From the NCBI RefSeq assembly GCF_013004105.1, contig NZ_CP053085.1, positions 682,001 through 746,000 of the forward strand: a stretch of 64,000 nt of DNA, given 5' to 3'. The notes below the pieces were generated by a model, which was given only the letters and a program-made list of their open reading frames with translations, ran no database searches and was not told the origin of the DNA. This document shows positions 1 to 64,000 of the stretch, in pieces; position 1 is the stretch's first letter; every line of letters begins with the position of its first letter. Made by a program: the position numbers and the translations under genes. The stretch is from Gemmatimonas groenlandica (GTDB lineage Bacteria; Gemmatimonadota; Gemmatimonadetes; Gemmatimonadales; Gemmatimonadaceae).

Positions 1-725
1 ATCGAGCCGTTCACGATCGGGCCGGGACGTACTCGGCTGATGACGAGCTTCACTCCCATCTTTTGGCCAACGGCGGCCACCGCCTGCGTCGCGGCCCGAC
101 AGCGCACGACGCCGGCATCGGGCTCCGTGATGGCGATGGTCATGTCATCGGCCTTGATGACCGGATACCGTTTGCGCAGTTCGGCGCCGTTGAGCACCTC
201 ATGCGGCACGTTGTTCGCCTTCCAGAGCTCGAGCGTCTTCGTGATGAAGGGCTCGGCCGTCGCCCGCATGATCACATCGCCCGTTTGGTGGAAATACGAC
301 GTGCGGAAGACGGGCGCCCATTCCTTCTCGAAGAGCCGCCAGCGCTCGATCGCGGCACGTGCCCACGGGGTCCAGAGCTCACCGGTCGCGCGATCGCCGT
401 ACGACGAGCGGATGCCCCGCGTCTCGTCGCCGCTGGTGGAGCGCGAGTTACCGGGGCCGTAGGCGTCGATGAGGGTGACGCGGGCGCCACGCTCGCGGAG
501 ATGGTAGGCGGTCCATCCGCCCCAGGCGCCGGCACCGATCACGACGACATGCCCGACGCCGCCGTCCTTCGCTCGACCGCGCTCGATGCCGCGCACCGGG
601 GCGGCTGATGCAAAGGCCCCAGCGGAGGCGCAACCTGAGGCGAGCAAGGCGCCCGCGCCGACACCGGCGATCCGGAGGAAGTCGCGACGGGGCAGGGCCG
701 AGGGCTCGTGCGCGGGATCCTCCAT
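1..725 (-). CDS. Tat-exported FAD-dependent oxidoreductase, DAO/sarcosine-oxidase type (partial)
   Basis: The frame runs off the left edge and leaves the N-terminal 241 residues. A twin-arginine segment (RRDFLRIAG, RR at 13-14) is followed by a hydrophobic stretch and Cys32 in ASGC, so the protein is probably Tat-exported and perhaps lipidated. The FAD Rossmann motif GAGAWGG lies near residues 64-70, and GDETRGIRSSYG near residue 100 resembles the monomeric sarcosine oxidase/DAO family. These enzymes oxidise C-N bonds of amino acids or amines using FAD; the substrate cannot be told here. The start at 725 has GAGG five bases upstream; an in-frame ATG at 776 would add 17 residues. The gene diverges from the cytochrome c gene at 893, which could accept electrons (inference). 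Confidence 0.8.
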   Translation of the reverse strand, partial: MEDPAHEPSALPRRDFLRIAGVGAGALLASGCASAGAFASAAPVRGIERGRAKDGGVGHVVVIGAGAWGGWTAYHLRERGARVTLIDAYGPGNSRSTSGDETRGIRSSYGDRATGELWTPWARAAIERWRLFEKEWAPVFRTSYFHQTGDVIMRATAEPFITKTLELWKANNVPHEVLNGAELRKRYPVIKADDMTIAITEPDAGVVRCRAATQAVAAVGQKMGVKLVISRVRPGPIVNGS

Positions 726-836
726 GGGATCCTCAGCGGGATTCAAACGTTCGTGGTCAGGCGGGGTAAGCGTCATGGGGCGAAAATGTCCACAAGCCCG
801 CACAATCGCAATCGACTTTTACGAAAGGATCACGAG

Positions 837-896
837 ATGCCGCGCACGTCACACCTTGTCAGCGTTCTGCCCGCGACGCACGTTGATCGGCCATGA
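837..896 (+). CDS. Possible 19-residue leader peptide coupled to the cytochrome c gene
   Basis: An ATG at 837 preceded by AAGGATCACGAG opens a 19-codon frame. Its TGA (894-896) overlaps the ATG (893-895) of the downstream cytochrome gene as ATGA. The cytochrome start itself has no visible Shine-Dalgarno, so translation through this small frame could deliver ribosomes to it. The peptide has no recognisable composition or regulatory amino-acid run. It may be chance; the overlap and the better ribosome site are the only evidence. Confidence 0.25.
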   Translation: MPRTSHLVSVLPATHVDRP

Positions 897-1369
897 CGAT
901 CAGCAACGTTCTTCCCAGCGCATTTCTCGCGACGGTGGTCGCCGCCAGCGTTTTCGGTGGTAGCCGGATGTCCGCGCAGCGCCCTCTGGCCGTACCTCCG
1001 CTGCGCGCCGCGATGTTCGTAGCCGACAGCGCCAAGTTGTATACCGAAGCCCAGGCGGTCGAGGGGGCGAAGGTGTGGACCGCCACATGCTCGGGCTGTC
1101 ACGAATCGAAAGATGTCACCAGCGCCGACTTCAAGACGAAATGGGTCGGTCGTTCGTTGTTCGAGCTGTATGAGCAGATCCGGACGACCATGCCCGACGA
1201 TGCGCCTGGCACGTTGACGCCGGAGCAGTACCTGACCTCCGTTACATACATTCTGAAGCTCAATGGGCTGCCGGCGGGCGAGACGGCCCTCGTGTCCGAT
1301 TCGGCAACCATGTCGACGCTGAAGTTCGAGTTGCCGGCACCACCGCCGACATCACCGTTGGTACCGTAA
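893..1369 (+). CDS. Exported c-type cytochrome
   Basis: 158 residues with an N-terminal hydrophobic signal ending near an Ala-Gln (MSAQ, about residue 29). One haem-binding CSGCH lies at residues 66-70, and a Met in TTMPDD downstream is a candidate sixth ligand. It is a small periplasmic mono-haem cytochrome that probably shuttles electrons. It is clearly homologous to the cytochrome domain fused to the HupE-like protein at 15943-17877: both share APGTLT, YILKLNG and PAG blocks, with roughly half of about 80 positions identical by eye. The C terminus is Pro-rich. It diverges from an exported flavoprotein, so it may be that enzyme's electron acceptor (inference). A hairpin directly after the stop closes the transcript. 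Confidence 0.85.
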   Translation: MTISNVLPSAFLATVVAASVFGGSRMSAQRPLAVPPLRAAMFVADSAKLYTEAQAVEGAKVWTATCSGCHESKDVTSADFKTKWVGRSLFELYEQIRTTMPDDAPGTLTPEQYLTSVTYILKLNGLPAGETALVSDSATMSTLKFELPAPPPTSPLVP

Positions 1370-1380
1370 TTCCCGTCGTC

Positions 1381-1411
1381 CCCGTCGGCGGACGTTTCGT
1401 CCGTCGACGGG
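1381..1411 (+). terminator. Hairpin terminator after the cytochrome gene
   Basis: A 14-bp stem (1381-1394 with 1398-1411, one G-T pair) closes on a TTT loop twelve bases after the stop codon. An overlapping 10-bp inverted repeat, 1369-1378 with 1405-1414, gives an alternative fold. There is no clean T-run after it, so it may act as a stability hairpin or imperfect terminator. Confidence 0.6.
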
Positions 1412-1454
1412 AATGCGATTGTTGTATTCAGAGCACGCTTAATGCCGTTCGATA

Positions 1455-1483
1455 TTGACAGGGGATGTACCGCGCCGTACCCT
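1455..1483 (+). promoter_or_regulatory. Candidate sigma70-like promoter upstream of susC
   Basis: A perfect TTGACA (1455-1460) is followed after 17 bases by TACCCT (1478-1483). It is the only good -35 match in the otherwise gene-free stretch 1415-1826. If used, it gives susC an untranslated leader of about 340 bases. No other structure or credible small gene is seen in this stretch. The -10 match is only partial, so support is modest. Confidence 0.3.
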
Positions 1484-1826
1484 CTCGCGGTCCTACTGTA
1501 TCAGTCCTACACCAGTTCGATAGCGGCGCGACCGATTTTCGCAGCCCTCGGTGACGGATTGTCAGTTCGGACTGTTGTCCCGCGTAGTGCCGCTCATCCC
1601 CTTGTAGTTCCCACCGCGTGCGTGTCACGTACCCGGGAGCGTCGCGCGATTTCCGCAGCGTCCTTCCGTTCCCCTCGCGCCTATCGGGTGTTTCGACGCC
1701 CGTGCACCGTAGTGGCATGGCCAACTGGATTGCCCGCCGTCAGGCGAGCGATGGATGTTGGCCGTGGCCATGTTCGGCCACACTGGGTGGCCGTTGAGTG
1801 ATCCAGCTCTCTGAGGGAGTCACGAG

Positions 1827-4800
1827 ATGCGATTGTTCGGACCCGTCGCGACTGATCGTGGCGAGCGAATCCGCTCGCCACATCATTCCGTTTATCGCCG
1901 CCCACTGGCCGCTGTATGCGCCCGCCTTGCCCTGTTTGCCGGGCTCGTCGGCGCCTCCTTGCTTGCGGCTCCGCGCCTCGAAGCGCAGGCTGCCGGCGGA
2001 ACTATCTCCGGACGCGTCACCGACGCCGCCACCGGGAACCCGGTCTCCCAGGTACGTGTGCTGGTCTCCGGCACGCAGAACGGTACGCTCACCGCCGATA
2101 ACGGGCGGTACACGCTTCGCGTCACCACGACTGGTGCCGTGACGCTCGATGTGAATCGCATCGGCTACGAAGCACAGAAGATCACGGTGACGGTCGGCGC
2201 CACGCCGGTGGTTGCCGACGTCCAGATCAAGCAGGCGGCCTTCTCGCTCGCCGCCGTCGTCACCACGGTGACCGGCCAGCAGCGTAAGGTCGAACTGGCG
2301 AACGCCACGGCGCAGATCAACGTGGCCGAGAAGATCGCCGAGCTCCCCGTGTCCAACATGGGCAGCCTGCTCTCGGGTCGTACCTCCAGCGTGCAGGTCG
2401 TGCAGACCGGCGCCACCGGTACCGGCTCGCGTATCCGTATCCGCGGCCAGAACTCGTTCTCGCTCTCGAACGATCCCATCGTCGTTATCGACGGTGTGCG
2501 TGCCACCTCGACCACGAACAACGCTCTTGGCGTTGGTGGTTCGGGCCCGTCGCGTCTGGACGACATCAACCCCTCCGAAATCGAGACCATCGAAATCGTG
2601 AAGGGTCCGTCGGCCGCCACGCTATATGGCACCGAAGCGGCGAACGGCGTGGTCGTCATCACGACCAAGCGCGGTAAGTCGGGCAAGACGAACTACAGCC
2701 TGAGCGTCGAGAACGGCAAGATCGACAACACGGCTGAATATCCCGACCTGTGGACGCTGTGGGGCCGCACCGCGGCCTCGCCAACCCGGGCCGTGCCCTG
2801 CTTGCTCACGGCCGTGTCCCTCGGCACCTGTACGTCCGTGGATTCGCTCTCGCACGGCAACATCCTGAACGATCCGAACCTGACCCCGCTCAGCGACGGT
2901 AGCCGTCGGCAGTACAACCTGCAGGCGTCGGGCGGCAACGATAAGGTGCAGTTCTTCGTCTCCGGTCAGACCGAAGGCGAAACGGGCATTTACAAGCTGC
3001 CCGACAACGAAATCGCGCGACTCAAGGCGCGCCGCGGTGTGACCGCGTTGCCGTCGGACATCGTGCGCCCGAACGCCTTGGCGCGTAACAGCTTCCGCGC
3101 CAACGTGAACGCCGAGCTCCGCAAGGGACTCTTCGTGCAGGCATCCTCCGGCTACGTGAACAGCGAGCTGCGCCTGCCGCAGAACGAAGACAACGGCAAC
3201 GGCCTCATGGTGCTCGCCCTCGGCGGCCCGTGGCGCGCCGACCTGGTCGATGCGCAGGGCGATTCGCTCCGCGGCTATCGCGCCTTCATGCTGGGTGATG
3301 TGCTCTCGCAGACCACCAAGCAGGGGCTCAATCGCTTCATCAACAGCGTGTCCGCCCAGTGGACGCCGACCACGTGGCTCGCCACCCGCGCCGCGATCGG
3401 CTCGGACTACACCGGCCGCAACGACTTCTTCATCTCGAAGGTCGGTGAAGGCCCGAATACGGGCACGGTCCGTACCGGCAACATCCAGAGCCAGCGTGTC
3501 GACATCAACCAGCAGACCGCAGACTACGGTGCCACCGGCACCTTTCAGCTGACCGATTGGATGAAGTCGACCACGAGCATCGGTATGCAGTACATCCGCA
3601 ACGCCGTGGGCCTCACGTCGGGTACCGGTATCGGCCTGCCGCCGGGCGGTGTCACGGTGTCATCCGCCGCGACGCGCTCCAGCACCCAGACGTATAACGA
3701 GCGTCGCACGCTCGGCTACTACGTGGAGCAGCAGGTCGCCCTGCGCGATCGCCTGTTCATCACGGGCGGCGTGCGTCGTGACGCCGCCAGCGCCTTCGGT
3801 GCCAACACGCGCGCTGTGTACTATCCGAAGCTCGGTGCGTCGTGGCTCATCTCCGACGAGACGTTCCTTCCGCTCCCGGAGTTCGTGAACTCGCTGCGTC
3901 TGCGCGGTACGTACGGCGCGTCGGGGCAGATCCCGGGTGCGACCGACGCCGTGCGCTTCTACTCGCCGGGTCCGCTCACGACGGCCAGTGGCGATGCCCC
4001 GGCCGCATCGCTCGGCTCGCTCGGTAACGCCAACCTCAAGCCGGAATACTCGGCCGAAACCGAATTCGGTTTCGACGTGGCCATGTTCTCCGGTCGTACG
4101 AACATCGAAGTGACGTCGTATAGCAAGAGCACGACGGACGCCCTGATTCAGCGCCAGATCGCGCCGTCGCTGTCGGGTCTCACCACGCAGTTCGTAAACA
4201 TCGGCAACATCAAGAACTCGGGTGTCGAGTTCACGTGGAATCAGCGCATCATCGACCGTGACGCCGCGGCACTCTCGTTCGCGTTCACCGGTTCGACGAA
4301 CAAGAACCGGATGACGAAGCTTGGCGAAGGTGTTTCGTCGATCGCGTCGGGTAATCGCGACACGCAGCAGAATCGTCCGGGTTATCCGTTGTTCGGACTC
4401 TGGAGCCGGCCGATCAACTTCAGTGACAAGAACAACGACGGCATCATCACGTTCAACGCGAACCGGGACCTCAGCGAGCTGACGTTCGGACCCGTTGGTG
4501 GTGATACGGCGGTGTACCAGGGCAACACCTTCCCCACGCGCGAAATCGCGTTCTCGCCGACTCTTGAGCTATTCAACAAGAAGCTCAAGATTTCGGGTCA
4601 GGTGGACAGCAAGTGGGGCTTCAAGAAGTTCAACAACACGCTGCGTCACCAGTGCATGAACGGCGTGACCTGCCGCGGCCGCTACGATAAGAGCGCCTCG
4701 CTGCAGGAACAGGCCAACGCGTTGGCGACGTCGCAGGCGGTGTACACGGGCATGTTCGAGAACGGCGCGTTCACGCGCTTCCGCGAACTGTCGGCGTCGT

Positions 4801-5006
4801 ACGAAATGCCGACCAAGTGGGCCAACGCGGTTCGCGCGTCGCGCTGGAGCGTCATCGTCACCGGCCGCAATCTCGGCGTGATCACGGACTACACCGGCGT
4901 CGATCCTGAAGCCGCGCAGTCCAACAACGACGCCCGCGGTAACGAGGAGTACTTCTCCACGCCGCCTCTGCGCATCATGACGCTGCGCATGAACTTCTCC
5001 TTCTGA
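1827..5006 (+). CDS. SusC/RagA-type TonB-linked outer-membrane receptor
   Basis: 1059 residues. After an N-terminal signal (hydrophobic core near 33-48, cleavage near LEAQA), a carboxypeptidase-regulatory-like domain spans about 55-130 (starting GTISGRVTDAATG). The TonB plug follows to about residue 260, with RIRIRGQNS, NDPIVVIDGVRA and EIVKGPSAATLYG motifs. The rest is a 22-strand barrel ending in aromatic MNFSF. Such proteins import oligosaccharides or peptides across the outer membrane using TonB energy. The start has GGAG seven bases upstream. It is followed 14 bases later by its SusD partner. Substrate unknown: no glycoside hydrolase or sulfatase lies nearby. Confidence 0.95.
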   Translation: MRLFGPVATDRGERIRSPHHSVYRRPLAAVCARLALFAGLVGASLLAAPRLEAQAAGGTISGRVTDAATGNPVSQVRVLVSGTQNGTLTADNGRYTLRVTTTGAVTLDVNRIGYEAQKITVTVGATPVVADVQIKQAAFSLAAVVTTVTGQQRKVELANATAQINVAEKIAELPVSNMGSLLSGRTSSVQVVQTGATGTGSRIRIRGQNSFSLSNDPIVVIDGVRATSTTNNALGVGGSGPSRLDDINPSEIETIEIVKGPSAATLYGTEAANGVVVITTKRGKSGKTNYSLSVENGKIDNTAEYPDLWTLWGRTAASPTRAVPCLLTAVSLGTCTSVDSLSHGNILNDPNLTPLSDGSRRQYNLQASGGNDKVQFFVSGQTEGETGIYKLPDNEIARLKARRGVTALPSDIVRPNALARNSFRANVNAELRKGLFVQASSGYVNSELRLPQNEDNGNGLMVLALGGPWRADLVDAQGDSLRGYRAFMLGDVLSQTTKQGLNRFINSVSAQWTPTTWLATRAAIGSDYTGRNDFFISKVGEGPNTGTVRTGNIQSQRVDINQQTADYGATGTFQLTDWMKSTTSIGMQYIRNAVGLTSGTGIGLPPGGVTVSSAATRSSTQTYNERRTLGYYVEQQVALRDRLFITGGVRRDAASAFGANTRAVYYPKLGASWLISDETFLPLPEFVNSLRLRGTYGASGQIPGATDAVRFYSPGPLTTASGDAPAASLGSLGNANLKPEYSAETEFGFDVAMFSGRTNIEVTSYSKSTTDALIQRQIAPSLSGLTTQFVNIGNIKNSGVEFTWNQRIIDRDAAALSFAFTGSTNKNRMTKLGEGVSSIASGNRDTQQNRPGYPLFGLWSRPINFSDKNNDGIITFNANRDLSELTFGPVGGDTAVYQGNTFPTREIAFSPTLELFNKKLKISGQVDSKWGFKKFNNTLRHQCMNGVTCRGRYDKSASLQEQANALATSQAVYTGMFENGAFTRFRELSASYEMPTKWANAVRASRWSVIVTGRNLGVITDYTGVDPEAAQSNNDARGNEEYFSTPPLRIMTLRMNFSF

Positions 5007-5020
5007 GACGACCCACATCC

Positions 5021-6379
5021 ATGCGATTCTTTAATTCCGCACGCCGGGTGATCCGTCCAGTTGGCGCCATGGCTGCCGCGTTCGCGGTGGCCGGGTGCAG
5101 CTCGGACCTTCTCTCGGTCCCCACGCCTGACGTGATCGCCGAGGGTGCCATTGGCGGCAGCCTTGGCGTGACCACGCTGCGCAACGGTTCCATGCAGGAC
5201 TTCATCGTCTCGTACTCCGGCACCCAGGACGGCTTCGTCGTCGTCTCGGGCAACCTCGGCGATGAGCTGAACACCACCGACACCTTTGCCGACCGGTACA
5301 ACACCGATGGGCGCAACTCGAACGAGGTGCTCGGTGGCGCCGTGAACACCACGTACAATCAGCTGCAGCTGGCGCGCGCCGGTCTGGCCGCCGCGATCGA
5401 GAAGTGGATCGTGGTCAAGCCCACGACGGCCGCGGTCAAGGACTCACTCAGCGAGATGTACGCGATTCGCGGCTTTGCCGAGACCGCCTTCGGTGAGGGG
5501 TATTGCTCGGGCGTTCCGTTCAGTAAGGTGTCGGCGAGCGGTGACTTCGAGTACGGCGATCCGCTCACGACGGCGCAGGTCTACACCCGCGCTCTCGCGT
5601 CGATGGACACCGCGCTCACGAACGCGACGGGCGTCAACTACCGTAGTCTTGCCCAGATCGGCAAGGCGCGCGTGCTGCTCGACCAGGGTCAGTTCGCAGC
5701 GGCGGCAGCGGCCGTGAGCGGTGTGCTCACGACCTACAAGTACGTGCTCAGCCACTCGATCGCCACCGGTCGTCAGACCAACGGCCTCTGGACGGCGATG
5801 TACAATGCCGGCACGCGATACACGGTGACCACGAACGAAGGCATCAACGGTATCGACTACCTCGTGACGCCGGCTGATCCGCGTGTGCCTTGGGTGCCAA
5901 CGTTGAACCTTGGCTTCGACGGCACCAGCACGAACCTGCCGCGTCAGCAGAAGTACACGTCGCAGTCCGCGCCGTTCACGCTGGCCGACGGTATCGAAGC
6001 GCGACTCATCGAAGCGGAAGCGCGTTTGCAGGGCGCGACGCAGGGCGATCGTGATGCCGTGTTCGCGCAGCTGAATACGCTGCGTGCCACCGGTCTCAGC
6101 ACGGCCATCGCTCCGCTGGCGGCGTCGCCGACCACGCAGGCCGCGGCCGTCGACATGCTCTTCAAGGAGCGCGCCTACTGGCTGTACCTCACCGGCCATC
6201 GCCTTGGCGATATGCGCCGGCTCATCCGGCAGTACCAGCGTACGGCAGCGACGGTGTTCCCGACGGGCCCCATGCGCTATCGCCCGGGCAACAACTACGG
6301 CACCGATGTGACGTTGATTGTTCCGTTCATCGAGCGGAACAACCCGAAGTTCACCGGCTGCCTCGACCGCAACCCGTAA
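5021..6379 (+). CDS. SusD/RagB-type nutrient-binding lipoprotein
   Basis: 452 residues with a lipoprotein signal, lipobox AVAGC with Cys26. The body is alpha-helical TPR-like in character, and the C terminus has the SusD-type ending around RLGDMRRLIRQY and YRPGNNYG. SusD proteins sit on the outer-membrane surface as a lid over SusC and capture substrate. The gene starts 14 bases after susC and is surely co-transcribed; a very strong terminator follows. Sequence divergence from Bacteroidota SusD is expected, so the family call rests on the lipobox, the pairing and the C-terminal motif. Confidence 0.85.
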   Translation: MRFFNSARRVIRPVGAMAAAFAVAGCSSDLLSVPTPDVIAEGAIGGSLGVTTLRNGSMQDFIVSYSGTQDGFVVVSGNLGDELNTTDTFADRYNTDGRNSNEVLGGAVNTTYNQLQLARAGLAAAIEKWIVVKPTTAAVKDSLSEMYAIRGFAETAFGEGYCSGVPFSKVSASGDFEYGDPLTTAQVYTRALASMDTALTNATGVNYRSLAQIGKARVLLDQGQFAAAAAAVSGVLTTYKYVLSHSIATGRQTNGLWTAMYNAGTRYTVTTNEGINGIDYLVTPADPRVPWVPTLNLGFDGTSTNLPRQQKYTSQSAPFTLADGIEARLIEAEARLQGATQGDRDAVFAQLNTLRATGLSTAIAPLAASPTTQAAAVDMLFKERAYWLYLTGHRLGDMRRLIRQYQRTAATVFPTGPMRYRPGNNYGTDVTLIVPFIERNNPKFTGCLDRNP

Positions 6380-6400
6380 CGGTTGCCGATTGAAGTCGTG

Positions 6401-6440
6401 AAGAAGGCCGCCGATGCGAACTGCATCGGCGGCCTTCTTT
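6401..6440 (+). terminator. Strong intrinsic terminator after susD
   Basis: A perfect 17-bp stem (6401-6417 with 6423-6439) with a 5-base loop, followed by a T-rich tail. The reverse complement also ends in T-rich sequence, so it can serve the convergent minus-strand gene ending at 6475. Confidence 0.9.
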
Positions 6441-6474
6441 GTTCGCTTGCGTATAAAGCGAACTGCGACGTGTG

Positions 6475-7455
6475 TTACCGACCCGCTACGCCGCGGCCGA
6501 TCTCAACCGCCTTGAAGCCCGGCTCGCCCCAGCCGATCACGAAGACGCTGAACCCCTGCTTCATGCGCATCTCGATATCGGCGGCACCGGCCGGATAACC
6601 GCACGGCACGCTGAATTCCTTGCATGCCGCCAGCACCTGCTGGATTGCCGCTTCCCAGCCCTTCTCGTCGAACGTGCGCTTGCCGGCCGCATCCGTCGTG
6701 CTGAACACGCCGCGCAGGGTGCCCGCGCCCGGGAAGAGCACGCCGACGCCCTTCACCGCGGCGATCTCGCGCACCTTGGCCAGGCCGGCCTTGCTCTCCA
6801 CGATCGTGAAGTTGTACAGCTCGCCCTTCGGGTTGAGCGGCCACAGATCCGCCTTGGCCTTGTACTCGGTCGGCGTCACGCCCCACATGGCCGGGGCGTC
6901 ACCCACGTCGTCCGAGCGCGTGCCGCCCTGAGACTTGAAACGCATGGCGGCGAGGCCCTGCTTGAGCTCTTCCGGGCTCTCCACGCCGACGAACACGATG
7001 CCCGTGACGCCGAGGTTGAGCTGCTGACCAATGCGCTTGGCGGCCAGCGCCGGATCGGGGGCAATTTCATGCGTTTTCACGAAGATCGGGTGCGTGAAAC
7101 GCGGCGCCTTACCCTTCTGGAGGGCACCCTGGTCGCTCATACCCTTCGCGAAGGCGGCGAACTGCGGGAGGGCGGCGTCGAAGTCGCCTTCCATGCTGCC
7201 GTCGAAGATGTAGTCGGCCTTCTTGTAGCCGAGCGCGTCGGTGGCGAGCTGGGCCGGTGACTTGATCGAGTCGGGTGACAGCGCGGGCTGGCCGGGGCGG
7301 GCGCGGCGGTTGGCGGGGCCATACAGACCGAACACTGGCTGCTTCTTGGCAATCAGGTCGATCACGGGATTCAGGCGCGTCTGAGCGTGCAGGGGGGAGA
7401 CAGCGCTCAGAGAGACGGCCACAGCAGCGGCCGACAGCATCCAGCAGGGGCGCAC
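6475..7455 (-). CDS. Exported HpcH/HpaI aldolase-like protein
   Basis: 326 residues from a GTG start at 7455 that has GGAGGA six bases upstream; a longer frame exists but lacks such a site. A signal peptide is clear (AAAVAVSLSAVSPLHAQ). The body matches the HpcH/HpaI aldolase / citrate lyase beta-like TIM barrel: TIVESKAGLAKVREIAAVKG near residue 230 is the strand with the metal-binding Glu, followed by GVGVLFPGAG. Cytosolic members cleave 2-keto-3-deoxy acids with a divalent metal. Export is unusual for this family, so activity on periplasmic substrates is inferred. It converges with susD and diverges from the DUF1592 gene. Confidence 0.75.
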   Translation of the reverse strand: MRPCWMLSAAAVAVSLSAVSPLHAQTRLNPVIDLIAKKQPVFGLYGPANRRARPGQPALSPDSIKSPAQLATDALGYKKADYIFDGSMEGDFDAALPQFAAFAKGMSDQGALQKGKAPRFTHPIFVKTHEIAPDPALAAKRIGQQLNLGVTGIVFVGVESPEELKQGLAAMRFKSQGGTRSDDVGDAPAMWGVTPTEYKAKADLWPLNPKGELYNFTIVESKAGLAKVREIAAVKGVGVLFPGAGTLRGVFSTTDAAGKRTFDEKGWEAAIQQVLAACKEFSVPCGYPAGAADIEMRMKQGFSVFVIGWGEPGFKAVEIGRGVAGR

Positions 7456-7687
7456 GGAGAGTCCTCCAGGTGGGAAAGGGGCAGGGATGCCCCCGGGTAC
7501 CGCGTATATGCCCCCCAACGAGATTCGGGGCAAGAGTGTTGAGAATCGGTACCCCAAGCGCTCACTTCCGGCAAAAACGCGATAGCTTTCATAGATATCT
7601 CAGCACTTTCCACTTCGCGTGCGTTAATCAGCATCCACGTACGTTGCCGTATCCTGCCCGTTCCCGCCTGAGCCCGGAGTTCCGAGG

Positions 7688-10240
7688 ATGAAATCCTTGG
7701 TTGCCGCTTCGGTTGGTGGCCTGTCGCTCCTCGCTGTCGCGATCATTGATCGACCTGATCCCGCCGCGAATCCGACGCTGACATCGCCGCTCGCCTCGTC
7801 TGCTTCATTCGACGCCCCGCTTTCGGATCCCCCCGTGCGAGCTTCCGCGCCGACGCGGCGCGGTCTGGGGCATCCGGTGCTATCGCCCGCCCCGTCCGCG
7901 ATCGCGCCTTCGGCGCTGACCGACGTGGTCAAGAAGACCTGCGCCGGCTGTCACAGCGAGCAGCGCAAACAGGGCAACCTGTCGCTGCAGGGCTTCGACA
8001 TGGCGAACATCAACGGCAGTCCTGAGCTCGCCGAAAAGATGATCGGCAAGCTGCGTGCAGGCATGATGCCGCCGCCGGGTCGTCCGAAGCCGGGTGGTGA
8101 CACGCTCGACGTGCTCGCCGGTACCCTCGAACGGATGATGGATGCGCGCTACGCGCTCAATCCCAATCCCGGCGCGCGCACCTTTCAGCGTCTGAATCGC
8201 GCCGAGTACGAACGGTCCGTGAAGGATCTCCTCGGCGTGGATATCAAGGCCGAATCCTGGCTGCCGCTCGATACCAAGAGCGCCAACTTCGACAACATCG
8301 CCGACGTGCAGATGCCGTCGGCCACGCTGCTCGACTCCTACCTCGACGCGGCCAGCGAGATCAGTCGCCTCGCGGTGGGCGACCCGAAGGCGAGCGTGAG
8401 CACGTCGAGCTACAAGATTGCGCGTTTGGCGTCGCAGGTTGATCCGGTCGAAGGCGCACCGGCCGGCACGCGCGGCGGAACGTCGGTGACACACACGTTC
8501 CCGGCCGATGGTGAGTACGTGTTCACGATCACGCTGCACGCCATTCCTACGGGGCAGCTGTTCGGTTCAGCCGCACCGTTCGACGAGAAGATCGAAATCT
8601 CGGTGAATGGTGAGCGCATGGCGGTGCTCGATGTCGACCGCGGCATGTCGCAGGCCGACCCGAACGGCATGGAGATCCGCACAAAGCCGATCTCGGTGCG
8701 CGCCGGTCCGCAGCGCATCACGGCCGCGTTTATCCGGACGTTCGAAGGTCCGGTGAATGACAATATCGCGCCGATCGGGCACAGCATTGCCGACACGCAG
8801 ATCGGCTCGCAGGCCGGTATCACCACGCAGTCGCACGTGCAGATGTTCGCCGTCACGGGCCCGTTCAATCCGACCGGTGTGTCGGATACGCCGAGCCGTC
8901 GTCGCATCTTCAGCTGCCGCCCGCTCACGCCGTCCGAGGCGCGTCCGTGCGCCGAGAAGATCATGACGCGGTTGGGCGCGCAGGCGTATCGTCGCCCGCT
9001 CGCGCCGAACGATCTGAAGGGACTGCTCACGTTCTATGACGCCGGGGCCAAGGACGGCGGTTTCGAACTCGGTATTCGCACCGCCGTCGAAGCGTTGCTG
9101 GCCAGCCCGCACTTCATCTTCCGTGTGGAAGAGATGCCGGCGGTGTCGAAGCCGGGCTCGCGCGTGGCGGTGAATGGCCTCGATCTGGCCTCGCGTCTTT
9201 CGTTCTTCGTGTGGGGCGCTCCGCCCGACTCGCAGCTCGTATCGCTGGGCCGTCGCGGTCTGCTGACTGACACCACGGTACTGATCGCACAGACCAAGCG
9301 CATGCTCGCCGACAAGCGCAGCAGCGCCCTGTCCACGCGCTTCGCGGCGCAGTGGCTGCGGTTGTCGGACATCGAAAAAGTGCATCCTGATGCGCTGCAG
9401 TATCCCGACTTTCGGGAACAGCTGGCGGACGACATGGTGCAGGAAACCGAGCTGTTCTTCGATCATCTCGTGCGCGAGAACCGCAGCTTCCTCGACCTCT
9501 ATACGGCCAACTGGACGTACGTGAACGAGGATCTCGCGAAGCATTACGGCATCCCGGGCGTGGTCGGTACCGACTTCCGTCGCGTCGAGTATCCGGCCAA
9601 CTCGGGCCGCGTCGGCATCTTCGGGCATGGCAGTGTGCTCACGCTGACGTCGCATGCGAATCGCACGTCGCCGGTGTTGCGCGGCAAGTGGGTGATGGAA
9701 GTGCTCATGGGCACGCCGCCGCCCGCGCCGCCGCCGAACGTGCCCGATCTCGAGAAGACGGGTGACAGCAAGGAAGGTCGCATGCTCACCACGCGCGAGC
9801 GTATGGAAGAGCACCGCGCCAATCCGAGTTGCCGGTCGTGTCATGTGTTCATCGATCCCATCGGCCTGGCCATGGACAACTTCGATGTGAACGGCCAGTG
9901 GCGCATTCGCGAGAACGGCACCCCGCTCGACACCCGTGGCGACTTCTACGACGGTACGAAGATCACCAACGCGCTCGAACTGCAGAAGGCGCTGCTCAAG
10001 CGGCCCACGCCGCTGGTGCGCAACTTCACGCAGAACCTGATGGCGTATGCCTTGGGCCGTCGTGTGGAGTACTACGATCATCCCGCGGTGCGGAAGATCG
10101 AAGCGCAGGTGAAGGCGAACAACTATCGCATGCAGGACTTCATCGTCGGTGTCGTAAAGAGCGACGCGTTCCGGCTGAAGAAAGTGATGGAGCAGGCTGA
10201 CTCGGGGACGAAGGGCGTTTCGGCGCCCGGCGTTCGCTGA
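7688..10240 (+). CDS. DUF1587/1592/1588/1585-family cytochrome-like protein
   Basis: 850 residues with an N-terminal signal or anchor. Haem motif CAGCH lies at residues 85-89. The family signature FQRLNRAEYERSVKDLLG (DUF1587) is near 173-190. A large central region follows (DUF1595/1592), then DUF1588 with CRSCHVFIDPIGLAMDNFD around residue 715 and a C-terminal DUF1585. These proteins are typical of Planctomycetota, Myxococcota and Gemmatimonadota and are thought to be exported haem proteins of unknown reaction. It is nearly always paired with DUF1552, as here. GGAG eight bases upstream supports the ATG at 7688. First gene of a three-gene operon. Confidence 0.9.
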   Translation: MKSLVAASVGGLSLLAVAIIDRPDPAANPTLTSPLASSASFDAPLSDPPVRASAPTRRGLGHPVLSPAPSAIAPSALTDVVKKTCAGCHSEQRKQGNLSLQGFDMANINGSPELAEKMIGKLRAGMMPPPGRPKPGGDTLDVLAGTLERMMDARYALNPNPGARTFQRLNRAEYERSVKDLLGVDIKAESWLPLDTKSANFDNIADVQMPSATLLDSYLDAASEISRLAVGDPKASVSTSSYKIARLASQVDPVEGAPAGTRGGTSVTHTFPADGEYVFTITLHAIPTGQLFGSAAPFDEKIEISVNGERMAVLDVDRGMSQADPNGMEIRTKPISVRAGPQRITAAFIRTFEGPVNDNIAPIGHSIADTQIGSQAGITTQSHVQMFAVTGPFNPTGVSDTPSRRRIFSCRPLTPSEARPCAEKIMTRLGAQAYRRPLAPNDLKGLLTFYDAGAKDGGFELGIRTAVEALLASPHFIFRVEEMPAVSKPGSRVAVNGLDLASRLSFFVWGAPPDSQLVSLGRRGLLTDTTVLIAQTKRMLADKRSSALSTRFAAQWLRLSDIEKVHPDALQYPDFREQLADDMVQETELFFDHLVRENRSFLDLYTANWTYVNEDLAKHYGIPGVVGTDFRRVEYPANSGRVGIFGHGSVLTLTSHANRTSPVLRGKWVMEVLMGTPPPAPPPNVPDLEKTGDSKEGRMLTTRERMEEHRANPSCRSCHVFIDPIGLAMDNFDVNGQWRIRENGTPLDTRGDFYDGTKITNALELQKALLKRPTPLVRNFTQNLMAYALGRRVEYYDHPAVRKIEAQVKANNYRMQDFIVGVVKSDAFRLKKVMEQADSGTKGVSAPGVR

Positions 10241-10304
10241 TCATTCGTAGAACTCATTCGCAAACGATTAGCACCCCCGTTCACGATACCGGAGACGCCA
10301 CACC

Positions 10305-11693
10305 ATGTATTTTCTCAGCGGCAAGGCGATGCCCCGCCGGCAGTTCCTGCAGAACCTCAGTGCCACGATCGCGTTGCCGTATCTGGATGCGATGATCCCG
10401 ACCGGACGTGGCTCGCGCATCCTCGCCAACAAGGCGCCTCGCCTCGTCGCCATCGAAATGGTGCACGGTGCGGCCGGCTGCAACGAACTGGGCTCGAAGC
10501 TCAACCTCTGGTCGCCTGCGGCGGCCGGCAAGCAGTTCGACCTCGCGCCTACCGCGATGTCGTCGCTCGAGCAGTATCGCGACTATCTCACGATCATCAG
10601 CAACACCGACGTTCGTGAAGCGGAACCCTCGTCGCCGAACGAAATCGGCGGTGACCATTTTCGCTCCAGCGCGACGTATCTCACGCAGGCACACGCCAAG
10701 CAGACGGAAGGCTCGGATGTGAAGGTCGGCACGTCGCTCGATCAGTTGTATGCGAAGCGCTTCGGTCAGGACACGCCGATCCCGTCCATGCAGCTGTGCA
10801 TCGAGAACGTCGACCAGGCGGGCGGGTGCGCGTACGGCTATGCCTGCGTGTACACCGACTCCATCAGCTGGTCGTCACCCACTGAGCCGCTGCCCGTCAT
10901 TCGCGATCCGCGCGTGGCGTTCGAGAAGCTGTTCGGTGTCGGTGGCACCAGTTCCGAGCGGGCCGAGCGCCGTCGCACGCGTCGCAGCATTCTCGACTTC
11001 GTGTCGGGCGAGATGTCGTCGCTCAAGGTGAACCTCGGGCCTGACGACCGTCATCGTCTCGACAAGTATCTCGAGGACATCCGCGAAGTCGAGCGCCGCA
11101 TTCAGCGCGTGGAAGCGCGCAACCAGAGCGGCGATCCGCGCGAGTTGCCGGAAGCTCCGGCCGGCGTGCCCGATTCGTTCGCCGAGCACGTCAAGCTGAT
11201 GTTCGACATTCAGGCGCTGGCGTTCGCGGCGGATATCACGCGCGTGTTTTCGTTCAAGATGGGTCGCGACGGCTCCAGCCGTACGTACCCGGAGAGCGGC
11301 ACGGACAAGCCGTTCCATCCGGCCTCGCACCATGGCGGTACCGAGCGCGGCGTGAAGGACTTCAACATGATCAACAAGTACCACGTCTCGATGCTTCCGT
11401 ACTTCCTGGACAAGCTGAAGAACATCCAGGAAAGCGACGGCAACATGCTCGACAAGACGATGATCATCTACGGCTCGCCGATGGGTGACTCGAACCTGCA
11501 CAACCATCGCCGCTGCCCGCTCATCCTGTTGGGCAAGGCCGAAGGACAGCTGGCCGGCAACCTGCACATCAAGGCGCCGGATGGCACGCCGATGGCGAAC
11601 GCGATGCTCAGCATGATGCACACGCTCGGCCTGAACGATCAGACGAAGTTCGGTGACGCCACGGGTGCCCTCAACTTGAACTCCTATGCCTAA
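10305..11693 (+). CDS. DUF1552 family protein with Tat-type signal
   Basis: 462 residues starting MYFLSGKAMPRRQFLQNL, the conserved DUF1552 N terminus with a twin-arginine motif (RRQFL, about residues 11-15), so folding before export is likely. The body is related to the DUF1501/alkaline-phosphatase-like superfamily: HPASHHGG near residue 345 and IYGSPMGDSNLHNHR near residue 390 hold conserved His and Asp. Its function is not established. It lies 64 bases after the DUF1592 gene and overlaps the next gene by 8 bases, so the three are one transcription unit. Confidence 0.9.
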   Translation: MYFLSGKAMPRRQFLQNLSATIALPYLDAMIPTGRGSRILANKAPRLVAIEMVHGAAGCNELGSKLNLWSPAAAGKQFDLAPTAMSSLEQYRDYLTIISNTDVREAEPSSPNEIGGDHFRSSATYLTQAHAKQTEGSDVKVGTSLDQLYAKRFGQDTPIPSMQLCIENVDQAGGCAYGYACVYTDSISWSSPTEPLPVIRDPRVAFEKLFGVGGTSSERAERRRTRRSILDFVSGEMSSLKVNLGPDDRHRLDKYLEDIREVERRIQRVEARNQSGDPRELPEAPAGVPDSFAEHVKLMFDIQALAFAADITRVFSFKMGRDGSSRTYPESGTDKPFHPASHHGGTERGVKDFNMINKYHVSMLPYFLDKLKNIQESDGNMLDKTMIIYGSPMGDSNLHNHRRCPLILLGKAEGQLAGNLHIKAPDGTPMANAMLSMMHTLGLNDQTKFGDATGALNLNSYA

Positions 11694-13584
11694 GTCCGGA
11701 TTGCGGAGCGGCTATCGCCTCGCGGTGATCGCGTCGGTGCTCGGTGCCTCGCTGGCACTGGGCGCGGCGCGGATGCCGACGGACGAATCGCCGGTGGCCG
11801 ACGCCGTCATGCGGGGTGACAGCGCTCGCGTGCGCGTGCTGATCAAGCAGGGACTCGATGTCAACGCCGCGCAGGCCGACGGCATGACCGCGTTGCATTG
11901 GGCGGCGCAGCGTGGCGATGCCGGTGGTGCGCAGATGCTGATGTACGCCGGCGCGCGCGTTGATGCCGTCACGCGCAACGGCAACTACACGCCGCTGCAC
12001 TTGGCGGCGCGCAACGGACGCGCGGCGGCGGTGAAGGCGTTGCTGGCGGCTGGCGCCGATGTGAATGCGGTGACGACGACGGGCGCGGTGACGGCATTGC
12101 ACTTTGCGTCATCGAACGGCGATGCGGCCACGGTCACGGCGCTACTCGACAAGGGCGCGCCGGTGGACACGCGTGAAGGCGCGTGGGGACAGACGCCGCT
12201 CATGTGGGCGGCCTCGGGCAATCGCTTGGCCGCACTCGATATTCTGATCAAGCGCGGCGCGAATCTCGAACTGGCGTCGAAGATCGAGGACATCTCGGCC
12301 AAGGAAAAGGCCGAGCGCGCGATGCTGGTGCAGCGCGGTCGCCGGGTGGCGGCGATGAAGGCGGCCGATGCGGCGCCGACGGTGGCAGCGGCTGGCCCTG
12401 GTGTTGCGGCAGGTGCTGGTCCTGCTGCGGCGGCTGCGACTGCTGTTCCGGCGACGCCGCGTGTAGCGGTTGCAGTGCCGGCTCCCGCGGCCGCCGCACC
12501 GGCGGCGCCCGGTGCACCGGTCAAGCGCGATTCCGCGCCCACGCCGCCACCGCAGACGGGCTTCAACAATCGTGGCCCGACCTATGGCGACTTGATCGGC
12601 AACAAGGGGGGACTCACGGCACTGCTGTTCGCGGTGCGTGATGGCAGTGACGAGTGCGTCGCGCGGTTGCTCGAAGCCGGTGCAAAGCTCAATCACGTCA
12701 GCGAGGGCGATCATACCAGCCCGCTGCTCATGGCGACGATCAACGGCCGCTTCGACATGGCCAAGATGCTGCTCGAGAAGGGCGCCGATGTGAAGCTGCA
12801 GAGCGACGCCGGGGCGACGCCGCTGTACGCCACGATCAACGTGCAGTGGGCGGCCAAGTCGCTCTATCCGCAACCGACCGCGCAGTTGCAGCAGACCACG
12901 TCATACCTCGACCTGATGGAGTCCTTCCTCAAGGCCGGCGCCGACGTGAACGTGCGCCTCAAGAAGCACCTGTGGTTCATGTCGTACAACTTCGATCTGC
13001 TGGGCGTGAACACAGTGGGCGCCACGGCGTTCTGGCGTGCCGCGTACGGTACCGATGTGCCGGCGATGAAGCTGCTCGTGAAGTACGGTGCCGATATTAC
13101 GATCCCGACGATCAAGCCGACGGGCCGTCTGCCCGGCGACGATTCAGGCGGAGATGATGCGGCGGCCGGCGGCAAGGATCCGTCGGGGCTCGCGCCGATT
13201 CCCGATGGCGGTCCGGGCGTGTATCCGATTCACGCGGCCACCGGCGTGGGCTACGGTGAAGGCTTCGCGGCCAACTCGCACCGGCATGCGCCGGACGCGT
13301 GGATGGCGTCGGCCAAGTATCTGATCGAAGAGCTCAAGGTCGATGTGAACATGCGCGACCATAACGGCTACAACGCCGTTCATCATGCGGCGGCCCGCGG
13401 CGACAATGAGCTGATCACGTATCTCGCCAGCAAAGGCGGGGACATCATGGCGATCAGCCGTCGTGGCCAGACCACCACCGACATGGCGAATGGTCCGGTG
13501 CAGCGCATTCCTCCCTTCCTCGAGACGGTAGACCTACTCGTCAAGATGGGCGCCAAGAACAGCAACAAGTGCAAGTCCTGCTAG
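11686..13584 (+). CDS. Exported ankyrin-repeat protein
   Basis: 632 residues. An N-terminal hydrophobic signal (LAVIASVLGASLALGAA) precedes ankyrin repeats from about residue 30 to 215 (motifs such as DGMTALHWAAQRGD and NYTPLHLAARNG). An Ala/Pro-rich linker runs from about 225 to 285, and a second ankyrin block continues to the end (NGYNAVHHAAARGD). The last residues are CKSC, which could bind metal, haem or a disulfide partner. Ankyrin folds bind proteins. Because the start overlaps the DUF1552 stop by 8 bases, a structural partnership with the DUF1592/DUF1552 pair is plausible (inference). Confidence 0.88.
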   Translation: MPKSGLRSGYRLAVIASVLGASLALGAARMPTDESPVADAVMRGDSARVRVLIKQGLDVNAAQADGMTALHWAAQRGDAGGAQMLMYAGARVDAVTRNGNYTPLHLAARNGRAAAVKALLAAGADVNAVTTTGAVTALHFASSNGDAATVTALLDKGAPVDTREGAWGQTPLMWAASGNRLAALDILIKRGANLELASKIEDISAKEKAERAMLVQRGRRVAAMKAADAAPTVAAAGPGVAAGAGPAAAAATAVPATPRVAVAVPAPAAAAPAAPGAPVKRDSAPTPPPQTGFNNRGPTYGDLIGNKGGLTALLFAVRDGSDECVARLLEAGAKLNHVSEGDHTSPLLMATINGRFDMAKMLLEKGADVKLQSDAGATPLYATINVQWAAKSLYPQPTAQLQQTTSYLDLMESFLKAGADVNVRLKKHLWFMSYNFDLLGVNTVGATAFWRAAYGTDVPAMKLLVKYGADITIPTIKPTGRLPGDDSGGDDAAAGGKDPSGLAPIPDGGPGVYPIHAATGVGYGEGFAANSHRHAPDAWMASAKYLIEELKVDVNMRDHNGYNAVHHAAARGDNELITYLASKGGDIMAISRRGQTTTDMANGPVQRIPPFLETVDLLVKMGAKNSNKCKSC

Positions 13585-13641
13585 TCCACTAGCGCCCGGA
13601 CTCGGCATTCTGCTGAGCCACGCCGACCGGGCCCTGCGCCC

Positions 13642-13887
13642 TCAGTCGTCGTGGCTCAGTTCGTATTTGCGCTGCTCGTGCATGCGGTCCTTGCCCTGCG
13701 CCGCGTCGCGCTTCTTGGCGGCATGCATGGCCTGACCGTGCGTGGACGAGGTCTTGATGGAGGGCAGGGCCATCTGCTTCTCGAGGGCCGTGCTGCCGCA
13801 AGCCGGGCAGGCCGGCGGCGTACTGCCACGCACCAACGCTTCGAAGCTCTGTTGACAAGCCGTGCACACAAAGTCGAACATGGGCAT
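13642..13887 (-). CDS. FmdB-type zinc ribbon protein
   Basis: 81 residues. The N-terminal 40 residues are the FmdB/CxxC_CXXC_SSSS zinc ribbon: YxC-like MPMFDFVCTAC with Cys8 and Cys11, and CPAC with Cys27 and Cys30, four ligands for one zinc. The C-terminal half is charged (His, Lys, Arg rich) and low complexity. Members are called regulatory proteins but their role is unproven. It diverges from the RidA gene with 35 bases between the starts. Confidence 0.85.
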   Translation of the reverse strand: MPMFDFVCTACQQSFEALVRGSTPPACPACGSTALEKQMALPSIKTSSTHGQAMHAAKKRDAAQGKDRMHEQRKYELSHDD

Positions 13888-13922
13888 ATGATTCCCGCTC
13901 CCGTCTTCCTGGAGGATTGCTG

Positions 13923-14405
13923 ATGCGTCGTTCGTTCGTTTTCGCTACCACTGCCGCCATCTCGGTGTCGCTATCTAGTACGCTGCTCGCCGGCACGGCG
14001 CTGGCGCAAGTCGCAAAGGCGCCAGCCACGGCGGCGCGCCAGCCGGTGATTCCCGAAGGGCAGAGTGCGTCGCCCACGCTCACGCCGGGTATCCGGGTGG
14101 GCAACATGCTGTTCGCGTCGGGACAACTCGGCATGAGCCGCACCGCGCCGGACAGCACGATTCAGGGGCAGACGCGCCTGGCGCTGGAGAATACCAAGAA
14201 AGTGTTCGAGGCGGCCGGCACCACGCTCGCCAACGCCACGAAGTGTACCGTGTTCCTGACCGACGTGAAGGACTTCGGCGGCATGAATTCAGTGTATCGC
14301 GAGTTCTTCCCGTCGGCCCCGCCGGCCCGCTCGACCGTGGTGGTCGCCGCCCTCGTATCGCCAGGCGCCAAGGTCGAAATCGAGTGCGCGGGTGTGATTC
14401 CCTAA
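13923..14405 (+). CDS. Exported RidA/YjgF-family protein
   Basis: 160 residues. An N-terminal signal (hydrophobic 8-29, ending LAQ) precedes a complete RidA domain: GNMLFASGQLG, TRLALENTKKVFEAAG, CTVFLTDVKDFGGMN, the conserved arginine in PPARSTVV and the terminal VEIECAGV. RidA proteins deaminate reactive enamines/imines in the cytosol. The signal peptide implies a periplasmic role, which is less understood. ATG 13923 has GGAGG seven bases upstream, so it is preferred over TTG at 13917. Confidence 0.85.
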   Translation: MRRSFVFATTAAISVSLSSTLLAGTALAQVAKAPATAARQPVIPEGQSASPTLTPGIRVGNMLFASGQLGMSRTAPDSTIQGQTRLALENTKKVFEAAGTTLANATKCTVFLTDVKDFGGMNSVYREFFPSAPPARSTVVVAALVSPGAKVEIECAGVIP

Positions 14406-14441
14406 GTTCAGGTCGCACCGCTTTTCAAAACAAAAGCAACT

Positions 14442-14517
14442 TTACCGCGGATTTGCGCGAATCGTACGCGGATTGGCACGAGCGAATTCGCGCCGTTCCG
14501 GCGCAAATCTGCGGTAA
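14442..14517. repeat. Intergenic inverted repeat (17-bp arms)
   Basis: Arms 14442-14458 and 14501-14517 match with one mismatch. The 42-base loop contains further copies of the GCGGATT and GCGCGAAT elements as direct half-repeats. It lies between the RidA stop and the terminator shared with the convergent propeller gene. It could be a REP-like element or a processing hairpin; no transposase is nearby. Confidence 0.6.
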
Positions 14518-14552
14518 GCAGTTTTTGTTGTTGTTTGTTTCGGAGGAAACGA

Positions 14553-14583
14553 AAAGGCCAGCGCAAACCCCGCGCTGGCCTTT
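14553..14583. terminator. Bidirectional terminator between ridA-like and propeller genes
   Basis: A perfect 12-bp GC-rich stem (14553-14564 with 14572-14583) flanked by A-rich and T-rich edges, placed between convergent genes ending at 14405 and 14610. It can terminate both transcripts. Confidence 0.85.
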
Positions 14584-14609
14584 CTTGTTCTCAAGCAGGG
14601 GATCTGCGG

Positions 14610-15791
14610 TTACTTCCCCGTCGGCCAGACCACGCCTTGGTTGCCACGCTTCACCTGACCGACGCCCTTGTAGCGGAACTTCTGCAGGCGCTTGCCCTCG
14701 TACGTTTCGGTCGTGTAGATGTTGCCCTTGGAGTCGGTCGCGATGCTGTGCACCGCGAAGAACTGTCCGGGCTGACGCCCGCCGTCGCCGAAGCTGGTGA
14801 GGATTTCCAGCGACTGCCGGTCCATCACGTAGACGCGCTCGTTCTTGCCGTCGGCGAGGTACATGTACTTCTGCGCCGGGTCCTTCGAGAAGGCGATATC
14901 CCACACCGAACCGTCGCCTCGGGTGGCTGGCGCGATGCGGACTTCCTTCACGAACTTACCGTTCTTCTGGAACACCTGGATGCGATCGTTGGGCCGGTCG
15001 CAGACATACACGAGACCATCGGTGGTCGGCTCGGCGCAGTGCACCGGGTTGCGGAACTGCTGCACGAGCGGCGCCGAGGGATCGTACGGGGGCAGGCGCG
15101 CGTCGTCCGGCTTGTTGCCGTAGGCGCCCCAGAAGCGCTTGAGCTTCCCGCTGTTCATGTCGAGCACGGCCACACGCTTGTTGCCGTAGCCGTCGGCCAC
15201 GTAGGCCTCACCGGCCTTGGGGTCGAAGGTGATCTTGGCCACGCGACCGAAGTGCGTGCTGTCGTTGCTGGCCGATCCCTGGCCGGGCGTGCCGATCTGC
15301 TGCAGGAACTTCCCCTCGTGCGAGAACTTCAGGATGTGCGAGTCCGTGGGGCCGTTGCCGCCGATCCAGATATTGTCCTTGTCGTCCACCGCCACACCGT
15401 GATTAGAGCCGGGCCACACGTACCCCTCGCCCGGTCCGCCCCAGCCCTTCACTAGGTTGCCGTCGGGGTCGAACTCGAGAATCGGCGGGGCCGAGGCGCA
15501 GCATTCGCCGATGGGCGGCTTGGCGTTCAGTCCCGCCTCGGTGCGCTGATTGAGCGTGGAATCACCGCGGTGGATGATGAACACGTGGTCGCGACTGTCG
15601 ATGCCGACGCCGATCACAGAGCCCAGAATCCAGTGGTTGGGCATCGGCTTGGGCCACACGGGATCGACTTCGAACCGCGGCGCCTGCACCGTCTGCCGGT
15701 CGGTGGCGCGGAGCGACGCTTGCGCGACACCCAGGGCACCGACCGTCAGGATCAGCGCCGTCCAGCGCAGTGAATTGCGCTTCCTCGTCAT
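14610..15791 (-). CDS. Exported NHL-repeat (6-bladed beta-propeller) protein
   Basis: 393 residues with a signal peptide (LRWTALILTVGALGVAQA). The body is a six-bladed NHL propeller: repeated cores such as DSRDHVFIIHR, DDKDNIWIGG, DPKAGEAYVADGYGNKRV, VYVCDRPNDRIQVF and DSKGNIYTTE. Two extra cysteines (ECCA) are near residue 90. Such propellers bind small ligands or partners, or act as peptidylglycine-lyase-like enzymes; the function here is unknown. Four in-frame ATGs (15791, 15797, 15803, 15815) are clustered; GGAG lies six bases before 15791 and before 15803. It diverges from the HupE-cytochrome gene and resembles the propeller at 21271. Confidence 0.85.
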   Translation of the reverse strand: MTRKRNSLRWTALILTVGALGVAQASLRATDRQTVQAPRFEVDPVWPKPMPNHWILGSVIGVGIDSRDHVFIIHRGDSTLNQRTEAGLNAKPPIGECCASAPPILEFDPDGNLVKGWGGPGEGYVWPGSNHGVAVDDKDNIWIGGNGPTDSHILKFSHEGKFLQQIGTPGQGSASNDSTHFGRVAKITFDPKAGEAYVADGYGNKRVAVLDMNSGKLKRFWGAYGNKPDDARLPPYDPSAPLVQQFRNPVHCAEPTTDGLVYVCDRPNDRIQVFQKNGKFVKEVRIAPATRGDGSVWDIAFSKDPAQKYMYLADGKNERVYVMDRQSLEILTSFGDGGRQPGQFFAVHSIATDSKGNIYTTETYEGKRLQKFRYKGVGQVKRGNQGVVWPTGK

Positions 15792-15942
15792 CAGCATCTC
15801 CATCAGGAACTCCATCAGGGGTAGGACCCCGTGTGGATTCCGGGGCGGGATGGTATGTTCGTGCAATTGCGGCTGTGCCGCGAATCCCTCCTTAGTAACG
15901 CGCCTCATCCCGCCTGTCCAGAGAATCGCCGCCCGCGTCGCG

Positions 15943-17877
15943 ATGCCCTTTCTCTTATCCTTGCTCGCTCTGCTGTTGATCATCGTTCCGGGACATCGTG
16001 CGCAGGCGCACGAGATCCCGGCCACGGTCGTCGTACGCACGTTCGTGAAGCCAGACGGCGCGCGGGTGCGCGTGCTGGTGCGGGTGCCGCTGGAGAGCAT
16101 GCGTGATGTGTCGTTCCCCACGCGTGGTGCGGGGTTGCTGGATGTGGCGCGAGCCGAACCCACGCTGCGCGATGCCGCCCAGTTGTGGATCGCCGATGGC
16201 TTGCGCTTGCGCGTGGGCGATCGGGTGCTGGGCGCCCCGCAGGTGATGGCGGTGCGTGCCGCGTTGCCCAGCGATCGCGCCTTCGATGCGTACGACAGCG
16301 CCTTGCGCGCGGTGCAGACGTTACCGCTGCCGGCGACCACTGATATTCCGGTGGGGCAGGTGCTGCTCGACGTGCTGCTCGACGTGCCCGCGAACGGCGT
16401 GATCGTAGCCGACGACGCCGACTTGGTATTGGAGCCCAAGTGGGCGCACCTTGGGCTCCGCACCACCACCGTGGTCACGCTGCTGCTGAGCACCGGCGCC
16501 GAACGGGTGATCACCTTCGACGGCGATCCGGGCGAGGTGCGTCTCGACCCGCGCTGGTGGCATGCCGCGTGGCGTTTCGTGCTGACCGGCATGTCGCACA
16601 TGTTCAGCGGCATCGATCATCTGCTGTTCGTGCTGTGCCTGGTGCTGCCCATTCGTGCCATGCGGCCCTTGGTCGGTGTGGTCACCGCGTTCACGATCGC
16701 GCACTCGATTACGCTGGTGGCATCGGCGATGGGCTTCGCACCCACGGCATTGTGGTTCCCGCCGCTGGTCGAGGTGCTGATCGCCGGCTCCATCGTGTAC
16801 ATGGCGCTCGAGAACATCGTGGGCGCGCGCGTGCAACAGCGTTGGATGATCGCGTTCGCGTTCGGACTGGTACACGGCTTCGGATTCTCCGCGGCGCTGC
16901 GCGATCAGCTGCAGTTTGCCGGTTCGCATTTGCTCACGTCGCTCGCGGCGTTCAACGTGGGCGTCGAACTGGCGCAGCTGGCGGTGTTGGCGGTTTCGAT
17001 ACCGGCGCTGCGCTGGGTGTTCGCGCGCGCGGTGCCCGAGCGCATGGGCGTAATTATCGCGTCGGCGTTCATCACGCACGAGGCGTGGCATTGGCTGCTC
17101 GAGCGCGCGGCCACGTTGCGCACGTACCGGTTCACGCCTCCGGTGCTCGATGCGCTGTTTCTGGCGGATGTCATGCGGGGAGCGATGGGAGTGTTGATCG
17201 TGATCGGGGTGGCGTGGGGGATTTCTGGTGTGATGCGCAAGCTGTCGGGCGCGCGCACCGTGTCGAAGTCGGCCGCCACCGGACTGTTGCTGGTGTGCGC
17301 GGCCGCGCTGTTCGCGCCGCGCGGGAGCCAAGCGCAGGCGCCCAAGTCAACCACGCAAGGTGTGTACACGGCGGCGCAGGCTGCGAAGGGCAAGAACGTG
17401 TTCAACGGCGCTTGCCTAGGCTGTCACACCACGGCGACGCACATGGGGCCTGCGTTCGAGCTGAAGTGGTTCGGGCGACCGTTGTGGGACCTGTATGGCT
17501 ATCTGAGCAACCTGATGCCCAAGTCGGCACCGGGCACGCTTACCGAAGAGGAGTACGTGTGGGTCACCGCGTACATCCTGAAGCTGAACGGCATGCCGGC
17601 GGGGAGGGTGGAGTTGAACGCCGAGCCGGATTGGTTGAAGACGGTGCGTATCGAGCCGGTGCCGAACAACGCGCCGAACAACGCGCCGAACAACGCGCCG
17701 AACAACGCGCCGAACAACGCGCCGAACAACGCGCCGAACAACGCGCCGAACAACGCGCCGAACAACGCGCCGAACAACGCGCCGAACAACGCGCCGAACA
17801 ACGTGCCGCATCAGGCGCCGTCGTCATTGGAAGATCGTTGGGAAGTACGCAGGTTCAGACTCGTCCCGCAGTTTTGA
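15943..17877 (+). CDS. HupE/UreJ-like membrane protein fused to a cytochrome c domain
   Basis: 644 residues from ATG 15943. A signal peptide (ends QAHEIPA) leads into an extracytoplasmic domain to about residue 195. A HupE/UreJ-type membrane domain follows, with the histidine-rich MSHMFSGIDHLLFVLCL, FTIAHSITL, LVHGFGFSAAL and ITHEAWHW motifs (metal-transport signature) and about seven helices. After a last helix (about 440-460), a cytochrome c domain carries CLGCH near 490. The tail consists of twelve NNAP-type tetrapeptides encoded by a 12-bp tandem repeat. HupE proteins move Ni or other metals; fusion to cytochrome c is uncommon. The gene ends ten bases before a PQQ dehydrogenase, so metal supply or electron transfer for that enzyme is inferred. 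Confidence 0.85.
   Translation: MPFLLSLLALLLIIVPGHRAQAHEIPATVVVRTFVKPDGARVRVLVRVPLESMRDVSFPTRGAGLLDVARAEPTLRDAAQLWIADGLRLRVGDRVLGAPQVMAVRAALPSDRAFDAYDSALRAVQTLPLPATTDIPVGQVLLDVLLDVPANGVIVADDADLVLEPKWAHLGLRTTTVVTLLLSTGAERVITFDGDPGEVRLDPRWWHAAWRFVLTGMSHMFSGIDHLLFVLCLVLPIRAMRPLVGVVTAFTIAHSITLVASAMGFAPTALWFPPLVEVLIAGSIVYMALENIVGARVQQRWMIAFAFGLVHGFGFSAALRDQLQFAGSHLLTSLAAFNVGVELAQLAVLAVSIPALRWVFARAVPERMGVIIASAFITHEAWHWLLERAATLRTYRFTPPVLDALFLADVMRGAMGVLIVIGVAWGISGVMRKLSGARTVSKSAATGLLLVCAAALFAPRGSQAQAPKSTTQGVYTAAQAAKGKNVFNGACLGCHTTATHMGPAFELKWFGRPLWDLYGYLSNLMPKSAPGTLTEEEYVWVTAYILKLNGMPAGRVELNAEPDWLKTVRIEPVPNNAPNNAPNNAPNNAPNNAPNNAPNNAPNNAPNNAPNNAPNNAPNNVPHQAPSSLEDRWEVRRFRLVPQF
17665..17808 (+). repeat. 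12-bp coding tandem repeat, 12 copies
   Basis: The unit AACAACGCGCCG is repeated eleven times without a single mismatch, then once with one change (GTG for GCG). It encodes Asn-Asn-Ala-Pro units at the C terminus of the HupE-cytochrome fusion. Perfect identity suggests recent slippage expansion; every copy change keeps the frame. Confidence 0.98.
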
Positions 17878-17887
17878 CGGAGATCAG

Positions 17888-20098
17888 ATGATGCAACGCA
17901 GGACCAGACGGCTGGCCGGATTTGCGCTTATCGCGGGCGCCGCGGTTGTCGGCGCCACGTTCACGCGTGTCGCTCCCACGGTGGCGCAACAGGGCAAGCC
18001 ACTCGTGCGCGGCAACGCGTACGGCGAATGGCGCCATTGGGGAGCAGACCAATGGAGCACGCGCTACTCGCCGCTCGAGCAGGTGAATGCCAGCAACTTC
18101 GATTCGCTGCAGGTGGCGTGGGAGTGGAAGGCCAGTGCGTTCGGCAAGGACGAGTACTATCGCACCACGCCGATCTTCGCCAATGGTCGACTGTTCACGG
18201 TGGCCAGCACGCGTCGCGTGGCTACCGCGCTTGATCCGGAAACGGGCGAGACGTTGTGGATGTATCGCCTGGACGAAGGCATTCGCTGGCAGAAGGCGCC
18301 GCGTCAGTTCGCCGGTCGTGGCTTGTCGTACTGGACCGACGGCCGCATTGAACGCGTGCTGTTGGTCACGCCGGGCTATCACCTGATTTCGCTCGATGCG
18401 AAAACGGGGAAGCCCGATCCGCTGTTCGGCAAGAACGGTGTGGTCGACTTGATGGACGGATTGGGCTACCCCATGGTGCCGCTGGCGGTCGATGATTCAG
18501 GTCCGCTCATCATCTCCGACGCTGCGCCGATGCGCAAAGCAAAGCCGGGCGAAACGTGGGACCCGGTCAAGAAGATCGGTGCCGATGGTACCGTCGGTCT
18601 CGACCCGGCGGCCGGACAGATCGCCGCCAGTTCGCCGCCGATGGTGGTCGGCAACATGTTGGTGGTCGGCAACTCGTCGATTCACGGCTACTACCCGATT
18701 CGCACGCACAACGTCACGGGTACCGTGCGCGGCTTCGACATCCGCACCGGACGTCAGGCGTGGAAGTTCAACCTCGTGCCGCAGCCCGGTGAGTTCGGTG
18801 CCGACACCTGGAAGAACGGCTCGAAGAACGGCACCAAGGGTGTCGGCAAGAACGACGCGTGGGCGCCGTACGCGGCCGACGAACAGCTCGGCCTCGTGTA
18901 CATCCCGGTGGGCATGCCGCTGATGGACGAATACGGTGGACATCGCCCAGGCAACAACCTGTACGGCAACTCGCTCGTGGCGCTCGACGCGAAGACCGGT
19001 CTTCGCAAGTGGCACTTCCAGATGGTGCATCACGACATCTGGGACTACGACACGCCGATGGCGCCGAACCTGATGGACATCACGGTGGACGGCAAGCCGC
19101 GTAAGGTGATTGCGCAGACCACCAAGCAAGGCTGGGTGTACACGTTTGATCGTGCCACTGGCGAGCCGATCTGGCCGATGGTGGAAACGCCGGTGATGAA
19201 GAGCGACGTGCCGGGCGAGATTTCGTCGCCCACGCAGCCGATTCCGAGCAAGCCAGCGGCGTACTCTCAGCAGGGTCTCGTCGAGGCCGATCTCATCGAC
19301 TACACGCCGGCCATCAAGGACTCGGCGCTCAAGATGGCCAAGCGCTGCCGCATGGGGCCGTACTTCATTCCGCCGGCCGCGGCCGACGGCAAGGGGAGCA
19401 CCGGACTCAAGTGCTCGTGGTACGCGCCCGGTGCCAGCGGTGGCGTGAACATCGACGGTGGCGCCACGGTGGACGTGGAAACCGGCATGCTGTACGTGGC
19501 GTCGATCACGGGCATGAGCACCGCGCAGCTGCAGAAGGATCCGTGCTCGGAGTTCGACTACAGCTCCCCGCGCAACAGCTGCGGCCTGCTCGGCGCGTTG
19601 CCGGCACCGGCTGGCTACGAAGGTCCCGTGCGTGAGCGCGGTGGTGACTTCGCCGCGCGCGCCGGCGGCTCGATCATCGGTGGCGTGTCGATCGTGAAGC
19701 CCAAGGAATACGGTGGCATCACGGCGTACAACATGAAGAGCGGCGACAAGTCGTGGTGGGCACCGAACGCCGGCATGCTGAAAGTCACGAGCCGCGATCC
19801 GCTGTTTGCCGGCGTCACGTTGCCGCCGCAGGGTGGACGCGGACAGGCGCAGGCAATGACGACCAAGACGCTGCTGATCTACGGCACCGGCCGCAGCGGT
19901 GGCGCGCCGGGTGAGGCACCGAAGCTGTACGCGCTCGACAAGACCACCGGCAAACAAGTGGGTGCGGTGGAGATCGCCTCGAAGACGACGGCGGTGCCGA
20001 TGACGTTCCTGCACAAGGGGCGGCAGTACATCGTGTTCGCGAGCGGCGCGGAGAACGAAACGCAGCTCACGGCGTTGGCGCTCCCGGTGAAGAAGTAA
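17888..20098 (+). CDS. PQQ-dependent dehydrogenase (quinoprotein)
   Basis: 736 residues with an N-terminal signal or anchor (LAGFALIAGAAVVGATF). The eight-bladed PQQ propeller begins at GEWRHWGADQWSTRYSPLEQ, a family hallmark. HHDIWDYDTP near residue 380 contains the catalytic-site Asp region, and ITAYNMKSGDKSWW is a typical W-docking blade. It oxidises sugars or alcohols in the periplasm and passes electrons to a quinone or cytochrome. It lacks its own CxxCH, and the gene directly upstream supplies a cytochrome domain, so they may work as a pair (inference). GGAG five bases before the ATG supports the start. A strong terminator follows. Confidence 0.92.
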   Translation: MMQRRTRRLAGFALIAGAAVVGATFTRVAPTVAQQGKPLVRGNAYGEWRHWGADQWSTRYSPLEQVNASNFDSLQVAWEWKASAFGKDEYYRTTPIFANGRLFTVASTRRVATALDPETGETLWMYRLDEGIRWQKAPRQFAGRGLSYWTDGRIERVLLVTPGYHLISLDAKTGKPDPLFGKNGVVDLMDGLGYPMVPLAVDDSGPLIISDAAPMRKAKPGETWDPVKKIGADGTVGLDPAAGQIAASSPPMVVGNMLVVGNSSIHGYYPIRTHNVTGTVRGFDIRTGRQAWKFNLVPQPGEFGADTWKNGSKNGTKGVGKNDAWAPYAADEQLGLVYIPVGMPLMDEYGGHRPGNNLYGNSLVALDAKTGLRKWHFQMVHHDIWDYDTPMAPNLMDITVDGKPRKVIAQTTKQGWVYTFDRATGEPIWPMVETPVMKSDVPGEISSPTQPIPSKPAAYSQQGLVEADLIDYTPAIKDSALKMAKRCRMGPYFIPPAAADGKGSTGLKCSWYAPGASGGVNIDGGATVDVETGMLYVASITGMSTAQLQKDPCSEFDYSSPRNSCGLLGALPAPAGYEGPVRERGGDFAARAGGSIIGGVSIVKPKEYGGITAYNMKSGDKSWWAPNAGMLKVTSRDPLFAGVTLPPQGGRGQAQAMTTKTLLIYGTGRSGGAPGEAPKLYALDKTTGKQVGAVEIASKTTAVPMTFLHKGRQYIVFASGAENETQLTALALPVKK

Positions 20099-20127
20099 GG
20101 GCGCTACGTCGAGCCGTAACGGAATGG

Positions 20128-20167
20128 CAAACGCCCTTGGCAGACCAATGCCAAGGGCGTTTGTTTC
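20128..20167 (+). terminator. Intrinsic terminator after the PQQ dehydrogenase
   Basis: Perfect 15-bp stem (20128-20142 with 20149-20163), 6-base loop, then TTTCTAT. It ends the HupE-cytochrome/PQQ operon. Confidence 0.9.
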
Positions 20168-20205
20168 TATAGATCACCCCGAATAAATGACACGGAGGCG
20201 CCGTG

Positions 20206-20607
20206 ATGAAATCGATCAACTACTGTTTGGCGTTCTGCTGCACGGCCTTTCTGTCGTGCGAATCGATCACGGACATCGAGGACGGATATCCCACGGTTCG
20301 CGTCGTGGGTCGCGTGGTCGATGTCGCCGGACTGCCCGTGGCCCCATCGATTGTCGCGATCACGTCCTACAACGGCAGCTGCTCCGGTTCGGCCAACACG
20401 TATGGGACCGCGAATACAGACGCTAACGGCCGGTATCGTAGTGGGTTCGTCACGCCAGGAATACCGTTCATGGGGTGCGTCAAAGTCACCGTCACGGCTG
20501 GCGTGCGCGAAACCTTTCCGCCCATCACCGTGCGTCGCGATAGCCTGTCGATCGCCGCGCCGGCTACGGATTCGCTGGTGGTGAACTTCGTGGTGGCGCG
20601 GCCGTAG
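20206..20607 (+). CDS. Small lipoprotein with carboxypeptidase-regulatory-like fold
   Basis: 133 residues. A lipoprotein signal ends in FLSC (Cys18). The remainder looks like one carboxypeptidase-regulatory/transthyretin-like beta-sandwich: VRVVGRVVDVAGLPVAP, then ANTDANGRYRSGF, a common peptidase-associated module. There are further cysteines at about 62 and 91 that could pair. ATG 20206 has GGAGG seven bases upstream and is preferred over GTG 20203. No neighbour suggests a specific job. Confidence 0.7.
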   Translation: MKSINYCLAFCCTAFLSCESITDIEDGYPTVRVVGRVVDVAGLPVAPSIVAITSYNGSCSGSANTYGTANTDANGRYRSGFVTPGIPFMGCVKVTVTAGVRETFPPITVRRDSLSIAAPATDSLVVNFVVARP

Positions 20608-20649
20608 TCAGCTGCGGCGACACTAATCGCGACCTTTTCCGATACCTCG

Positions 20650-20676
20650 GTAGTGATTACATTGTGGGTACACTAC
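20650..20676. promoter_or_regulatory. Candidate MazE/MazEF operator
   Basis: Inverted repeat GTAGTG (20650-20655) and CACTAC (20671-20676) sits 10 bases upstream of mazE and overlaps a -10-like TACACT. MazE-type antitoxins commonly repress their own operon at such palindromes. No -35 is clear. Confidence 0.45.
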
Positions 20677-20686
20677 TGGGAGGCGC

Positions 20687-20926
20687 ATGAAAGGCAAACT
20701 CGTACGCATCGGCAACTCGCGCGGAGTGCGTCTTGCGAAGCCGCTGATTGAGGAGGCTGGGCTGACCGACGACGTCGAGATCCGCGTGCAAGGCGGCGCG
20801 TTGATCATCACCTCGGTCGAGTCCCCCCGCGCCGGGTGGGCCGAATCGGTCACGAAGTACGGCCCGTCGAAGCTGTTGGACGAACCGTCGGCAACGGTGT
20901 TCGACGAGTCCGAGTGGACATGGTGA
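20687..20926 (+). CDS. mazE: MazE-type (AbrB/SpoVT) antitoxin
   Basis: 79 residues. The N-terminal 45 residues form the swapped-hairpin AbrB DNA-binding fold (KLVRIGNSRGVRLAKPLIEEAGL, with the conserved GNSRGVR). The acidic C terminus (DEPSATVFDESEWTW) is the toxin-neutralising tail. It should bind and inhibit the MazF RNase encoded next and repress the operon. GGGAGG precedes the ATG. The toxin gene starts inside its last codons. Confidence 0.9.
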   Translation: MKGKLVRIGNSRGVRLAKPLIEEAGLTDDVEIRVQGGALIITSVESPRAGWAESVTKYGPSKLLDEPSATVFDESEWTW

Positions 20927-21255
20927 CCGCCGGCTCCGTGCACCGAGGGGAGGTATACACCGTCGAGCTCAACCCCACACGCGGCCGTGAAATTCGAAAG
21001 ACGCGGCCGTGCGTTATCGTCTCGCCGGACGAACTCAACGCGGCACTCGGGACATTCATTGTGGCGCCGCTCACGACCGGCGGACATCCCTATCCGTTTC
21101 GCGTCTCGTGTCGATTTGCCGGCAAAGACGGGCACGTCGTCCTCGATCAGATCCGTACAGTCGATCGTGAACGAATAGGGAAGCGGCTCGGTGTGCTGAC
21201 GGCACCGACGCAGGCAAAGATTCTTGTCGTGCTGCAGGCGATGTTCACAGCATAG
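20920..21255 (+). CDS. mazF: MazF/PemK-type endoribonuclease toxin
   Basis: 111 residues with the complete PemK/MazF fold: RGEVYTVELNPTRGREIRKTRPCVIVSP at the N terminus (with the conserved R and basic loop), IVAPLTTGG, VVLDQIRTVDRERIGKRLG near the C terminus. MazF cleaves single-stranded RNA at short motifs unless bound by MazE. ATG 20920 overlaps the mazE stop by seven bases; GTG 20923 gives a 4-base overlap. Either way, translation is coupled. Confidence 0.9.
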   Translation: MVTAGSVHRGEVYTVELNPTRGREIRKTRPCVIVSPDELNAALGTFIVAPLTTGGHPYPFRVSCRFAGKDGHVVLDQIRTVDRERIGKRLGVLTAPTQAKILVVLQAMFTA

Positions 21256-21270
21256 CCGAACGCTCGGTTG

Positions 21271-22338
21271 CTACTTCTTCTCGTAGCGCTTCAGCGCCTT
21301 CTGCCCCACCTCGGCGCCGTAGATGTTTCCAGCCGCATCGACCGCAACTCCCTCAGCCGAACTCGTGCTGGGGGCTGTGTCGTCGGGGTCGGGAATGAAC
21401 GCCGTCACCTTGCCGTCGCGCGCGCTGCCGATGCGCATGCCGCGCTTCCACGCCACGTGCGGCGGGTTCACCGAGCCCGACTCCGAGTCGGCTACGTAGA
21501 TCACATCGTTCTTGTCGATGTAGATGCCGCTCGGGCGGCTGAACTGGTACCACGTGTCGAGCACCTTGAAGTCCTGATCGACGATGATGATGCGGTCGTT
21601 GCCGCGATCGCCGACAAACAGCCGCCCCTTCGAGTCGAAAGCCAGCGCGTGCGGCTGATCGAGTTCGGTCGCGCCTTTGCCCCACGAGCCCCACGTCTTC
21701 AGCAGCTTTCCGCTCTTGTCGAACTTGAACACGCGCGCATTCGACGTGTTGCGCGACGAATGGCCTTCGGCCACGAAGATGTCGCCGTTCGGTGCGGTGA
21801 TCACGGCGTTGGGCTGCCAGAAGTACGACGTGTCGCGCTGGCCGCCGCCGGGCGTGCCGAGCGTCATGAGCAACTCGCCCTTGGGCGAAAACTTGTAGAT
21901 CTGGTGGCCCTTGCCCACGTTGGCCGGCGCGGTGGCGGCGGCGCCGAGTGTGCAGGCGCAGTCGACCACCCACACATTGCCGTCTCTGTCTACGTGGATG
22001 CCGTGCGGCGACAGGATCATGCCGGCGCCGAAGCTGGTGACGAGGGTGCCCTTGTCGTCGAACTTCAGCACTGACGGTAGCGGCGAGCCCGCGCAGTTGT
22101 TCACGCCGCACCGTTCAGCGACCCAGATGCTCTTGCCGTCCTTGTCGATGGCCACCGCGCTGGTGGAGCCCCAAGTGCGCCCCTCGGGCATCTTGGCCCA
22201 ACCGGCTACCGTGCGATACGGATTCGGCAGGTCGTTGATGGCCGGCATCGTCGCGGATGACTGTGCGGAGAGTTGCGCGGGAGCGTGCATGCAGGCGCTC
22301 GACGAGGCGAGCGCGAGCAGGAGGGCGAGACGGCGCAT
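21271..22338 (-). CDS. NHL-repeat beta-propeller lipoprotein
   Basis: 355 residues. The signal ends in a lipobox-like SSSAC (Cys16). Six propeller blades follow, with repeated cores DKDGKSIWVAERC, DRDGNVWVVDCAC, PNGDIFVAEGHSSR, DSKGRLFVGDRGNDRI and DKNDVIYVADSESG. It is a paralogue of the propeller at 14610-15791. Cys pairs in blades one and two could form disulfides. Function unknown; ligand sensing or a lyase-like activity are family possibilities. The longer frame upstream to 22656 is rejected because it has no signal and enters the intergenic region. Confidence 0.85.
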   Translation of the reverse strand: MRRLALLLALASSSACMHAPAQLSAQSSATMPAINDLPNPYRTVAGWAKMPEGRTWGSTSAVAIDKDGKSIWVAERCGVNNCAGSPLPSVLKFDDKGTLVTSFGAGMILSPHGIHVDRDGNVWVVDCACTLGAAATAPANVGKGHQIYKFSPKGELLMTLGTPGGGQRDTSYFWQPNAVITAPNGDIFVAEGHSSRNTSNARVFKFDKSGKLLKTWGSWGKGATELDQPHALAFDSKGRLFVGDRGNDRIIIVDQDFKVLDTWYQFSRPSGIYIDKNDVIYVADSESGSVNPPHVAWKRGMRIGSARDGKVTAFIPDPDDTAPSTSSAEGVAVDAAGNIYGAEVGQKALKRYEKK

Positions 22339-22530
22339 GAGGGCAGGGGCGGGAGGTGGGGCGGACGGCGTCGCGAATTCGGTCGTGCCGTCGGGCTTTT
22401 GTAAGTTGCAGGTGTAGTGCGGGGCACGCCAGATGATGGCAGTCGAATAGAAACGGTGACGGACGCGACGGCGCGACGTGGCATGATGTGCGATGCGTAC
22501 TTGCCAACCCCGCGCCGAGGATCGCAGCTT

Positions 22531-23097
22531 ATGGCCATGCCCGCACTGGTCGCCGATTGGACCATCGAGATGCTCGACGCGCTGCCTGATGACGGCCAGC
22601 GCTACGAGCTCATCGACGGATTGCTTCACGTGACCCCCTCGCCCAACGAGGGACATCAGGACGTCGCGCTCGAACTCAGTTATCGCCTGTCCGCGTACTT
22701 CGTCAACAGCGATGTCGGCAAGGTGATGATTTCACCCAGCAACGTCTGGCGCGGCGAACGCAATCGCAATCGCGTGCAGCCCGACGTGTACGTGGTGAAG
22801 CGTGCAGAGGGAAAGCGCGCCCCGTACCCCTACCATCTGCGCGATCTGCTGCTGGCCGTCGAGGTCGTGTCGCCGTCCAATCCGCTGCTCGACTACCAGA
22901 TCAAGCGCGATCTGTACCTGCGCGAGGGCGTCGGCGAGTACTGGGTCGTGCACCCTGAGGCGCGCAACGTCTCACGCTGGAGCGGCGCGGCTGATCCTGG
23001 CGAGGTGCTCAGCACCACAATACGCTGGCAGCCGCAGGGCATGGCGGAGTCCTTCGTGCTCGATCTGCCTTCGTTTTTCGAACACGCATTCCGGTAG
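22531..23097 (+). CDS. Uma2 family (DUF820) endonuclease-like protein
   Basis: 188 residues. Uma2 proteins have a PD-(D/E)XK nuclease-like fold. Visible motifs: YELIDGLLHVTPSPNEGHQ (conserved ELIDG and the SP..H core), QPDVYVVKR (PD strand), LLAVEVVSPSNPLLDYQIKRDLYLREGVGEYW (E-x-V...D...K). The family is abundant in Cyanobacteria, Gemmatimonadota and others with no settled function. GAGG lies ten bases before ATG 22531; earlier in-frame starts (22417, 22480) add unlikely residues. Confidence 0.85.
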   Translation: MAMPALVADWTIEMLDALPDDGQRYELIDGLLHVTPSPNEGHQDVALELSYRLSAYFVNSDVGKVMISPSNVWRGERNRNRVQPDVYVVKRAEGKRAPYPYHLRDLLLAVEVVSPSNPLLDYQIKRDLYLREGVGEYWVVHPEARNVSRWSGAADPGEVLSTTIRWQPQGMAESFVLDLPSFFEHAFR

Positions 23098-23141
23098 CCT
23101 CCGGTAGGCGCTTCACTATTTTCTCTGGCCGAGATGTTCGC

Positions 23142-24002
23142 ATGACTCGCTCCCTCCGCACCGTCAGTGCACGCCTGCGTCCGGCCTTTGCGCTACGCAT
23201 GGCCAGCATCGTGGCTGCCCTCGCTTCGCCGACGGCCCACCTCGCGGCCCAAGCTGCGCCCACTGTCACGCTCACGCGCATGTCGTGCGGCACGAACGCG
23301 CTCCCCACCGACGTGGGTCTGCGGTTCTCCGACACGTTCGCCTTCAGTGGACTCATGGTGCAGCTCACCTACAGCTGCTACCTCGTGCGCCACAACGACG
23401 ACTACCTGATCTGGGATACCGGGTTCGCCATGGGGCCCGGCGCGACCGCGCCCAAACAGAGCCTGGTGGAGATGCTGGGTGAACTCAAGCTCCCGGCAAC
23501 GAGTGTGAAGTACGTCGGCATCAGTCACTATCACGGTGACCACACGGGGCAGGCCAAGCTCTTCCCGCAGGCCACGCTGCTCGTCGGGAAAGGCGACTGG
23601 GATGCGCTGAACGATCCGAAACTCGCCGCTGCCACCACCCCCGCGAACTTCGCGCCGTGGATCAGCGGCGGCTCCAAGGTCGAACCGCTCGCGGCCGACA
23701 AGGACGTGTTTGGCGACGGATCCGTGATGATTCTGAACATGCCGGGACACACGCCCGGTCATCACAGTCTGCTCGTGAAGCTGCGTGAGATGGGGCCCGT
23801 ACTGATCACCGGAGACCTGTCGCACTTCCGCGAGAACTACGAGAGCGACGGGGTGCCCACCTTCAACACCGATCGCGCGGCATCGCTGGCGAGTATCGAT
23901 CGTTTCAAGCGGATCGCGAAGAATCTCAAGGCGACGGTGATCATTCAGCATGATCAGCGGGATGTGACCAAACTGCCGGCGTTTCCGGCGGCGGCGAAGT
24001 AG
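23142..24002 (+). CDS. Exported MBL-fold hydrolase, N-acyl homoserine lactonase-like
   Basis: 286 residues with a signal peptide ending LAAQA. The metallo-beta-lactamase motif SHYHGDH lies at residues 128-134 (His129, His131, Asp133, His134). A further His is in MPGHTPGHHS near 200, and an Asp in ITGDLSH near 226, forming a di-metal site. The arrangement resembles AHL lactonases of the AiiA/AttM group, but many MBL hydrolases share it, so the substrate is uncertain. A diverged piece of a second gene of this kind lies at 27361-27465. Confidence 0.85.
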   Translation: MTRSLRTVSARLRPAFALRMASIVAALASPTAHLAAQAAPTVTLTRMSCGTNALPTDVGLRFSDTFAFSGLMVQLTYSCYLVRHNDDYLIWDTGFAMGPGATAPKQSLVEMLGELKLPATSVKYVGISHYHGDHTGQAKLFPQATLLVGKGDWDALNDPKLAAATTPANFAPWISGGSKVEPLAADKDVFGDGSVMILNMPGHTPGHHSLLVKLREMGPVLITGDLSHFRENYESDGVPTFNTDRAASLASIDRFKRIAKNLKATVIIQHDQRDVTKLPAFPAAAK

Positions 24003-24322
24003 CTCGGGCACGCGGGACCGAGCTCACTACTTCCTTTCGGTCCTCCCGGCCGCGGCCAACCAGGACGCGGCCGACGTGCTCCGATGCACCGATGCTACCA
24101 AGGCAGGGGAACGCCGCCTACATTACGGGCACCTAGAGTGAATTCTCTATCCCGAATCGTCTAGTTGCTGGTCGCCGCAGCCGAGGATCGTTCGGCGCCG
24201 TGGGTGCAGAACATCGATGCGTCGTTCCGATCCCACAAACTGCGCTTGCCATTGAGCCCGAGCTGAACCAAACCTTGGGCCACCGCACACCGCTCGCCCG
24301 TCGTGCGATGCACCGAGAACCC
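24003..24322. other. Gene-free stretch upstream of the radical SAM gene
   Basis: No credible coding frame: minus-strand frames here are low-complexity and have no homologous motifs. A GC-rich palindrome GGCCGCGGCC at about 24050 is the only structure seen. A long in-frame extension of the downstream gene (start 24200) is possible but lacks a ribosome site. Confidence 0.5.
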
Positions 24323-25528
24323 ATGAAACAACCTGCTCTCACCGACCGCGTTCGTAGACACCTACGGTTGACGCGCGACGCGTACCTGCCCGTTGATGGC
24401 ACCACGCCGCCGTTTCTCGTGCTGTTCATCAACTCGATCTGCAACCTGACCTGCGACCACTGTTTCTACTGGCGGGAACTGAATCAGCGCGACGACCTGA
24501 CGCTCGACGAAATCAAGAAGCTGAGCGCCGAACTCGGCCCGATCGACAACTTGAATCTGTCCGGTGGCGAGCCCTTCATTCGCAAGGAGTTCGCGGAGAT
24601 CGTTCGCACATTCGTACGCAACAATGGGGTCCGGCAGGTCTACGTGCCAACCAATGGCTACTTCACGGACAAGACCGAAGCGGCGTTGCGTAGCGTGCTC
24701 GAAGAGAAAGACTTGATGCTCTTCGCCTGCGAGATCTCGCTCGACGGGATGCCGGAGTACCACAACAAGTTCCGCGGCAACGACAAGTCGTTCGAGAAGG
24801 CGATGGAAACCTACGAGATGCTCGCCGCCTTGCAGCGCGAGGATCCACGGCTGCGCATTCACTCGATTTCGACGGCCACCAACCAGAACATGGGCGAGAT
24901 CTGGAAGTTGACCGAGTATCTGCATGAGCGCTGTCCGCAGATGGATCACCACAACCTTGCGATCATCCGAGGCGACCGAAAGGATCCCAAGCTGCTGACG
25001 CCGCCGATCGATCGTTACCGAGCGCTCTCCGACCATGTGCGGACGGTGTGGCGCGATCGCGATGAAGGCAGGTTTGGTGCGATCATCGAACCAATGTTGC
25101 AGTGGGCCAAAACCGAGTCCGTCCTGCAGAGTCGGCAGGTCGTTCCGTGCAAGGCCGGCGTGCTGGCGGGCGTGGTGTATGCCAACGGCGACGTCTCCGT
25201 GTGCGAGATGCATGAACCACTGGGCAACCTGCGACAGTCATCGTTTCGGGAACTGTGGAACTCACCCAAGGCACGTGAGCTACGCGCCTCGATCAGCGCC
25301 AAGAAGTGCTGGTGCACGACCGAGGTGTTCATGTGGCCGAGCATCGCGTTCCAGCCCGTGCCTCTGGTGCGCTCGATGGTCGGTGGACGGGTCTGGGAGG
25401 AGCCCAAGGAACATCCCGGCTACTCGGCGGATAGCTTTGCCGTGGTGCCGGTCGCTGAGGTCCGGGTAGAGCCAGAAGGTCTTGCGCGTGGGCGCAGTTC
25501 GGATGCGGACGTGGACAGCGACGTCTAG
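24323..25528 (+). CDS. Radical SAM/SPASM protein
   Basis: 401 residues. The radical-SAM motif CNLTCDHC (Cys40, Cys44, Cys47) binds the SAM-cleaving 4Fe-4S cluster. [13 protein letters not shown] is the SAM-binding GGE motif. The C-terminal region ([18 protein letters not shown], then CWC) provides SPASM-type cysteines for auxiliary clusters. SPASM enzymes modify peptides, sugars or cofactors. No precursor peptide is seen next to it. It lies 15 bases before two coupled GT2 genes, so a role in modifying a glycan or lipid is inferred. The start at 24323 is chosen because upstream in-frame residues are non-conserved in character; ATG 24308 is an alternative. Confidence 0.85.
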
Positions 25529-25543
25529 CCGCGCAGCGAAAAC

Positions 25544-26470
25544 ATGCCGGCCGCGCCCATTCGTCAGCAGAAGCGACTCAGCGTGATCGTGGCCGCGCGC
25601 ACGCCGTCCGCGACGCTCGAGGAGGTGCTTCGCTCGCTCGCGGCCCAGCACCGGGCGTCGGAGCTGGACGTCATTCTCGCGGACGGTAGCCCGGATGGCA
25701 GCATGGCGATGATTCGGCATCGTTGTTTGCCGCAGGCGCGTCACATCTCGCTACCGGGTGGAAACCTGCCGGCGCTGAAGGCGGCCGCCATCCGTCAGGC
25801 CGAAGGCGATTTCATCGCGATGCTCGACCCGAGCGACGCCGCTGACCCGGACTGGGCGGATCAGATCATCGAGGGCTTTGCCGATCCGGGCGTGACGGCC
25901 GTGGGCGGCGTCGTACTACAGGCCGGCTCCGGAAGCGCCGGCAACGTATCCGCCTATTTGTTCGAGTACGGCGCGTTCAATCCTCCGGTGACTCCGGGAG
26001 ACACGCAGGGCGATCTTCCGGGCAACAACGTCGCGTATCGGCGGGCAGCGTTGACGGACACCTGTGCCGACATCCTGGCCGCAGAGGGCTTCAACAAGCC
26101 GTTCGTACACGAGCGCATTCGCGCCGCGGGCGGCAGATTGGTGATCAGGCCATCGATGCGCGTGCGGCACCTGACGAACTATCCGTTTATCGCGTTCGGC
26201 GTGCGGCGGTTTCACTACGGCCGCTGCTTCGGCGCGACGCGCGTGCGACGTGCATCGCGCGGGAAAAAGTGGTTGTTTCGCCTGTTCGCACCCGCCGTTC
26301 CGCCGTTGCTGATGTCTCGACATCTCCGCCGCGCTTGGCAGCACCCCGCGAATCGCCGTCTACTGCCGCGAGCCGCGCTCGCGCTGTGCGGGGTCTGTGC
26401 GTTCTGGGGCATGGGCGAATGGCTCGGCTACTGGTTCGGACCGGGCCATTCGTGCCAGGAGCTGTACTAG
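25544..26470 (+). CDS. GT2 family glycosyltransferase (first of a tandem pair)
   Basis: 308 residues. GT-A fold features: LSVIVAARTPSATLEEVLRSL at the N terminus, then LDVILADGSPDGS, EGDFIAMLDPSDAADPDW (the metal/nucleotide region; DxD is degenerate) and LPGNNVAYRRAAL. The C-terminal 70 residues hold a basic region and one hydrophobic segment (LALCGVCAFWGMGEWLGYWF), suggesting membrane association. It shares its layout with the next gene (VGG, YGAF/YGRF, NVAY blocks), so the two arose by duplication. The acceptor is unknown. Confidence 0.8.
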   Translation: MPAAPIRQQKRLSVIVAARTPSATLEEVLRSLAAQHRASELDVILADGSPDGSMAMIRHRCLPQARHISLPGGNLPALKAAAIRQAEGDFIAMLDPSDAADPDWADQIIEGFADPGVTAVGGVVLQAGSGSAGNVSAYLFEYGAFNPPVTPGDTQGDLPGNNVAYRRAALTDTCADILAAEGFNKPFVHERIRAAGGRLVIRPSMRVRHLTNYPFIAFGVRRFHYGRCFGATRVRRASRGKKWLFRLFAPAVPPLLMSRHLRRAWQHPANRRLLPRAALALCGVCAFWGMGEWLGYWFGPGHSCQELY

Positions 26471-27354
26471 TGCCGACGCCTGCGATGAGTGTGGTGGTCG
26501 CGGGGTCGCGGCCGTCGGGGCCGCCGACCGAGCTTCTTCGCGTGCTCGGGCCGGCACTACAGACTGGACGAATCGAATTGCTGTTCGCGACGGCGCGCGA
26601 CGCTGGAGCGCTCACCACGCCGAACACGCGTGTCGTGAAGTGCCGGGTCGGCAGCACGGTACCGCAGATGCGCCTGTTGGGGGTGCGCGCGGCGCGTGGT
26701 AGGCTGGTGGCGCTGACCGAGGACTTTTGTGTGCCGGCGCCCGGCTGGGTCGACGCTCTGATCGAGGCGCATCGGCGTGAAGGCGCTGCCGCCGTCGGCG
26801 GACCGGTGGCACGCAGCACGGGCAGCGCTGCGGACTGGGCGCTGACCTTGATCGAATACGGACGCTTCTTTCGCGGTGAGCCTGAGGGCTCGGTCGGCGA
26901 CCTCCCCTCGATCAACGTGGCGTACGACGCGGCGCAGTTGCGTGCAGTGCTGCCAGCAGATGCCGACGGCCTATTTGAAGTTGCGCTGCACGCGCAGCTA
27001 CGCGCAGCTGGTGCACGATTCTGGCGGGTGCCCGACGCGGTGATGTTCGACCACAGCACCACCAACGTGCGAAGCGCCGCCTCTGCTCAATTCCATCACG
27101 GCCGACTTTACGGCGGCGGGCGCGTGCAGGATCAAGGCGTGCTGACGCGCTTGACCCGAACGGCTCTCAGCCCAGGCATTCCGGCGGTCCTGCTGTCACG
27201 AATCGCCCGCGAAGTGGGCGCGGCGGGCCAGACTCAGCAGCTGCTGCGGGCGCTGCCCGCGCTGTCGATCTTGCTCGGCGCATGGTCGATTGGTGAAGCC
27301 GTCGGCTCCATGCTTGGCGAAGGTCCGAGTGGGGCACGCTGGACAGGTGTGTGA
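26470..27354 (+). CDS. GT2 family glycosyltransferase (second of a tandem pair)
   Basis: 294 residues from GTG 26470, which overlaps the previous stop by one base and has AGGAG eight bases upstream. Motifs parallel to its neighbour: MSVVVAGSRPSG, GRLVALTEDFCVPAPGW (DxD replaced by an Glu-Asp motif), AAVGGPVARSTG, DLPSINVAYDAAQL, then a C-terminal hydrophobic end (ALPALSILLGAWSIGEAVG). A longer in-frame extension to 26269 would lie inside the first gene and is rejected. The two enzymes may form a heterodimer or add sugars in sequence (inference). Confidence 0.78.
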   Translation: MPTPAMSVVVAGSRPSGPPTELLRVLGPALQTGRIELLFATARDAGALTTPNTRVVKCRVGSTVPQMRLLGVRAARGRLVALTEDFCVPAPGWVDALIEAHRREGAAAVGGPVARSTGSAADWALTLIEYGRFFRGEPEGSVGDLPSINVAYDAAQLRAVLPADADGLFEVALHAQLRAAGARFWRVPDAVMFDHSTTNVRSAASAQFHHGRLYGGGRVQDQGVLTRLTRTALSPGIPAVLLSRIAREVGAAGQTQQLLRALPALSILLGAWSIGEAVGSMLGEGPSGARWTGV

Positions 27355-27360
27355 GGTACC

Positions 27361-27465
27361 GGCGAGGCGATGATCCTGAACCTGCCGGGTCACACATCCG
27401 GTTATCACGGTCTGCTGCTGAAGCTGCGTGAGATGGGCCCGGTCCTCCGGGCAATACGCTCATGA
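27361..27465 (+). pseudogene. Remnant of an MBL-fold hydrolase gene
   Basis: 27370-27447 aligns with 23728-23805 of the MBL hydrolase gene at about 83% nucleotide identity by eye. Its translation (MILNLPGHTSGYHGLLL, KLREMGPVL) matches 21 of 26 residues, including the metal-ligand region. Upstream and downstream parts of the gene are missing, and the frame stops at 27463. It is therefore a fragment of a diverged paralogue, left beside the GT2 genes by a rearrangement. Confidence 0.75.
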
Positions 27466-27779
27466 AGTCCATCCGTACGCGTGTGCTCCTCGCGGCTGAT
27501 GATTCGACCCTCGTCGACGGTCACTCGATCTCGGTGGGTGATTTTTCGCGCACCGGTCGCGACGACATCATCGTGGGCGAACGTGGTGGAAAGCGGGGCG
27601 TATACCTCTACCGGCTCGAGAACGACGTCACCGACTCGTGGTCGACGACGCCGCTCGACCCTGGAGGAATGGCTGCGGCTGGCTGTGCGGTCACGGACCT
27701 GAACGGTGATACGCGACCCGACGTGATCTGCAGCGGGAGTGCGACTGCACATCTCAAATGGTACGAGAACCGGCCCTAG
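27462..27779 (+). pseudogene. C-terminal fragment of an FG-GAP/VCBS propeller protein
   Basis: 105 residues without a signal peptide. ISVGDFSRTGRDDIIVGERGG and CAVTDLNGDTRPDVICSGS are two FG-GAP blades with calcium-loop aspartates, and it ends in LKWYENRP, the usual terminus of much longer secreted FG-GAP proteins. Full-length relatives have several hundred residues, so this looks like the surviving 3' end. The ATG overlaps the stop of the MBL remnant. It could still be translated, but two fragments side by side suggest a deletion or insertion scar. Confidence 0.6.
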
Positions 27780-27826
27780 CTGGGGTGCCGGATCGTACGG
27801 AGTGAGCTAGAGGGTGTCGGGCCCTC

Positions 27827-28045
27827 TCAGCCGTGCGTGCCGCCGTGCCCGCCGCCGGACGACTCCGATGACCCGCTGCCACCGGAACTCTTTGAACCGG
27901 TAGAGCCGTACCCGTTGTCTTCCTTCTTCGCATGTTGCGACTTGGTGCTGCCCGTCTTACCGGGTCCGCCGCGCCCGCCCGACATTCCCTGCCGTTCCTT
28001 CGCGTGTCCTTTGCCTTTCCCCGACTCGTCGTTCGTGCGCGCCAT
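27827..28045 (-). CDS. Small Gly/Ser/Lys-rich hydrophilic protein
   Basis: 72 residues, strongly hydrophilic: an N-terminal KGKGHAKERQGMSGG segment, a central KTGSTKSQHAKKED, and a Gly/Ser/His tail. GGAG six bases before ATG 28045 supports translation; the frame continues upstream but without a better start. Composition resembles small stress-induced or nucleic-acid-binding proteins of the KGG type, but no defined family motif is present. It converges with the FG-GAP fragment, with a weak 6-bp hairpin (27809-27827) between them. Confidence 0.5.
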   Translation of the reverse strand: MARTNDESGKGKGHAKERQGMSGGRGGPGKTGSTKSQHAKKEDNGYGSTGSKSSGGSGSSESSGGGHGGTHG

Positions 28046-28201
28046 GGTGATCTCCGCCGTGAAGTCGTGTACGCTGATCGTTGCCGGGCTCGTGCGACGC
28101 GTGGTTCGCATCGCCGCCGACGCTGCGTACAGTGCACAACCGGTGCCGAGATCGTCGCCTGCGTTGCGGGTGGTCTCCGAGCGTCGATCCCGTCGCGTCG
28201 A

Positions 28202-29017
28202 TTAGGCTGAAGGCCACGCGGCCTGGGCGGCTTCCGCCACGCGAGACGCCGGCCAACCGGTTGCCCCCGTCATCACCGCCACCGCATCCGACATGGTAAT
28301 GTCGCGCGTGTTCACCAGCGCCGCCCGCTGCCCGAGTCGCTGAATGTGAATCCGATCAGCCAGCTGAAACACGTGCGGCATGTTGTGACTTATGAGAATC
28401 ACGCTCAACCCGCGGTCGCGCACCCGCGTGATGAGGTCGAGCACCATGCCACTCTCTTTCACGCCGAGCGCAGCCGTAGGTTCGTCCAGAATCACCACGT
28501 GTCGCGCAAAGGCGGCGCTGCGCGCCACGGCAATGCCTTGCCGCTGACCACCGGAGAGCGTCTCCACCGCCTGCGTGATCGAGCGAATGCTGATGCCGAG
28601 CTCTCGCAAATGCTCGGCGGCCTCACGCTCCATGCGTGGGCGATCGATCACTCGCAGCAGCGAGCCCGCGAGTCCCGCTCTACGATGTTCGCGCCCCAGG
28701 AATAAGTTCTCCGCGATCGACATAGCCGGTGCCAACGCGAGATCCTGATACACGGTCTCGATGCCTGCAAGGCGGGCGTCTATCGGCCCGCTGAAGTGCA
28801 CGCGTGCGCCATCCAGCCAGATGTCGCCGCTGTCGGGAATCATGGCGCCCGACAGCGCCTTGATGAGCGACGACTTGCCCGCACCGTTGTCGCCGATCAC
28901 AGCCATGATCTCGCCCGCGCGCACTTCGAAGTCGGCGCCATCGAGCGCGGTCACGTGCCCGTAGCATTTCGCCAAACCGCGTGCTTCGAGCACCATCGGT
29001 GCGTTCTGCTCGCTCAT
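28202..29017 (-). CDS. Sugar ABC transporter ATP-binding protein (single domain, FrcA-like)
   Basis: 271 residues. Walker A GDNGAGKSS at 42-50, signature LSGGQRQG near 150, Walker B VVILDEPTAAL near 170 and the switch His in ISHNM. Carbohydrate importers of the CUT2 class usually have two fused ATPase domains of about 500 residues; this has one, as in FrcA. It energises the permease encoded immediately upstream on the same strand (10 bases). GAGG eight bases before ATG 29017 supports this start over the longer frame. Confidence 0.9.
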   Translation of the reverse strand: MSEQNAPMVLEARGLAKCYGHVTALDGADFEVRAGEIMAVIGDNGAGKSSLIKALSGAMIPDSGDIWLDGARVHFSGPIDARLAGIETVYQDLALAPAMSIAENLFLGREHRRAGLAGSLLRVIDRPRMEREAAEHLRELGISIRSITQAVETLSGGQRQGIAVARSAAFARHVVILDEPTAALGVKESGMVLDLITRVRDRGLSVILISHNMPHVFQLADRIHIQRLGQRAALVNTRDITMSDAVAVMTGATGWPASRVAEAAQAAWPSA

Positions 29018-29027
29018 GCCAACACCC

Positions 29028-29966
29028 TCACGCTTTCCTCGACCACTGATCGGTGGCGACGGCCAGGATAACCAGCACACCCGTGACCAGAATCTGATAC
29101 ACCGACGACACGCCCATCAGCGTGAGCCCGTTGCGGAACACGCCCACGATCATGGCGCCGACGAGTGACCCCAGCACGATGCCGCGTCCGCCGAAGAGGC
29201 TCGTGCCGCCGAGCACCACGGCCGTCACGGTATCGAGGTTCTCGGTTTGTCCGCTTTGCGGATCGCCGACGCTGGTGCGTGCGATGGACAGCAGCGCGGC
29301 AATGCCGGCGCAGAGGCCCGAGAGCATGTACGCACTGAGCAGCACGCGGTTGGTGCTGATGCCGGCCAATCGTGCGGCCTCGAGGTTGCTGCCCACCGCG
29401 TATACATGGCGCCCTGCCGCCGTTTCGCGCAGCACGACGAACGCGAGCGCGTACAGCAGCAGCATGGCGACGGCGCCGTAGGCAATCGGTGTGTTCCCAA
29501 CCCACACGCTCTGCCCAAGCCAGGTGAGCAGTGGGGGCAAGTCCGTAAACGTCTGCGCGCGCGACACCAGTTGCGTGATCGCAAACGCAATATTCATTGT
29601 GCCGAGCGTGACGATGAATGGCGGCAACTTAATGCGCGTGACCAGCAGGCCGTTGATCATGCCGGCGATGGTGGTGACACCCATGCCGCCAGCGATGGCC
29701 ATGGCTGGATGCCAACCGTGCTTCACCGCCAGGAGGCTCATGACGATCGAGCCGAGCGCCATGATCATGCCGCAGGCGAGGTCGATACCACCGGTGAGAA
29801 TGACCAGCGTCTGACCGATGGCCAGCACGCCGACCACCATGACCTGACTGAGCACCAGCGACAGATTGGCACCCGTGAGAAAGCGCGGTGACTGCAGCGC
29901 GAAGAACGTACAGGCGATCAGCAACGCAACGAGCGGACCGGCAAAAGCCAGCCGTCGTGCGATCAC
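29028..29966 (-). CDS. CUT2-type sugar ABC transporter permease (RbsC/FrcB-like)
   Basis: 312 residues with about nine or ten hydrophobic helices. Family motifs: LTGGIDLACGMIMALGS (TGGIDLSVG-type), the coupling-loop ARLAGISTNRVLLSAYMLSG, and FGGRGIVLGSLVGAMIVGVFRNGL. It forms the inner-membrane channel of a monosaccharide importer. Its start overlaps the stop of the binding-protein gene by 4 bases, so the two are translated together. Confidence 0.92.
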   Translation of the reverse strand: MIARRLAFAGPLVALLIACTFFALQSPRFLTGANLSLVLSQVMVVGVLAIGQTLVILTGGIDLACGMIMALGSIVMSLLAVKHGWHPAMAIAGGMGVTTIAGMINGLLVTRIKLPPFIVTLGTMNIAFAITQLVSRAQTFTDLPPLLTWLGQSVWVGNTPIAYGAVAMLLLYALAFVVLRETAAGRHVYAVGSNLEAARLAGISTNRVLLSAYMLSGLCAGIAALLSIARTSVGDPQSGQTENLDTVTAVVLGGTSLFGGRGIVLGSLVGAMIVGVFRNGLTLMGVSSVYQILVTGVLVILAVATDQWSRKA

Positions 29967-30985
29967 TTATCGCCCCAGCAGAGTCCGAGGGCTTTGTCCG
30001 CACTGAGACTCGGTACGCCGGCTACGCTGTCCTTGGCGATGAGCTGCACGCCGGTATCGACGTATCCACTCGCCTTCTTGGCGGTCTTGATGAACGCCAT
30101 CGCTGCTTCCACCCCTAACTCGGCCATGCGCAATGGATACTGTTGCGCGGTCGCGGTCAGCGCGCCGTCCACGACATTTTGCACGCCGCGGCAGCTGCCG
30201 TCGACCGAGACGATCAGCACGCCCTTCTCCTTGCCGGCGTTCTTGAGCGCGGTGAAGGCGCCGGCGGCCGACGGCTCGTTCACCGTGTATACGACGTTGA
30301 TGTCGGGGTGCGCTTGCAGGCAATTCTCCATGGCCGTCTGTCCCTTGGCCTGATCGCCCATGGCGTCGGACATGCACACCACTTCCGGCGGCTGCGCGAG
30401 TTCGTTGCGCGTCTTCTCGTACGACGGAAGGCCGAAGCCGCTCAGGAAGCCATTGTGGCGCTGCGCACCGGTGGGGTGGCCGGGGATGAGGTCGAGTGTG
30501 GCGATCCTGGCCGGGGTCGCCCCAAGCCGCGCCTTGGCGTACTGGCCGATGAGCTGCCCGGCCTTGTAGTTGTCGGTGGCGAAAAGGGCATCGGTCGCGT
30601 CGACCGGATCGGTCGGGCTATCGAGTGCGATCACGAGGATGCCGGCATCGCGCGCCTTCTTGATGGCGGGTACGATCGCCTTGGAGTCGCTGGCCGAAAT
30701 GAGAATAGCCCTGGCGCCAGCAGCCATGAGATTCTCGATGGCCGTCACTTGACCGGCGTTGTCGCCATCGGAGCGACCGGCAGCAGCAATCAGCGTCGCC
30801 CCCTGCGCGGCGGCGGCCTGTTCGGCCCCCTCTTTCATCTTCACGAAGAACGGGTTCGACTCGGTCTTGGTGATCAGCCCGATGACTGGCTTGTCGTCAC
30901 CCTTGGCGGAGCACGCCAGCAGGAGAGGGAGAGCGAGGGCGACGAGACGCGGGGGGGAGAGGCGGGGCAGGGCGAGAGTGCGCAT
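29963..30985 (-). CDS. Sugar-binding lipoprotein of the CUT2 ABC transporter
   Basis: 340 residues. Lipobox LLAC with Cys25. The periplasmic-binding-protein type 1 fold begins KPVIGLITKTESNPFFVKMKEGAEQAA, typical of ribose/fructose-binding proteins. Later motifs are IALDSPTDPVDATDALFATDNYKAG and VYTVNEPSAAGAFTAL. It delivers a monosaccharide to the permease. First gene of a three-gene minus-strand operon. The reading frame extends to 31405 but the signal peptide begins at ATG 30985. The sugar cannot be identified from sequence. Confidence 0.92.
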   Translation of the reverse strand: MRTLALPRLSPPRLVALALPLLLACSAKGDDKPVIGLITKTESNPFFVKMKEGAEQAAAAQGATLIAAAGRSDGDNAGQVTAIENLMAAGARAILISASDSKAIVPAIKKARDAGILVIALDSPTDPVDATDALFATDNYKAGQLIGQYAKARLGATPARIATLDLIPGHPTGAQRHNGFLSGFGLPSYEKTRNELAQPPEVVCMSDAMGDQAKGQTAMENCLQAHPDINVVYTVNEPSAAGAFTALKNAGKEKGVLIVSVDGSCRGVQNVVDGALTATAQQYPLRMAELGVEAAMAFIKTAKKASGYVDTGVQLIAKDSVAGVPSLSADKALGLCWGDK

Positions 30986-31087
30986 AGAAGAGGAAATCAG
31001 CACGCAATCGGGATTTGAGCAAGTGAGGCGGCAAGCGAACGGGCGGGGCGATTGCGGACGGCCCGCGTGCGTGCCAGCCTTCCCATC

Positions 31088-32002
31088 ATGCGACGTTCGC
31101 CTGTTCGATTTCTGATCGCGTTTTTGGCGGTGCTGACGGTCGTCGGCAGCACCGGCTGCCGCCTGCTCGGCCCTCGGCAGCCTTTGTCGGTGCGGCAGCA
31201 GATCCGGGCTCGTGTGGCGAAAGTGCCGGGGGCGCAGGTGTCCATTGCGATGCGCGACTTCGAGCGTGGTGTGGCCTTCGATCTCTACGCTGACACGGTG
31301 TATCACGCCGCCAGCATGATGAAGGTGCCGGTGCTCTTCGCGCTGTACGACGCCTTCGCCAAGGGGCGGCTGCGCCCCGGCCAGACGATCCGCCTCACCA
31401 ATCAATTCCGATCGATCGCCGACTCGTCCACCTACGTGCTCGACCCGGCCGACGACAGCGACAGTACGGTGTACGCGCGGGTGGGGCAGGACGTGTCGCT
31501 ACGGTGGCTGGCCGAACGCATGATCACGCACTCCAGCAACCTCGCGACGAATACGCTGATCACGCTGCTCGATCCCGCAAAGATCACGGCGCTCGCACGC
31601 GAGCTCGGCGCCCGAAACACCGTGGTGCTGCGCGGCGTAGAGGACACGCCGGCCTTCCGGAAGGGCATGAACAACGTGACGACCGCCAGCGATTTGGTGA
31701 TGCTGTTTGTCGCGCTCCAGTCGCAGCGGGTTGGTGACAGCACCGCCACGGCCGACATGCTCCGCATTCTCGAACAGCAGGCCTTCAACACGCAGATCCC
31801 CGCCGGATTGCCGCCGGGCACGCGCGTGGCGCACAAGACCGGCAGCATCACCGCGACGCGCCATGACGCGGGGCTGGTGTATCCGCCGGGGAGGGCGCCG
31901 TACGCCATCGCCATTCTCACGCGCAACATCGCGGATCCTGCGGTCGCCGATGCCCTCACGGCGGATTGCTCACGTATCATCTGGGAGTGGCTCGCCAAGT
32001 GA
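31088..32002 (+). CDS. Class A beta-lactamase-related serine hydrolase, lipoprotein
   Basis: 304 residues. Lipobox GSTGC with Cys24. The serine nucleophile motif SMMK lies at 76-79, the second motif is SSN (in place of the usual SDN) near 155, and HKTGS near 255 is the KTG box. The omega-loop segment reads GVEDTPAF and lacks the ExxLN pattern of true class A enzymes. It acts in the periplasm; it may be a penicillin-recognising hydrolase or a peptidoglycan enzyme rather than a proven resistance factor. First gene of a four-gene chain; its stop overlaps the next start (GTGA). Confidence 0.82.
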   Translation: MRRSPVRFLIAFLAVLTVVGSTGCRLLGPRQPLSVRQQIRARVAKVPGAQVSIAMRDFERGVAFDLYADTVYHAASMMKVPVLFALYDAFAKGRLRPGQTIRLTNQFRSIADSSTYVLDPADDSDSTVYARVGQDVSLRWLAERMITHSSNLATNTLITLLDPAKITALARELGARNTVVLRGVEDTPAFRKGMNNVTTASDLVMLFVALQSQRVGDSTATADMLRILEQQAFNTQIPAGLPPGTRVAHKTGSITATRHDAGLVYPPGRAPYAIAILTRNIADPAVADALTADCSRIIWEWLAK

Positions 32003-33360
32003 ACGACCTCACCACCGGTTCCATCCCTCGCCACATCGTGCGCCTCGCCGTGCCGATGGCGCTCGGCATGATTTTCCAGACACTGTATTTCCTGGTCGAC
32101 CTCTTCTTCGTGGCGCGGCTCGGCGATGCCGCCGTGGCCGGCGTGAGCGCGGCCGGCAATGTGCAGTTCATCATCATGTCGTTCACGCAGATTCTCGGCG
32201 TGAGTACCATGGCGCTCATTGCGCACGCGGTGGGGCGTAAGGACCAGCCGGACGCCGAGCTGGTGTTCAATCAAAGCGTCCTCTGGGCGTTCGTGTGCGG
32301 GATCGGGACACTGATTGGCGGCTATGCGCTGTGCGGCCGGTACATGAGTGCACTCGGTTCGAACGCCGAGACGATCGCGGCCGGTACGTCGTACTTGCGC
32401 TGGTACATCCCCGGGCTCGCACTACAGTTCGCGCTAGTGTCGATGGGAAGCGCCCTGCGCGGCACGGGCATCGTGAAGCCCGGTATGCTGGTGCAGATGC
32501 TCACCGTCGTGCTGAACATCATCTTCGCGCCGATCTTCATTGCGGGGTGGGGCACCGGCCGGCCGCTTGGTGTGGCGGGTGCGGGGCTGGCGAGTTCACT
32601 GGCCATCGGCATCGGCGTGATCGCGACGGCCGTGTATTTCGTGCGACTCGAACACTACGTGACGTTCAAGCGCGAGTTGCTGTCGGTGCGGACCGACGTG
32701 CTTACGCGCATGCTGAAGATCGGCGTGCCGCCGGGCGCCGAGTTCGCGCTGATGTTCGTGTTTACCGCCGTGATCTATACGGCCATCAAGCAATTCGGAG
32801 CGGAGGCGCAGGCTGGCTACGGCATCGGTTCGCGACTCATGCAGTCGATGTTCCTGCCGGCGATGGCCGTGGCGTTCTCGGCGGCTCCGATGGCGGGGCA
32901 GAACATGGGCGCTGGTCATCTCGACCGCGTGCGCGACACCTTTAAGTGGGCGGCGATCATGGGCAGCATCCCCATGGCGCTACTCACATTGCTCTGTCAG
33001 TGGCGCCCTGAATTACTCGTGCAGGGATTTACGCAGGAAGCAGCGGTGATTGCCGTAGCCTCGCAGTTCCTGAGTACGATCTCGTGGAATTTCGTGGCGT
33101 CCGGGTTGGGCTTCACCTGTGGTGGCATGTTCCAGGCGCTCGGCAATACGGTGCCGTCGCTGATCGCCAGCGCCACGCGCCTCATCACGTTCGCCGTGCC
33201 GGTGTGGTGGTTGTCGCATCGCCCGGGCTTTCAGATCAAGCAGGTGTGGTATCTCTCGGTGATCACGATGACGCTGCAGGCGGCGTTCACGCTGTGGCTG
33301 TTGCGCGGCGAGTTGCAGCGCAAGGAATTGAAGATGGCCTCAGCCCGGTTGGCGGTATGA
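31999..33360 (+). CDS. MATE family efflux transporter
   Basis: 453 residues from GTG 31999 and twelve hydrophobic helices. The N terminus LTTGSIPRHIVRLAVPMALGMIFQTLYFLVDLFFVARLG is a MatE domain opening; ALRGTGIVKPGML and FQALGNTVPS are the conserved loops of each half. It exports cationic drugs or metabolites with Na+ or H+. It overlaps the genes on both sides by 4 bases (GTGA and ATGA). Alternative GTG 31987 adds four residues. Confidence 0.9.
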   Translation: MNDLTTGSIPRHIVRLAVPMALGMIFQTLYFLVDLFFVARLGDAAVAGVSAAGNVQFIIMSFTQILGVSTMALIAHAVGRKDQPDAELVFNQSVLWAFVCGIGTLIGGYALCGRYMSALGSNAETIAAGTSYLRWYIPGLALQFALVSMGSALRGTGIVKPGMLVQMLTVVLNIIFAPIFIAGWGTGRPLGVAGAGLASSLAIGIGVIATAVYFVRLEHYVTFKRELLSVRTDVLTRMLKIGVPPGAEFALMFVFTAVIYTAIKQFGAEAQAGYGIGSRLMQSMFLPAMAVAFSAAPMAGQNMGAGHLDRVRDTFKWAAIMGSIPMALLTLLCQWRPELLVQGFTQEAAVIAVASQFLSTISWNFVASGLGFTCGGMFQALGNTVPSLIASATRLITFAVPVWWLSHRPGFQIKQVWYLSVITMTLQAAFTLWLLRGELQRKELKMASARLAV

Positions 33361-34712
33361 CGGTTGGCTTTATGATGCGTTGCGCTCGGCGAGCCTCCGT
33401 CTCCGCCGCGTTGGCGATCGGATCCCTGGGTGCGCAGGAGACGCGCGCCGTCCCGACGCCGTGCCCGGACGGCATCGCCGCTGCCGTCCAGTGTTCGCTC
33501 GGTAAGGACAGCGCCGGTGCGTTCTACTGGATCGCAATGCCAGCGCCTTGGAATAAGCGACTGGTGGTGCACGCGCATGGCGGGCCGGACCTCGGTGCTC
33601 CTGATGCCAAGGGCAGTGCCGACGACCTGACGCGGTGGAACATCTGGACGCGCATGGGCTTCGCCGTGGTGGCCTCTACGTACCATCAAGGTGGTGTGGC
33701 GGTGCGGTCGGCGGCGGAAGATGTTGAGCGTTCGCGGCAGCTCTTTGTCGCGCAGGTCGGCGTGCCCGAGCGTACGATTCTGCACGGGCAGTCGTGGGGG
33801 GCCGGCGTGGCGGCGCGTACGGCGGAGCTGTTCGGTGCGCGTAATGCGCAGGGCCACGTGCCGTATGATGCGGTGCTGCTCACGAGCGGCGTGCTGGGGG
33901 GAGCCAGCCTGTCGTACGACTTCCGGATGGATCTGCGCGTCGTATATCAGGCGGTGTGTGGCGATCATCCGCGCGCCGATGAGCCGCAGTATCCGTTGTG
34001 GCAGGGATTGCCCGTGGGCGCGAAGCTCACGCGCGTGCAGTTGGCCGATCGGGTCGACGCGTGCACCGGCGTGCGGAAGCCGGCGGCGGCGCGCTCACCC
34101 GAGCAGGCGCAGCATTTGGCCACGATTCTCGCGGCGGTGAAGGTGCCCGAGCGCACGCTGATCGCACACCTGAATTGGGGTACCTGGCACTTTCAGGACA
34201 TCGTGACCAAGCGGACGCACGGTGCCAATCCGTTCACCACCACGGGCGTCACCTACGCCGGCGGCGCGGACCTGAATGGCAAGGTCGCGCGCTACGTCGC
34301 CGATTCTGTAGCATTCGCTACACTATCGGCAGACGCCGATCCGACCGGTGGTATTCCCGTGCCCGTGCTCACGATGCATGCCATCGACGATCCCACCGCG
34401 TTCGTGGAACTCGAGAGCACATTCCGCCACACGATGGAGCGCGCGGGGCGAGCCAAGACGCTGGTGCAGCTGTTCACGCAGGATAGCGAGCACAGTTATT
34501 TGAGTGATGCCCAGTACGTGAGCGCCATGCGCGCGTTGCTGGCGTGGGTGGAGCAGGGCACCGCACCGACACCGAGGGCCGTCGCCGCGTCGTGTGCACG
34601 CGTTGAATCCACGTACGATCCGGCCAAGGGATGTCGTTTCGTGCCATCGTATGCACCGGCGCCGCTCTCGTCGCGGGTGCCGAACAGAGCCAAACCGGGA
34701 ATGCCCAAGTGA
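33357..34712 (+). CDS. Exported alpha/beta hydrolase
   Basis: 451 residues from ATG 33357 (ATGA overlap with the MATE stop). The N terminus is signal-like (ARRASVSAALAIGSLGA). VVHAHGGPDLGAP resembles an oxyanion loop, and HGQSWGAG contains the nucleophile Ser146 in GxSxG. MHAIDDPTAFVE (Asp) and SEHSYL (His) near the C terminus complete a plausible triad. A Cys pair (Cys36, Cys46) may form a disulfide. Possibly a secreted peptidase or esterase; substrate unknown. Third gene in the coupled operon. Confidence 0.8.
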   Translation: MTVGFMMRCARRASVSAALAIGSLGAQETRAVPTPCPDGIAAAVQCSLGKDSAGAFYWIAMPAPWNKRLVVHAHGGPDLGAPDAKGSADDLTRWNIWTRMGFAVVASTYHQGGVAVRSAAEDVERSRQLFVAQVGVPERTILHGQSWGAGVAARTAELFGARNAQGHVPYDAVLLTSGVLGGASLSYDFRMDLRVVYQAVCGDHPRADEPQYPLWQGLPVGAKLTRVQLADRVDACTGVRKPAAARSPEQAQHLATILAAVKVPERTLIAHLNWGTWHFQDIVTKRTHGANPFTTTGVTYAGGADLNGKVARYVADSVAFATLSADADPTGGIPVPVLTMHAIDDPTAFVELESTFRHTMERAGRAKTLVQLFTQDSEHSYLSDAQYVSAMRALLAWVEQGTAPTPRAVAASCARVESTYDPAKGCRFVPSYAPAPLSSRVPNRAKPGMPK

Positions 34713-35350
34713 ACGCGTCGTTCAACCATCGACTGCGAGTGGCTGCGGCCTCCATGGCGCTGACGCTGTCGGCCGTGGCTGGCTGCCGACCGTCCGCGCC
34801 CTCGTCGCCTTCGGAGACTGCCGCGCAGTTCTACACGCTGCTGGACGGTCTCGGCGTAGACGGTGTTCCCGACTCGCTCGCGCTCGATGCCGTGCAGCCG
34901 TACCTCGATTCCACACTGGTCGGTTTGCTCGTTGAGGCGCGCCACGCACGTGATGATGCGTCACGCCGCGCACCCGGCGAGAAGCCGCCTTTCGTGGAGG
35001 GCGACATGTTCGGCAGCCTCTTCGAGGGAAACACCTCGTTCGGTATTCGTCGTCTCGCCAAGCGCGGTGATACGACCTTCGCGGTAATGGCCTTCACCAA
35101 CGCGATGCAGCCGCCTACGGTGAAGTGGACGGACACGTTGGTGATCGTGCCGCGGGCGAATGCGAAGCCGAAAAGCCCGCAATTTGTGATTGCCGACCTG
35201 CGCTACGGCGCCGGCTGGGACTTCGGCAATCGCGGGTCCCTGCTGCAGAGTCTTCGCGCCGCGCTTTCGCCGGACAGCGCCAGCGCGATCGTGCCCACGG
35301 CTACACCCGCTGCGTGCGCCACGCCCCCCTGCGGAACATCACCGCGCTGA
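34709..35350 (+). CDS. Lipoprotein of unknown function
   Basis: 213 residues from GTG 34709 (GTGA overlap with the previous stop). Lipobox AVAGC with Cys26. The mature part has SETAAQFYTLLDGLG and PYLDSTLVGLLVEARHA, a layout reminiscent of DUF3828-like lipoproteins, though this is uncertain. Its last 50 bases overlap the convergent MATE gene on the other strand. As the last gene of a coupled four-gene operon, it probably acts with the hydrolases or the pump in the periplasm. Confidence 0.7.
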   Translation: MNASFNHRLRVAAASMALTLSAVAGCRPSAPSSPSETAAQFYTLLDGLGVDGVPDSLALDAVQPYLDSTLVGLLVEARHARDDASRRAPGEKPPFVEGDMFGSLFEGNTSFGIRRLAKRGDTTFAVMAFTNAMQPPTVKWTDTLVIVPRANAKPKSPQFVIADLRYGAGWDFGNRGSLLQSLRAALSPDSASAIVPTATPAACATPPCGTSPR

Positions 35351-36713
35351 CGACCGCCAGCAGCGTATAGGCGGCCAATACCGACACGAACACGGCGTGT
35401 GAGCCGATCGAGGTCTGCGTCGTGAGCAGCCACGCCAACGGGAGTTCGAACGCCCAGAAGACGGCGATGTTGATGTTGGTCGGCGTGCGCGTATCGCCGG
35501 CGCCATTGAACGCTTGCGTGAGCACCATGCCGAAGGCGAAGAATGGGAAGCCGGCCGCCATCATGCGCAGGCCGTACACAGCCACATCGGTCACGGCGGG
35601 ATCGCTCGTGAAGCCGGCCACGATCGGCCGCGCGAAGATCACGAAGATGGCGCCCATGAGCCCAAGAAATGCCACGTTGTAGCGCGCTGCGGTCCAGACG
35701 GCGCGGTTGGCGCGATCGGGATTTTGCGCGCCAAGCGCCTGACCCACCATCGTGGCGGCGGCGTTGCCTAAGCCCCAGGCGGGCAGCATGGCGAACATGA
35801 TCATGCGCACCGCAATCGTGTAGCCGGCCATCGCCGCGCTGCCGAACGACGCCATGAGGCGGATGAGCACCATCCAGCTCAGGCTGCCCACCAGCACCTG
35901 AAAGGTGGCATTCACCGACAAGCGCAGCATCGCGCGCATGGTGTCCCACTCGAACACCAGATGCTCGCGCGAGACACGCAGGTGCCCGGAGCCGCGCGTG
36001 AGTCGCCAGAGGGCGTAACACACGCCGGTGCCGCGGCCGATCGTGGTGGCGATGGCGGCGCCAGTCACGCCCCATTCGGGGAACGGTCCCACGCCGAAAA
36101 TCAGCATCGGACCGAGCACGATGTTGATGGCGTTGGCCAGCCACAACACGCGCATGGACACCGCCGCGTCGCCGGCCCCACGAAATGCCGCGTTGATCAC
36201 GAACAGCAGGAATGCGGTGCCGCTGCCGCCCAACAAGACGCGCGTGAACATCGTGCCGGTGGCGAGCACGTCATCGGTCGCACCCATGGCGCGCAGCAGC
36301 GCTGGGGCCGCCAATGCGCCCACGACGCCGATCAGTACCGACGCGATCACGCCGAGCGTGATCATCTGCACCGCCGCGCGCGCGGCACCATCGGCATCAC
36401 GCTCTCCCACTCGGCGCGCCACCACCGCCGTGCCGGCGATGGCCAACCCCATGGCGATCGTGTACACCACGATCATCATCGACTCGGTGAGCCCTACCGT
36501 CGCCACTGCGCTTGCGCCCAGGCGCGCCACGAAGAACACATCGGAGAGCGCGAACAGGCTCTCCATGATCATCTCCAGCACCATCGGAATGGCGAGGAGG
36601 AAAATGGAGCGCCCGATCGGACCCGTGGTGTAATCGTGCTTCGTGCCGCGCAGCGCGCCCCGCGCGGCGTCCCACCACGACCGCGTGTCGTCGTCCTGCG
36701 CCAATTCGTGCAT
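35301..36713 (-). CDS. MATE family efflux transporter (second)
   Basis: 470 residues with twelve hydrophobic helices. The start resembles MatE proteins (YTTGPIGRSIFLLAIPMVLEMIMESLFALSDVFFVARLG). AFRGAGDAAVSMRVLW and FNGAGDTRTPTNINI are the paired conserved loops. It is a different subfamily from the MATE at 31999. ATG 36713 is chosen over TTG 36728; it lies 15 bases after the DUF4097 stop on the same strand, so the two are probably co-transcribed. The 3' end overlaps the opposite-strand lipoprotein gene by 50 bases. Confidence 0.9.
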   Translation of the reverse strand: MHELAQDDDTRSWWDAARGALRGTKHDYTTGPIGRSIFLLAIPMVLEMIMESLFALSDVFFVARLGASAVATVGLTESMMIVVYTIAMGLAIAGTAVVARRVGERDADGAARAAVQMITLGVIASVLIGVVGALAAPALLRAMGATDDVLATGTMFTRVLLGGSGTAFLLFVINAAFRGAGDAAVSMRVLWLANAINIVLGPMLIFGVGPFPEWGVTGAAIATTIGRGTGVCYALWRLTRGSGHLRVSREHLVFEWDTMRAMLRLSVNATFQVLVGSLSWMVLIRLMASFGSAAMAGYTIAVRMIMFAMLPAWGLGNAAATMVGQALGAQNPDRANRAVWTAARYNVAFLGLMGAIFVIFARPIVAGFTSDPAVTDVAVYGLRMMAAGFPFFAFGMVLTQAFNGAGDTRTPTNINIAVFWAFELPLAWLLTTQTSIGSHAVFVSVLAAYTLLAVVSAVMFRRGAWRTQRV

Positions 36714-36728
36714 GGCGCGAAGGCTCAA

Positions 36729-37856
36729 CTACATCGTCGATCGGCGCAAGCGGACGGATCCGGATCCGGTTTCCACCACGACACGTCCCGCGCCATTGCC
36801 GATCGTCCCGCGCAGGTGGCGCCGCTCCAATGTGCGCGTGCGCACCGCGAAGTCGGTGGTGATGCTGCCGCTCCCTGTTTCGATATCCACGTCAGCGCCG
36901 AAATTCTCGGGTAGCGCCAGCGTGACGCCGCCGGAGCCGGCGTCGACACTGACCGACGACGGAGACGACACCATGTCGATCGAGACGCCACCGCTGCCGG
37001 CATCGACCGACACATCGTTCGCCGACACACTCCCGAGACGAACACTGCCCGAGCCGACGTCGACCGAGAGCCGCTTGCATGACAGCTCGGTGGCCGTGAC
37101 GCCGCCGGATCCGGTGTCTACCGTGCACTCGTCGCTCGACACACGATCCAGCGATACGCTGCCCGATCCGTTGTCGACGCTCACTCGACGACCGCGCGTG
37201 CCGCGCAACGACACGCCACCGGAGCCGGCATCGATGATCAGCGTGCCGCGGGTATCGGTGGCGGCAACGCGCGCCGAGGCCACGTCGAGGCGCAAGTCGG
37301 CGTCCACGTCGGTCGCGCTCATCTCGCCGACCAGGAGATAGCTGTCGAGCGCCGTGCCGTCGGGGACCAGCACGCGGATGTCGGCCCACGCCTCGAGGCC
37401 ACTGCCCGAGGTTTTCACGCGCACGCGCTGGCCGTCGCGATCGCGCCATCCGTCGCCGCCCCACGTGCCATCGTCGCGGATACGCGTTTCCGTGCTGCCA
37501 CCCCAGCGGCGCTCGGGGCCGCCACGATACACCACGTCATCATCGGGATAGATGACGCGCAGCGTCGGCAATCCGCGCACGGTACCCGCCTCGATGCGCA
37601 GGCGGCTCGCATCTCGCCCCCGCATGGTGATCTCGAATTGCACGTCACGTCGGTCGCCGCGTACGATGCGGACCTCGCCGGCCACGTTGTAGAGCGCCAC
37701 CTGCGACCCGCTGAGCGTGCGGCGCTCGGTCTGTGCGGTCAGCGCGGCGGGGACGAGCATCCACACGGTGATCGAGGCCGAGAGGCGCCGGCCGAAGCCG
37801 GTTGCGCGCGACGTCGACCGGGCGGAGCTTGAAGAGGCGATAAGCATGGGGCTCAT
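36729..37856 (-). CDS. DUF4097-type beta-helix protein, exported
   Basis: 375 residues. A signal region (ASITVWMLVPAALTAQ) is followed by a beta-rich domain. The C-terminal half has at least six repeats of about 20 residues centred on DAGSGGVSL, NGSGSVSL, DTGSGGVTA, DVGSGSVRL, DAGSGGVSI and ETGSGSI. This is the signature of DUF4097/DUF2807-like right-handed beta-helix putative adhesins. Function is unknown; surface or periplasmic scaffolding is inferred. ATG 37856 is the first of two close ATGs (the other is 37847) and neither has a clear ribosome site. It precedes a MATE gene by 15 bases. Confidence 0.82.
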   Translation of the reverse strand: MSPMLIASSSSARSTSRATGFGRRLSASITVWMLVPAALTAQTERRTLSGSQVALYNVAGEVRIVRGDRRDVQFEITMRGRDASRLRIEAGTVRGLPTLRVIYPDDDVVYRGGPERRWGGSTETRIRDDGTWGGDGWRDRDGQRVRVKTSGSGLEAWADIRVLVPDGTALDSYLLVGEMSATDVDADLRLDVASARVAATDTRGTLIIDAGSGGVSLRGTRGRRVSVDNGSGSVSLDRVSSDECTVDTGSGGVTATELSCKRLSVDVGSGSVRLGSVSANDVSVDAGSGGVSIDMVSSPSSVSVDAGSGGVTLALPENFGADVDIETGSGSITTDFAVRTRTLERRHLRGTIGNGAGRVVVETGSGSVRLRRSTM

Positions 37857-37926
37857 GGAAAGGTATTGATAAGTGACCTCAACGCTTGGATGCCCCGGCC
37901 CGTCAGAAAGGTTTGAAGATCCCGAC

Positions 37927-37959
37927 ACGTTTTCCGCCACGTTTTCCGCCACGTTTTCC
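37927..37959 (+). repeat. 12-bp direct repeat, nearly three copies
   Basis: The unit ACGTTTTCCGCC occurs twice and then again as ACGTTTTCCT, in tandem, 18 bases upstream of the M28 peptidase start. It could be a regulator-binding array or slippage product in the promoter leader. Confidence 0.7.
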
Positions 37960-37976
37960 TTTCCACTCGCCCCACC

Positions 37977-39264
37977 ATGCGTACGATGCGCACGCTTACC
38001 TCTCTATCCGTCTCGGCCGTGGTTGCCGTCCTGACGGCGTCGCCCGCTCTTGCCCAGAAGCAGGTGCTGCCTACGGCGATTGCCCCGATCGACTCCGCCG
38101 ATCCGGTCGCGCTGATGGTCGCGCGCCTCGACCTCGAGAAGTACAAGACCACGCTGAAGGGACTCACACAGTTCGGCGACCGAAAGCAGGGCACCAAGCG
38201 CAATCGCGACGCGGTGGATTGGATCGAGGCGCAGCTCAAGAGTTACGGCTGCTCGAACACGGAACGCATCGTCTATCGATACGAGCCGCCCACCTTGGCC
38301 GAGCGCCCGGCGGCGCCCCCCGGCTGCCACGCCCCCGGCCGCTGGGCAGCCGCCGCTGCGTCGAGTCGGTCCGCCGGCCACGCAGGCCTCGGGCGGTGGA
38401 CGTAACCGTGGCATTCGCACGCGCACCGGCGTGAACAACGACTCCCTGTTGCAGCCCGATCCGAAACTGCGTGCGCTGAATTCTGAGCCGAGCACGCCGG
38501 GCGAGCGTCAGGAAGTGTATTGCACCAAGATCGGCTCCACGCATCCGGAAGAGATGTACATCGTGGGGGCGCACATGGACGGCATCGGCTGGGGCGAGGC
38601 CGTGAATGACGACGGCTCAGGCACGGCGCTGGTGATGGAGTTGGCGCGGGTGTTCAGCAATCCCGACGTGCAGACCGAGCGGTCCATTCGCTTCGTGCTG
38701 TGGAACAACGAAGAGTCCGGCCTGAACGGCGCGCGCGCGTACATCGAGCAGCGCGCGAAGCTGCAGGGCATCGAAGAGCCGAAGGGATCGGGCAAGTATC
38801 CGGAGCCCAAGTGGCTCGGCATGATCCAGCACGACATGATGATGTGGGACCACGGCATGCCGAAGGCCGACGGCACTATGGCCAAGGAGCAGCGTCCGGA
38901 AGCCGACGTGAACATCGAGTTTCAGATCAACTCGAAAATGTGGAAGGCGTCGTCGGAACTGGCGTGGGCGCTGCATCAATCCAACACGAAGTACGCCACC
39001 GACTATCCGGCACAGGTGGGTCCGCACATGACCAACACCGACTCTGGCCCGTTCCAGGATCTCATTCCCGCGATCAGCTTGCGCGAGAACGAGCGCGGTA
39101 CGCAGACCGGTAACGGGTGGAATCCACACTGGCACCAGCCCACCGACGTGTGGTCGACCTACACGGACAAAGATTTCCGTCTTGGCCTGAACGCCGCGCA
39201 GACGACGCTGGGCGGCGTCGGCCGACTGGCTGGCGCGACCCTCAAGCCCGCGACCAAGATGTGA
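37977..39264 (+). pseudogene. M28 family aminopeptidase, frameshifted at a C6 run
   Basis: The first frame (37977-38405) gives a signal peptide (ending ALAQ) and about 110 residues of the protease-associated N-terminal region. The second frame holds the M28 catalytic domain: VGAHMDGIGWGEAVNDDGSG (zinc His and Asp), NNEESGL (catalytic and ligand Glu), MIQHDMM and HWHQPTD. Removing one base from the C6 run at 38316-38321 joins both frames through a Pro/Gly/Arg-rich linker into one protein of about 428 residues. It is therefore either a real frameshift, a slippage site, or a sequencing error. Intact relatives are secreted zinc aminopeptidases. It converges with the amidase gene. Confidence 0.85.
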
Positions 39265-39286
39265 TCAGCGTGTAATCACCGTCTGA

Positions 39287-40783
39287 TCAGACGAGCGGCG
39301 GAATGCGTCCCGCCCACGGGCGGGCGCGTTCCAGCTGACCTGCCACGCGAAAGAGCGTGGCCTCGTCGCCAAAGCGCGACACGAGTTGCGTACCGATCGG
39401 CAGTCCGGCGGCATTCCAATGCAATGGCACCGACATCGCCGGTTGTCCGGTCACGTTGAACAGCGGCGTGTAGGGAATGAAGCCGTACACTTTCTTTGCG
39501 GTCTCATTGAGCAATCCGGCTGCCTTGAGTACACCGCCGAGGCCCAGACCCGCGACCACACGCAGCATGGCGCGTTCGGCAGCGGTAGGCTGTAGCGTCC
39601 CGATGGTGAACGGCGGGGCGCCGAGGGTAGGCGTAACCAGCACGTCTACGGTGGTGAAGAAGCGGCCCACCGTGCGCCCCGCCACTTGCAGCGTGCGCAC
39701 CGACGTGGCGTAGTCGGCCGCACTGGCCGCCTTCCCCACGAGACCGAGCGCCCACGTGGTGAGCTCCACATCATCGCTGCGCGGTGCGCGCTTGAGCTGT
39801 GCGCCGATCCACTCGATGTCGGCGCGCGCCTCTGCGGCGACGACGGTGAGAAAGGCCTGCGCCAGCACCTCGCCATCGACCACGGGTTCGGCGCGAATCA
39901 CGTCGTGCCCCAGTGACTCGAGCAGCGCGGCGGCGTCTTCGAGCGCGGCCACACAGTCGGGATGCACGGTACTCCCGAAGAACGGTGAGGTGGTGACGGC
40001 AATACGCAGTCGCCCGGGCTCGCGCGTGACTTCGTCGAGGAACGGGCGCTCCTGCGGCGGACAGGCGACCGGCGTGCCGGCGTCTTCGCCGGCGGTGGCA
40101 TCGAGCATCGCCGCGGAATCGCGCACGCTGCGAGTGATCACGTGCTCCTGCACGAAGCCGCGCCATGCGTCGCCGATGTCGGGCCCGGTGGGCATGCGGC
40201 CACGCGTGGGCTTGATGGCGAACACGCCATTGCATGATGCGGGAATGCGCAGCGACCCGCCGCCGTCGCCACCATGGGCGATGGGCACGATACGCGCCGC
40301 GACGGCCGCGCCTGAACCGCCGCTCGAGCCACCAGGGGTTTTGGTGGGATCCCACGGATTGCGCGCCGGTCCAAGTGCCTCGCTTTCGGTGTACGGTGTG
40401 AGACCGAGTTCGGGGGTGTTGGCCTTGCCGATGAACACGGCGCCGGCGCGCCGGTAGCGCGACACGAGTTCGCTGTCGTGAGCGGGGATGATGGATTGCA
40501 GCACCCGGGTCCCGTTGCTGGTGGGGACGCCGGCGATGGTCGTCATCAAGTCCTTGATCAGGATCGGCACGCCGGCGAACGGCGCGTCGAGATCGACCTT
40601 GGCGGCCATCGTTCGCGCCATGGCGTCGAGCGGACGCACCACCGCGTTCAGCCGCGGATTGCGGGCGGCCATGCGGGCCAGCGCCGCTTCGGTCACGTCG
40701 GCCGGGCTCAGCTCACGACGGCGCACCAGATCGGCGATGGCGAGTCCATCGAGCCCGTCGTACTCGGGGAGGGGAAGAGACAT
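39287..40783 (-). CDS. Amidase signature family enzyme
   Basis: 498 residues. The Ser-cisSer-Lys triad is visible: Lys77 in PILIKDL, the cis-Ser in PGGSSGGSGAA (about 153), and the nucleophile Ser177 in GGDGGGSLRIPAS. These enzymes hydrolyse amides with broad specificity in the cytosol; GatA-like function is unlikely without GatB/GatC neighbours. It lies 27 bases after the DCC-protein gene on the same strand. GAGG-type spacing is not obvious, but MSLPLPEYDGLDGLAIADLV is a normal family start. Confidence 0.9.
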   Translation of the reverse strand: MSLPLPEYDGLDGLAIADLVRRRELSPADVTEAALARMAARNPRLNAVVRPLDAMARTMAAKVDLDAPFAGVPILIKDLMTTIAGVPTSNGTRVLQSIIPAHDSELVSRYRRAGAVFIGKANTPELGLTPYTESEALGPARNPWDPTKTPGGSSGGSGAAVAARIVPIAHGGDGGGSLRIPASCNGVFAIKPTRGRMPTGPDIGDAWRGFVQEHVITRSVRDSAAMLDATAGEDAGTPVACPPQERPFLDEVTREPGRLRIAVTTSPFFGSTVHPDCVAALEDAAALLESLGHDVIRAEPVVDGEVLAQAFLTVVAAEARADIEWIGAQLKRAPRSDDVELTTWALGLVGKAASAADYATSVRTLQVAGRTVGRFFTTVDVLVTPTLGAPPFTIGTLQPTAAERAMLRVVAGLGLGGVLKAAGLLNETAKKVYGFIPYTPLFNVTGQPAMSVPLHWNAAGLPIGTQLVSRFGDEATLFRVAGQLERARPWAGRIPPLV

Positions 40784-40810
40784 GCGGGAAACTACCGTCC
40801 CTACGGAACG

Positions 40811-41248
40811 CTACGGAAGGAAGCGCGCGCGTTCCTCAGGGGTGGGCAGGAGGCAGGCCGGGGCGGCCATCTCGAAGCGGCGTCGGGCGACCTGGTCGTA
40901 GATGGCATCGCGGAGCACGCGGGGGACGAGATGCCCCAACGCCGCGACGACGGCCCATACCCCGCCAAGGTGAGCCAAGGCCGCGAGGGCGGCGGCGCTC
41001 CGCACTCGTACGCGGGGGACGGCCGGGTCGTACCACACCACCGAGTCCACACCGGCCAACTCCGGAAACTGCTCGCGCACGCGGGTGCCGAACGCGCCCT
41101 GCAACGGCGCGAACGCCAGGCGCGCGCGGGCCGCTGCTGGTTCATGGCCCAGCACGAACTGCACACTGCCCGCGCAAAATCCGCAGTCCCCGTCGTACAG
41201 CAGCACCGCCCGGGTATCCGAAAGGGGCGTGTCCGTCGCATTGGCCAT
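40811..41248 (-). CDS. DCC family (DUF393) thiol-disulfide oxidoreductase-like protein
   Basis: 145 residues. The family signature YDGDCGFC places a CxxC at Cys22 and Cys25 in a thioredoxin-like position. A hydrophobic stretch near 95-115 (AALAALAHLGGVWAVVAALG) may touch the membrane. Members have uncertain redox roles. It starts only 21 bases from the divergent ABC-F gene and is followed on the same strand by the amidase. Confidence 0.85.
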   Translation of the reverse strand: MANATDTPLSDTRAVLLYDGDCGFCAGSVQFVLGHEPAAARARLAFAPLQGAFGTRVREQFPELAGVDSVVWYDPAVPRVRVRSAAALAALAHLGGVWAVVAALGHLVPRVLRDAIYDQVARRRFEMAAPACLLPTPEERARFLP

Positions 41249-41269
41249 GTCTGCAAGCTAATGTGCGGC

Positions 41270-43156
41270 ATGTCGCTCGTATCGTTGCAGGACGTCAGTG
41301 TCGCCTTCGGGGGTCCCCCCGTGCTCAACCACGCCGATTTCGCGATCGAGCGCGGAGAGCGAGTCTGTCTGCTGGGCCGTAACGGCGCCGGCAAGAGCAC
41401 GTTCATGAAGGTGCTCGATGGCACGCAGGTGCCCGACAGCGGGGCCGTGGTGAAGCTGGGCGGCGTGACCATGGCGCGGCTCGACCAGGAGATGCCGCTC
41501 GCGCTCACCGGGTCGATGTTCGAGGTGGTGGCCGAAGGGTTGGGCGATCGCGGCCGCCTGCTGACCGAGTATCACGCCGCGTCGATCCGCGTCAGCACGG
41601 ATCACTCCGACGCCGCCCTGCGTGAGCTCGACCGCCTGCATCGCGCCCTCGATTCGGCCGACGCCTGGCAGCTGCACATCCGCGTCGAGACGGTGCTCGA
41701 GCATCTGGCGCTCGACCCGGAGGCGCGCATTGAGCAGGCCTCAGGTGGTCGCACGCGACAGGCGTTGCTGGCACGCGCACTGGTGTGCGAGCCCGATCTC
41801 ATTCTGCTCGACGAGCCCACCAACCATCTCGACATCGAAGCCATCGAGTGGATGGAGGAGTACCTCACGTCGCGCGGTCTCACGCTGATTTTCGTGACCC
41901 ACGATCGCGCGTTCCTGCGCCGCGTGGCCACGCGCATCGTGGAACTCGATCGCGGCCGCCTCGTGGACTTCGGGACCGACTACGACACGTATCTCGAACG
42001 GAAGGACGCCATGCTGGCGTCGGAAGCGAAGTCGTGGGAAGAATTCGACAAGCGCTTGGCGAAGGAAGAGGTGTGGATCCGCACCGGCATTCAGGCGCGA
42101 CGCACGCGAAACGAAGGACGCGTGCGCGGTCTCGAAGCGCTACGCGTGGAGCGGTCGCAGCGCCGTGAGCGCGTGGGTACGACACGGGCGCAGACACAGG
42201 ACGCGGAGCGTTCAGGGCGGATGGTGATCGAGGCCAACGCCATCAGCTTCAACCACGGCACCAAGCCGATCGTCTCGGAGCTCACCGCCACCATCATGCG
42301 CGGCGATCGGGTGGGATTGGTGGGGCCGAACGGCTGTGGCAAGACCACACTCATCAAGTTGTTGCTGGGGGAACTCACGCCGCAGAGCGGTTCGATCCGT
42401 CACGGCACGAATCTCGAGATTGCGTATTTCGATCAGCGTCGTGAGCAGCTCGATCCCGAGCGCAGCGTGTTCGACAGCATTGCCGACGGCGCCGAGTTCG
42501 TGTCGGTGGGCGGACAGCAGCGGCATGTGAACGGCTATTTGCAGGACTTCCTCTTCACCCCCGATCGCGCGCGCACTCCGGTTCGTGCCTTGAGCGGCGG
42601 TGAGCGCAATCGACTGCTGCTGGCTCGCTTGTTCACCCGCTCGTTCAACGTGCTCGTCCTCGACGAACCCACGAACGATCTCGACATCGAAACGCTCGAT
42701 GTACTCGAGGCGCTGCTCGCCGGGTTCACCGGCACGTTGTTGCTCGTGTCGCACGATCGTGCCTTCCTCGATGCCGTCGTCTCGAGCACGCTCGTGTTCG
42801 AAGGGAAGGGCGTGATCCGCGAGTACGTGGGTGGGTACACCGACTGGCTGCGTCAGCGGCCGGCACCGGTGGTGGTGACGGCGTCCCCGCCGAAGCGCGT
42901 CGAGGTCCCCAGCACGGTCAAGCCGAAGAAGCGGAAGCTCTCGTACAAGGAGACGCAGGAACTGGCGGCACTGCCGGATCGGATCAGCGCGAGTGAGCAG
43001 GAGCTGGAGCAGGGGTACGTCTCACTCGCCGACCCGGCGGTGGTTCGTGACCCGGGTGCCCTCGGTGCCGTCCGTAGCCGGGTGGCCGAACTCGAGTCGG
43101 CGATCCCGGCGATGATGGCCCGCTGGGAAGAGCTGGAAACGATCGCCTCCGAGTAA
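41270..43156 (+). CDS. uup: ABC-F ATPase, Uup-type
   Basis: 628 residues. Two ABC domains: Walker A GRNGAGKST (36-44) and GPNGCGKTT; signatures SGGRTRQ and LSGGERNR; Walker B LILLDEPTNHLD and VLVLDEPTNDLD. The interdomain linker is basic. The C-terminal 80 residues (after PKKRKLSYKETQELAALPDRI) form the Uup coiled-coil DNA/ribosome-binding arm. ABC-F proteins act on the ribosome; Uup is linked to ribosome rescue and transposon excision in E. coli. ATG 41270 (MSLVSLQDV) is preferred; ATG 41261 adds three residues. Most of the longer frame upstream is opposite the DCC gene. Confidence 0.93.
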   Translation: MSLVSLQDVSVAFGGPPVLNHADFAIERGERVCLLGRNGAGKSTFMKVLDGTQVPDSGAVVKLGGVTMARLDQEMPLALTGSMFEVVAEGLGDRGRLLTEYHAASIRVSTDHSDAALRELDRLHRALDSADAWQLHIRVETVLEHLALDPEARIEQASGGRTRQALLARALVCEPDLILLDEPTNHLDIEAIEWMEEYLTSRGLTLIFVTHDRAFLRRVATRIVELDRGRLVDFGTDYDTYLERKDAMLASEAKSWEEFDKRLAKEEVWIRTGIQARRTRNEGRVRGLEALRVERSQRRERVGTTRAQTQDAERSGRMVIEANAISFNHGTKPIVSELTATIMRGDRVGLVGPNGCGKTTLIKLLLGELTPQSGSIRHGTNLEIAYFDQRREQLDPERSVFDSIADGAEFVSVGGQQRHVNGYLQDFLFTPDRARTPVRALSGGERNRLLLARLFTRSFNVLVLDEPTNDLDIETLDVLEALLAGFTGTLLLVSHDRAFLDAVVSSTLVFEGKGVIREYVGGYTDWLRQRPAPVVVTASPPKRVEVPSTVKPKKRKLSYKETQELAALPDRISASEQELEQGYVSLADPAVVRDPGALGAVRSRVAELESAIPAMMARWEELETIASE

Positions 43157-43211
43157 ACCCACGCGTGCTGACTGCTTGCAATCTGGCCGCGCCGGTCGGA
43201 ACATTCCCCGG

Positions 43212-45308
43212 ATGACCAGCTCGATGCCGCTCTCGGCACCGACGCGACGCGGTGAATCGCTCGGGGCGCTCGCCTTCGCGCGCTTCGGGCCGTCGGCGAT
43301 CGTGGCCGCGATTCTCTATTTCCTCGCCGTTGCCGCCCCCCTCGCCGCGTCGTTCCGGTTCGGGTCGAACTTCGGCGTCTGGCCCGCCACGGCCGTCGGC
43401 ATCTTCACGCTGTTCCTCACGCCACGCACGCTGCGGCCCATCATGGTCGCGGCGCTCGCCGTGATGAACTGGTGTGCGCTCGAACTCTTCGTGGCGGGAA
43501 CGTTGCCGGTGCAGCTGCTCCTCATCGTGGCGCGTAGCGTCGGCGAGTGGGGCACGACCGAACTCACCGAGCGCGTCCTCCGACGCGCGCCCGACTTCGA
43601 ACAGCCCGGTGACTTGGCCCGGTTCGGTCTTCTCGCCTCGGTGGGCACGATTCCCCTGGCCGCGGTGCTCGGCGGCATCGGCTATTCGGCGATGGGCCGT
43701 GGCACGGTGTTGATGGAGGGCTTCCAGTGGTGGGTGTCGGAGATCACCTGGGTGCTGCTGCTCGTGCCGGCGCTGATGCATTTGCGCCGGTTGCAGGTCG
43801 TTGCGACCGAAGCGACGACCCGACAGCAAATTCTCGAACGGCTGCTCTTTTTCGAAGCGCTCGCCCTCTCGCTCCTCGTTGCTTTTTCGTACACCAGCAG
43901 CTCGGCGTTCCAGCCGCCACTCGGTGTCGTGGTCAGTCCGCTGCTCATCTGGTCGGCGTTCCGATTGGGCGTGGGCACGACGCTGTGGGGAACGATCGCC
44001 GTGGCTGGTGCCTGCGTGCTTGCCACCCTCAACGGGCGCGGTCCCTTCGTCGGTCTCTCCGACGAAACGTTCTATCAGATCGCTTGGGCGCAGGGGTACG
44101 CGTTCGTCGTGGGGATCTCGCATATCCTGCTGGCGGTCGCCGTGGGGCAGCGTCGCGCCGACGCGGAGGAGCGCGCCCGCATTCTCGAGGCGGTGCGCAC
44201 ATCGTCGGCACGGCTCGAGGCGCACTTCGCTGGTGCGCGTGATGCCGTGGCCGTGGTCGATGCTGGCGGTGTATTGGTGGCCGCCTCACCCACCGCGTCG
44301 CAGCTCGTGGCACAGATGCAGGCGGATGGCGCACGGAGCTGGCAGCGCGCGTTGGGCGGCGAGACGTTCACCGAAACGATGCGCCTCGGTCCCGATCACG
44401 AGTACGCGGTCACAATGCTCCCACTGCGCGACGCGCGGGACAGCATCATCGGTGCGTCGGCCAGCGCCGTGAACCTGACCGACCTGCGCAGCGAAATCGC
44501 CGCCGAAGAACGCAGTCAGCGACTCGCCACCGTGGGCCGACTGGCCGGCGGCATCGCGCACGATTTCAACAACATCATGATGGTGATCCTCGGCAACCTC
44601 ACGTTGCTGAAGGAGAGTATTCCGCCCAATGATCGCAAGCGCGCCGACGTGGATGAGGCCAGTGCCGCGGCGCAACGCGCCGTGGGACTTACACGACAGC
44701 TGCTGGCCTACGCGCGACGCCAGACGATCGAGCCGCAGCAACTCGATCTCGGCGACCATGTACGGCACATGGCCAGCATGCTGGAGCGACTCCTCGGCGC
44801 CGACATCGCGCTCACAGTGGACGTGACCACCGGCGACTCGTCCGTGTGGATCGACCCGTCGCAACTCGATCAGGTGGTGGTGAACCTGTCCGTGAATGCA
44901 CGCGATGCCATGCCGGGCGGCGGAGCACTTCGACTCGTGATCGCCAAGGATCGTCTCGATGAGGTGCTCGCCGCTGAAGTCGGCATGTCTGCCGGTAACG
45001 TGATCACGCTCATGGTGCAGGACGAAGGACACGGCATCGCGCCCGACACGCTGCCGCATGTGTTCGAGCCGTTCTTCTCGACGAAACCCACCGGCAAAGG
45101 CTCGGGTCTTGGTCTCGCCACCGTCGATGGTATTGTCCGACAGGCAGGCGGTGCGATCAGTGTCGTCTCGTCGGTGGAACACGGTGCGACGTTCACGATC
45201 CGACTGCCACACGTACCCGCCGCGCTTCCCGACGCCGCGAAGCCAGCGGCCCGCTTGGCGGCGCCGACTATTCCGCTGGACACTCCGCGCACCGCCGGTG
45301 TGACGTGA
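43212..45308 (+). CDS. Hybrid-free sensor histidine kinase with MASE1-type membrane domain
   Basis: 698 residues. The N-terminal 300 residues are a MASE1-like sensor with about eight helices and the motif FGVWPATAVG. A weak PAS-like segment follows (about 330-420). HisKA is clear: GRLAGGIAHDFNNIMMVI, with the phosphorylated His. HATPase motifs are NLSVNARDAMPGGG (N box), DEGHGIAP (G1), FEPFFSTKPTGKGSGLGL (F and G2). No receiver domain is present, and no response regulator gene is adjacent, so the partner is encoded elsewhere. ATG 43212 has no strong ribosome site. Confidence 0.9.
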   Translation: MTSSMPLSAPTRRGESLGALAFARFGPSAIVAAILYFLAVAAPLAASFRFGSNFGVWPATAVGIFTLFLTPRTLRPIMVAALAVMNWCALELFVAGTLPVQLLLIVARSVGEWGTTELTERVLRRAPDFEQPGDLARFGLLASVGTIPLAAVLGGIGYSAMGRGTVLMEGFQWWVSEITWVLLLVPALMHLRRLQVVATEATTRQQILERLLFFEALALSLLVAFSYTSSSAFQPPLGVVVSPLLIWSAFRLGVGTTLWGTIAVAGACVLATLNGRGPFVGLSDETFYQIAWAQGYAFVVGISHILLAVAVGQRRADAEERARILEAVRTSSARLEAHFAGARDAVAVVDAGGVLVAASPTASQLVAQMQADGARSWQRALGGETFTETMRLGPDHEYAVTMLPLRDARDSIIGASASAVNLTDLRSEIAAEERSQRLATVGRLAGGIAHDFNNIMMVILGNLTLLKESIPPNDRKRADVDEASAAAQRAVGLTRQLLAYARRQTIEPQQLDLGDHVRHMASMLERLLGADIALTVDVTTGDSSVWIDPSQLDQVVVNLSVNARDAMPGGGALRLVIAKDRLDEVLAAEVGMSAGNVITLMVQDEGHGIAPDTLPHVFEPFFSTKPTGKGSGLGLATVDGIVRQAGGAISVVSSVEHGATFTIRLPHVPAALPDAAKPAARLAAPTIPLDTPRTAGVT

Positions 45309-45336
45309 GCGCATCCCCGACCCGCAGGAGTTCGTT

Positions 45337-47283
45337 GTGATTCGTACGTCGCGCGCTGTGCTCTCCGCTGCTTCGTTGTTCGTGATTCCTGCCGCGTTGG
45401 CGGCGCAACCCGGCGGTGTGAAGTCCACGACCCGGCAGAACTTCCCGACCGATCCGGCGGCGAGCGTTCCCGCGCTCAGCGCCCTCGTGGCGGCGCGCAC
45501 GAGTGAGATGGCGGATGTCATCTCGCGGTTCGCGTCCGATCAGCAGGTACTGCAGCGTCGCTACGACGCGCCCGATTCGCCGGCGCAGCGCACGCGCACG
45601 CGCGCCTTCTACACGTCATGGCGCGCACGTCTGGGAGAGCTCGCCTTCGACAAGTTGTCGCAGGAAGGCAAGGCCGACTACGCGCTGCTCGAGAATCATC
45701 TGCGCTATCAGCTCGAACTGATGGACCGAGAGGAGATTCAGCGTAAGGAGATGCTCCCGTTGTTGAGTTTCGCCGATCGCGTGCTCGCCTTGCAGGATGA
45801 ACGGCGCGATCTCAAGACCATCGATGCGCAGGCCTCGGCCCGTACGCTCGCCGATGTGACCAAGCTGGTGGACAGCCTGCGCGCACTGCTCGAGCCTGCG
45901 CCGGCCCGCCCGGCTGGCGACAGTGTGAATGGTGCCCCGCGTCCGGCACGCGTAGCGGCGCCCAAGGTGTCGCGCACGGTGGGCAACCGCGCCGCCGACC
46001 AGCTCGACCAGATCCGCAATACCGTGGGCGTGTGGTATCGCTATTACAACGGGTACGATCCGCTCTTTTCGTGGTGGGCCACCAATCCGTATCAGAAGCT
46101 CGATGAGGCGATGCGGCGCTACGCGACGACCATTCGCACGCGGGTGGTCGGTATTCAGCCGGCACCGGTCGTCGCAGGCGGCGGGCAGGGCGGAGCCGGT
46201 GCTGCGCAGGCGCCCCGCAACGCGGCGGCGGCCAACGAACCGATCATCGGCGATCCGATCGGCGCCGAGGGACTCGCGGCGGATCTGCGCCACGCCATGA
46301 TTCCGTATACGGCCGACGAGTTGATCGCGATCGCCGAGAAGGAGTACGCGTTCAGTCTGTCCGAAGCCAAGAAGGCCGCACGTGAGATGGGCCTGGGCGA
46401 CGACTGGAAGGCGGCGATGGAGAAGGTGAAGAACATGTACGTCGACCCCGGTAAGCAGCCGGATCTCATTCGCGATCTCGCGAACGAGGCCGACGCCTTC
46501 TTCGCGAAGCACGACTGGGTGACGATCCCCGCGCTGGCCCGCGAAGACTGGCGCATGGAGATGATGGCCCCCGAGCGTCAGCGCGTCTCACCGTTCTTTC
46601 TGGGCGGCGATCTCATTCTCGTGTCATATCCCACCGCGGACATGACCGACGAAGAGAAGCTGATGAGTCTGCGCGGCAACAATCCATATTTCTCGCGCGC
46701 GGTCGTGTTTCACGAACTGAATCCCGGCCATCATCTGCAAGGGTTCATGTCGGCCCGCTACAACCCCCATCGGCGCGTGTTCTCGACCCCGTTCTGGAAC
46801 GAAGGACAGTCGTTGTACTGGGAGATGTTCCTGTGGGATCGTGACTTCCACGTCACGCCGGAAGACCGACTCGGAGCACTCGCGTGGCGCATGCATCGCA
46901 GCGCGCGCATCGTCTTCTCGCTCAGCTTCCATCTGGGCAAGATGACGCCGGAGCAGGCCATCGAATACGTGGTGGACAAGGTGCCGTTCGAGCGGGCCAA
47001 CGCGGAAGGTGAAGTGCGTCGGTCGTTCAACGGGTCGTACTCACCGATCTATCAGGCCGCGTACATGCTGGGCGGATTACAGCTGCGCGCGCTGTATAAG
47101 GAATTGGTGATGTCGAAGAAGATGACGGACCGCGAGTTCCACGACGCCGTGCTGCAAGGTGGCCCGATGCCGATCGCGATGGTGCGCGCGCGGCTGGCCA
47201 ATGTGAAGCTCACGCGTGAAGGAGCGGCGCCGTGGCGCTTCGCCGACGACCTGCCGACCCCGCGCCCGTTCCCGTCGAAGTAG
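45337..47283 (+). CDS. DUF885 family protein (zinc-peptidase-like), exported
   Basis: 648 residues from GTG 45337 with AGGAG six bases upstream. Signal peptide ends PAALAAQ. VVFHELNPGHHLQGF holds the HE...GHH motif (His459, Glu460, His465, His466) that resembles gluzincin metal ligands in this family. An Ala/Gly-rich insert lies near residues 285-305. DUF885 proteins are secreted and suspected peptidases. It lies 28 bases after the histidine kinase, so co-transcription is possible, and converges with the next gene with 9 bases between stops. Confidence 0.88.
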   Translation: MIRTSRAVLSAASLFVIPAALAAQPGGVKSTTRQNFPTDPAASVPALSALVAARTSEMADVISRFASDQQVLQRRYDAPDSPAQRTRTRAFYTSWRARLGELAFDKLSQEGKADYALLENHLRYQLELMDREEIQRKEMLPLLSFADRVLALQDERRDLKTIDAQASARTLADVTKLVDSLRALLEPAPARPAGDSVNGAPRPARVAAPKVSRTVGNRAADQLDQIRNTVGVWYRYYNGYDPLFSWWATNPYQKLDEAMRRYATTIRTRVVGIQPAPVVAGGGQGGAGAAQAPRNAAAANEPIIGDPIGAEGLAADLRHAMIPYTADELIAIAEKEYAFSLSEAKKAAREMGLGDDWKAAMEKVKNMYVDPGKQPDLIRDLANEADAFFAKHDWVTIPALAREDWRMEMMAPERQRVSPFFLGGDLILVSYPTADMTDEEKLMSLRGNNPYFSRAVVFHELNPGHHLQGFMSARYNPHRRVFSTPFWNEGQSLYWEMFLWDRDFHVTPEDRLGALAWRMHRSARIVFSLSFHLGKMTPEQAIEYVVDKVPFERANAEGEVRRSFNGSYSPIYQAAYMLGGLQLRALYKELVMSKKMTDREFHDAVLQGGPMPIAMVRARLANVKLTREGAAPWRFADDLPTPRPFPSK

Positions 47284-47292
47284 TGCGTGGTG

Positions 47293-48309
47293 CTACCGTG
47301 TCGTGTCGGTGAGCGGGATCGGCACGTACGGCAGAACGTTCTCCGGCATGGCGGCATCGGCGGAAAATTGCGCCGTCCACCGTTCGAACATGCGCCAGGT
47401 GGCCGACGTAAACAGCGACGCCTCGGCCGGCAGGGACTCCACCTCGTGTCGGTCGGTGCGTCGTAAGGGCGCGGCGCTCGGCGTCTCACGGCGCACCAGC
47501 AACAACGGCAGCGGTACGTCGTTCGCGATGGCCCACGGATCGCGTGGCAGCAGGGTGCGAATCGCGCGCCAGCTGAAGGTGCGCGCGGTCGGTCCGTCAG
47601 GCTGCTGCGCACGCTGATACGCCACCGGGAGTCGATCGGCGAAGTGCAGGGCCACGACATTCATCAGCTGTTGGGTGCGCAATCGTCGGGTGTGCCACTG
47701 AAAAGCGCCGCCGTCCTGGGTGCCTGCCACCTGCAGCGAATCAAGCGTCAGGATGGGATCCACCAGCGCGATCCCCTGCACGCGTGGCTGCTCGGCGTCG
47801 CTCGCGTGTGCGGCAAACGCCAGCACAGTGCCGGCGCCCTGACGTACTCCCACCAGCAACACGGGCCCCGACGGATTCGCGCGCTTGAGTTCGCGCACGA
47901 CACCGGCGAGGTCGTCGGCGTACTGCGTATCGTGCCCGATGCGTCCGCGGGCGCCCCCCGACCGCCCGTTTCCGCGCAGGTCGAGGAACAGAATGTTCAT
48001 ACCGGTCACACGACGGAGCGAGTCGCCGGCCTGCATGGCCAGCGCATCGTGCGCTCCGAGTCCATGCAGGATGATGATCGTGCCCCGCGACGGCAGGAAA
48101 TACTGCGTGCCGTACACGGCGACACTGTCGGGCATGTCGAAGAGGCGGAACGCGGCTTTGTTGCCCACGATCGGCATCCCTTCGATGGCTTTCGTCTCGA
48201 AGCGTGAAAGGCGCGCGAGCGTGGGCGCGCCGGTGCCGAGTCCGACGCCGAGCGCAGCACCCGCAGCGAGTAGCGCGAGCGCAGTGATGCGGGCTGCGGT
48301 CAGCGCCAC
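47293..48309 (-). CDS. Alpha/beta hydrolase-fold protein lacking the catalytic Ser
   Basis: 338 residues with an N-terminal hydrophobic anchor (ITALALLAAGAALGVGLG). The fold is recognisable: IILHGLGAHDA (oxyanion loop) and LFLDLRGNGRSGG. The nucleophile elbow reads VGVRQGAG at 153-160: Arg156 sits where GxSxG has Ser (codon at 47842-47844). So it may be an inactive pseudo-enzyme or binding protein. Its GTG start lies inside the last codons of the S9 peptidase gene, a 10-base overlap, showing translational coupling. Confidence 0.8.
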   Translation of the reverse strand: MALTAARITALALLAAGAALGVGLGTGAPTLARLSRFETKAIEGMPIVGNKAAFRLFDMPDSVAVYGTQYFLPSRGTIIILHGLGAHDALAMQAGDSLRRVTGMNILFLDLRGNGRSGGARGRIGHDTQYADDLAGVVRELKRANPSGPVLLVGVRQGAGTVLAFAAHASDAEQPRVQGIALVDPILTLDSLQVAGTQDGGAFQWHTRRLRTQQLMNVVALHFADRLPVAYQRAQQPDGPTARTFSWRAIRTLLPRDPWAIANDVPLPLLLVRRETPSAAPLRRTDRHEVESLPAEASLFTSATWRMFERWTAQFSADAAMPENVLPYVPIPLTDTTR

Positions 48310-50396
48310 TCTGGTGTCACGCCGAGATTCTCGAAAATGAACGCGTACTCGTCGGCCATTTCAGCGATCTGCTTCGTGAGTGACGAACTGCCGTGTCCCG
48401 ATTGCGTCTCGATCCGAATGAGCACCGGGTTCGGGCCATCATGTGCCTGCTGCAGTCGTGCGGCGAACTTGAACGAATGAGCCGGCACGACGCGATCGTC
48501 GTGGTCGGCGGTCGTGATGAGCGTGGCGGGGTACGCCGTGCCGTCCTTCAAGTTGTGCAGCGGCGAGTAGGCGAACAGATAGTCGAAGCCCTCGACGTCG
48601 TCGCTCGACCCGTAGTCGGCGATCCAGTTCCAGCCGATGGTGAATTTGTGGAAGCGGAGCATGTCCATCACCCCGACGGCCGGCAACGCGACCTTCGCCA
48701 GGGTGGGACGCTGCGTCATGATGGCGCCGACCAGCAAGCCTCCGTTGGAGCCGCCCGCAATCGCGAGCTTGTCGCTGCAGGTATAGCCGTGCTCGAACAG
48801 CCACTCGGCGACCGCCACGAAGTCATCGAAGACATTCTGCTTCTTCTCCTTCATGCCGGCCTGATGCCACGCCTCGCCGTACTCGTTACCGCCACGCAGG
48901 TTGGCCTGCACGTATACGCCGCCTTGCTCGAGGAAGGCGACGCGCATGGCACTGAAGTTCGGGGGCAGCGAGACGTTGAAGCCGCCGTAGGCGTACAACA
49001 TCGTGGGATTCGCACCGTCGAGCACGAGACCTTTCCGGGCGACGATGAAGGCCGGCACCTTCGTGCCATCCTTACTCGTCACGAACACCTGCCTGGTTTC
49101 GAACCGGTCGGGATCGAACGGCAGCGTGACCTCGCGCAGTTGCGTGCTGCGTCCCGACACGATGTCGTACCGATACACGGTGATCGGTGCCGTAAACGAG
49201 GTAAAGCTGTAGTACACCGACGTCGCGTCGTGCTCGCCATCGAAGCCGCCTGCTGTCCCGAAGCCAGGGAGCGTGATCTCTCGCTCCACGGTGCCATCGA
49301 GCGCATGTACGTAGGCGCGCGTCGTCACGTCCTTCAGGTACGTGGCGAACAGGCGCCCGCCGGCGGTCGACATCCCACTCACCGGCTCGGTGCGTTCGGC
49401 GATCACGGTGATCCAGTTCGCTTCGTCGGGAGCGGCGGGATCGATGCGCACGACGCGCTGATTGGGCGCGTGGCGGTTCGTGATCACCAGCAGCTGATCG
49501 TCTACGTTGTCCAGCACGTCCATCTGGTCGTCGAACGTGGTCCACAGCGGGGAGAACGCGCCGTTGGGCACGGTAAGGTCCAGCACGTGGAGCGCGTTGC
49601 CATCCTTGCCCTGGCCGCGATCGCTCACTGAGAGGACGGCATAGCGCTCGCTCTCCGTGGTGCCGACCGTGTGGAAGCGCTGCGGGTTGGCACTGTCCCG
49701 GTACACCAAGCGGTCGGACGACTGCGGCGTGCCGAGTGCATGGTAGAAGACCTGGTGGTCTTCATTCACCGAGGAGAAGGCGGCGTCGGTGTTGACCGGT
49801 TCCGGATAGCGACTGTAGAAAAAGCCGTCGCCGTGCCACGCGATGCCGGAGACCTTCACCCAGTCGACGACGTCGGGCAGGTTCTCGCGCGTGGCCACAT
49901 CGATCACGCGGATCTGTTGCCAGTCGGAGCCGGCCTGGCTCAGCATGTAGGCGATGCGCGTGCCGGCTTTGTTGAACGTGAGGCCGGCCACCCGGGTCGT
50001 GCCGTCAGCCGACAGGGAGTTGGGGTCGATCAGTACGACCGGCGTGCCCGCGGCGCCTTCCTGGATGTAGTAGACCGCCTGATTCTGCAGGCCGTCGTTC
50101 TTGGTGAAGAGATGCCACTGCTTCTTCACGACCGGGGCGGAGTACCGAGGGTAGTTCACCAGCTCGGTCAATCGCGCCCTCATGAGGTCTCGTGACGGAA
50201 TCCGGTCGAGATACGCGAAGGTGACCCGGTTCTGCGCCTCCACCCACCCTTTTGTCTCAGCGGAGGTGTCGTCTTCCAGCCATCGGAATGGGTCGGCCAC
50301 CAGGTTACCGTGATAGTCATCCACCTGATCGACCGTCCGTGTGGCGGGATAGGTCGGCGGTGCTGTCGGGCGTTCAGGCTCGAGCGAAGAGATCAC
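48300..50396 (-). CDS. Prolyl oligopeptidase family (S9A) serine peptidase
   Basis: 698 residues. An N-terminal YPATRTVDQVDDYHGNLVADPFRWLED is the S9A family start. A seven-bladed propeller spans about 80-410 and the alpha/beta hydrolase domain follows. Nucleophile Ser is in GGSNGGLL (about 545), Asp in TADHDDRVVP, and His in QSGHGSS near the C terminus. It cleaves short peptides after proline. The frame begins at GTG 50396 without a signal peptide or visible ribosome site, so the annotated start is tentative. Downstream gene overlaps by 10 bases. Confidence 0.92.
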   Translation of the reverse strand: MISSLEPERPTAPPTYPATRTVDQVDDYHGNLVADPFRWLEDDTSAETKGWVEAQNRVTFAYLDRIPSRDLMRARLTELVNYPRYSAPVVKKQWHLFTKNDGLQNQAVYYIQEGAAGTPVVLIDPNSLSADGTTRVAGLTFNKAGTRIAYMLSQAGSDWQQIRVIDVATRENLPDVVDWVKVSGIAWHGDGFFYSRYPEPVNTDAAFSSVNEDHQVFYHALGTPQSSDRLVYRDSANPQRFHTVGTTESERYAVLSVSDRGQGKDGNALHVLDLTVPNGAFSPLWTTFDDQMDVLDNVDDQLLVITNRHAPNQRVVRIDPAAPDEANWITVIAERTEPVSGMSTAGGRLFATYLKDVTTRAYVHALDGTVEREITLPGFGTAGGFDGEHDATSVYYSFTSFTAPITVYRYDIVSGRSTQLREVTLPFDPDRFETRQVFVTSKDGTKVPAFIVARKGLVLDGANPTMLYAYGGFNVSLPPNFSAMRVAFLEQGGVYVQANLRGGNEYGEAWHQAGMKEKKQNVFDDFVAVAEWLFEHGYTCSDKLAIAGGSNGGLLVGAIMTQRPTLAKVALPAVGVMDMLRFHKFTIGWNWIADYGSSDDVEGFDYLFAYSPLHNLKDGTAYPATLITTADHDDRVVPAHSFKFAARLQQAHDGPNPVLIRIETQSGHGSSSLTKQIAEMADEYAFIFENLGVTPEWR

Positions 50397-50514
50397 GAGA
50401 GAGGTGGCACTGGTGGCGGCGGGCGAATCGGGCGTCTTCCCAACTCTACCGGCAGGCGGGGCACTAGCGCCAGCGGCAATTCTTTGGGTATCTTCTAAAG
50501 CTCTAGTGTTTTAT

Positions 50515-50534
50515 CGGTCTTTCGAGACCGTTTT
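50515..50534 (+). terminator. UUCG-loop hairpin with T4 tail in the rplS leader
   Basis: Perfect 6-bp stem CGGTCT/AGACCG closed by a TTCG tetraloop and followed by TTTT, 198 bases upstream of rplS on the same strand. No plus-strand gene ends before it, because the upstream gene is divergent. It therefore lies inside the rplS leader region (50397-50731), which has no other coding content and where it could act as an attenuator or mark the end of a small RNA. Confidence 0.55.
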
Positions 50535-50731
50535 GCCTCCCCGGATTATGCCGGGCGGCGATGCCACGTCGATTCCGGATCGGGGGACTTCGCTCCCAGT
50601 CCGCGTCATGGCCTCTCGCACCGTTGGTGTTGGTGTCGTTCGCTGCACGGGCTTCGGCTTCAGGCAGATCGACGTCGTACCGCCGGATCTGCAGCACCTG
50701 AACCGGGCGCAGTTTGGCCCCGGAGAGAACT

Positions 50732-51094
50732 ATGCATCCGTTTATCGAAACGCAGAAAGAGTGGATGAAGGCAGTGACGCCGTTCCGCCCGGGTGACACC
50801 GTGCGCGTTAACGTGCGCGTAAAGGAAGGCGACAAGGAACGCGTTCAGGCGTTCGAAGGCGTCTGCATCGCGCGTCGTGGCGGTGGTGTCAGCGAGACGT
50901 TCACCGTGCGCAAGATTTCGAACGGTGTCGGTGTCGAGCGCATCTTCCCGATTCATAGCCCGATGGTCGCCGAGATCATCGTGGTTCGTCGTGGCGCCGT
51001 GCGCCGTGCGAAGCTGTACTACCTCCGCGACGTGACGGGTAAGGCCGCGCGTATCAAGGAGCGTAAGGTCGTGCGCGCCCCTCGCGGCGCGTAA
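50732..51094 (+). CDS. rplS: 50S ribosomal protein L19
   Basis: 120 residues, full length. Starts [31 protein letters not shown]19 hallmarks are [37 protein letters not shown] and [20 protein letters not shown]. It is located at the 30S-50S interface. GGAGAGAACT before ATG 50732 supports the start. It is followed by rnhB as in many bacteria; rpsP, rimM and trmD are not visible upstream. Confidence 0.98.
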
Positions 51095-51133
51095 GACAGA
51101 CGCGTTTCACCCCTCACCAGGAAGCCGGCCCTC

Positions 51134-51817
51134 GTGGCCCGGTGGACCCCGATCGAGCGCACCCTGCGTGCGCAACACGGACCGCTCCTGGTGGGTGTGG
51201 ATGAAGTCGGACGGGGCCCGCTTGCGGGCCCCGTTGTCGCATGTGCCGTCGTCATGCCCCCCGACCGCCGCGCGATCGCGGGCGTCGACGATTCGAAGCA
51301 GCTCGATGCCGCCACGCGCGTGAGGCTCGCCGCCCGCATACGGGAGCAGGCCCTCGTGGTCTCGCTCGGTGCGGCCAGTGCACGCGAGATCGATCGGATC
51401 AACATCTACCACGCCACCGTCCTCGCCATGCGGCGCGCCCTTTCGCGCGTGCCCGAGCGTCTGGGCTGCGAGCCCCATCACGTGCTGGTCGACGGCAAGC
51501 CGCTCCGTACGCTCGGCCACGTACACACGGCCGTGGTGAAGGGCGACGCCAAGTGCTACGCGATTGCCTGTGCGTCGATCGTGGCCAAAGTGACCCGTGA
51601 CCGGCTCATGCACGCGCTCGCGGCGCGACACGACGGCTACGCGTGGGAGCGGAACAGCGGCTACGGTACCGCTGCGCACCGAGCCGCGCTCGACGAACGC
51701 GGGCTTACGCCGCATCATCGTCGTAGCTTCTGTCTCGACGAGCAGGTATCCCTGCTGCTCGACGCGATGACCCCCGATGACCTCGGTGTCCCCTCACACG
51801 GCCTTTACACGGAGTAG
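51134..51817 (+). CDS. rnhB: Ribonuclease HII
   Basis: 227 residues from GTG 51134. GVDEVGRGPLAGP carries Asp23 and Glu24 of the DEDD site; the third acidic residue is in HVLVDGKPL, and the IVAKVTRDRLM and NSGYGTAAHRAAL motifs follow. It removes ribonucleotides and RNA primers from DNA. Its coding sequence contains a perfect 11-bp hairpin at 51211-51234. It follows rplS by 39 bases and its stop overlaps the next gene's ribosome site. Confidence 0.96.
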   Translation: MARWTPIERTLRAQHGPLLVGVDEVGRGPLAGPVVACAVVMPPDRRAIAGVDDSKQLDAATRVRLAARIREQALVVSLGAASAREIDRINIYHATVLAMRRALSRVPERLGCEPHHVLVDGKPLRTLGHVHTAVVKGDAKCYAIACASIVAKVTRDRLMHALAARHDGYAWERNSGYGTAAHRAALDERGLTPHHRRSFCLDEQVSLLLDAMTPDDLGVPSHGLYTE

Positions 51818-51821
51818 GTAC

Positions 51822-52682
51822 ATGAACGATGCGACTGGTGGGTCCGATCTCGCGAGCGTGGCGTCCATCTTCCGGCCCGGGCTGCTCGACGGACAGGTCG
51901 CGCTGGTCACCGGTGGCGGCACCGGTATTGGTCTCGGTATTTCGCAACTGCTTGCCGAGCTCGGCGCGCATGTGGTGATGGCCAGCCGCAAACCGGCGAA
52001 CCTCGAAGCGGCGCGCGCCGACATCGAATCGCGCGGTGGCAAGGTCAGCGCCGTGCAGCTCGACGTGCGCGATCCGGAGCAGGTGAAGGCCGCGGTCGAC
52101 GGCATCGCACAGCAGCTGGGGCGTATCGACGTGCTCGTGAACAACGCGGCCGGCAACTTCTACGCACCGAGTGCGACGCTGTCGCCGAATGCGTGGAAGA
52201 GTGTGGTCGAGATCGATCTCTACGGTACGTTCTACTGCTCGCAGGCGGTGTATCCGATCATGGCGGCGCAAGGCGGCGGCCGCATCGTGAGCACGTCGAT
52301 GACGTTGCACTATCGCGGCTGGCCCATGATGGCACACGCGACCGCCGCGAAGGCCGGTGTTGATGCGCTCACGCGTACGCTCGCGGTGGAGTGGGCGCCG
52401 CAGCGTATTCGCGTGAATGCGATCGCACCTGGGCCTATCCCCACCGAAGGCGTGCGCAAGGCGTTCACGCCGCCGGCCGACAGCGGCGTGCCTGACGTAT
52501 TCGCCGCCGCCGATGCGCGCATGGCCGAGTACGCGAAGAAGGGGATTCCACTCGGGCGATGGGGCTCGCCGCGCGACATCGCGAACATGGTTGCGTTTCT
52601 CGCATCACCGGCAGGCGATTGGATTACGGGATCGATCTTCGTGATCGACGGCGGCGAGTGGCTCGCGAAAGCACCAAGCTGA
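51822..52682 (+). CDS. SDR oxidoreductase, 2,4-dienoyl-CoA reductase-like
   Basis: 286 residues. The NADP(H) Rossmann motif TGGGTGIGLG lies near residues 31-40, and VLVNNAAGNFYAPS is characteristic of DECR-type enzymes. The usual YxxxK has Ala in place of Tyr (AHATAAKAG), as in dienoyl-CoA reductases, which use other residues. VNAIAPGPIPTEGVRK is the cofactor loop. It would help degrade unsaturated fatty acyl-CoA in beta-oxidation. The ribosome site GGAG overlaps the rnhB stop (five bases away). Confidence 0.88.
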   Translation: MNDATGGSDLASVASIFRPGLLDGQVALVTGGGTGIGLGISQLLAELGAHVVMASRKPANLEAARADIESRGGKVSAVQLDVRDPEQVKAAVDGIAQQLGRIDVLVNNAAGNFYAPSATLSPNAWKSVVEIDLYGTFYCSQAVYPIMAAQGGGRIVSTSMTLHYRGWPMMAHATAAKAGVDALTRTLAVEWAPQRIRVNAIAPGPIPTEGVRKAFTPPADSGVPDVFAAADARMAEYAKKGIPLGRWGSPRDIANMVAFLASPAGDWITGSIFVIDGGEWLAKAPS

Positions 52683-52907
52683 AGCACCACCTGACGCCCG
52701 GATCGTGTCAACCGCTTCATGTGCTCGGTGACGCCGCACACGACGACGGCAAAGTGGTACGAAATGTGTGATATGAGGCACTTCGAAAGTCGCGCTGTAT
52801 GGCGAGGTTCATCTCGTGGTTCGCGTTATGCATGAAGCATAGATCGCGAGCCCGATGGATAGACGTCGATACTCGAGTTTCACCTCACGACTGGACAAGG
52901 AGACTTC

Positions 52908-53552
52908 ATGCGACAGGTAAAGTATGTGGCGATGGTTGCGCTCGCGGCGAGCACGTTGGGCGCCTGTGCCACGAAAGGCTTCGTGCGTAAGGGACTCGAA
53001 GAACAGCGCGTTGCGCTGAGCACTGAGAAGACCGAGCGCGTCGCTGGTGATGACGCGCTGCGCACGGATGTGAACGGTCTGCGCACGGATCTCAACGCGC
53101 TGCGGAACGACCTGACCACGATGCGTACCGAGTTCGGCGCCAAGATCACGGCCATGGAAGGACAGGTGAAGTTCGCGATGCCCGTGCACTTCGCGTTCGA
53201 TGACGCTGCGGTGCGGCAGGACGATCAGGCCGCGCTCGAAAAATTCGCGCAGGTTGCCAACCAGCATTACAAGGGCGCGACGATTACGATCGAAGGTTTC
53301 GCTGATCCGGCCGGTTCGGCGGACTACAACCTGCGTCTCTCGCGTGAGCGGGCCGATGCGGTTCGTGACTACCTCGTGACGAAGGGCCTTGATGGTACGG
53401 CGCTGCGCACGGTAGGTTATGGCAAGACGCGTCTGGTTCGCCCGGGCGCACAGGGCACTGCCGATGGAGCCGAACTCAATCGTCGCGTGACCTTCGTCAT
53501 CGAGACGCCGGCTGGTGCCGCTACGGTGGCTGCCTTGTCGGGCATGAACTGA
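52908..53552 (+). CDS. OmpA-family peptidoglycan-binding lipoprotein
   Basis: 214 residues. Lipobox LGAC with Cys20. A coiled coil (about 30-85, with repeated LRTDVNGLRTDLNALRNDL) precedes the OmpA-C domain: IEGFADPAGSADYNLRLSRERADAVRDYL contains the NxxLSxxRAxxVxxxL peptidoglycan-binding motif (Asn141 onward). It ties the outer membrane to the cell wall, like Pal but with a coiled-coil spacer. AGGAG five bases before the ATG. A strong terminator follows. The 225 bases upstream hold no gene. Confidence 0.93.
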   Translation: MRQVKYVAMVALAASTLGACATKGFVRKGLEEQRVALSTEKTERVAGDDALRTDVNGLRTDLNALRNDLTTMRTEFGAKITAMEGQVKFAMPVHFAFDDAAVRQDDQAALEKFAQVANQHYKGATITIEGFADPAGSADYNLRLSRERADAVRDYLVTKGLDGTALRTVGYGKTRLVRPGAQGTADGAELNRRVTFVIETPAGAATVAALSGMN

Positions 53553-53579
53553 ATCGGATGACGTTGGTGTAGGACAACG

Positions 53580-53613
53580 CGATGGCCGGCTCTTTTCGGA
53601 GAGCCGGCCATCG
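53580..53613 (+). terminator. Intrinsic terminator after the OmpA-family gene
   Basis: A 14-bp perfect stem (53580-53593 with 53600-53613), 6-base loop, then a T-containing tail. Confidence 0.88.
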
Positions 53614-53639
53614 TTGCGTTTCTGACCGGGAGCTTCGCG

Positions 53640-54902
53640 TTGCTGCTGTCATCGGTACCTTCGCTGTCCGATCGCCTGACGGCCGAAGGCGAGGCCAATG
53701 CCCTCCACGCGCTGGGCGAGGTATCGCTCCCGCCACGCCTGCGCGCGGACGCCGCCACGAGTGTTCTCGACATCACGGAGTGGTTTGGCGAGACGAGCGG
53801 TGGCATACGCACGTATCTGCTCGAGAAAGCGCGCTACGTAGATGCGCGCCCGTGGTTGCGTCAGACGATCGTCGTGCCGGGCCATCGCGATCGCGTGGTA
53901 GACGGCGATGGCGTGCGCTTGTATCGCTTGCGCGGACCACACATCCCGGGACAGCGTCCCTATCGATTCATGCTGGCCACGCGCAGCGTCTCGCGCGTAC
54001 TGCGCCACGAGCGGCCCGATCTGATCGAAGTCGGCAGTCCGTTCATCATTCCGTGGATTACCAAGGCAACCGCCCAGTCGCTCGACATCCCCATGGTGTG
54101 TTTCGCGCACACCGATGTGCCACGACAATTCGCGCCGAACGCCGAGCGCGATGGCACGCTCCGACGCGCACTTGCGCGCGCCTCCGCGTGGTACCTGCGC
54201 CGGCTCGACCGACTCTTTCCGCTCACGATTGTAGCCTCCGATTATGCGGCGACAGAGCTCGCTCGGATCGGGATCGACCGCGTGGCCAAGGTCCCGCTCG
54301 GCGTCGATCTCGAACGGTTCTCGCCGGAACGACGCGAGCGCGCACGAGACACGCGCCGCCGATTCCAGTTGCCCGAGGGGCCGTTGGCGGCCTTCGTCGG
54401 CCGATTCGCTCGCGAGAAGGAACTGGGCGTGGTCCTGGATGCGTGGCGCGACGTTGAGCGTCGCTGTGGTGCGCGGCTGGTACTGGTCGGCGCGGGCCCG
54501 ATGGAGTCGATGCTCAAGGCGCATCCGTACGGACACCGCGTCACGTTCATCCCATTTCTCCGCGATCGCGATGCGCTCGCCGATTTGCTCGCGGCGTTCG
54601 ATCTTTATGTCGCGGCCGGCCCACTCGAAACCTTCGGACTGTCCGCCATCGAGGCGATGGCGTCGGGCACACCCGTCCTCACGGTGCGCCACGGCGCGGT
54701 CCTCGAGCATGTGCGCACGGGAGGCGGATCGTCGTACGAGCGCGGCAGCGCGGGATCTTTGGCCGATGAAGCGGTGCAGCTCTTTGCCTGCGATCTGTCG
54801 GCGCTTGGGGAACAGGCGCGCCGTCATGCGGAACGCGCGCATGCCTGGGATACGGTGTTCGACCGTCTGTTTGCCGTGTACCGCGGCGTGCTGGAGCGCT
54901 GA
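53640..54902 (+). CDS. GT4 family glycosyltransferase
   Basis: 420 residues. GT-B fold: N-terminal VLDITEWFGETSGGIRTYL, then PWLRQTIVVPGHRDRV; the C-terminal GT4 domain has VPLGVDLERFSPERRE, AFVGRFAREKELGVVLDAW, VLVGAGP and PLETFGLSAIEAMASGTPVLT (the EX7E site). It transfers a sugar from a nucleotide donor, probably to a lipid or glycan. TTG 53640 has GGGAG seven bases upstream. One or two bases separate it from the next GT4, so they form an operon. Confidence 0.88.
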   Translation: MLLSSVPSLSDRLTAEGEANALHALGEVSLPPRLRADAATSVLDITEWFGETSGGIRTYLLEKARYVDARPWLRQTIVVPGHRDRVVDGDGVRLYRLRGPHIPGQRPYRFMLATRSVSRVLRHERPDLIEVGSPFIIPWITKATAQSLDIPMVCFAHTDVPRQFAPNAERDGTLRRALARASAWYLRRLDRLFPLTIVASDYAATELARIGIDRVAKVPLGVDLERFSPERRERARDTRRRFQLPEGPLAAFVGRFAREKELGVVLDAWRDVERRCGARLVLVGAGPMESMLKAHPYGHRVTFIPFLRDRDALADLLAAFDLYVAAGPLETFGLSAIEAMASGTPVLTVRHGAVLEHVRTGGGSSYERGSAGSLADEAVQLFACDLSALGEQARRHAERAHAWDTVFDRLFAVYRGVLER

Positions 54903-56084
54903 GTGATGCCGACAGACACGGGGGCCTCGGTGCGCGCCGACGGGCTGCGTCTCGCGCTGTTCACCGACACGTACGCGCCGCAGGTGAATGGTGTCGCGCG
55001 GACGTTGGAGCGCCTGGTCGCGGCCCTTGAGGCGCGGGGCGGGGTCGTGCGGGTATTCGCGCCCTTTGATCCCGAGGGGCAGGAACACGATGCGGTGGAG
55101 CGCTTCGGAAGTCGGGCATTCTGGGCATACCCGGAACTTCGGCTTTCATGGCCATCGTCGACGCGCGTGGAGCAGGCGCTGGCAGCCTTCGCGCCGACCC
55201 TTGTGCACGCGGCGACCGAGTTCGGCGTCGGCTTGGCCGGCCGTCGGGCGGCGCACGCGCTCGGCATCCCCTTCGTGTCGTCGTACCACACCAGCTTCGT
55301 GGCCTACGCCGAGCATTACCGCTTGGGTCTCCTGGCGCGTCCGGGCTGGCACTTCATGCGTTGGTTTCACAATGGGGGATTGCGTACGTATTGCCCGTCC
55401 CAGTCCATCGTTGACGAGGTCAATTCGCACGGATTCGAGCGGACGGCGGTGTGGTCGCGTGGCGTTGACGGCGAGCGATTTGCGCCGCGCCACCGGTCGT
55501 CGGCGCTGCGTGAGCGCCTTGTACAAACCAACGACACGTTGGTGCTGTCGTACGTGGGACGGTTGGCCGCGGAGAAAGGCCTGGACGTGGCACTCGATGC
55601 GCTGGAGCGGGTCGAGCGGGCACGACCGGGGCGCGTGCGTTGGCTCGTGGTCGGCGATGGGCCGTACGAAGCCGAGGTGCGGCGACGTGCGCCGCAGGGT
55701 ACGGTGATGACCGGAAAGTTGCAGGGGACCGCGCTGAGTGAGGCGTACGCCAGTGGTGACGTGTTTCTCTTTCCGAGCACCACGGACACCTTCGGTAATG
55801 TCATGCTCGAGGCGATGGCGTCCGGACTGCCGGTGGTTGGGGCCGACGTCGGGCCCACCCGCGAGCAGCTGCAGTCGGGGGGCGGGTGGCTGGTGCCGCC
55901 GGGCGACGCGGCGGCGTTTGCCCGCGCCATCGTTGCCCTGGTTGACGACCGTGCGTTGGTGCGCGATGCCGCCCGTCGGGCGAGTACCTTTGCCGCGTCG
56001 AAGTCATGGGACGTCGTGTGGGATGCCCTCCTGCGCGACTATCTGCAACTGCATCGCGTCCACGCCCCGCCGTCGTTGCGCTAG
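54903..56084 (+). CDS. GT4 family glycosyltransferase (MgtA/PimB-like)
   Basis: 393 residues. LALFTDTYAPQVNGVARTLERL is the N terminus of GDP-mannose-dependent or UDP-sugar GT4 enzymes such as MgtA/PimB'. Later motifs: SSYHTSFVAYAEHY, YVGRLAAEKGLDVAL, VVGDGPYEAEV, and PSTTDTFGNVMLEAMASGLPVVG (EX7E site). It probably glycosylates membrane lipids or a cell-envelope polymer together with the preceding GT4. GTG 54903 has GGAG six bases upstream; ATG 54906 is equally possible. Confidence 0.88.
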   Translation: MMPTDTGASVRADGLRLALFTDTYAPQVNGVARTLERLVAALEARGGVVRVFAPFDPEGQEHDAVERFGSRAFWAYPELRLSWPSSTRVEQALAAFAPTLVHAATEFGVGLAGRRAAHALGIPFVSSYHTSFVAYAEHYRLGLLARPGWHFMRWFHNGGLRTYCPSQSIVDEVNSHGFERTAVWSRGVDGERFAPRHRSSALRERLVQTNDTLVLSYVGRLAAEKGLDVALDALERVERARPGRVRWLVVGDGPYEAEVRRRAPQGTVMTGKLQGTALSEAYASGDVFLFPSTTDTFGNVMLEAMASGLPVVGADVGPTREQLQSGGGWLVPPGDAAAFARAIVALVDDRALVRDAARRASTFAASKSWDVVWDALLRDYLQLHRVHAPPSLR

Positions 56085-56154
56085 TCCACTACGCCGAGGT
56101 ACATAGAGCGTGGTGCCCGGTCCGCTTGGCATTTCCCACCTCTTCTCGGCCATC

Positions 56155-58125
56155 ATGCGACGTTGGAAATCAGAAAGGGTACGCGTCCTGCTGCTCTCGA
56201 CGCTGGCGACAACGCTGGTCGCGGGTGCCTGCGTCGCCCCGCTCAAGCTGGCACGCGACGATTCGGATGTCGTGCTGTCCCGGCAACTGCTCGCCGCCCC
56301 CAATCCGTCGCAGAAAGGCAGCTTTGCCGTCAAGTCGCTGTACTACGGTAGCGGCACCGACAAGCAGCGTGCGGTCTATCGCGATTCCGTCACGCTGAAG
56401 ACGGCGGTCGTGAACGGCGCGAAGTTCGCGTCGGCCCCTGATCCCAAGCAGGCCCAGATCCGCAAGAAGTATTGGGGCTTCGACTTCACGAAGCTGCCCG
56501 TCAATGGGCGCGTCTGGTATCCCGATGCACCGGGTCCGTTCCCGCTGGTGCTGGTGGTGCACGGCAACCATGACATGAAGCAATTCTCCGATCCCGGATA
56601 TCAGTATCTCGGCGAACTGCTGGCGTCCCGTGGCTACATCGTGGCATCGGTGGACGAGAACTTCCTGAACGGCAACATTCGCGGCGAGAACGATGCGCGC
56701 GGCTGGATGCTGCTGAAGCATCTGCAATCGTGGAAGCGCTTCAACGACTCCACCGGCTCGCCGCTGCAGGGCAAAGTGGACATGCACAACATCGCGCTCA
56801 TGGGTCATTCGCGCGGTGGTGAGGCGGTCACGGTGGCCGGCGCGTTCAATCGCCTGGCGTACTATCCCGACGACGCGACGGTGAAGTTCGATTTCAACTT
56901 CGACATCAAGTCGTTGGTGGCGATCGCGCCGGTCGACGGGCAGTATCGCCCGGCCGACAAGCCAACACCGGTAGCGAACTACAACTACTTGCTGATGCAC
57001 GGCTCGCACGACGGCGACGTGTCCACGTTCAACGGGTTGGCGCAGTACGAGCGCATCCGCTTCACCGATGGTAAGCCGTGGTTCAAGTCGGCGGTGTTCG
57101 TATACCGCGCGAATCATGGACAGTGGAATACCACGTGGGGCAGTCTCGATGGCGGGCCGCGCAGCGCGCGCTCGCTCGATACGCGCGGGTTTCTCTCGCA
57201 GGCGGATCAGCGGAAGTTCGCCGAGGTGTACATCGCGGCGTTTCTCGACGCGACGTTGCGCGGGAAGAGCGAGTATTTGCCGATGTTCCGCGATCATCGC
57301 GTCGTGGGGCAGTGGCTGCCGAAGACGATGTACACGACGCGCTTTCAGGAGAGTGGATTCCGGACGGCCGCCGACTTCGAGGAAGACGTTGACGTGACGT
57401 CTGGGTCGGTGCGTGGTATCGCGTTGTCGAGTGACTCGGTGGCGGTGTGGAAAGAGTCGCCGGTGCCGTTCCGTGCGCGCGGATCCACGCAGGCGCACAA
57501 CGCCGTCACGATCGGCTGGAACAATCGCATTGCCGGTGATGACACCACGAAGCTTGGAAAGCCGGCGTCGTTCGCCATGCAGGTCAGCGATTCGCTGCGC
57601 ACCTCGTGGAACGTCGGCGCCTCGTCGTCGCTCGTCTTCTCGCTGACGCCGACCGATGCGAAGCCCGGTCCGCGTGCGGCGGCGCGCGACACCACCAAGA
57701 AGGCGGACTCGCTGTCGAAGAGCGCCGCGAAGAAGCCTGCGCCCAAGAAGCCGGCGCCCAAGGACGTGAAGCCCGATACAGTCGCTGTCGACCTCTCGAT
57801 CGAGGTGACCGATGCCGCCGGGCGCTCGGCCTCGCTTCCGTTGTCGGCGTACGGCGTCGTCCGCCGTCCGCTCGAATCGTACGTGTATCGACGGGCCGGC
57901 CGCGACAAGCAGCGCTTTGCGAACGTCTACGAAATCGTGCTGCAGACGTACGCGATTCCTCTCGCGGATTTCACCCGCGCAACGCCCGGATTCGATCCGG
58001 CGCGCATCACGCACGTGCGGTGGCGCTTCGATCGCAGCGTGGCCGGCACCATCATTCTCGACAACATCGGCTTCTCCAACATGCGCCCCGAATTCACCGC
58101 ACAAACGATCGGAGCGGCCCGATGA
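56155..58125 (+). CDS. Exported alpha/beta hydrolase with C-terminal beta domain
   Basis: 656 residues from ATG 56155. Lipoprotein-type signal (VLLLSTLATTLVAGAC). The hydrolase domain spans about 100-400: LVLVVHGNHDM, the nucleophile elbow MGHSRGGEA (Ser), then HGSHDGDVS and RANHGQWN with Asp and His. It resembles PET-hydrolase/chlorophyllase-type families loosely. The C-terminal 200 residues include a Lys/Pro-rich linker (KKPAPKKPAPK) and a beta-sandwich. GTG 56110 is an in-frame alternative. The next gene's start overlaps its stop (ATGA). Confidence 0.82.
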   Translation: MRRWKSERVRVLLLSTLATTLVAGACVAPLKLARDDSDVVLSRQLLAAPNPSQKGSFAVKSLYYGSGTDKQRAVYRDSVTLKTAVVNGAKFASAPDPKQAQIRKKYWGFDFTKLPVNGRVWYPDAPGPFPLVLVVHGNHDMKQFSDPGYQYLGELLASRGYIVASVDENFLNGNIRGENDARGWMLLKHLQSWKRFNDSTGSPLQGKVDMHNIALMGHSRGGEAVTVAGAFNRLAYYPDDATVKFDFNFDIKSLVAIAPVDGQYRPADKPTPVANYNYLLMHGSHDGDVSTFNGLAQYERIRFTDGKPWFKSAVFVYRANHGQWNTTWGSLDGGPRSARSLDTRGFLSQADQRKFAEVYIAAFLDATLRGKSEYLPMFRDHRVVGQWLPKTMYTTRFQESGFRTAADFEEDVDVTSGSVRGIALSSDSVAVWKESPVPFRARGSTQAHNAVTIGWNNRIAGDDTTKLGKPASFAMQVSDSLRTSWNVGASSSLVFSLTPTDAKPGPRAAARDTTKKADSLSKSAAKKPAPKKPAPKDVKPDTVAVDLSIEVTDAAGRSASLPLSAYGVVRRPLESYVYRRAGRDKQRFANVYEIVLQTYAIPLADFTRATPGFDPARITHVRWRFDRSVAGTIILDNIGFSNMRPEFTAQTIGAAR

Positions 58126-59075
58126 GCCGTTCGTTGCTTCGCCACTCAGCGATGGCGGCCTGTGTCGCGAGCGTGTGCGCCGGCGCGCTGGCGTCGAGCG
58201 CGCAGGCACAGGCACCGGCATCCGATCAGCGTGAGCGCTACGCACCGCTCATTCTCAAGCTGCCCGCCACGGCGCGCGTGATGTCGCTCGGCGGCGCGCA
58301 AGCGGCGCTCCGTGATGTGGATGCGGTGTTCGGAAACCCGGCTTTGGTGGGCACGGCGACCGGATTGGCGTTCGGTGCGGAGCGCTATGCCAGCGGCGCG
58401 ACGGCGGGCCAGTTCGCCAGCAGCTCCACCATTGGACCGCTGGGCCTTGGGGTCGGTGTGCAGTTGCTCGATGCCGGTCCGCGCTACGGCACATTCCCGG
58501 CGACGAGTGAGGTGCTCACGCGCGAGAACGCTGCCGGTGCAAGCAGCCTCGCGACGACGCTCGCCGCGTCGCTCACGTGGAAGCAGATGCGCTGGGGCAT
58601 CGGCGCGAAGTATGTCGAAGAGCGTGTGACCAACGATCGCGCCGCCGGCGTGGTGTTCGACATCGGCGTCTCGAAGGCCCTGCAGTTTCTGAACAGCACG
58701 GTCGGCGTGGCGGTGCAGCATGTGGGGCCGCGTCTGGAAGTGGCCGGTCGCCGTGAATCGCTGCCGTCCCAACTTGCGCTGGGCATCGCCACGGCCCCCA
58801 GGGGCCTCGGTAAGTGGTTCGACCTCTCCGGCACGGCGCAGCTGGATGTGCGACGCGACGGTGAGCTCTTTCCCCGAGGTGGCGTGGAGCTGAGTTATTC
58901 GCCGCTCGAAGGCATCGGCTTCACCGGTCGTGTGGGCGGTCGTCGGCCGCAGCTGCGTGAGGAGCGTCCGGTCGCCGTGGGCGGCGGGCTCACGGTGGAT
59001 CGCTTTACCCTCGACTACGGATGGGAAGCGCTGCGCGACGGTGGGGGCCATCGTATCACGGTGCGGTTGCGGTAA
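58122..59075 (+). CDS. PorV/PorQ-like outer-membrane protein
   Basis: 317 residues with a signal peptide (ends SAQAQA). ARVMSLGGAQAALRDVDAVFGNPALVG is the FadL/PorV-like N-terminal plug motif, followed by alternating beta strands and a terminal HRITVRLR. PorV is a shuttle and outer-membrane component of type IX secretion in Bacteroidota; related beta-barrels occur widely. Coupling by 4-base overlap to the exported hydrolase suggests that the two act at the surface together (inference). No other T9SS gene is seen. Confidence 0.75.
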   Translation: MSRSLLRHSAMAACVASVCAGALASSAQAQAPASDQRERYAPLILKLPATARVMSLGGAQAALRDVDAVFGNPALVGTATGLAFGAERYASGATAGQFASSSTIGPLGLGVGVQLLDAGPRYGTFPATSEVLTRENAAGASSLATTLAASLTWKQMRWGIGAKYVEERVTNDRAAGVVFDIGVSKALQFLNSTVGVAVQHVGPRLEVAGRRESLPSQLALGIATAPRGLGKWFDLSGTAQLDVRRDGELFPRGGVELSYSPLEGIGFTGRVGGRRPQLREERPVAVGGGLTVDRFTLDYGWEALRDGGGHRITVRLR

Positions 59076-59160
59076 GTCGTTTTTTGCGCGCCGGGCCCCT
59101 GTTCGCGCGGCGCGTCATTTCGCTAAATTGAGAGGCTGGCCCGCTTCACCGCGGATCGGC

Positions 59161-59233
59161 GCTCCGGTAGCTCAGTTGGTAGAGCAGTGGCCTTTTAAGC
59201 CATAGGTCGTGGGTTCGAGTCCCACCCGGGGCA
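59161..59233 (+). tRNA. tRNA-Lys (UUU anticodon)
   Basis: 73 nt with a complete cloverleaf: acceptor 59161-59167 pairs 59226-59232 (one G-U), D stem GCTC/GAGC, anticodon stem and loop CTTTTAA with anticodon TTT at 59194-59196, T arm GTGGG/CCCAC with TTCGAGT loop. The 3' CCA is not encoded. Confidence 0.97.
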
Positions 59234-59261
59234 CTCGCTGGTCACCTGGCTATCTTTGAGC

Positions 59262-60911
59262 ATGCGCGTTCGCATCCTCATTTCCGCGGCGTTGGGCTTC
59301 CTCGCCGCCAGCCTGTCTCTCTCGCAGCAGGCCCGGGCCCAGCTTGGGCTCCCTTCGCGGCCCTCGAGCACAGACAGCGCCGCGACCAGCGTGTCTTCGG
59401 CATCGCCCCGGGCGGCGCTGCAGTCGTTCCTGCGCCTCGCCGAGGCAAACGACTGGGTCGGCGCCGCCGAGTATCTGTCCGTGTCCACCGCGGAGCGAGA
59501 TCGGGCCTCACAGCTGGCACGTCGGCTCAAGACGATCCTCGATCAGCGTCTCGCGATCGATGTGCGCACGGTGTCCGGTGCCGTCTCCGGCGACACGACG
59601 GATGGCGACATGGGCGGCGACCGGATCGGCGTGATCACGTCGGTCAACGGCCGCGAGGATCCGGTCCGCATGGTGCGCCTGTCCGCGCCTGCGTCTGGAG
59701 GGCCGGTGCGATGGGTGTTCTCGCAGGCCACCGTCGGCTTCATCGATAGCTGGTTCGAGAATCTCGGCGCACCGTGGCTGCGTGAGCGGCTCCCTCGCAC
59801 GCTGATGCGCGAAGGCCCTTTCAACGTGTACTACTGGCAGTGGATCGGACTCGGGCTGGCGATTCCGGTCGTGCTATTGCTGGCTTGGGGACTCGGGGCC
59901 CTGCTGCGCAATCTTTTGGGGCGCATCGCGCGACACACCGTGACCGAGTGGGACGATCTGTTGCTGGAGCATCTTCGCGGACCGTTCCGCTTGTGGGCGG
60001 CGTCGTTGGCGATCGGACCGCTCCTGTCGCTGCTGGACCTCAATACGCGCGTGGCCGGATTCTTCACGTCGCTGACGCGCGGTCTCGTGCTGATCTCGAT
60101 CTTCTGGGGTCTGCTGCGCATCATCCGCCTCGCGCAGGATCGCGTGGCGAATGCGGCGTGGGCCACGGGGCAGGGCACGCAGGCGCGAACACTGGTTCCG
60201 CTGCTCGGCAACTTCCTGCGGGTGACGCTGGCGATCATCGCGCTGCTGGTGGCGCTGGCGCAATTCGGCTATCCCGTCGGCACGTTGCTCGCCGGTCTTG
60301 GTATCGGAGGTATCGCGGTGGCGCTGGCCGCGCAGAAGACTGTCGAACATCTGTTCGGCAGCGTGTCGCTGGCGGCTGACAACGCCTTTCGCGTTGGCGA
60401 TTGGGTTCGCGCTGGTGCGTCGGAGGGCGCGGTCGAGCGCATCGGTCTGCGCTCCACGAGCATCCGAACGGTCGATCGCACGGTGGTGCGCATTCCCAAC
60501 GGGCGGCTCGCCGACGAACGCATCGAGACCTTCGGCGAGCGCGACCGCATTCTGCTTCGCACCGACATCGACCTGACCTACGGCACGACGCCGGAGCAAC
60601 TCGAGCGCATTCGCGATGCACTCGAAGCGGCGTTGCGCGCGCATCCCCTGATCTTCACCGATGTGGTGCGCGTGAACGTGGTGGCCTTCACCGATTCGGC
60701 GATACGCGTCAACGTGGTAGCCTGGTTTCTCACGACCGACTATCAGGAATTCCTGCACATCCGTCACGCGATGTTGATCACGTTCATGCGGATCATTGCC
60801 GACAATGGATCGAGTTTCGCGTTTCCCTCCCGCACCATCTATCACGTGCAGCAGGACGGCACAACGCCGGTTCCGGTCATCGGTGCCAGCGCGCCGGCCG
60901 CGGATGTATAG
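59262..60911 (+). CDS. Mechanosensitive channel of the MscS family
   Basis: 549 residues. Signal peptide (ends QQARAQ), then an extracytoplasmic domain to about residue 190, then four or five membrane helices. The MscS pore and beta domain are clear: LAGLGIGGIAVALAAQKTVEHLFGS, NAFRVGDWVRAG, RSTSIRTVDRTVVRIPNGRL, and the C-terminal alpha/beta domain. It opens under membrane tension to release solutes. The start is 28 bases after tRNA-Lys; ATG 59262 is used. Confidence 0.92.
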   Translation: MRVRILISAALGFLAASLSLSQQARAQLGLPSRPSSTDSAATSVSSASPRAALQSFLRLAEANDWVGAAEYLSVSTAERDRASQLARRLKTILDQRLAIDVRTVSGAVSGDTTDGDMGGDRIGVITSVNGREDPVRMVRLSAPASGGPVRWVFSQATVGFIDSWFENLGAPWLRERLPRTLMREGPFNVYYWQWIGLGLAIPVVLLLAWGLGALLRNLLGRIARHTVTEWDDLLLEHLRGPFRLWAASLAIGPLLSLLDLNTRVAGFFTSLTRGLVLISIFWGLLRIIRLAQDRVANAAWATGQGTQARTLVPLLGNFLRVTLAIIALLVALAQFGYPVGTLLAGLGIGGIAVALAAQKTVEHLFGSVSLAADNAFRVGDWVRAGASEGAVERIGLRSTSIRTVDRTVVRIPNGRLADERIETFGERDRILLRTDIDLTYGTTPEQLERIRDALEAALRAHPLIFTDVVRVNVVAFTDSAIRVNVVAWFLTTDYQEFLHIRHAMLITFMRIIADNGSSFAFPSRTIYHVQQDGTTPVPVIGASAPAADV

Positions 60912-60926
60912 CGTCGAGTGGGCGTC

Positions 60927-62861
60927 ATGATCCTGCCGCTGCTGGTCCTCGCGCAGGGTGACATGATTCAGGCGCCACCGCCACTACTGGCCACGGAGTT
61001 GGCCGCGACGCTGCTGCAGGGGGCGATCACCACCGGACTCGCGGCACTCTGCGCGCACTTGTACGTGCGGTACAGACGTCCGTGGTTCGGCTGGTTCGCG
61101 GTGGCGTGGAGCGTGTACGTGGCGCGCCTGCTTTGCATTCTCAGCTTTCTGCTCACCGGCGAGCGCGTGTGGTTGTACTGGCATCAGGTCACCACCGGGT
61201 GGACCGCGCTCGCGCTGCTCTGGTCGGCGATCGTGTTTTTGCGACAGCCCAAGGCGCGACCGGCGTATTTGTTATTGGCGCTCTTTCCGGCGCTTTGGTC
61301 GTACGTGGCGATTTATCAACTCGATCACTTCCTCTGGGCCGCACTGCCCGCGGTGTTGTTCCTGAGCGGCGCGACGATGTGGACCGGCTGGGTCTTCTGG
61401 CGTCATCATCGCATCGCGAGTTCGACCGGCGCGCGCCTGCTCGCCATTTCGTTCTTCCTCTGGGGACTGCACCACCTCGACTATCCGTTCCTGCGGGCGC
61501 AGGGCGCATGGACGCCGTGGGGCTACTACCTCGACATCTCCTTCGAGCTGTTGGTCGGCTTCGGACTGGTGTTGCTGGTGCTCGATGATCTCGGCCGCGG
61601 CGTGCGTGCCCTGTCGGCGCTCTCCGGCGACTTGCAGCGTCGCGATCGCACGACCGATCCACTCGATGCGCTGCTGTCACGCCCGCTCGCCTTGCCGGGC
61701 GTGCGCGGCACGGCGATGTACCTTTTCGATGCAGACGGCGCCGACGATGCGGCGGCCGCCGACGTGCTCGATGGCGTGCTCACAGCCTGGCGTGACGAGG
61801 AACCGGCCGATCCGACGCTGACTGGTGCGACACCCGTAGGAAGTGCACCGGCCACCCGCGGACGATTCGTGCGTGGTGCCGGTTCGTGTTCGTCATGGGA
61901 CAATGCCCGGCCCGAGAAAGCCGTGTTGGACGCGCTGACGCGGATGCGAATCTCCCGGCGCCCGCAAGTCGTGGCGGCGGAAGGGCGACAACCGTTCATC
62001 GCCGCGCTGCCGGTGGGTACCGGCACGCGTCTGGTCGGCGCCCTGGTAATGGCGGGCGACGTGCGCAATCCGTTTACCGCACTCGACGACGACTTCCTGC
62101 TTACGCTCGGTCAGCAGGTCGGCGCCGCACTCGAACAGTCGGCGCTCGATCGTCAGTTGGCCACCCGCACGAAGGCACTTGAGCAGCTCTCCGCCCGCAT
62201 GGTGCGGCAGCACGAAGACGAGCGTCGTCGTTTGTCGCGCGAATTGCATGACGAAACCGCGCAGGTGTTCTCGGCGGTGAAGATGCAGCTCGAGGCCTTG
62301 CGCCCGCTGTTGGCCGGTGGGGCGTCGCCCCGCCTTGATCGCCTGCTCTCGCTGGTCGATACTGGCATCGCGAGCATTCGGCAGGTCACCAGCGATCTGC
62401 GCCCGTCGCTGCTCGATGATCTGGGCCTGCGGCCGGCGTTGCATTCGCTGGTCACCGATTTCACTGAGCGGAGCGGGATTCGCGCGACCTTCGACGCGCC
62501 TGGCGCGTTTCCGCCGCTGCATCCTGACGCCGATCTGGCGCTGTTCCGCGCGCTGCAGGAAGCGCTGTCGAACGTCGTGCGCCACGCGCAGGCATCGCAG
62601 GTCGATGTGCTGGTGACCGTCGATGACCAGGGACTCGTGCTGTCCGTCCGCGACGACGGCAACGGGTTTCCGATCGGACGCAACGGTCGCATTCGCGACG
62701 CCGAGCATCGCATGGGGCTGACCGGCATGCGCGAGCGCATCTTCGCCATCGGCGGCGATGTCGTCATCGCCAACCGGAGCAAAGGTGCTGAAGTGCGAAT
62801 CAGCGCGCCGCGCGTGGATGTCGGCCTTTCAACGACCCTTTCAACGACTCCGACCCCTTGA
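60927..62861 (+). CDS. NarL-type sensor histidine kinase (HisKA_3)
   Basis: 644 residues. Seven or eight N-terminal helices to about 215, then a GAF-like region (about 260-400), and a HisKA_3 domain: EDERRRLSRELHDETAQVFSAVKM with the His, followed by an HATPase (EALSNVVRHAQAS, DDGNGF, GLTGMRERIFAIGG). It senses an unknown signal and phosphorylates the response regulator encoded 21 bases downstream. GTG 60918 is an alternative start. Confidence 0.92.
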   Translation: MILPLLVLAQGDMIQAPPPLLATELAATLLQGAITTGLAALCAHLYVRYRRPWFGWFAVAWSVYVARLLCILSFLLTGERVWLYWHQVTTGWTALALLWSAIVFLRQPKARPAYLLLALFPALWSYVAIYQLDHFLWAALPAVLFLSGATMWTGWVFWRHHRIASSTGARLLAISFFLWGLHHLDYPFLRAQGAWTPWGYYLDISFELLVGFGLVLLVLDDLGRGVRALSALSGDLQRRDRTTDPLDALLSRPLALPGVRGTAMYLFDADGADDAAAADVLDGVLTAWRDEEPADPTLTGATPVGSAPATRGRFVRGAGSCSSWDNARPEKAVLDALTRMRISRRPQVVAAEGRQPFIAALPVGTGTRLVGALVMAGDVRNPFTALDDDFLLTLGQQVGAALEQSALDRQLATRTKALEQLSARMVRQHEDERRRLSRELHDETAQVFSAVKMQLEALRPLLAGGASPRLDRLLSLVDTGIASIRQVTSDLRPSLLDDLGLRPALHSLVTDFTERSGIRATFDAPGAFPPLHPDADLALFRALQEALSNVVRHAQASQVDVLVTVDDQGLVLSVRDDGNGFPIGRNGRIRDAEHRMGLTGMRERIFAIGGDVVIANRSKGAEVRISAPRVDVGLSTTLSTTPTP

Positions 62862-62882
62862 ACCTCCTCGTGCGAGCATCTC

Positions 62883-63563
62883 GTGAAACGACCGTCTGAA
62901 GTCGGGCAGGAGCCCGCGCGTATTCGCGTGCTGATCGCCGACGATCACGCGCTCGTACGCGAAGGTTTGCGCTACGTGCTCGATGCGGATCCGGGCATCG
63001 AAGTGGTGGCGGAGGCCGCGAACGGCCGCATCGCTGTGGAAATGGCGCTGCAGTTCGCACCGGATGTCGTCGTGCTCGACATCACGATGCCCGAAGAGAC
63101 CGGACTGCATGCTGCCGCGCGCCTTCGCGAGGCGTTGCCCTCGGCGCGCATCCTCATGTTGAGCATGCACGACCAAACGGAGTACGTGCGCGAAGGGATG
63201 CGCATCGGTACGCACGGCTATCTGCTGAAAGACTCGGCCGGCGAGGAATTGCGGGCAGCGATTCACGCGGTGCATGCTGGTGGTACGTTCTTCAGTCCCG
63301 CCGTCGTGAAACGACTCACCGCGAGCGAAGCGGCACCGGTGTCGGCGCCGCAGGTGCAGCTCGAGCAGCTCACACCGCGCGAACGCGATGTGCTGAGCGG
63401 CGTGGCCCGTGGACTGACCAACAAGGCGATCGCGGCGGAGCTGGGTATCAGTCGACGAACGGTGGAGGCGCATCGCGAGAGTCTGATGCGGAAGCTCGAG
63501 ATTCACAGCGTCGCGGGGCTCACGCGATTCGCGCTTGAAGCGGGGTTGGTCGCCGACGCGTGA
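62883..63563 (+). CDS. NarL/LuxR-type response regulator
   Basis: 226 residues from GTG 62883. REC domain: VLIADDHALVREG, phospho-acceptor Asp66 in VVVLDITMPEETG, Lys in LLKDSAG. LuxR HTH at about 155-220: LTPRERDVLSGVARGLTNKAIAAELGISRRTVEAHRESLMRKL. It is the cognate partner of the upstream kinase; target genes are not evident. Confidence 0.95.
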   Translation: MKRPSEVGQEPARIRVLIADDHALVREGLRYVLDADPGIEVVAEAANGRIAVEMALQFAPDVVVLDITMPEETGLHAAARLREALPSARILMLSMHDQTEYVREGMRIGTHGYLLKDSAGEELRAAIHAVHAGGTFFSPAVVKRLTASEAAPVSAPQVQLEQLTPRERDVLSGVARGLTNKAIAAELGISRRTVEAHRESLMRKLEIHSVAGLTRFALEAGLVADA

Positions 63564-63632
63564 CATCCCCGTGTCCCGCCGGTGATCGTTCCGTCGGCGC
63601 GCCGTCACGCGCGATGACGAATCTATTTGTCC

Positions 63633-64000
63633 ATGAGCCCATGGCTGATTCGACTCGATGCGCGTGACCGCGCCTTGTTCGCCCGCCTCGCCCTGAGGTC
63701 CACCACCGCGCGTTCGCGCCGGCGCTTCTGGACCTCCCTCACCCACCTTGGCGGCGCCCGCGCCAGCATCGGTCTCGCCCTCACGCAGTCGCTGCTTCCC
63801 GATGGCTCGTTCGCGCTCAGCTGGCGCACGTTGTGTCTGCTCGGGCTGTCGCATCTGGTGGTGCAGCTGATCAAGCGGTCGGTGGGTCGGCCGCGGCCAT
63901 CGGCCGGTGAATCGTCGGGAGCGTTGGTGCTCGTCCCCGATCGGTTCTCCTTCCCGTCGGGGCACGCCTGCGCGGCGATGGCCCTCGCGCTCGGCGTCGC
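63633..64000 (+). CDS. PAP2 superfamily phosphatase (partial)
   Basis: The frame runs off the right edge after 122 codons. KRSVGRPRPS and FPSGHACAA are the first two PAP2 phosphatase motifs (KxxxxxxRP and PSGH). Hydrophobic segments before them fit membrane helices. Such enzymes dephosphorylate undecaprenyl pyrophosphate or phosphatidic acid. ATG 63633 has no good ribosome site; the only other nearby ATG is out of frame. Confidence 0.85.
   Translation, partial: MSPWLIRLDARDRALFARLALRSTTARSRRRFWTSLTHLGGARASIGLALTQSLLPDGSFALSWRTLCLLGLSHLVVQLIKRSVGRPRPSAGESSGALVLVPDRFSFPSGHACAAMALALGV

Follow-up and report, generated by a model that had tools for sequence, protein, structure and literature searches.

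A fused permease–cytochrome gene and its surroundings

The window analysed here is a stretch of 64,000 nucleotides from the complete 5.18-Mb genome of Gemmatimonas groenlandica, and a MAG named Gemmatimonas phototrophica (L038) is among its closest relatives. An ORF on the forward strand (15943–17877; 644 aa) holds a metal permease and a haem-c domain within one open frame, matching HupE_UreJ_2 (PF13795; residues 212–360; 143 bits against a curated cut-off of 24.5) and Cytochrome_CBB3 (PF13442; residues 478–545; 34 bits against a cut-off of 27; haem motif CLGCH). Its stop codon lies 10 bp from the ATG of a 736-aa dehydrogenase (PF01011; 520 bits) that has no CxxCH (Table 1). The domain matches and the 10-bp gap bear out the original prediction of a HupE/UreJ-type domain and a haem-c domain in one polypeptide, followed ten bases downstream by a PQQ dehydrogenase without a haem of its own. 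The repeat units in the C-terminal tail of the fused protein match one another at 99%, and in close relatives the unit occurs just once or twice, in degenerate form, indicating that the (APNN)n tail is a recent expansion.

Table 1. Features of the fused gene and its direct neighbours, in window coordinates; a hyphen before the last residue marks the predicted cleavage point
Feature	Position	Strand	Basis
Signal peptide of the HupE–cytochrome protein, ending AQA-H	15943..16008	+	Translation; H[DE]xP behind a signal-like segment wherever the N-terminus is intact
Extracytoplasmic Ang-type domain, starting at His1	16009..16548	+	AlphaFold2 model, best PDB match 9GCE
HupE_UreJ_2 permease helices	16549..17247	+	PF13795 E 7.7e-42; alignment A2
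Internal signal-peptide-like segment SKSAATGLLLVCAAALFAPRGSQA-Q	17263..17334	+	A-Q in 25/25 fused proteins; signal peptide of separate cytochromes at the same place
Cytochrome c domain, CLGCH at 17413-17427	17374..17577	+	PF13442 E 3.7e-8
12-bp tandem repeat, 12.3 copies, (APNN)n tail	17661..17808	+	Tandem Repeats Finder
PQQ-type dehydrogenase, soluble, glucose-dehydrogenase-like	17888..20098	+	PF01011 E 1.2e-155; aligned to E. coli Gcd
Divergent NHL six-bladed propeller, amidating-lyase-like	14610..15800	-	VIA and Foldseek against PAL; adjoins HupE phylum-wide

The divergent gene upstream of the permease encodes a propeller that aligns to the amidating lyase PAL (3FVZ) over 294 residues with a VIA Z of 33.3 and a Foldseek E of 2e-19, at 25% identity. 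Generic NHL propellers also score high against it (Z about 31), and the PAL assignment therefore rests on residues as much as on fold. His134, His254, His351, Arg78, and Tyr205, which correspond to the three His and the catalytic Arg and Tyr of PAL, are conserved in 47–48 of 48 rows, and conservation is higher in the propeller than in HupE (mean column identity, 61% versus 50%). The protein is probably an exported, metal-dependent lyase. Two leads for its function were rejected, a PHM-type copper monooxygenase as its general partner (weak PF03712 matches in only 3 of 21 genomes) and methylguanidine lyase, which is not a PAL homologue.

Several other genes in the window deserve mention. Upstream of a SusC/SusD-like pair (1827–6379) is a separate gene for a small cytochrome c (893–1369; 158 aa), which, like the fused domain, is of the PF13442 type. 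Genes for a PSD-domain cytochrome protein, a DUF1552 (HXXSHH) protein, and an ankyrin protein stand in a row (7688–13584); this block is found next to the module both in the window genus and in a locus from another family (L121). A second NHL propeller gene (21271–22500, reverse strand) belongs to a type often found downstream of the dehydrogenase or, in other families, directly after HupE.

Distribution of the gene pairs and of the fused state

Across 60 Gemmatimonadaceae loci the gene order is propeller (divergent), HupE, cytochrome, and dehydrogenase, with HupE and cytochrome in one ORF in 19 loci and in two ORFs in 37; the remaining four (L065, L075, L076, and L078) have the propeller–HupE pair without an adjoining cytochrome and dehydrogenase. 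The dehydrogenase is directly next in 53 loci, three more reach a contig edge, and L078 leaves only 1.4 kb, such that the order is kept in 53 of the 56–57 loci with a contig long enough to judge; in all 53 with the dehydrogenase beside HupE, the cytochrome lies between them. The neighbourhood is thus conserved in other genomes, a point on which the original prediction depended. Because the same fused ORF occurs in 25 loci (from the 60-locus set, from further loci read from genome contigs, and from the window) and because the order is so widely kept, chance or assembly error is ruled out as the source of the fusion.

Elsewhere in the phylum, 18 of 20 loci outside the Gemmatimonadaceae have the propeller gene divergent from HupE, while a cytochrome and dehydrogenase follow HupE in only one and lie beyond the propeller, on its other side, in one more. 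The propeller–HupE arrangement is the older pair, as it is kept in 18 of these 20 loci and the cytochrome and dehydrogenase are rarely there. The cytochrome and dehydrogenase form a second conserved gene pair, separate from the first, that is intact away from HupE in G054 and G075 and, by coordinates, in G011. A relative on the Sphingobium plasmid pSRL1 likewise has the cytochrome, and no HupE, beside its dehydrogenase.

The co-occurrence of HupE with PQQ dehydrogenases, which the original prediction offered as a check, holds within the family: each of the 51 family genomes in the phylum draw that encode a HupE protein (E ≤ 1e-30) also encodes the dehydrogenase (E ≤ 1e-150), a count that, like the number of repeated fusions, is inflated by shared ancestry. 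In three of the 51 the two genes are not adjacent, being on different contigs in G054 and G029 and about 12 kb apart in G011. Two fragmented family genomes (G343 and G075) have a dehydrogenase match and no HupE match, and outside the family most HupE carriers lack the dehydrogenase. The co-occurrence supports a link between HupE and the dehydrogenase inside the Gemmatimonadaceae.

On a tree of 82 HupE domains, with support from SH-aLRT only, the fused label needs four changes and the starred branches force four. The four fused lineages, unequal in size, are the window genus, L056–L058, L054–L055, and L060, which sits on a long branch. These counts do not separate gain from loss of the fusion, and the unfused order is the more widespread state. 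Literature searches returned nothing on a HupE–cytochrome fusion or on HupE with PQQ. The repeated fusion provides a natural test of coupling between metal uptake and periplasmic oxidation.

Fusion joint, probable cargo metal and likely electron acceptor

In all 25 fused proteins, which come from lineages kept apart by the tree, the last HupE helix is separated from the haem domain by a basic stretch, then a hydrophobic core and an A-Q step, with A at position -1 in every protein and A, S, L, V, T, I, or M at position -3. Cytochromes encoded by separate genes start with a signal peptide at the position that matches this joint. Most simply, the cytochrome would have kept its old signal peptide, which would serve to bring the haem domain through the membrane. 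Not every internal signal segment is cleaved by signal peptidase; at this A-Q step signal peptidase I may still cut, giving a permease and a free cytochrome. As the internal signal peptide is retained in all 25 proteins, the two halves may not stay joined, and its retention is a warning against taking a gene fusion for a fused protein.

At the N-terminus, the signal peptide ends in AQA and is followed by HEIPA, such that His is the first residue after it. An H[DE]xP motif after a signal-like segment is present in all Gemmatimonadota loci examined with an intact N-terminus, with AxA absent before the His in some distant ones. Sequence searches with the HupE–cytochrome protein or its profile found no true PDB relative, and it was a fold search with the AlphaFold2 model of the mature protein (mean pLDDT 89.9) that returned 9GCE, the structure of a Cu-bound Ang-1 domain from a HupE/UreJ-2 protein, as the best PDB match (Foldseek E 9.6e-5; VIA alignment of the N-terminal domain, Z 11.1, rmsd 2.8, 133 residues). 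In the HupE part, His197, Asp203, His204, His232, His289, His357, and His361 (mature numbering) are identical in all 44 proteins of alignment A2, whose rows were picked by the His-after-signal-peptide motif, so that 44 of 44 for that motif is true by construction.

The Ang-1 domain has a Kd of 74 nM for Cu2+ and 220 nM for Ni2+, and its proposed role is metal capture for the permease (PMC12537917). The aligned Gemmatimonadota proteins have no conserved Asn at mature position 41, the copper ligand Asn41 of RbAng-1a; this residue is described in the same paper as poorly conserved within RbAng-1a’s own family (PMC12537917). Given the N-terminal His after the signal peptide and the Ang-1-like fold, the cargo is probably Cu/Ni rather than Ca or a lanthanide, and by its relationship to the Ang-1 protein the window protein is most likely a Cu/Ni-type permease.

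The dehydrogenase shares 30% identity with E. coli Gcd, and its W325, D386, and K413 align with Trp404, Asp466, and Lys493 of Gcd, which belong to the PQQ site. The region of Gcd His775 is missing, and glucose is therefore not a safe substrate guess; around the Ca/lanthanide ligand positions the alignment is poor and the site cannot be mapped with confidence. Assignment to the membrane glucose dehydrogenases (TIGR03074; 307 bits against a cut-off of 833; no N-terminal membrane domain) or to acido-empty-quinoprotein group A (TIGR04528; 203 bits against a cut-off of 650) was rejected. Since the cytochrome and dehydrogenase stay together when unlinked from HupE, in Sphingobium as well, the cytochrome very likely accepts the enzyme's electrons. 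The proposal that the fusion takes the electrons of the dehydrogenase is accordingly well supported as regards the cytochrome, although the two halves of the fusion may separate.

PqqC is present in 15 of 148 family genomes and in none of the 60 module carriers. No module carrier has a PqqE match over the cut-off of TIGR02109, a model that matches radical-SAM relatives everywhere and for which only matches over the cut-off were counted. The window genome encodes a full-length PqqU-like TonB-dependent receptor (L174; G000:C1:401745-403682; 30% identity to E. coli PqqU; E 1.4e-69), and PqqU has been reported as widespread in Gemmatimonadetes (PMC12124388). Based on the lack of PqqC in module carriers, this receptor, and the wide occurrence of PqqU, the PQQ of the dehydrogenase is probably imported. 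Three further PQQ-type dehydrogenases are encoded in the window genome, which lacks PqqC (G000:C1:945022-946821, 2373885-2375693, and 4358374-4360284).

Proposed explanation, alternatives and known systems

The explanation that best accounts for these observations, and to which we give about an even chance of being right as a whole, is that a single transcript provides both a Cu/Ni permease and an acceptor for the dehydrogenase's electrons through the joining of two gene pairs, the chain probably being cut and the PQQ probably scavenged. In the pair of Ang–HupE permease and divergent amidating-lyase-like propeller, the mature N-terminal His of the Ang domain would capture a transition metal (probably Cu2+ or Ni2+), which the domain would then hand to HupE for import. 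In the pair of c-type cytochrome and soluble PQQ dehydrogenase, electrons from the enzyme would pass to the cytochrome. The stop codon between HupE and the cytochrome would have been lost in the window genus and a few other lineages, turning the former signal peptide of the cytochrome into an internal transmembrane segment. Through this segment the haem domain would reach the periplasm; there, signal peptidase I probably cleaves the segment and frees the cytochrome next to the dehydrogenase.

The internal segment may instead stay uncut, with the cytochrome tethered to the permease as a membrane-anchored acceptor and the permease serving mainly as an anchor or doing an unrelated job of its own. 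We consider this rather unlikely: the single open frame in 25 loci, a segment hydrophobic enough for a helix, and four changes of the fused label, all four forced, as if joining were favoured, are consistent with a tether, but a mere anchor would have no need of the A-Q step and permissive -3 residue conserved in every fused protein. It is distinctly unlikely that the neighbourhood has no functional meaning, the two pairs being independent, their transcript shared by descent, and the fusion a neutral accident eased by adjacency. Each pair is indeed found without the other, HupE outside the family is usually without the dehydrogenase, and the old signal peptide has been kept at the fusion boundary; against this stand the 51 of 51 HupE-bearing family genomes with a dehydrogenase, three of them non-adjacent, and the repetition of the fusion, both counts being inflated by shared ancestry.

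Metal and electrons could also be coupled directly. The tethered cytochrome might relay electrons from the dehydrogenase to the metal bound by the N-terminal His of its own polypeptide, and the metal so reduced (e.g., from Cu2+ to Cu+) could be imported by HupE. We find this very improbable; if true, it would amount to reductive copper/iron uptake in a bacterial form, fed with electrons from the oxidation of sugars or alcohols, and would explain the repeated HupE–cytochrome fusion. The original prediction, in which HupE supplies the dehydrogenase with Ca or a lanthanide and the attached haem domain receives the electrons, now appears extremely improbable. It would fit the adjacency and co-occurrence of HupE and dehydrogenase, but HupE proteins import metal to the cytosol, whereas quinoproteins acquire theirs in the periplasm. 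HupE is, moreover, common without a dehydrogenase, most genomes outside the family have none adjoining it, and its phylum-wide neighbour is the amidating-lyase-like propeller. The N-terminal domain, for its part, matches Ang-1, a relative that binds Cu and Ni (PMC12537917).

The window protein is closest to the Ang-1/Ang-2 HupE/UreJ-2 ‘anglerase’ permeases, with which it shares a signal peptide, a His directly after it, an Ig-like beta-sandwich, and a PF13795 permease with conserved His. These His1–HupE permeases were described only in 2025, and the present loci extend them by a phylum-wide Gemmatimonadota branch that has the amidating-lyase-like propeller as its fixed neighbour and, within a single family, is linked to a periplasmic redox chain. 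Anglerases were described from Pseudomonadota and Actinomycetota, and the text consulted mentions neither a cytochrome fusion nor PQQ or propeller neighbours (PMC12537917), whereas the window protein, from a Gemmatimonadota host, has a C-terminal haem-c domain; the second copper ligand of anglerases, Asn41, is not conserved in the Gemmatimonadota proteins. The propeller resembles PAL in fold and in its His, Arg, and Tyr positions, but at 25% identity and in genomes without a general PHM-type copper monooxygenase. As in other quinoprotein–cytochrome c pairs (e.g., XoxF/XoxG and the Sphingobium pSRL1 genes), a soluble PQQ-type dehydrogenase stands beside a small c-type cytochrome; here, however, translation yields the cytochrome as the C-terminal portion of a metal permease, and the enzyme, unlike XoxF, is glucose-dehydrogenase-like. 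The arrangement of the joint recalls fbcH of Bradyrhizobium, in which cytochromes b and c1 are reportedly made as one precursor and then cut: a membrane protein and a haem-c protein share a reading frame with an internal signal sequence between them, though the partner here is a metal permease and cleavage at the motif retained in all 25 fused proteins is putative.
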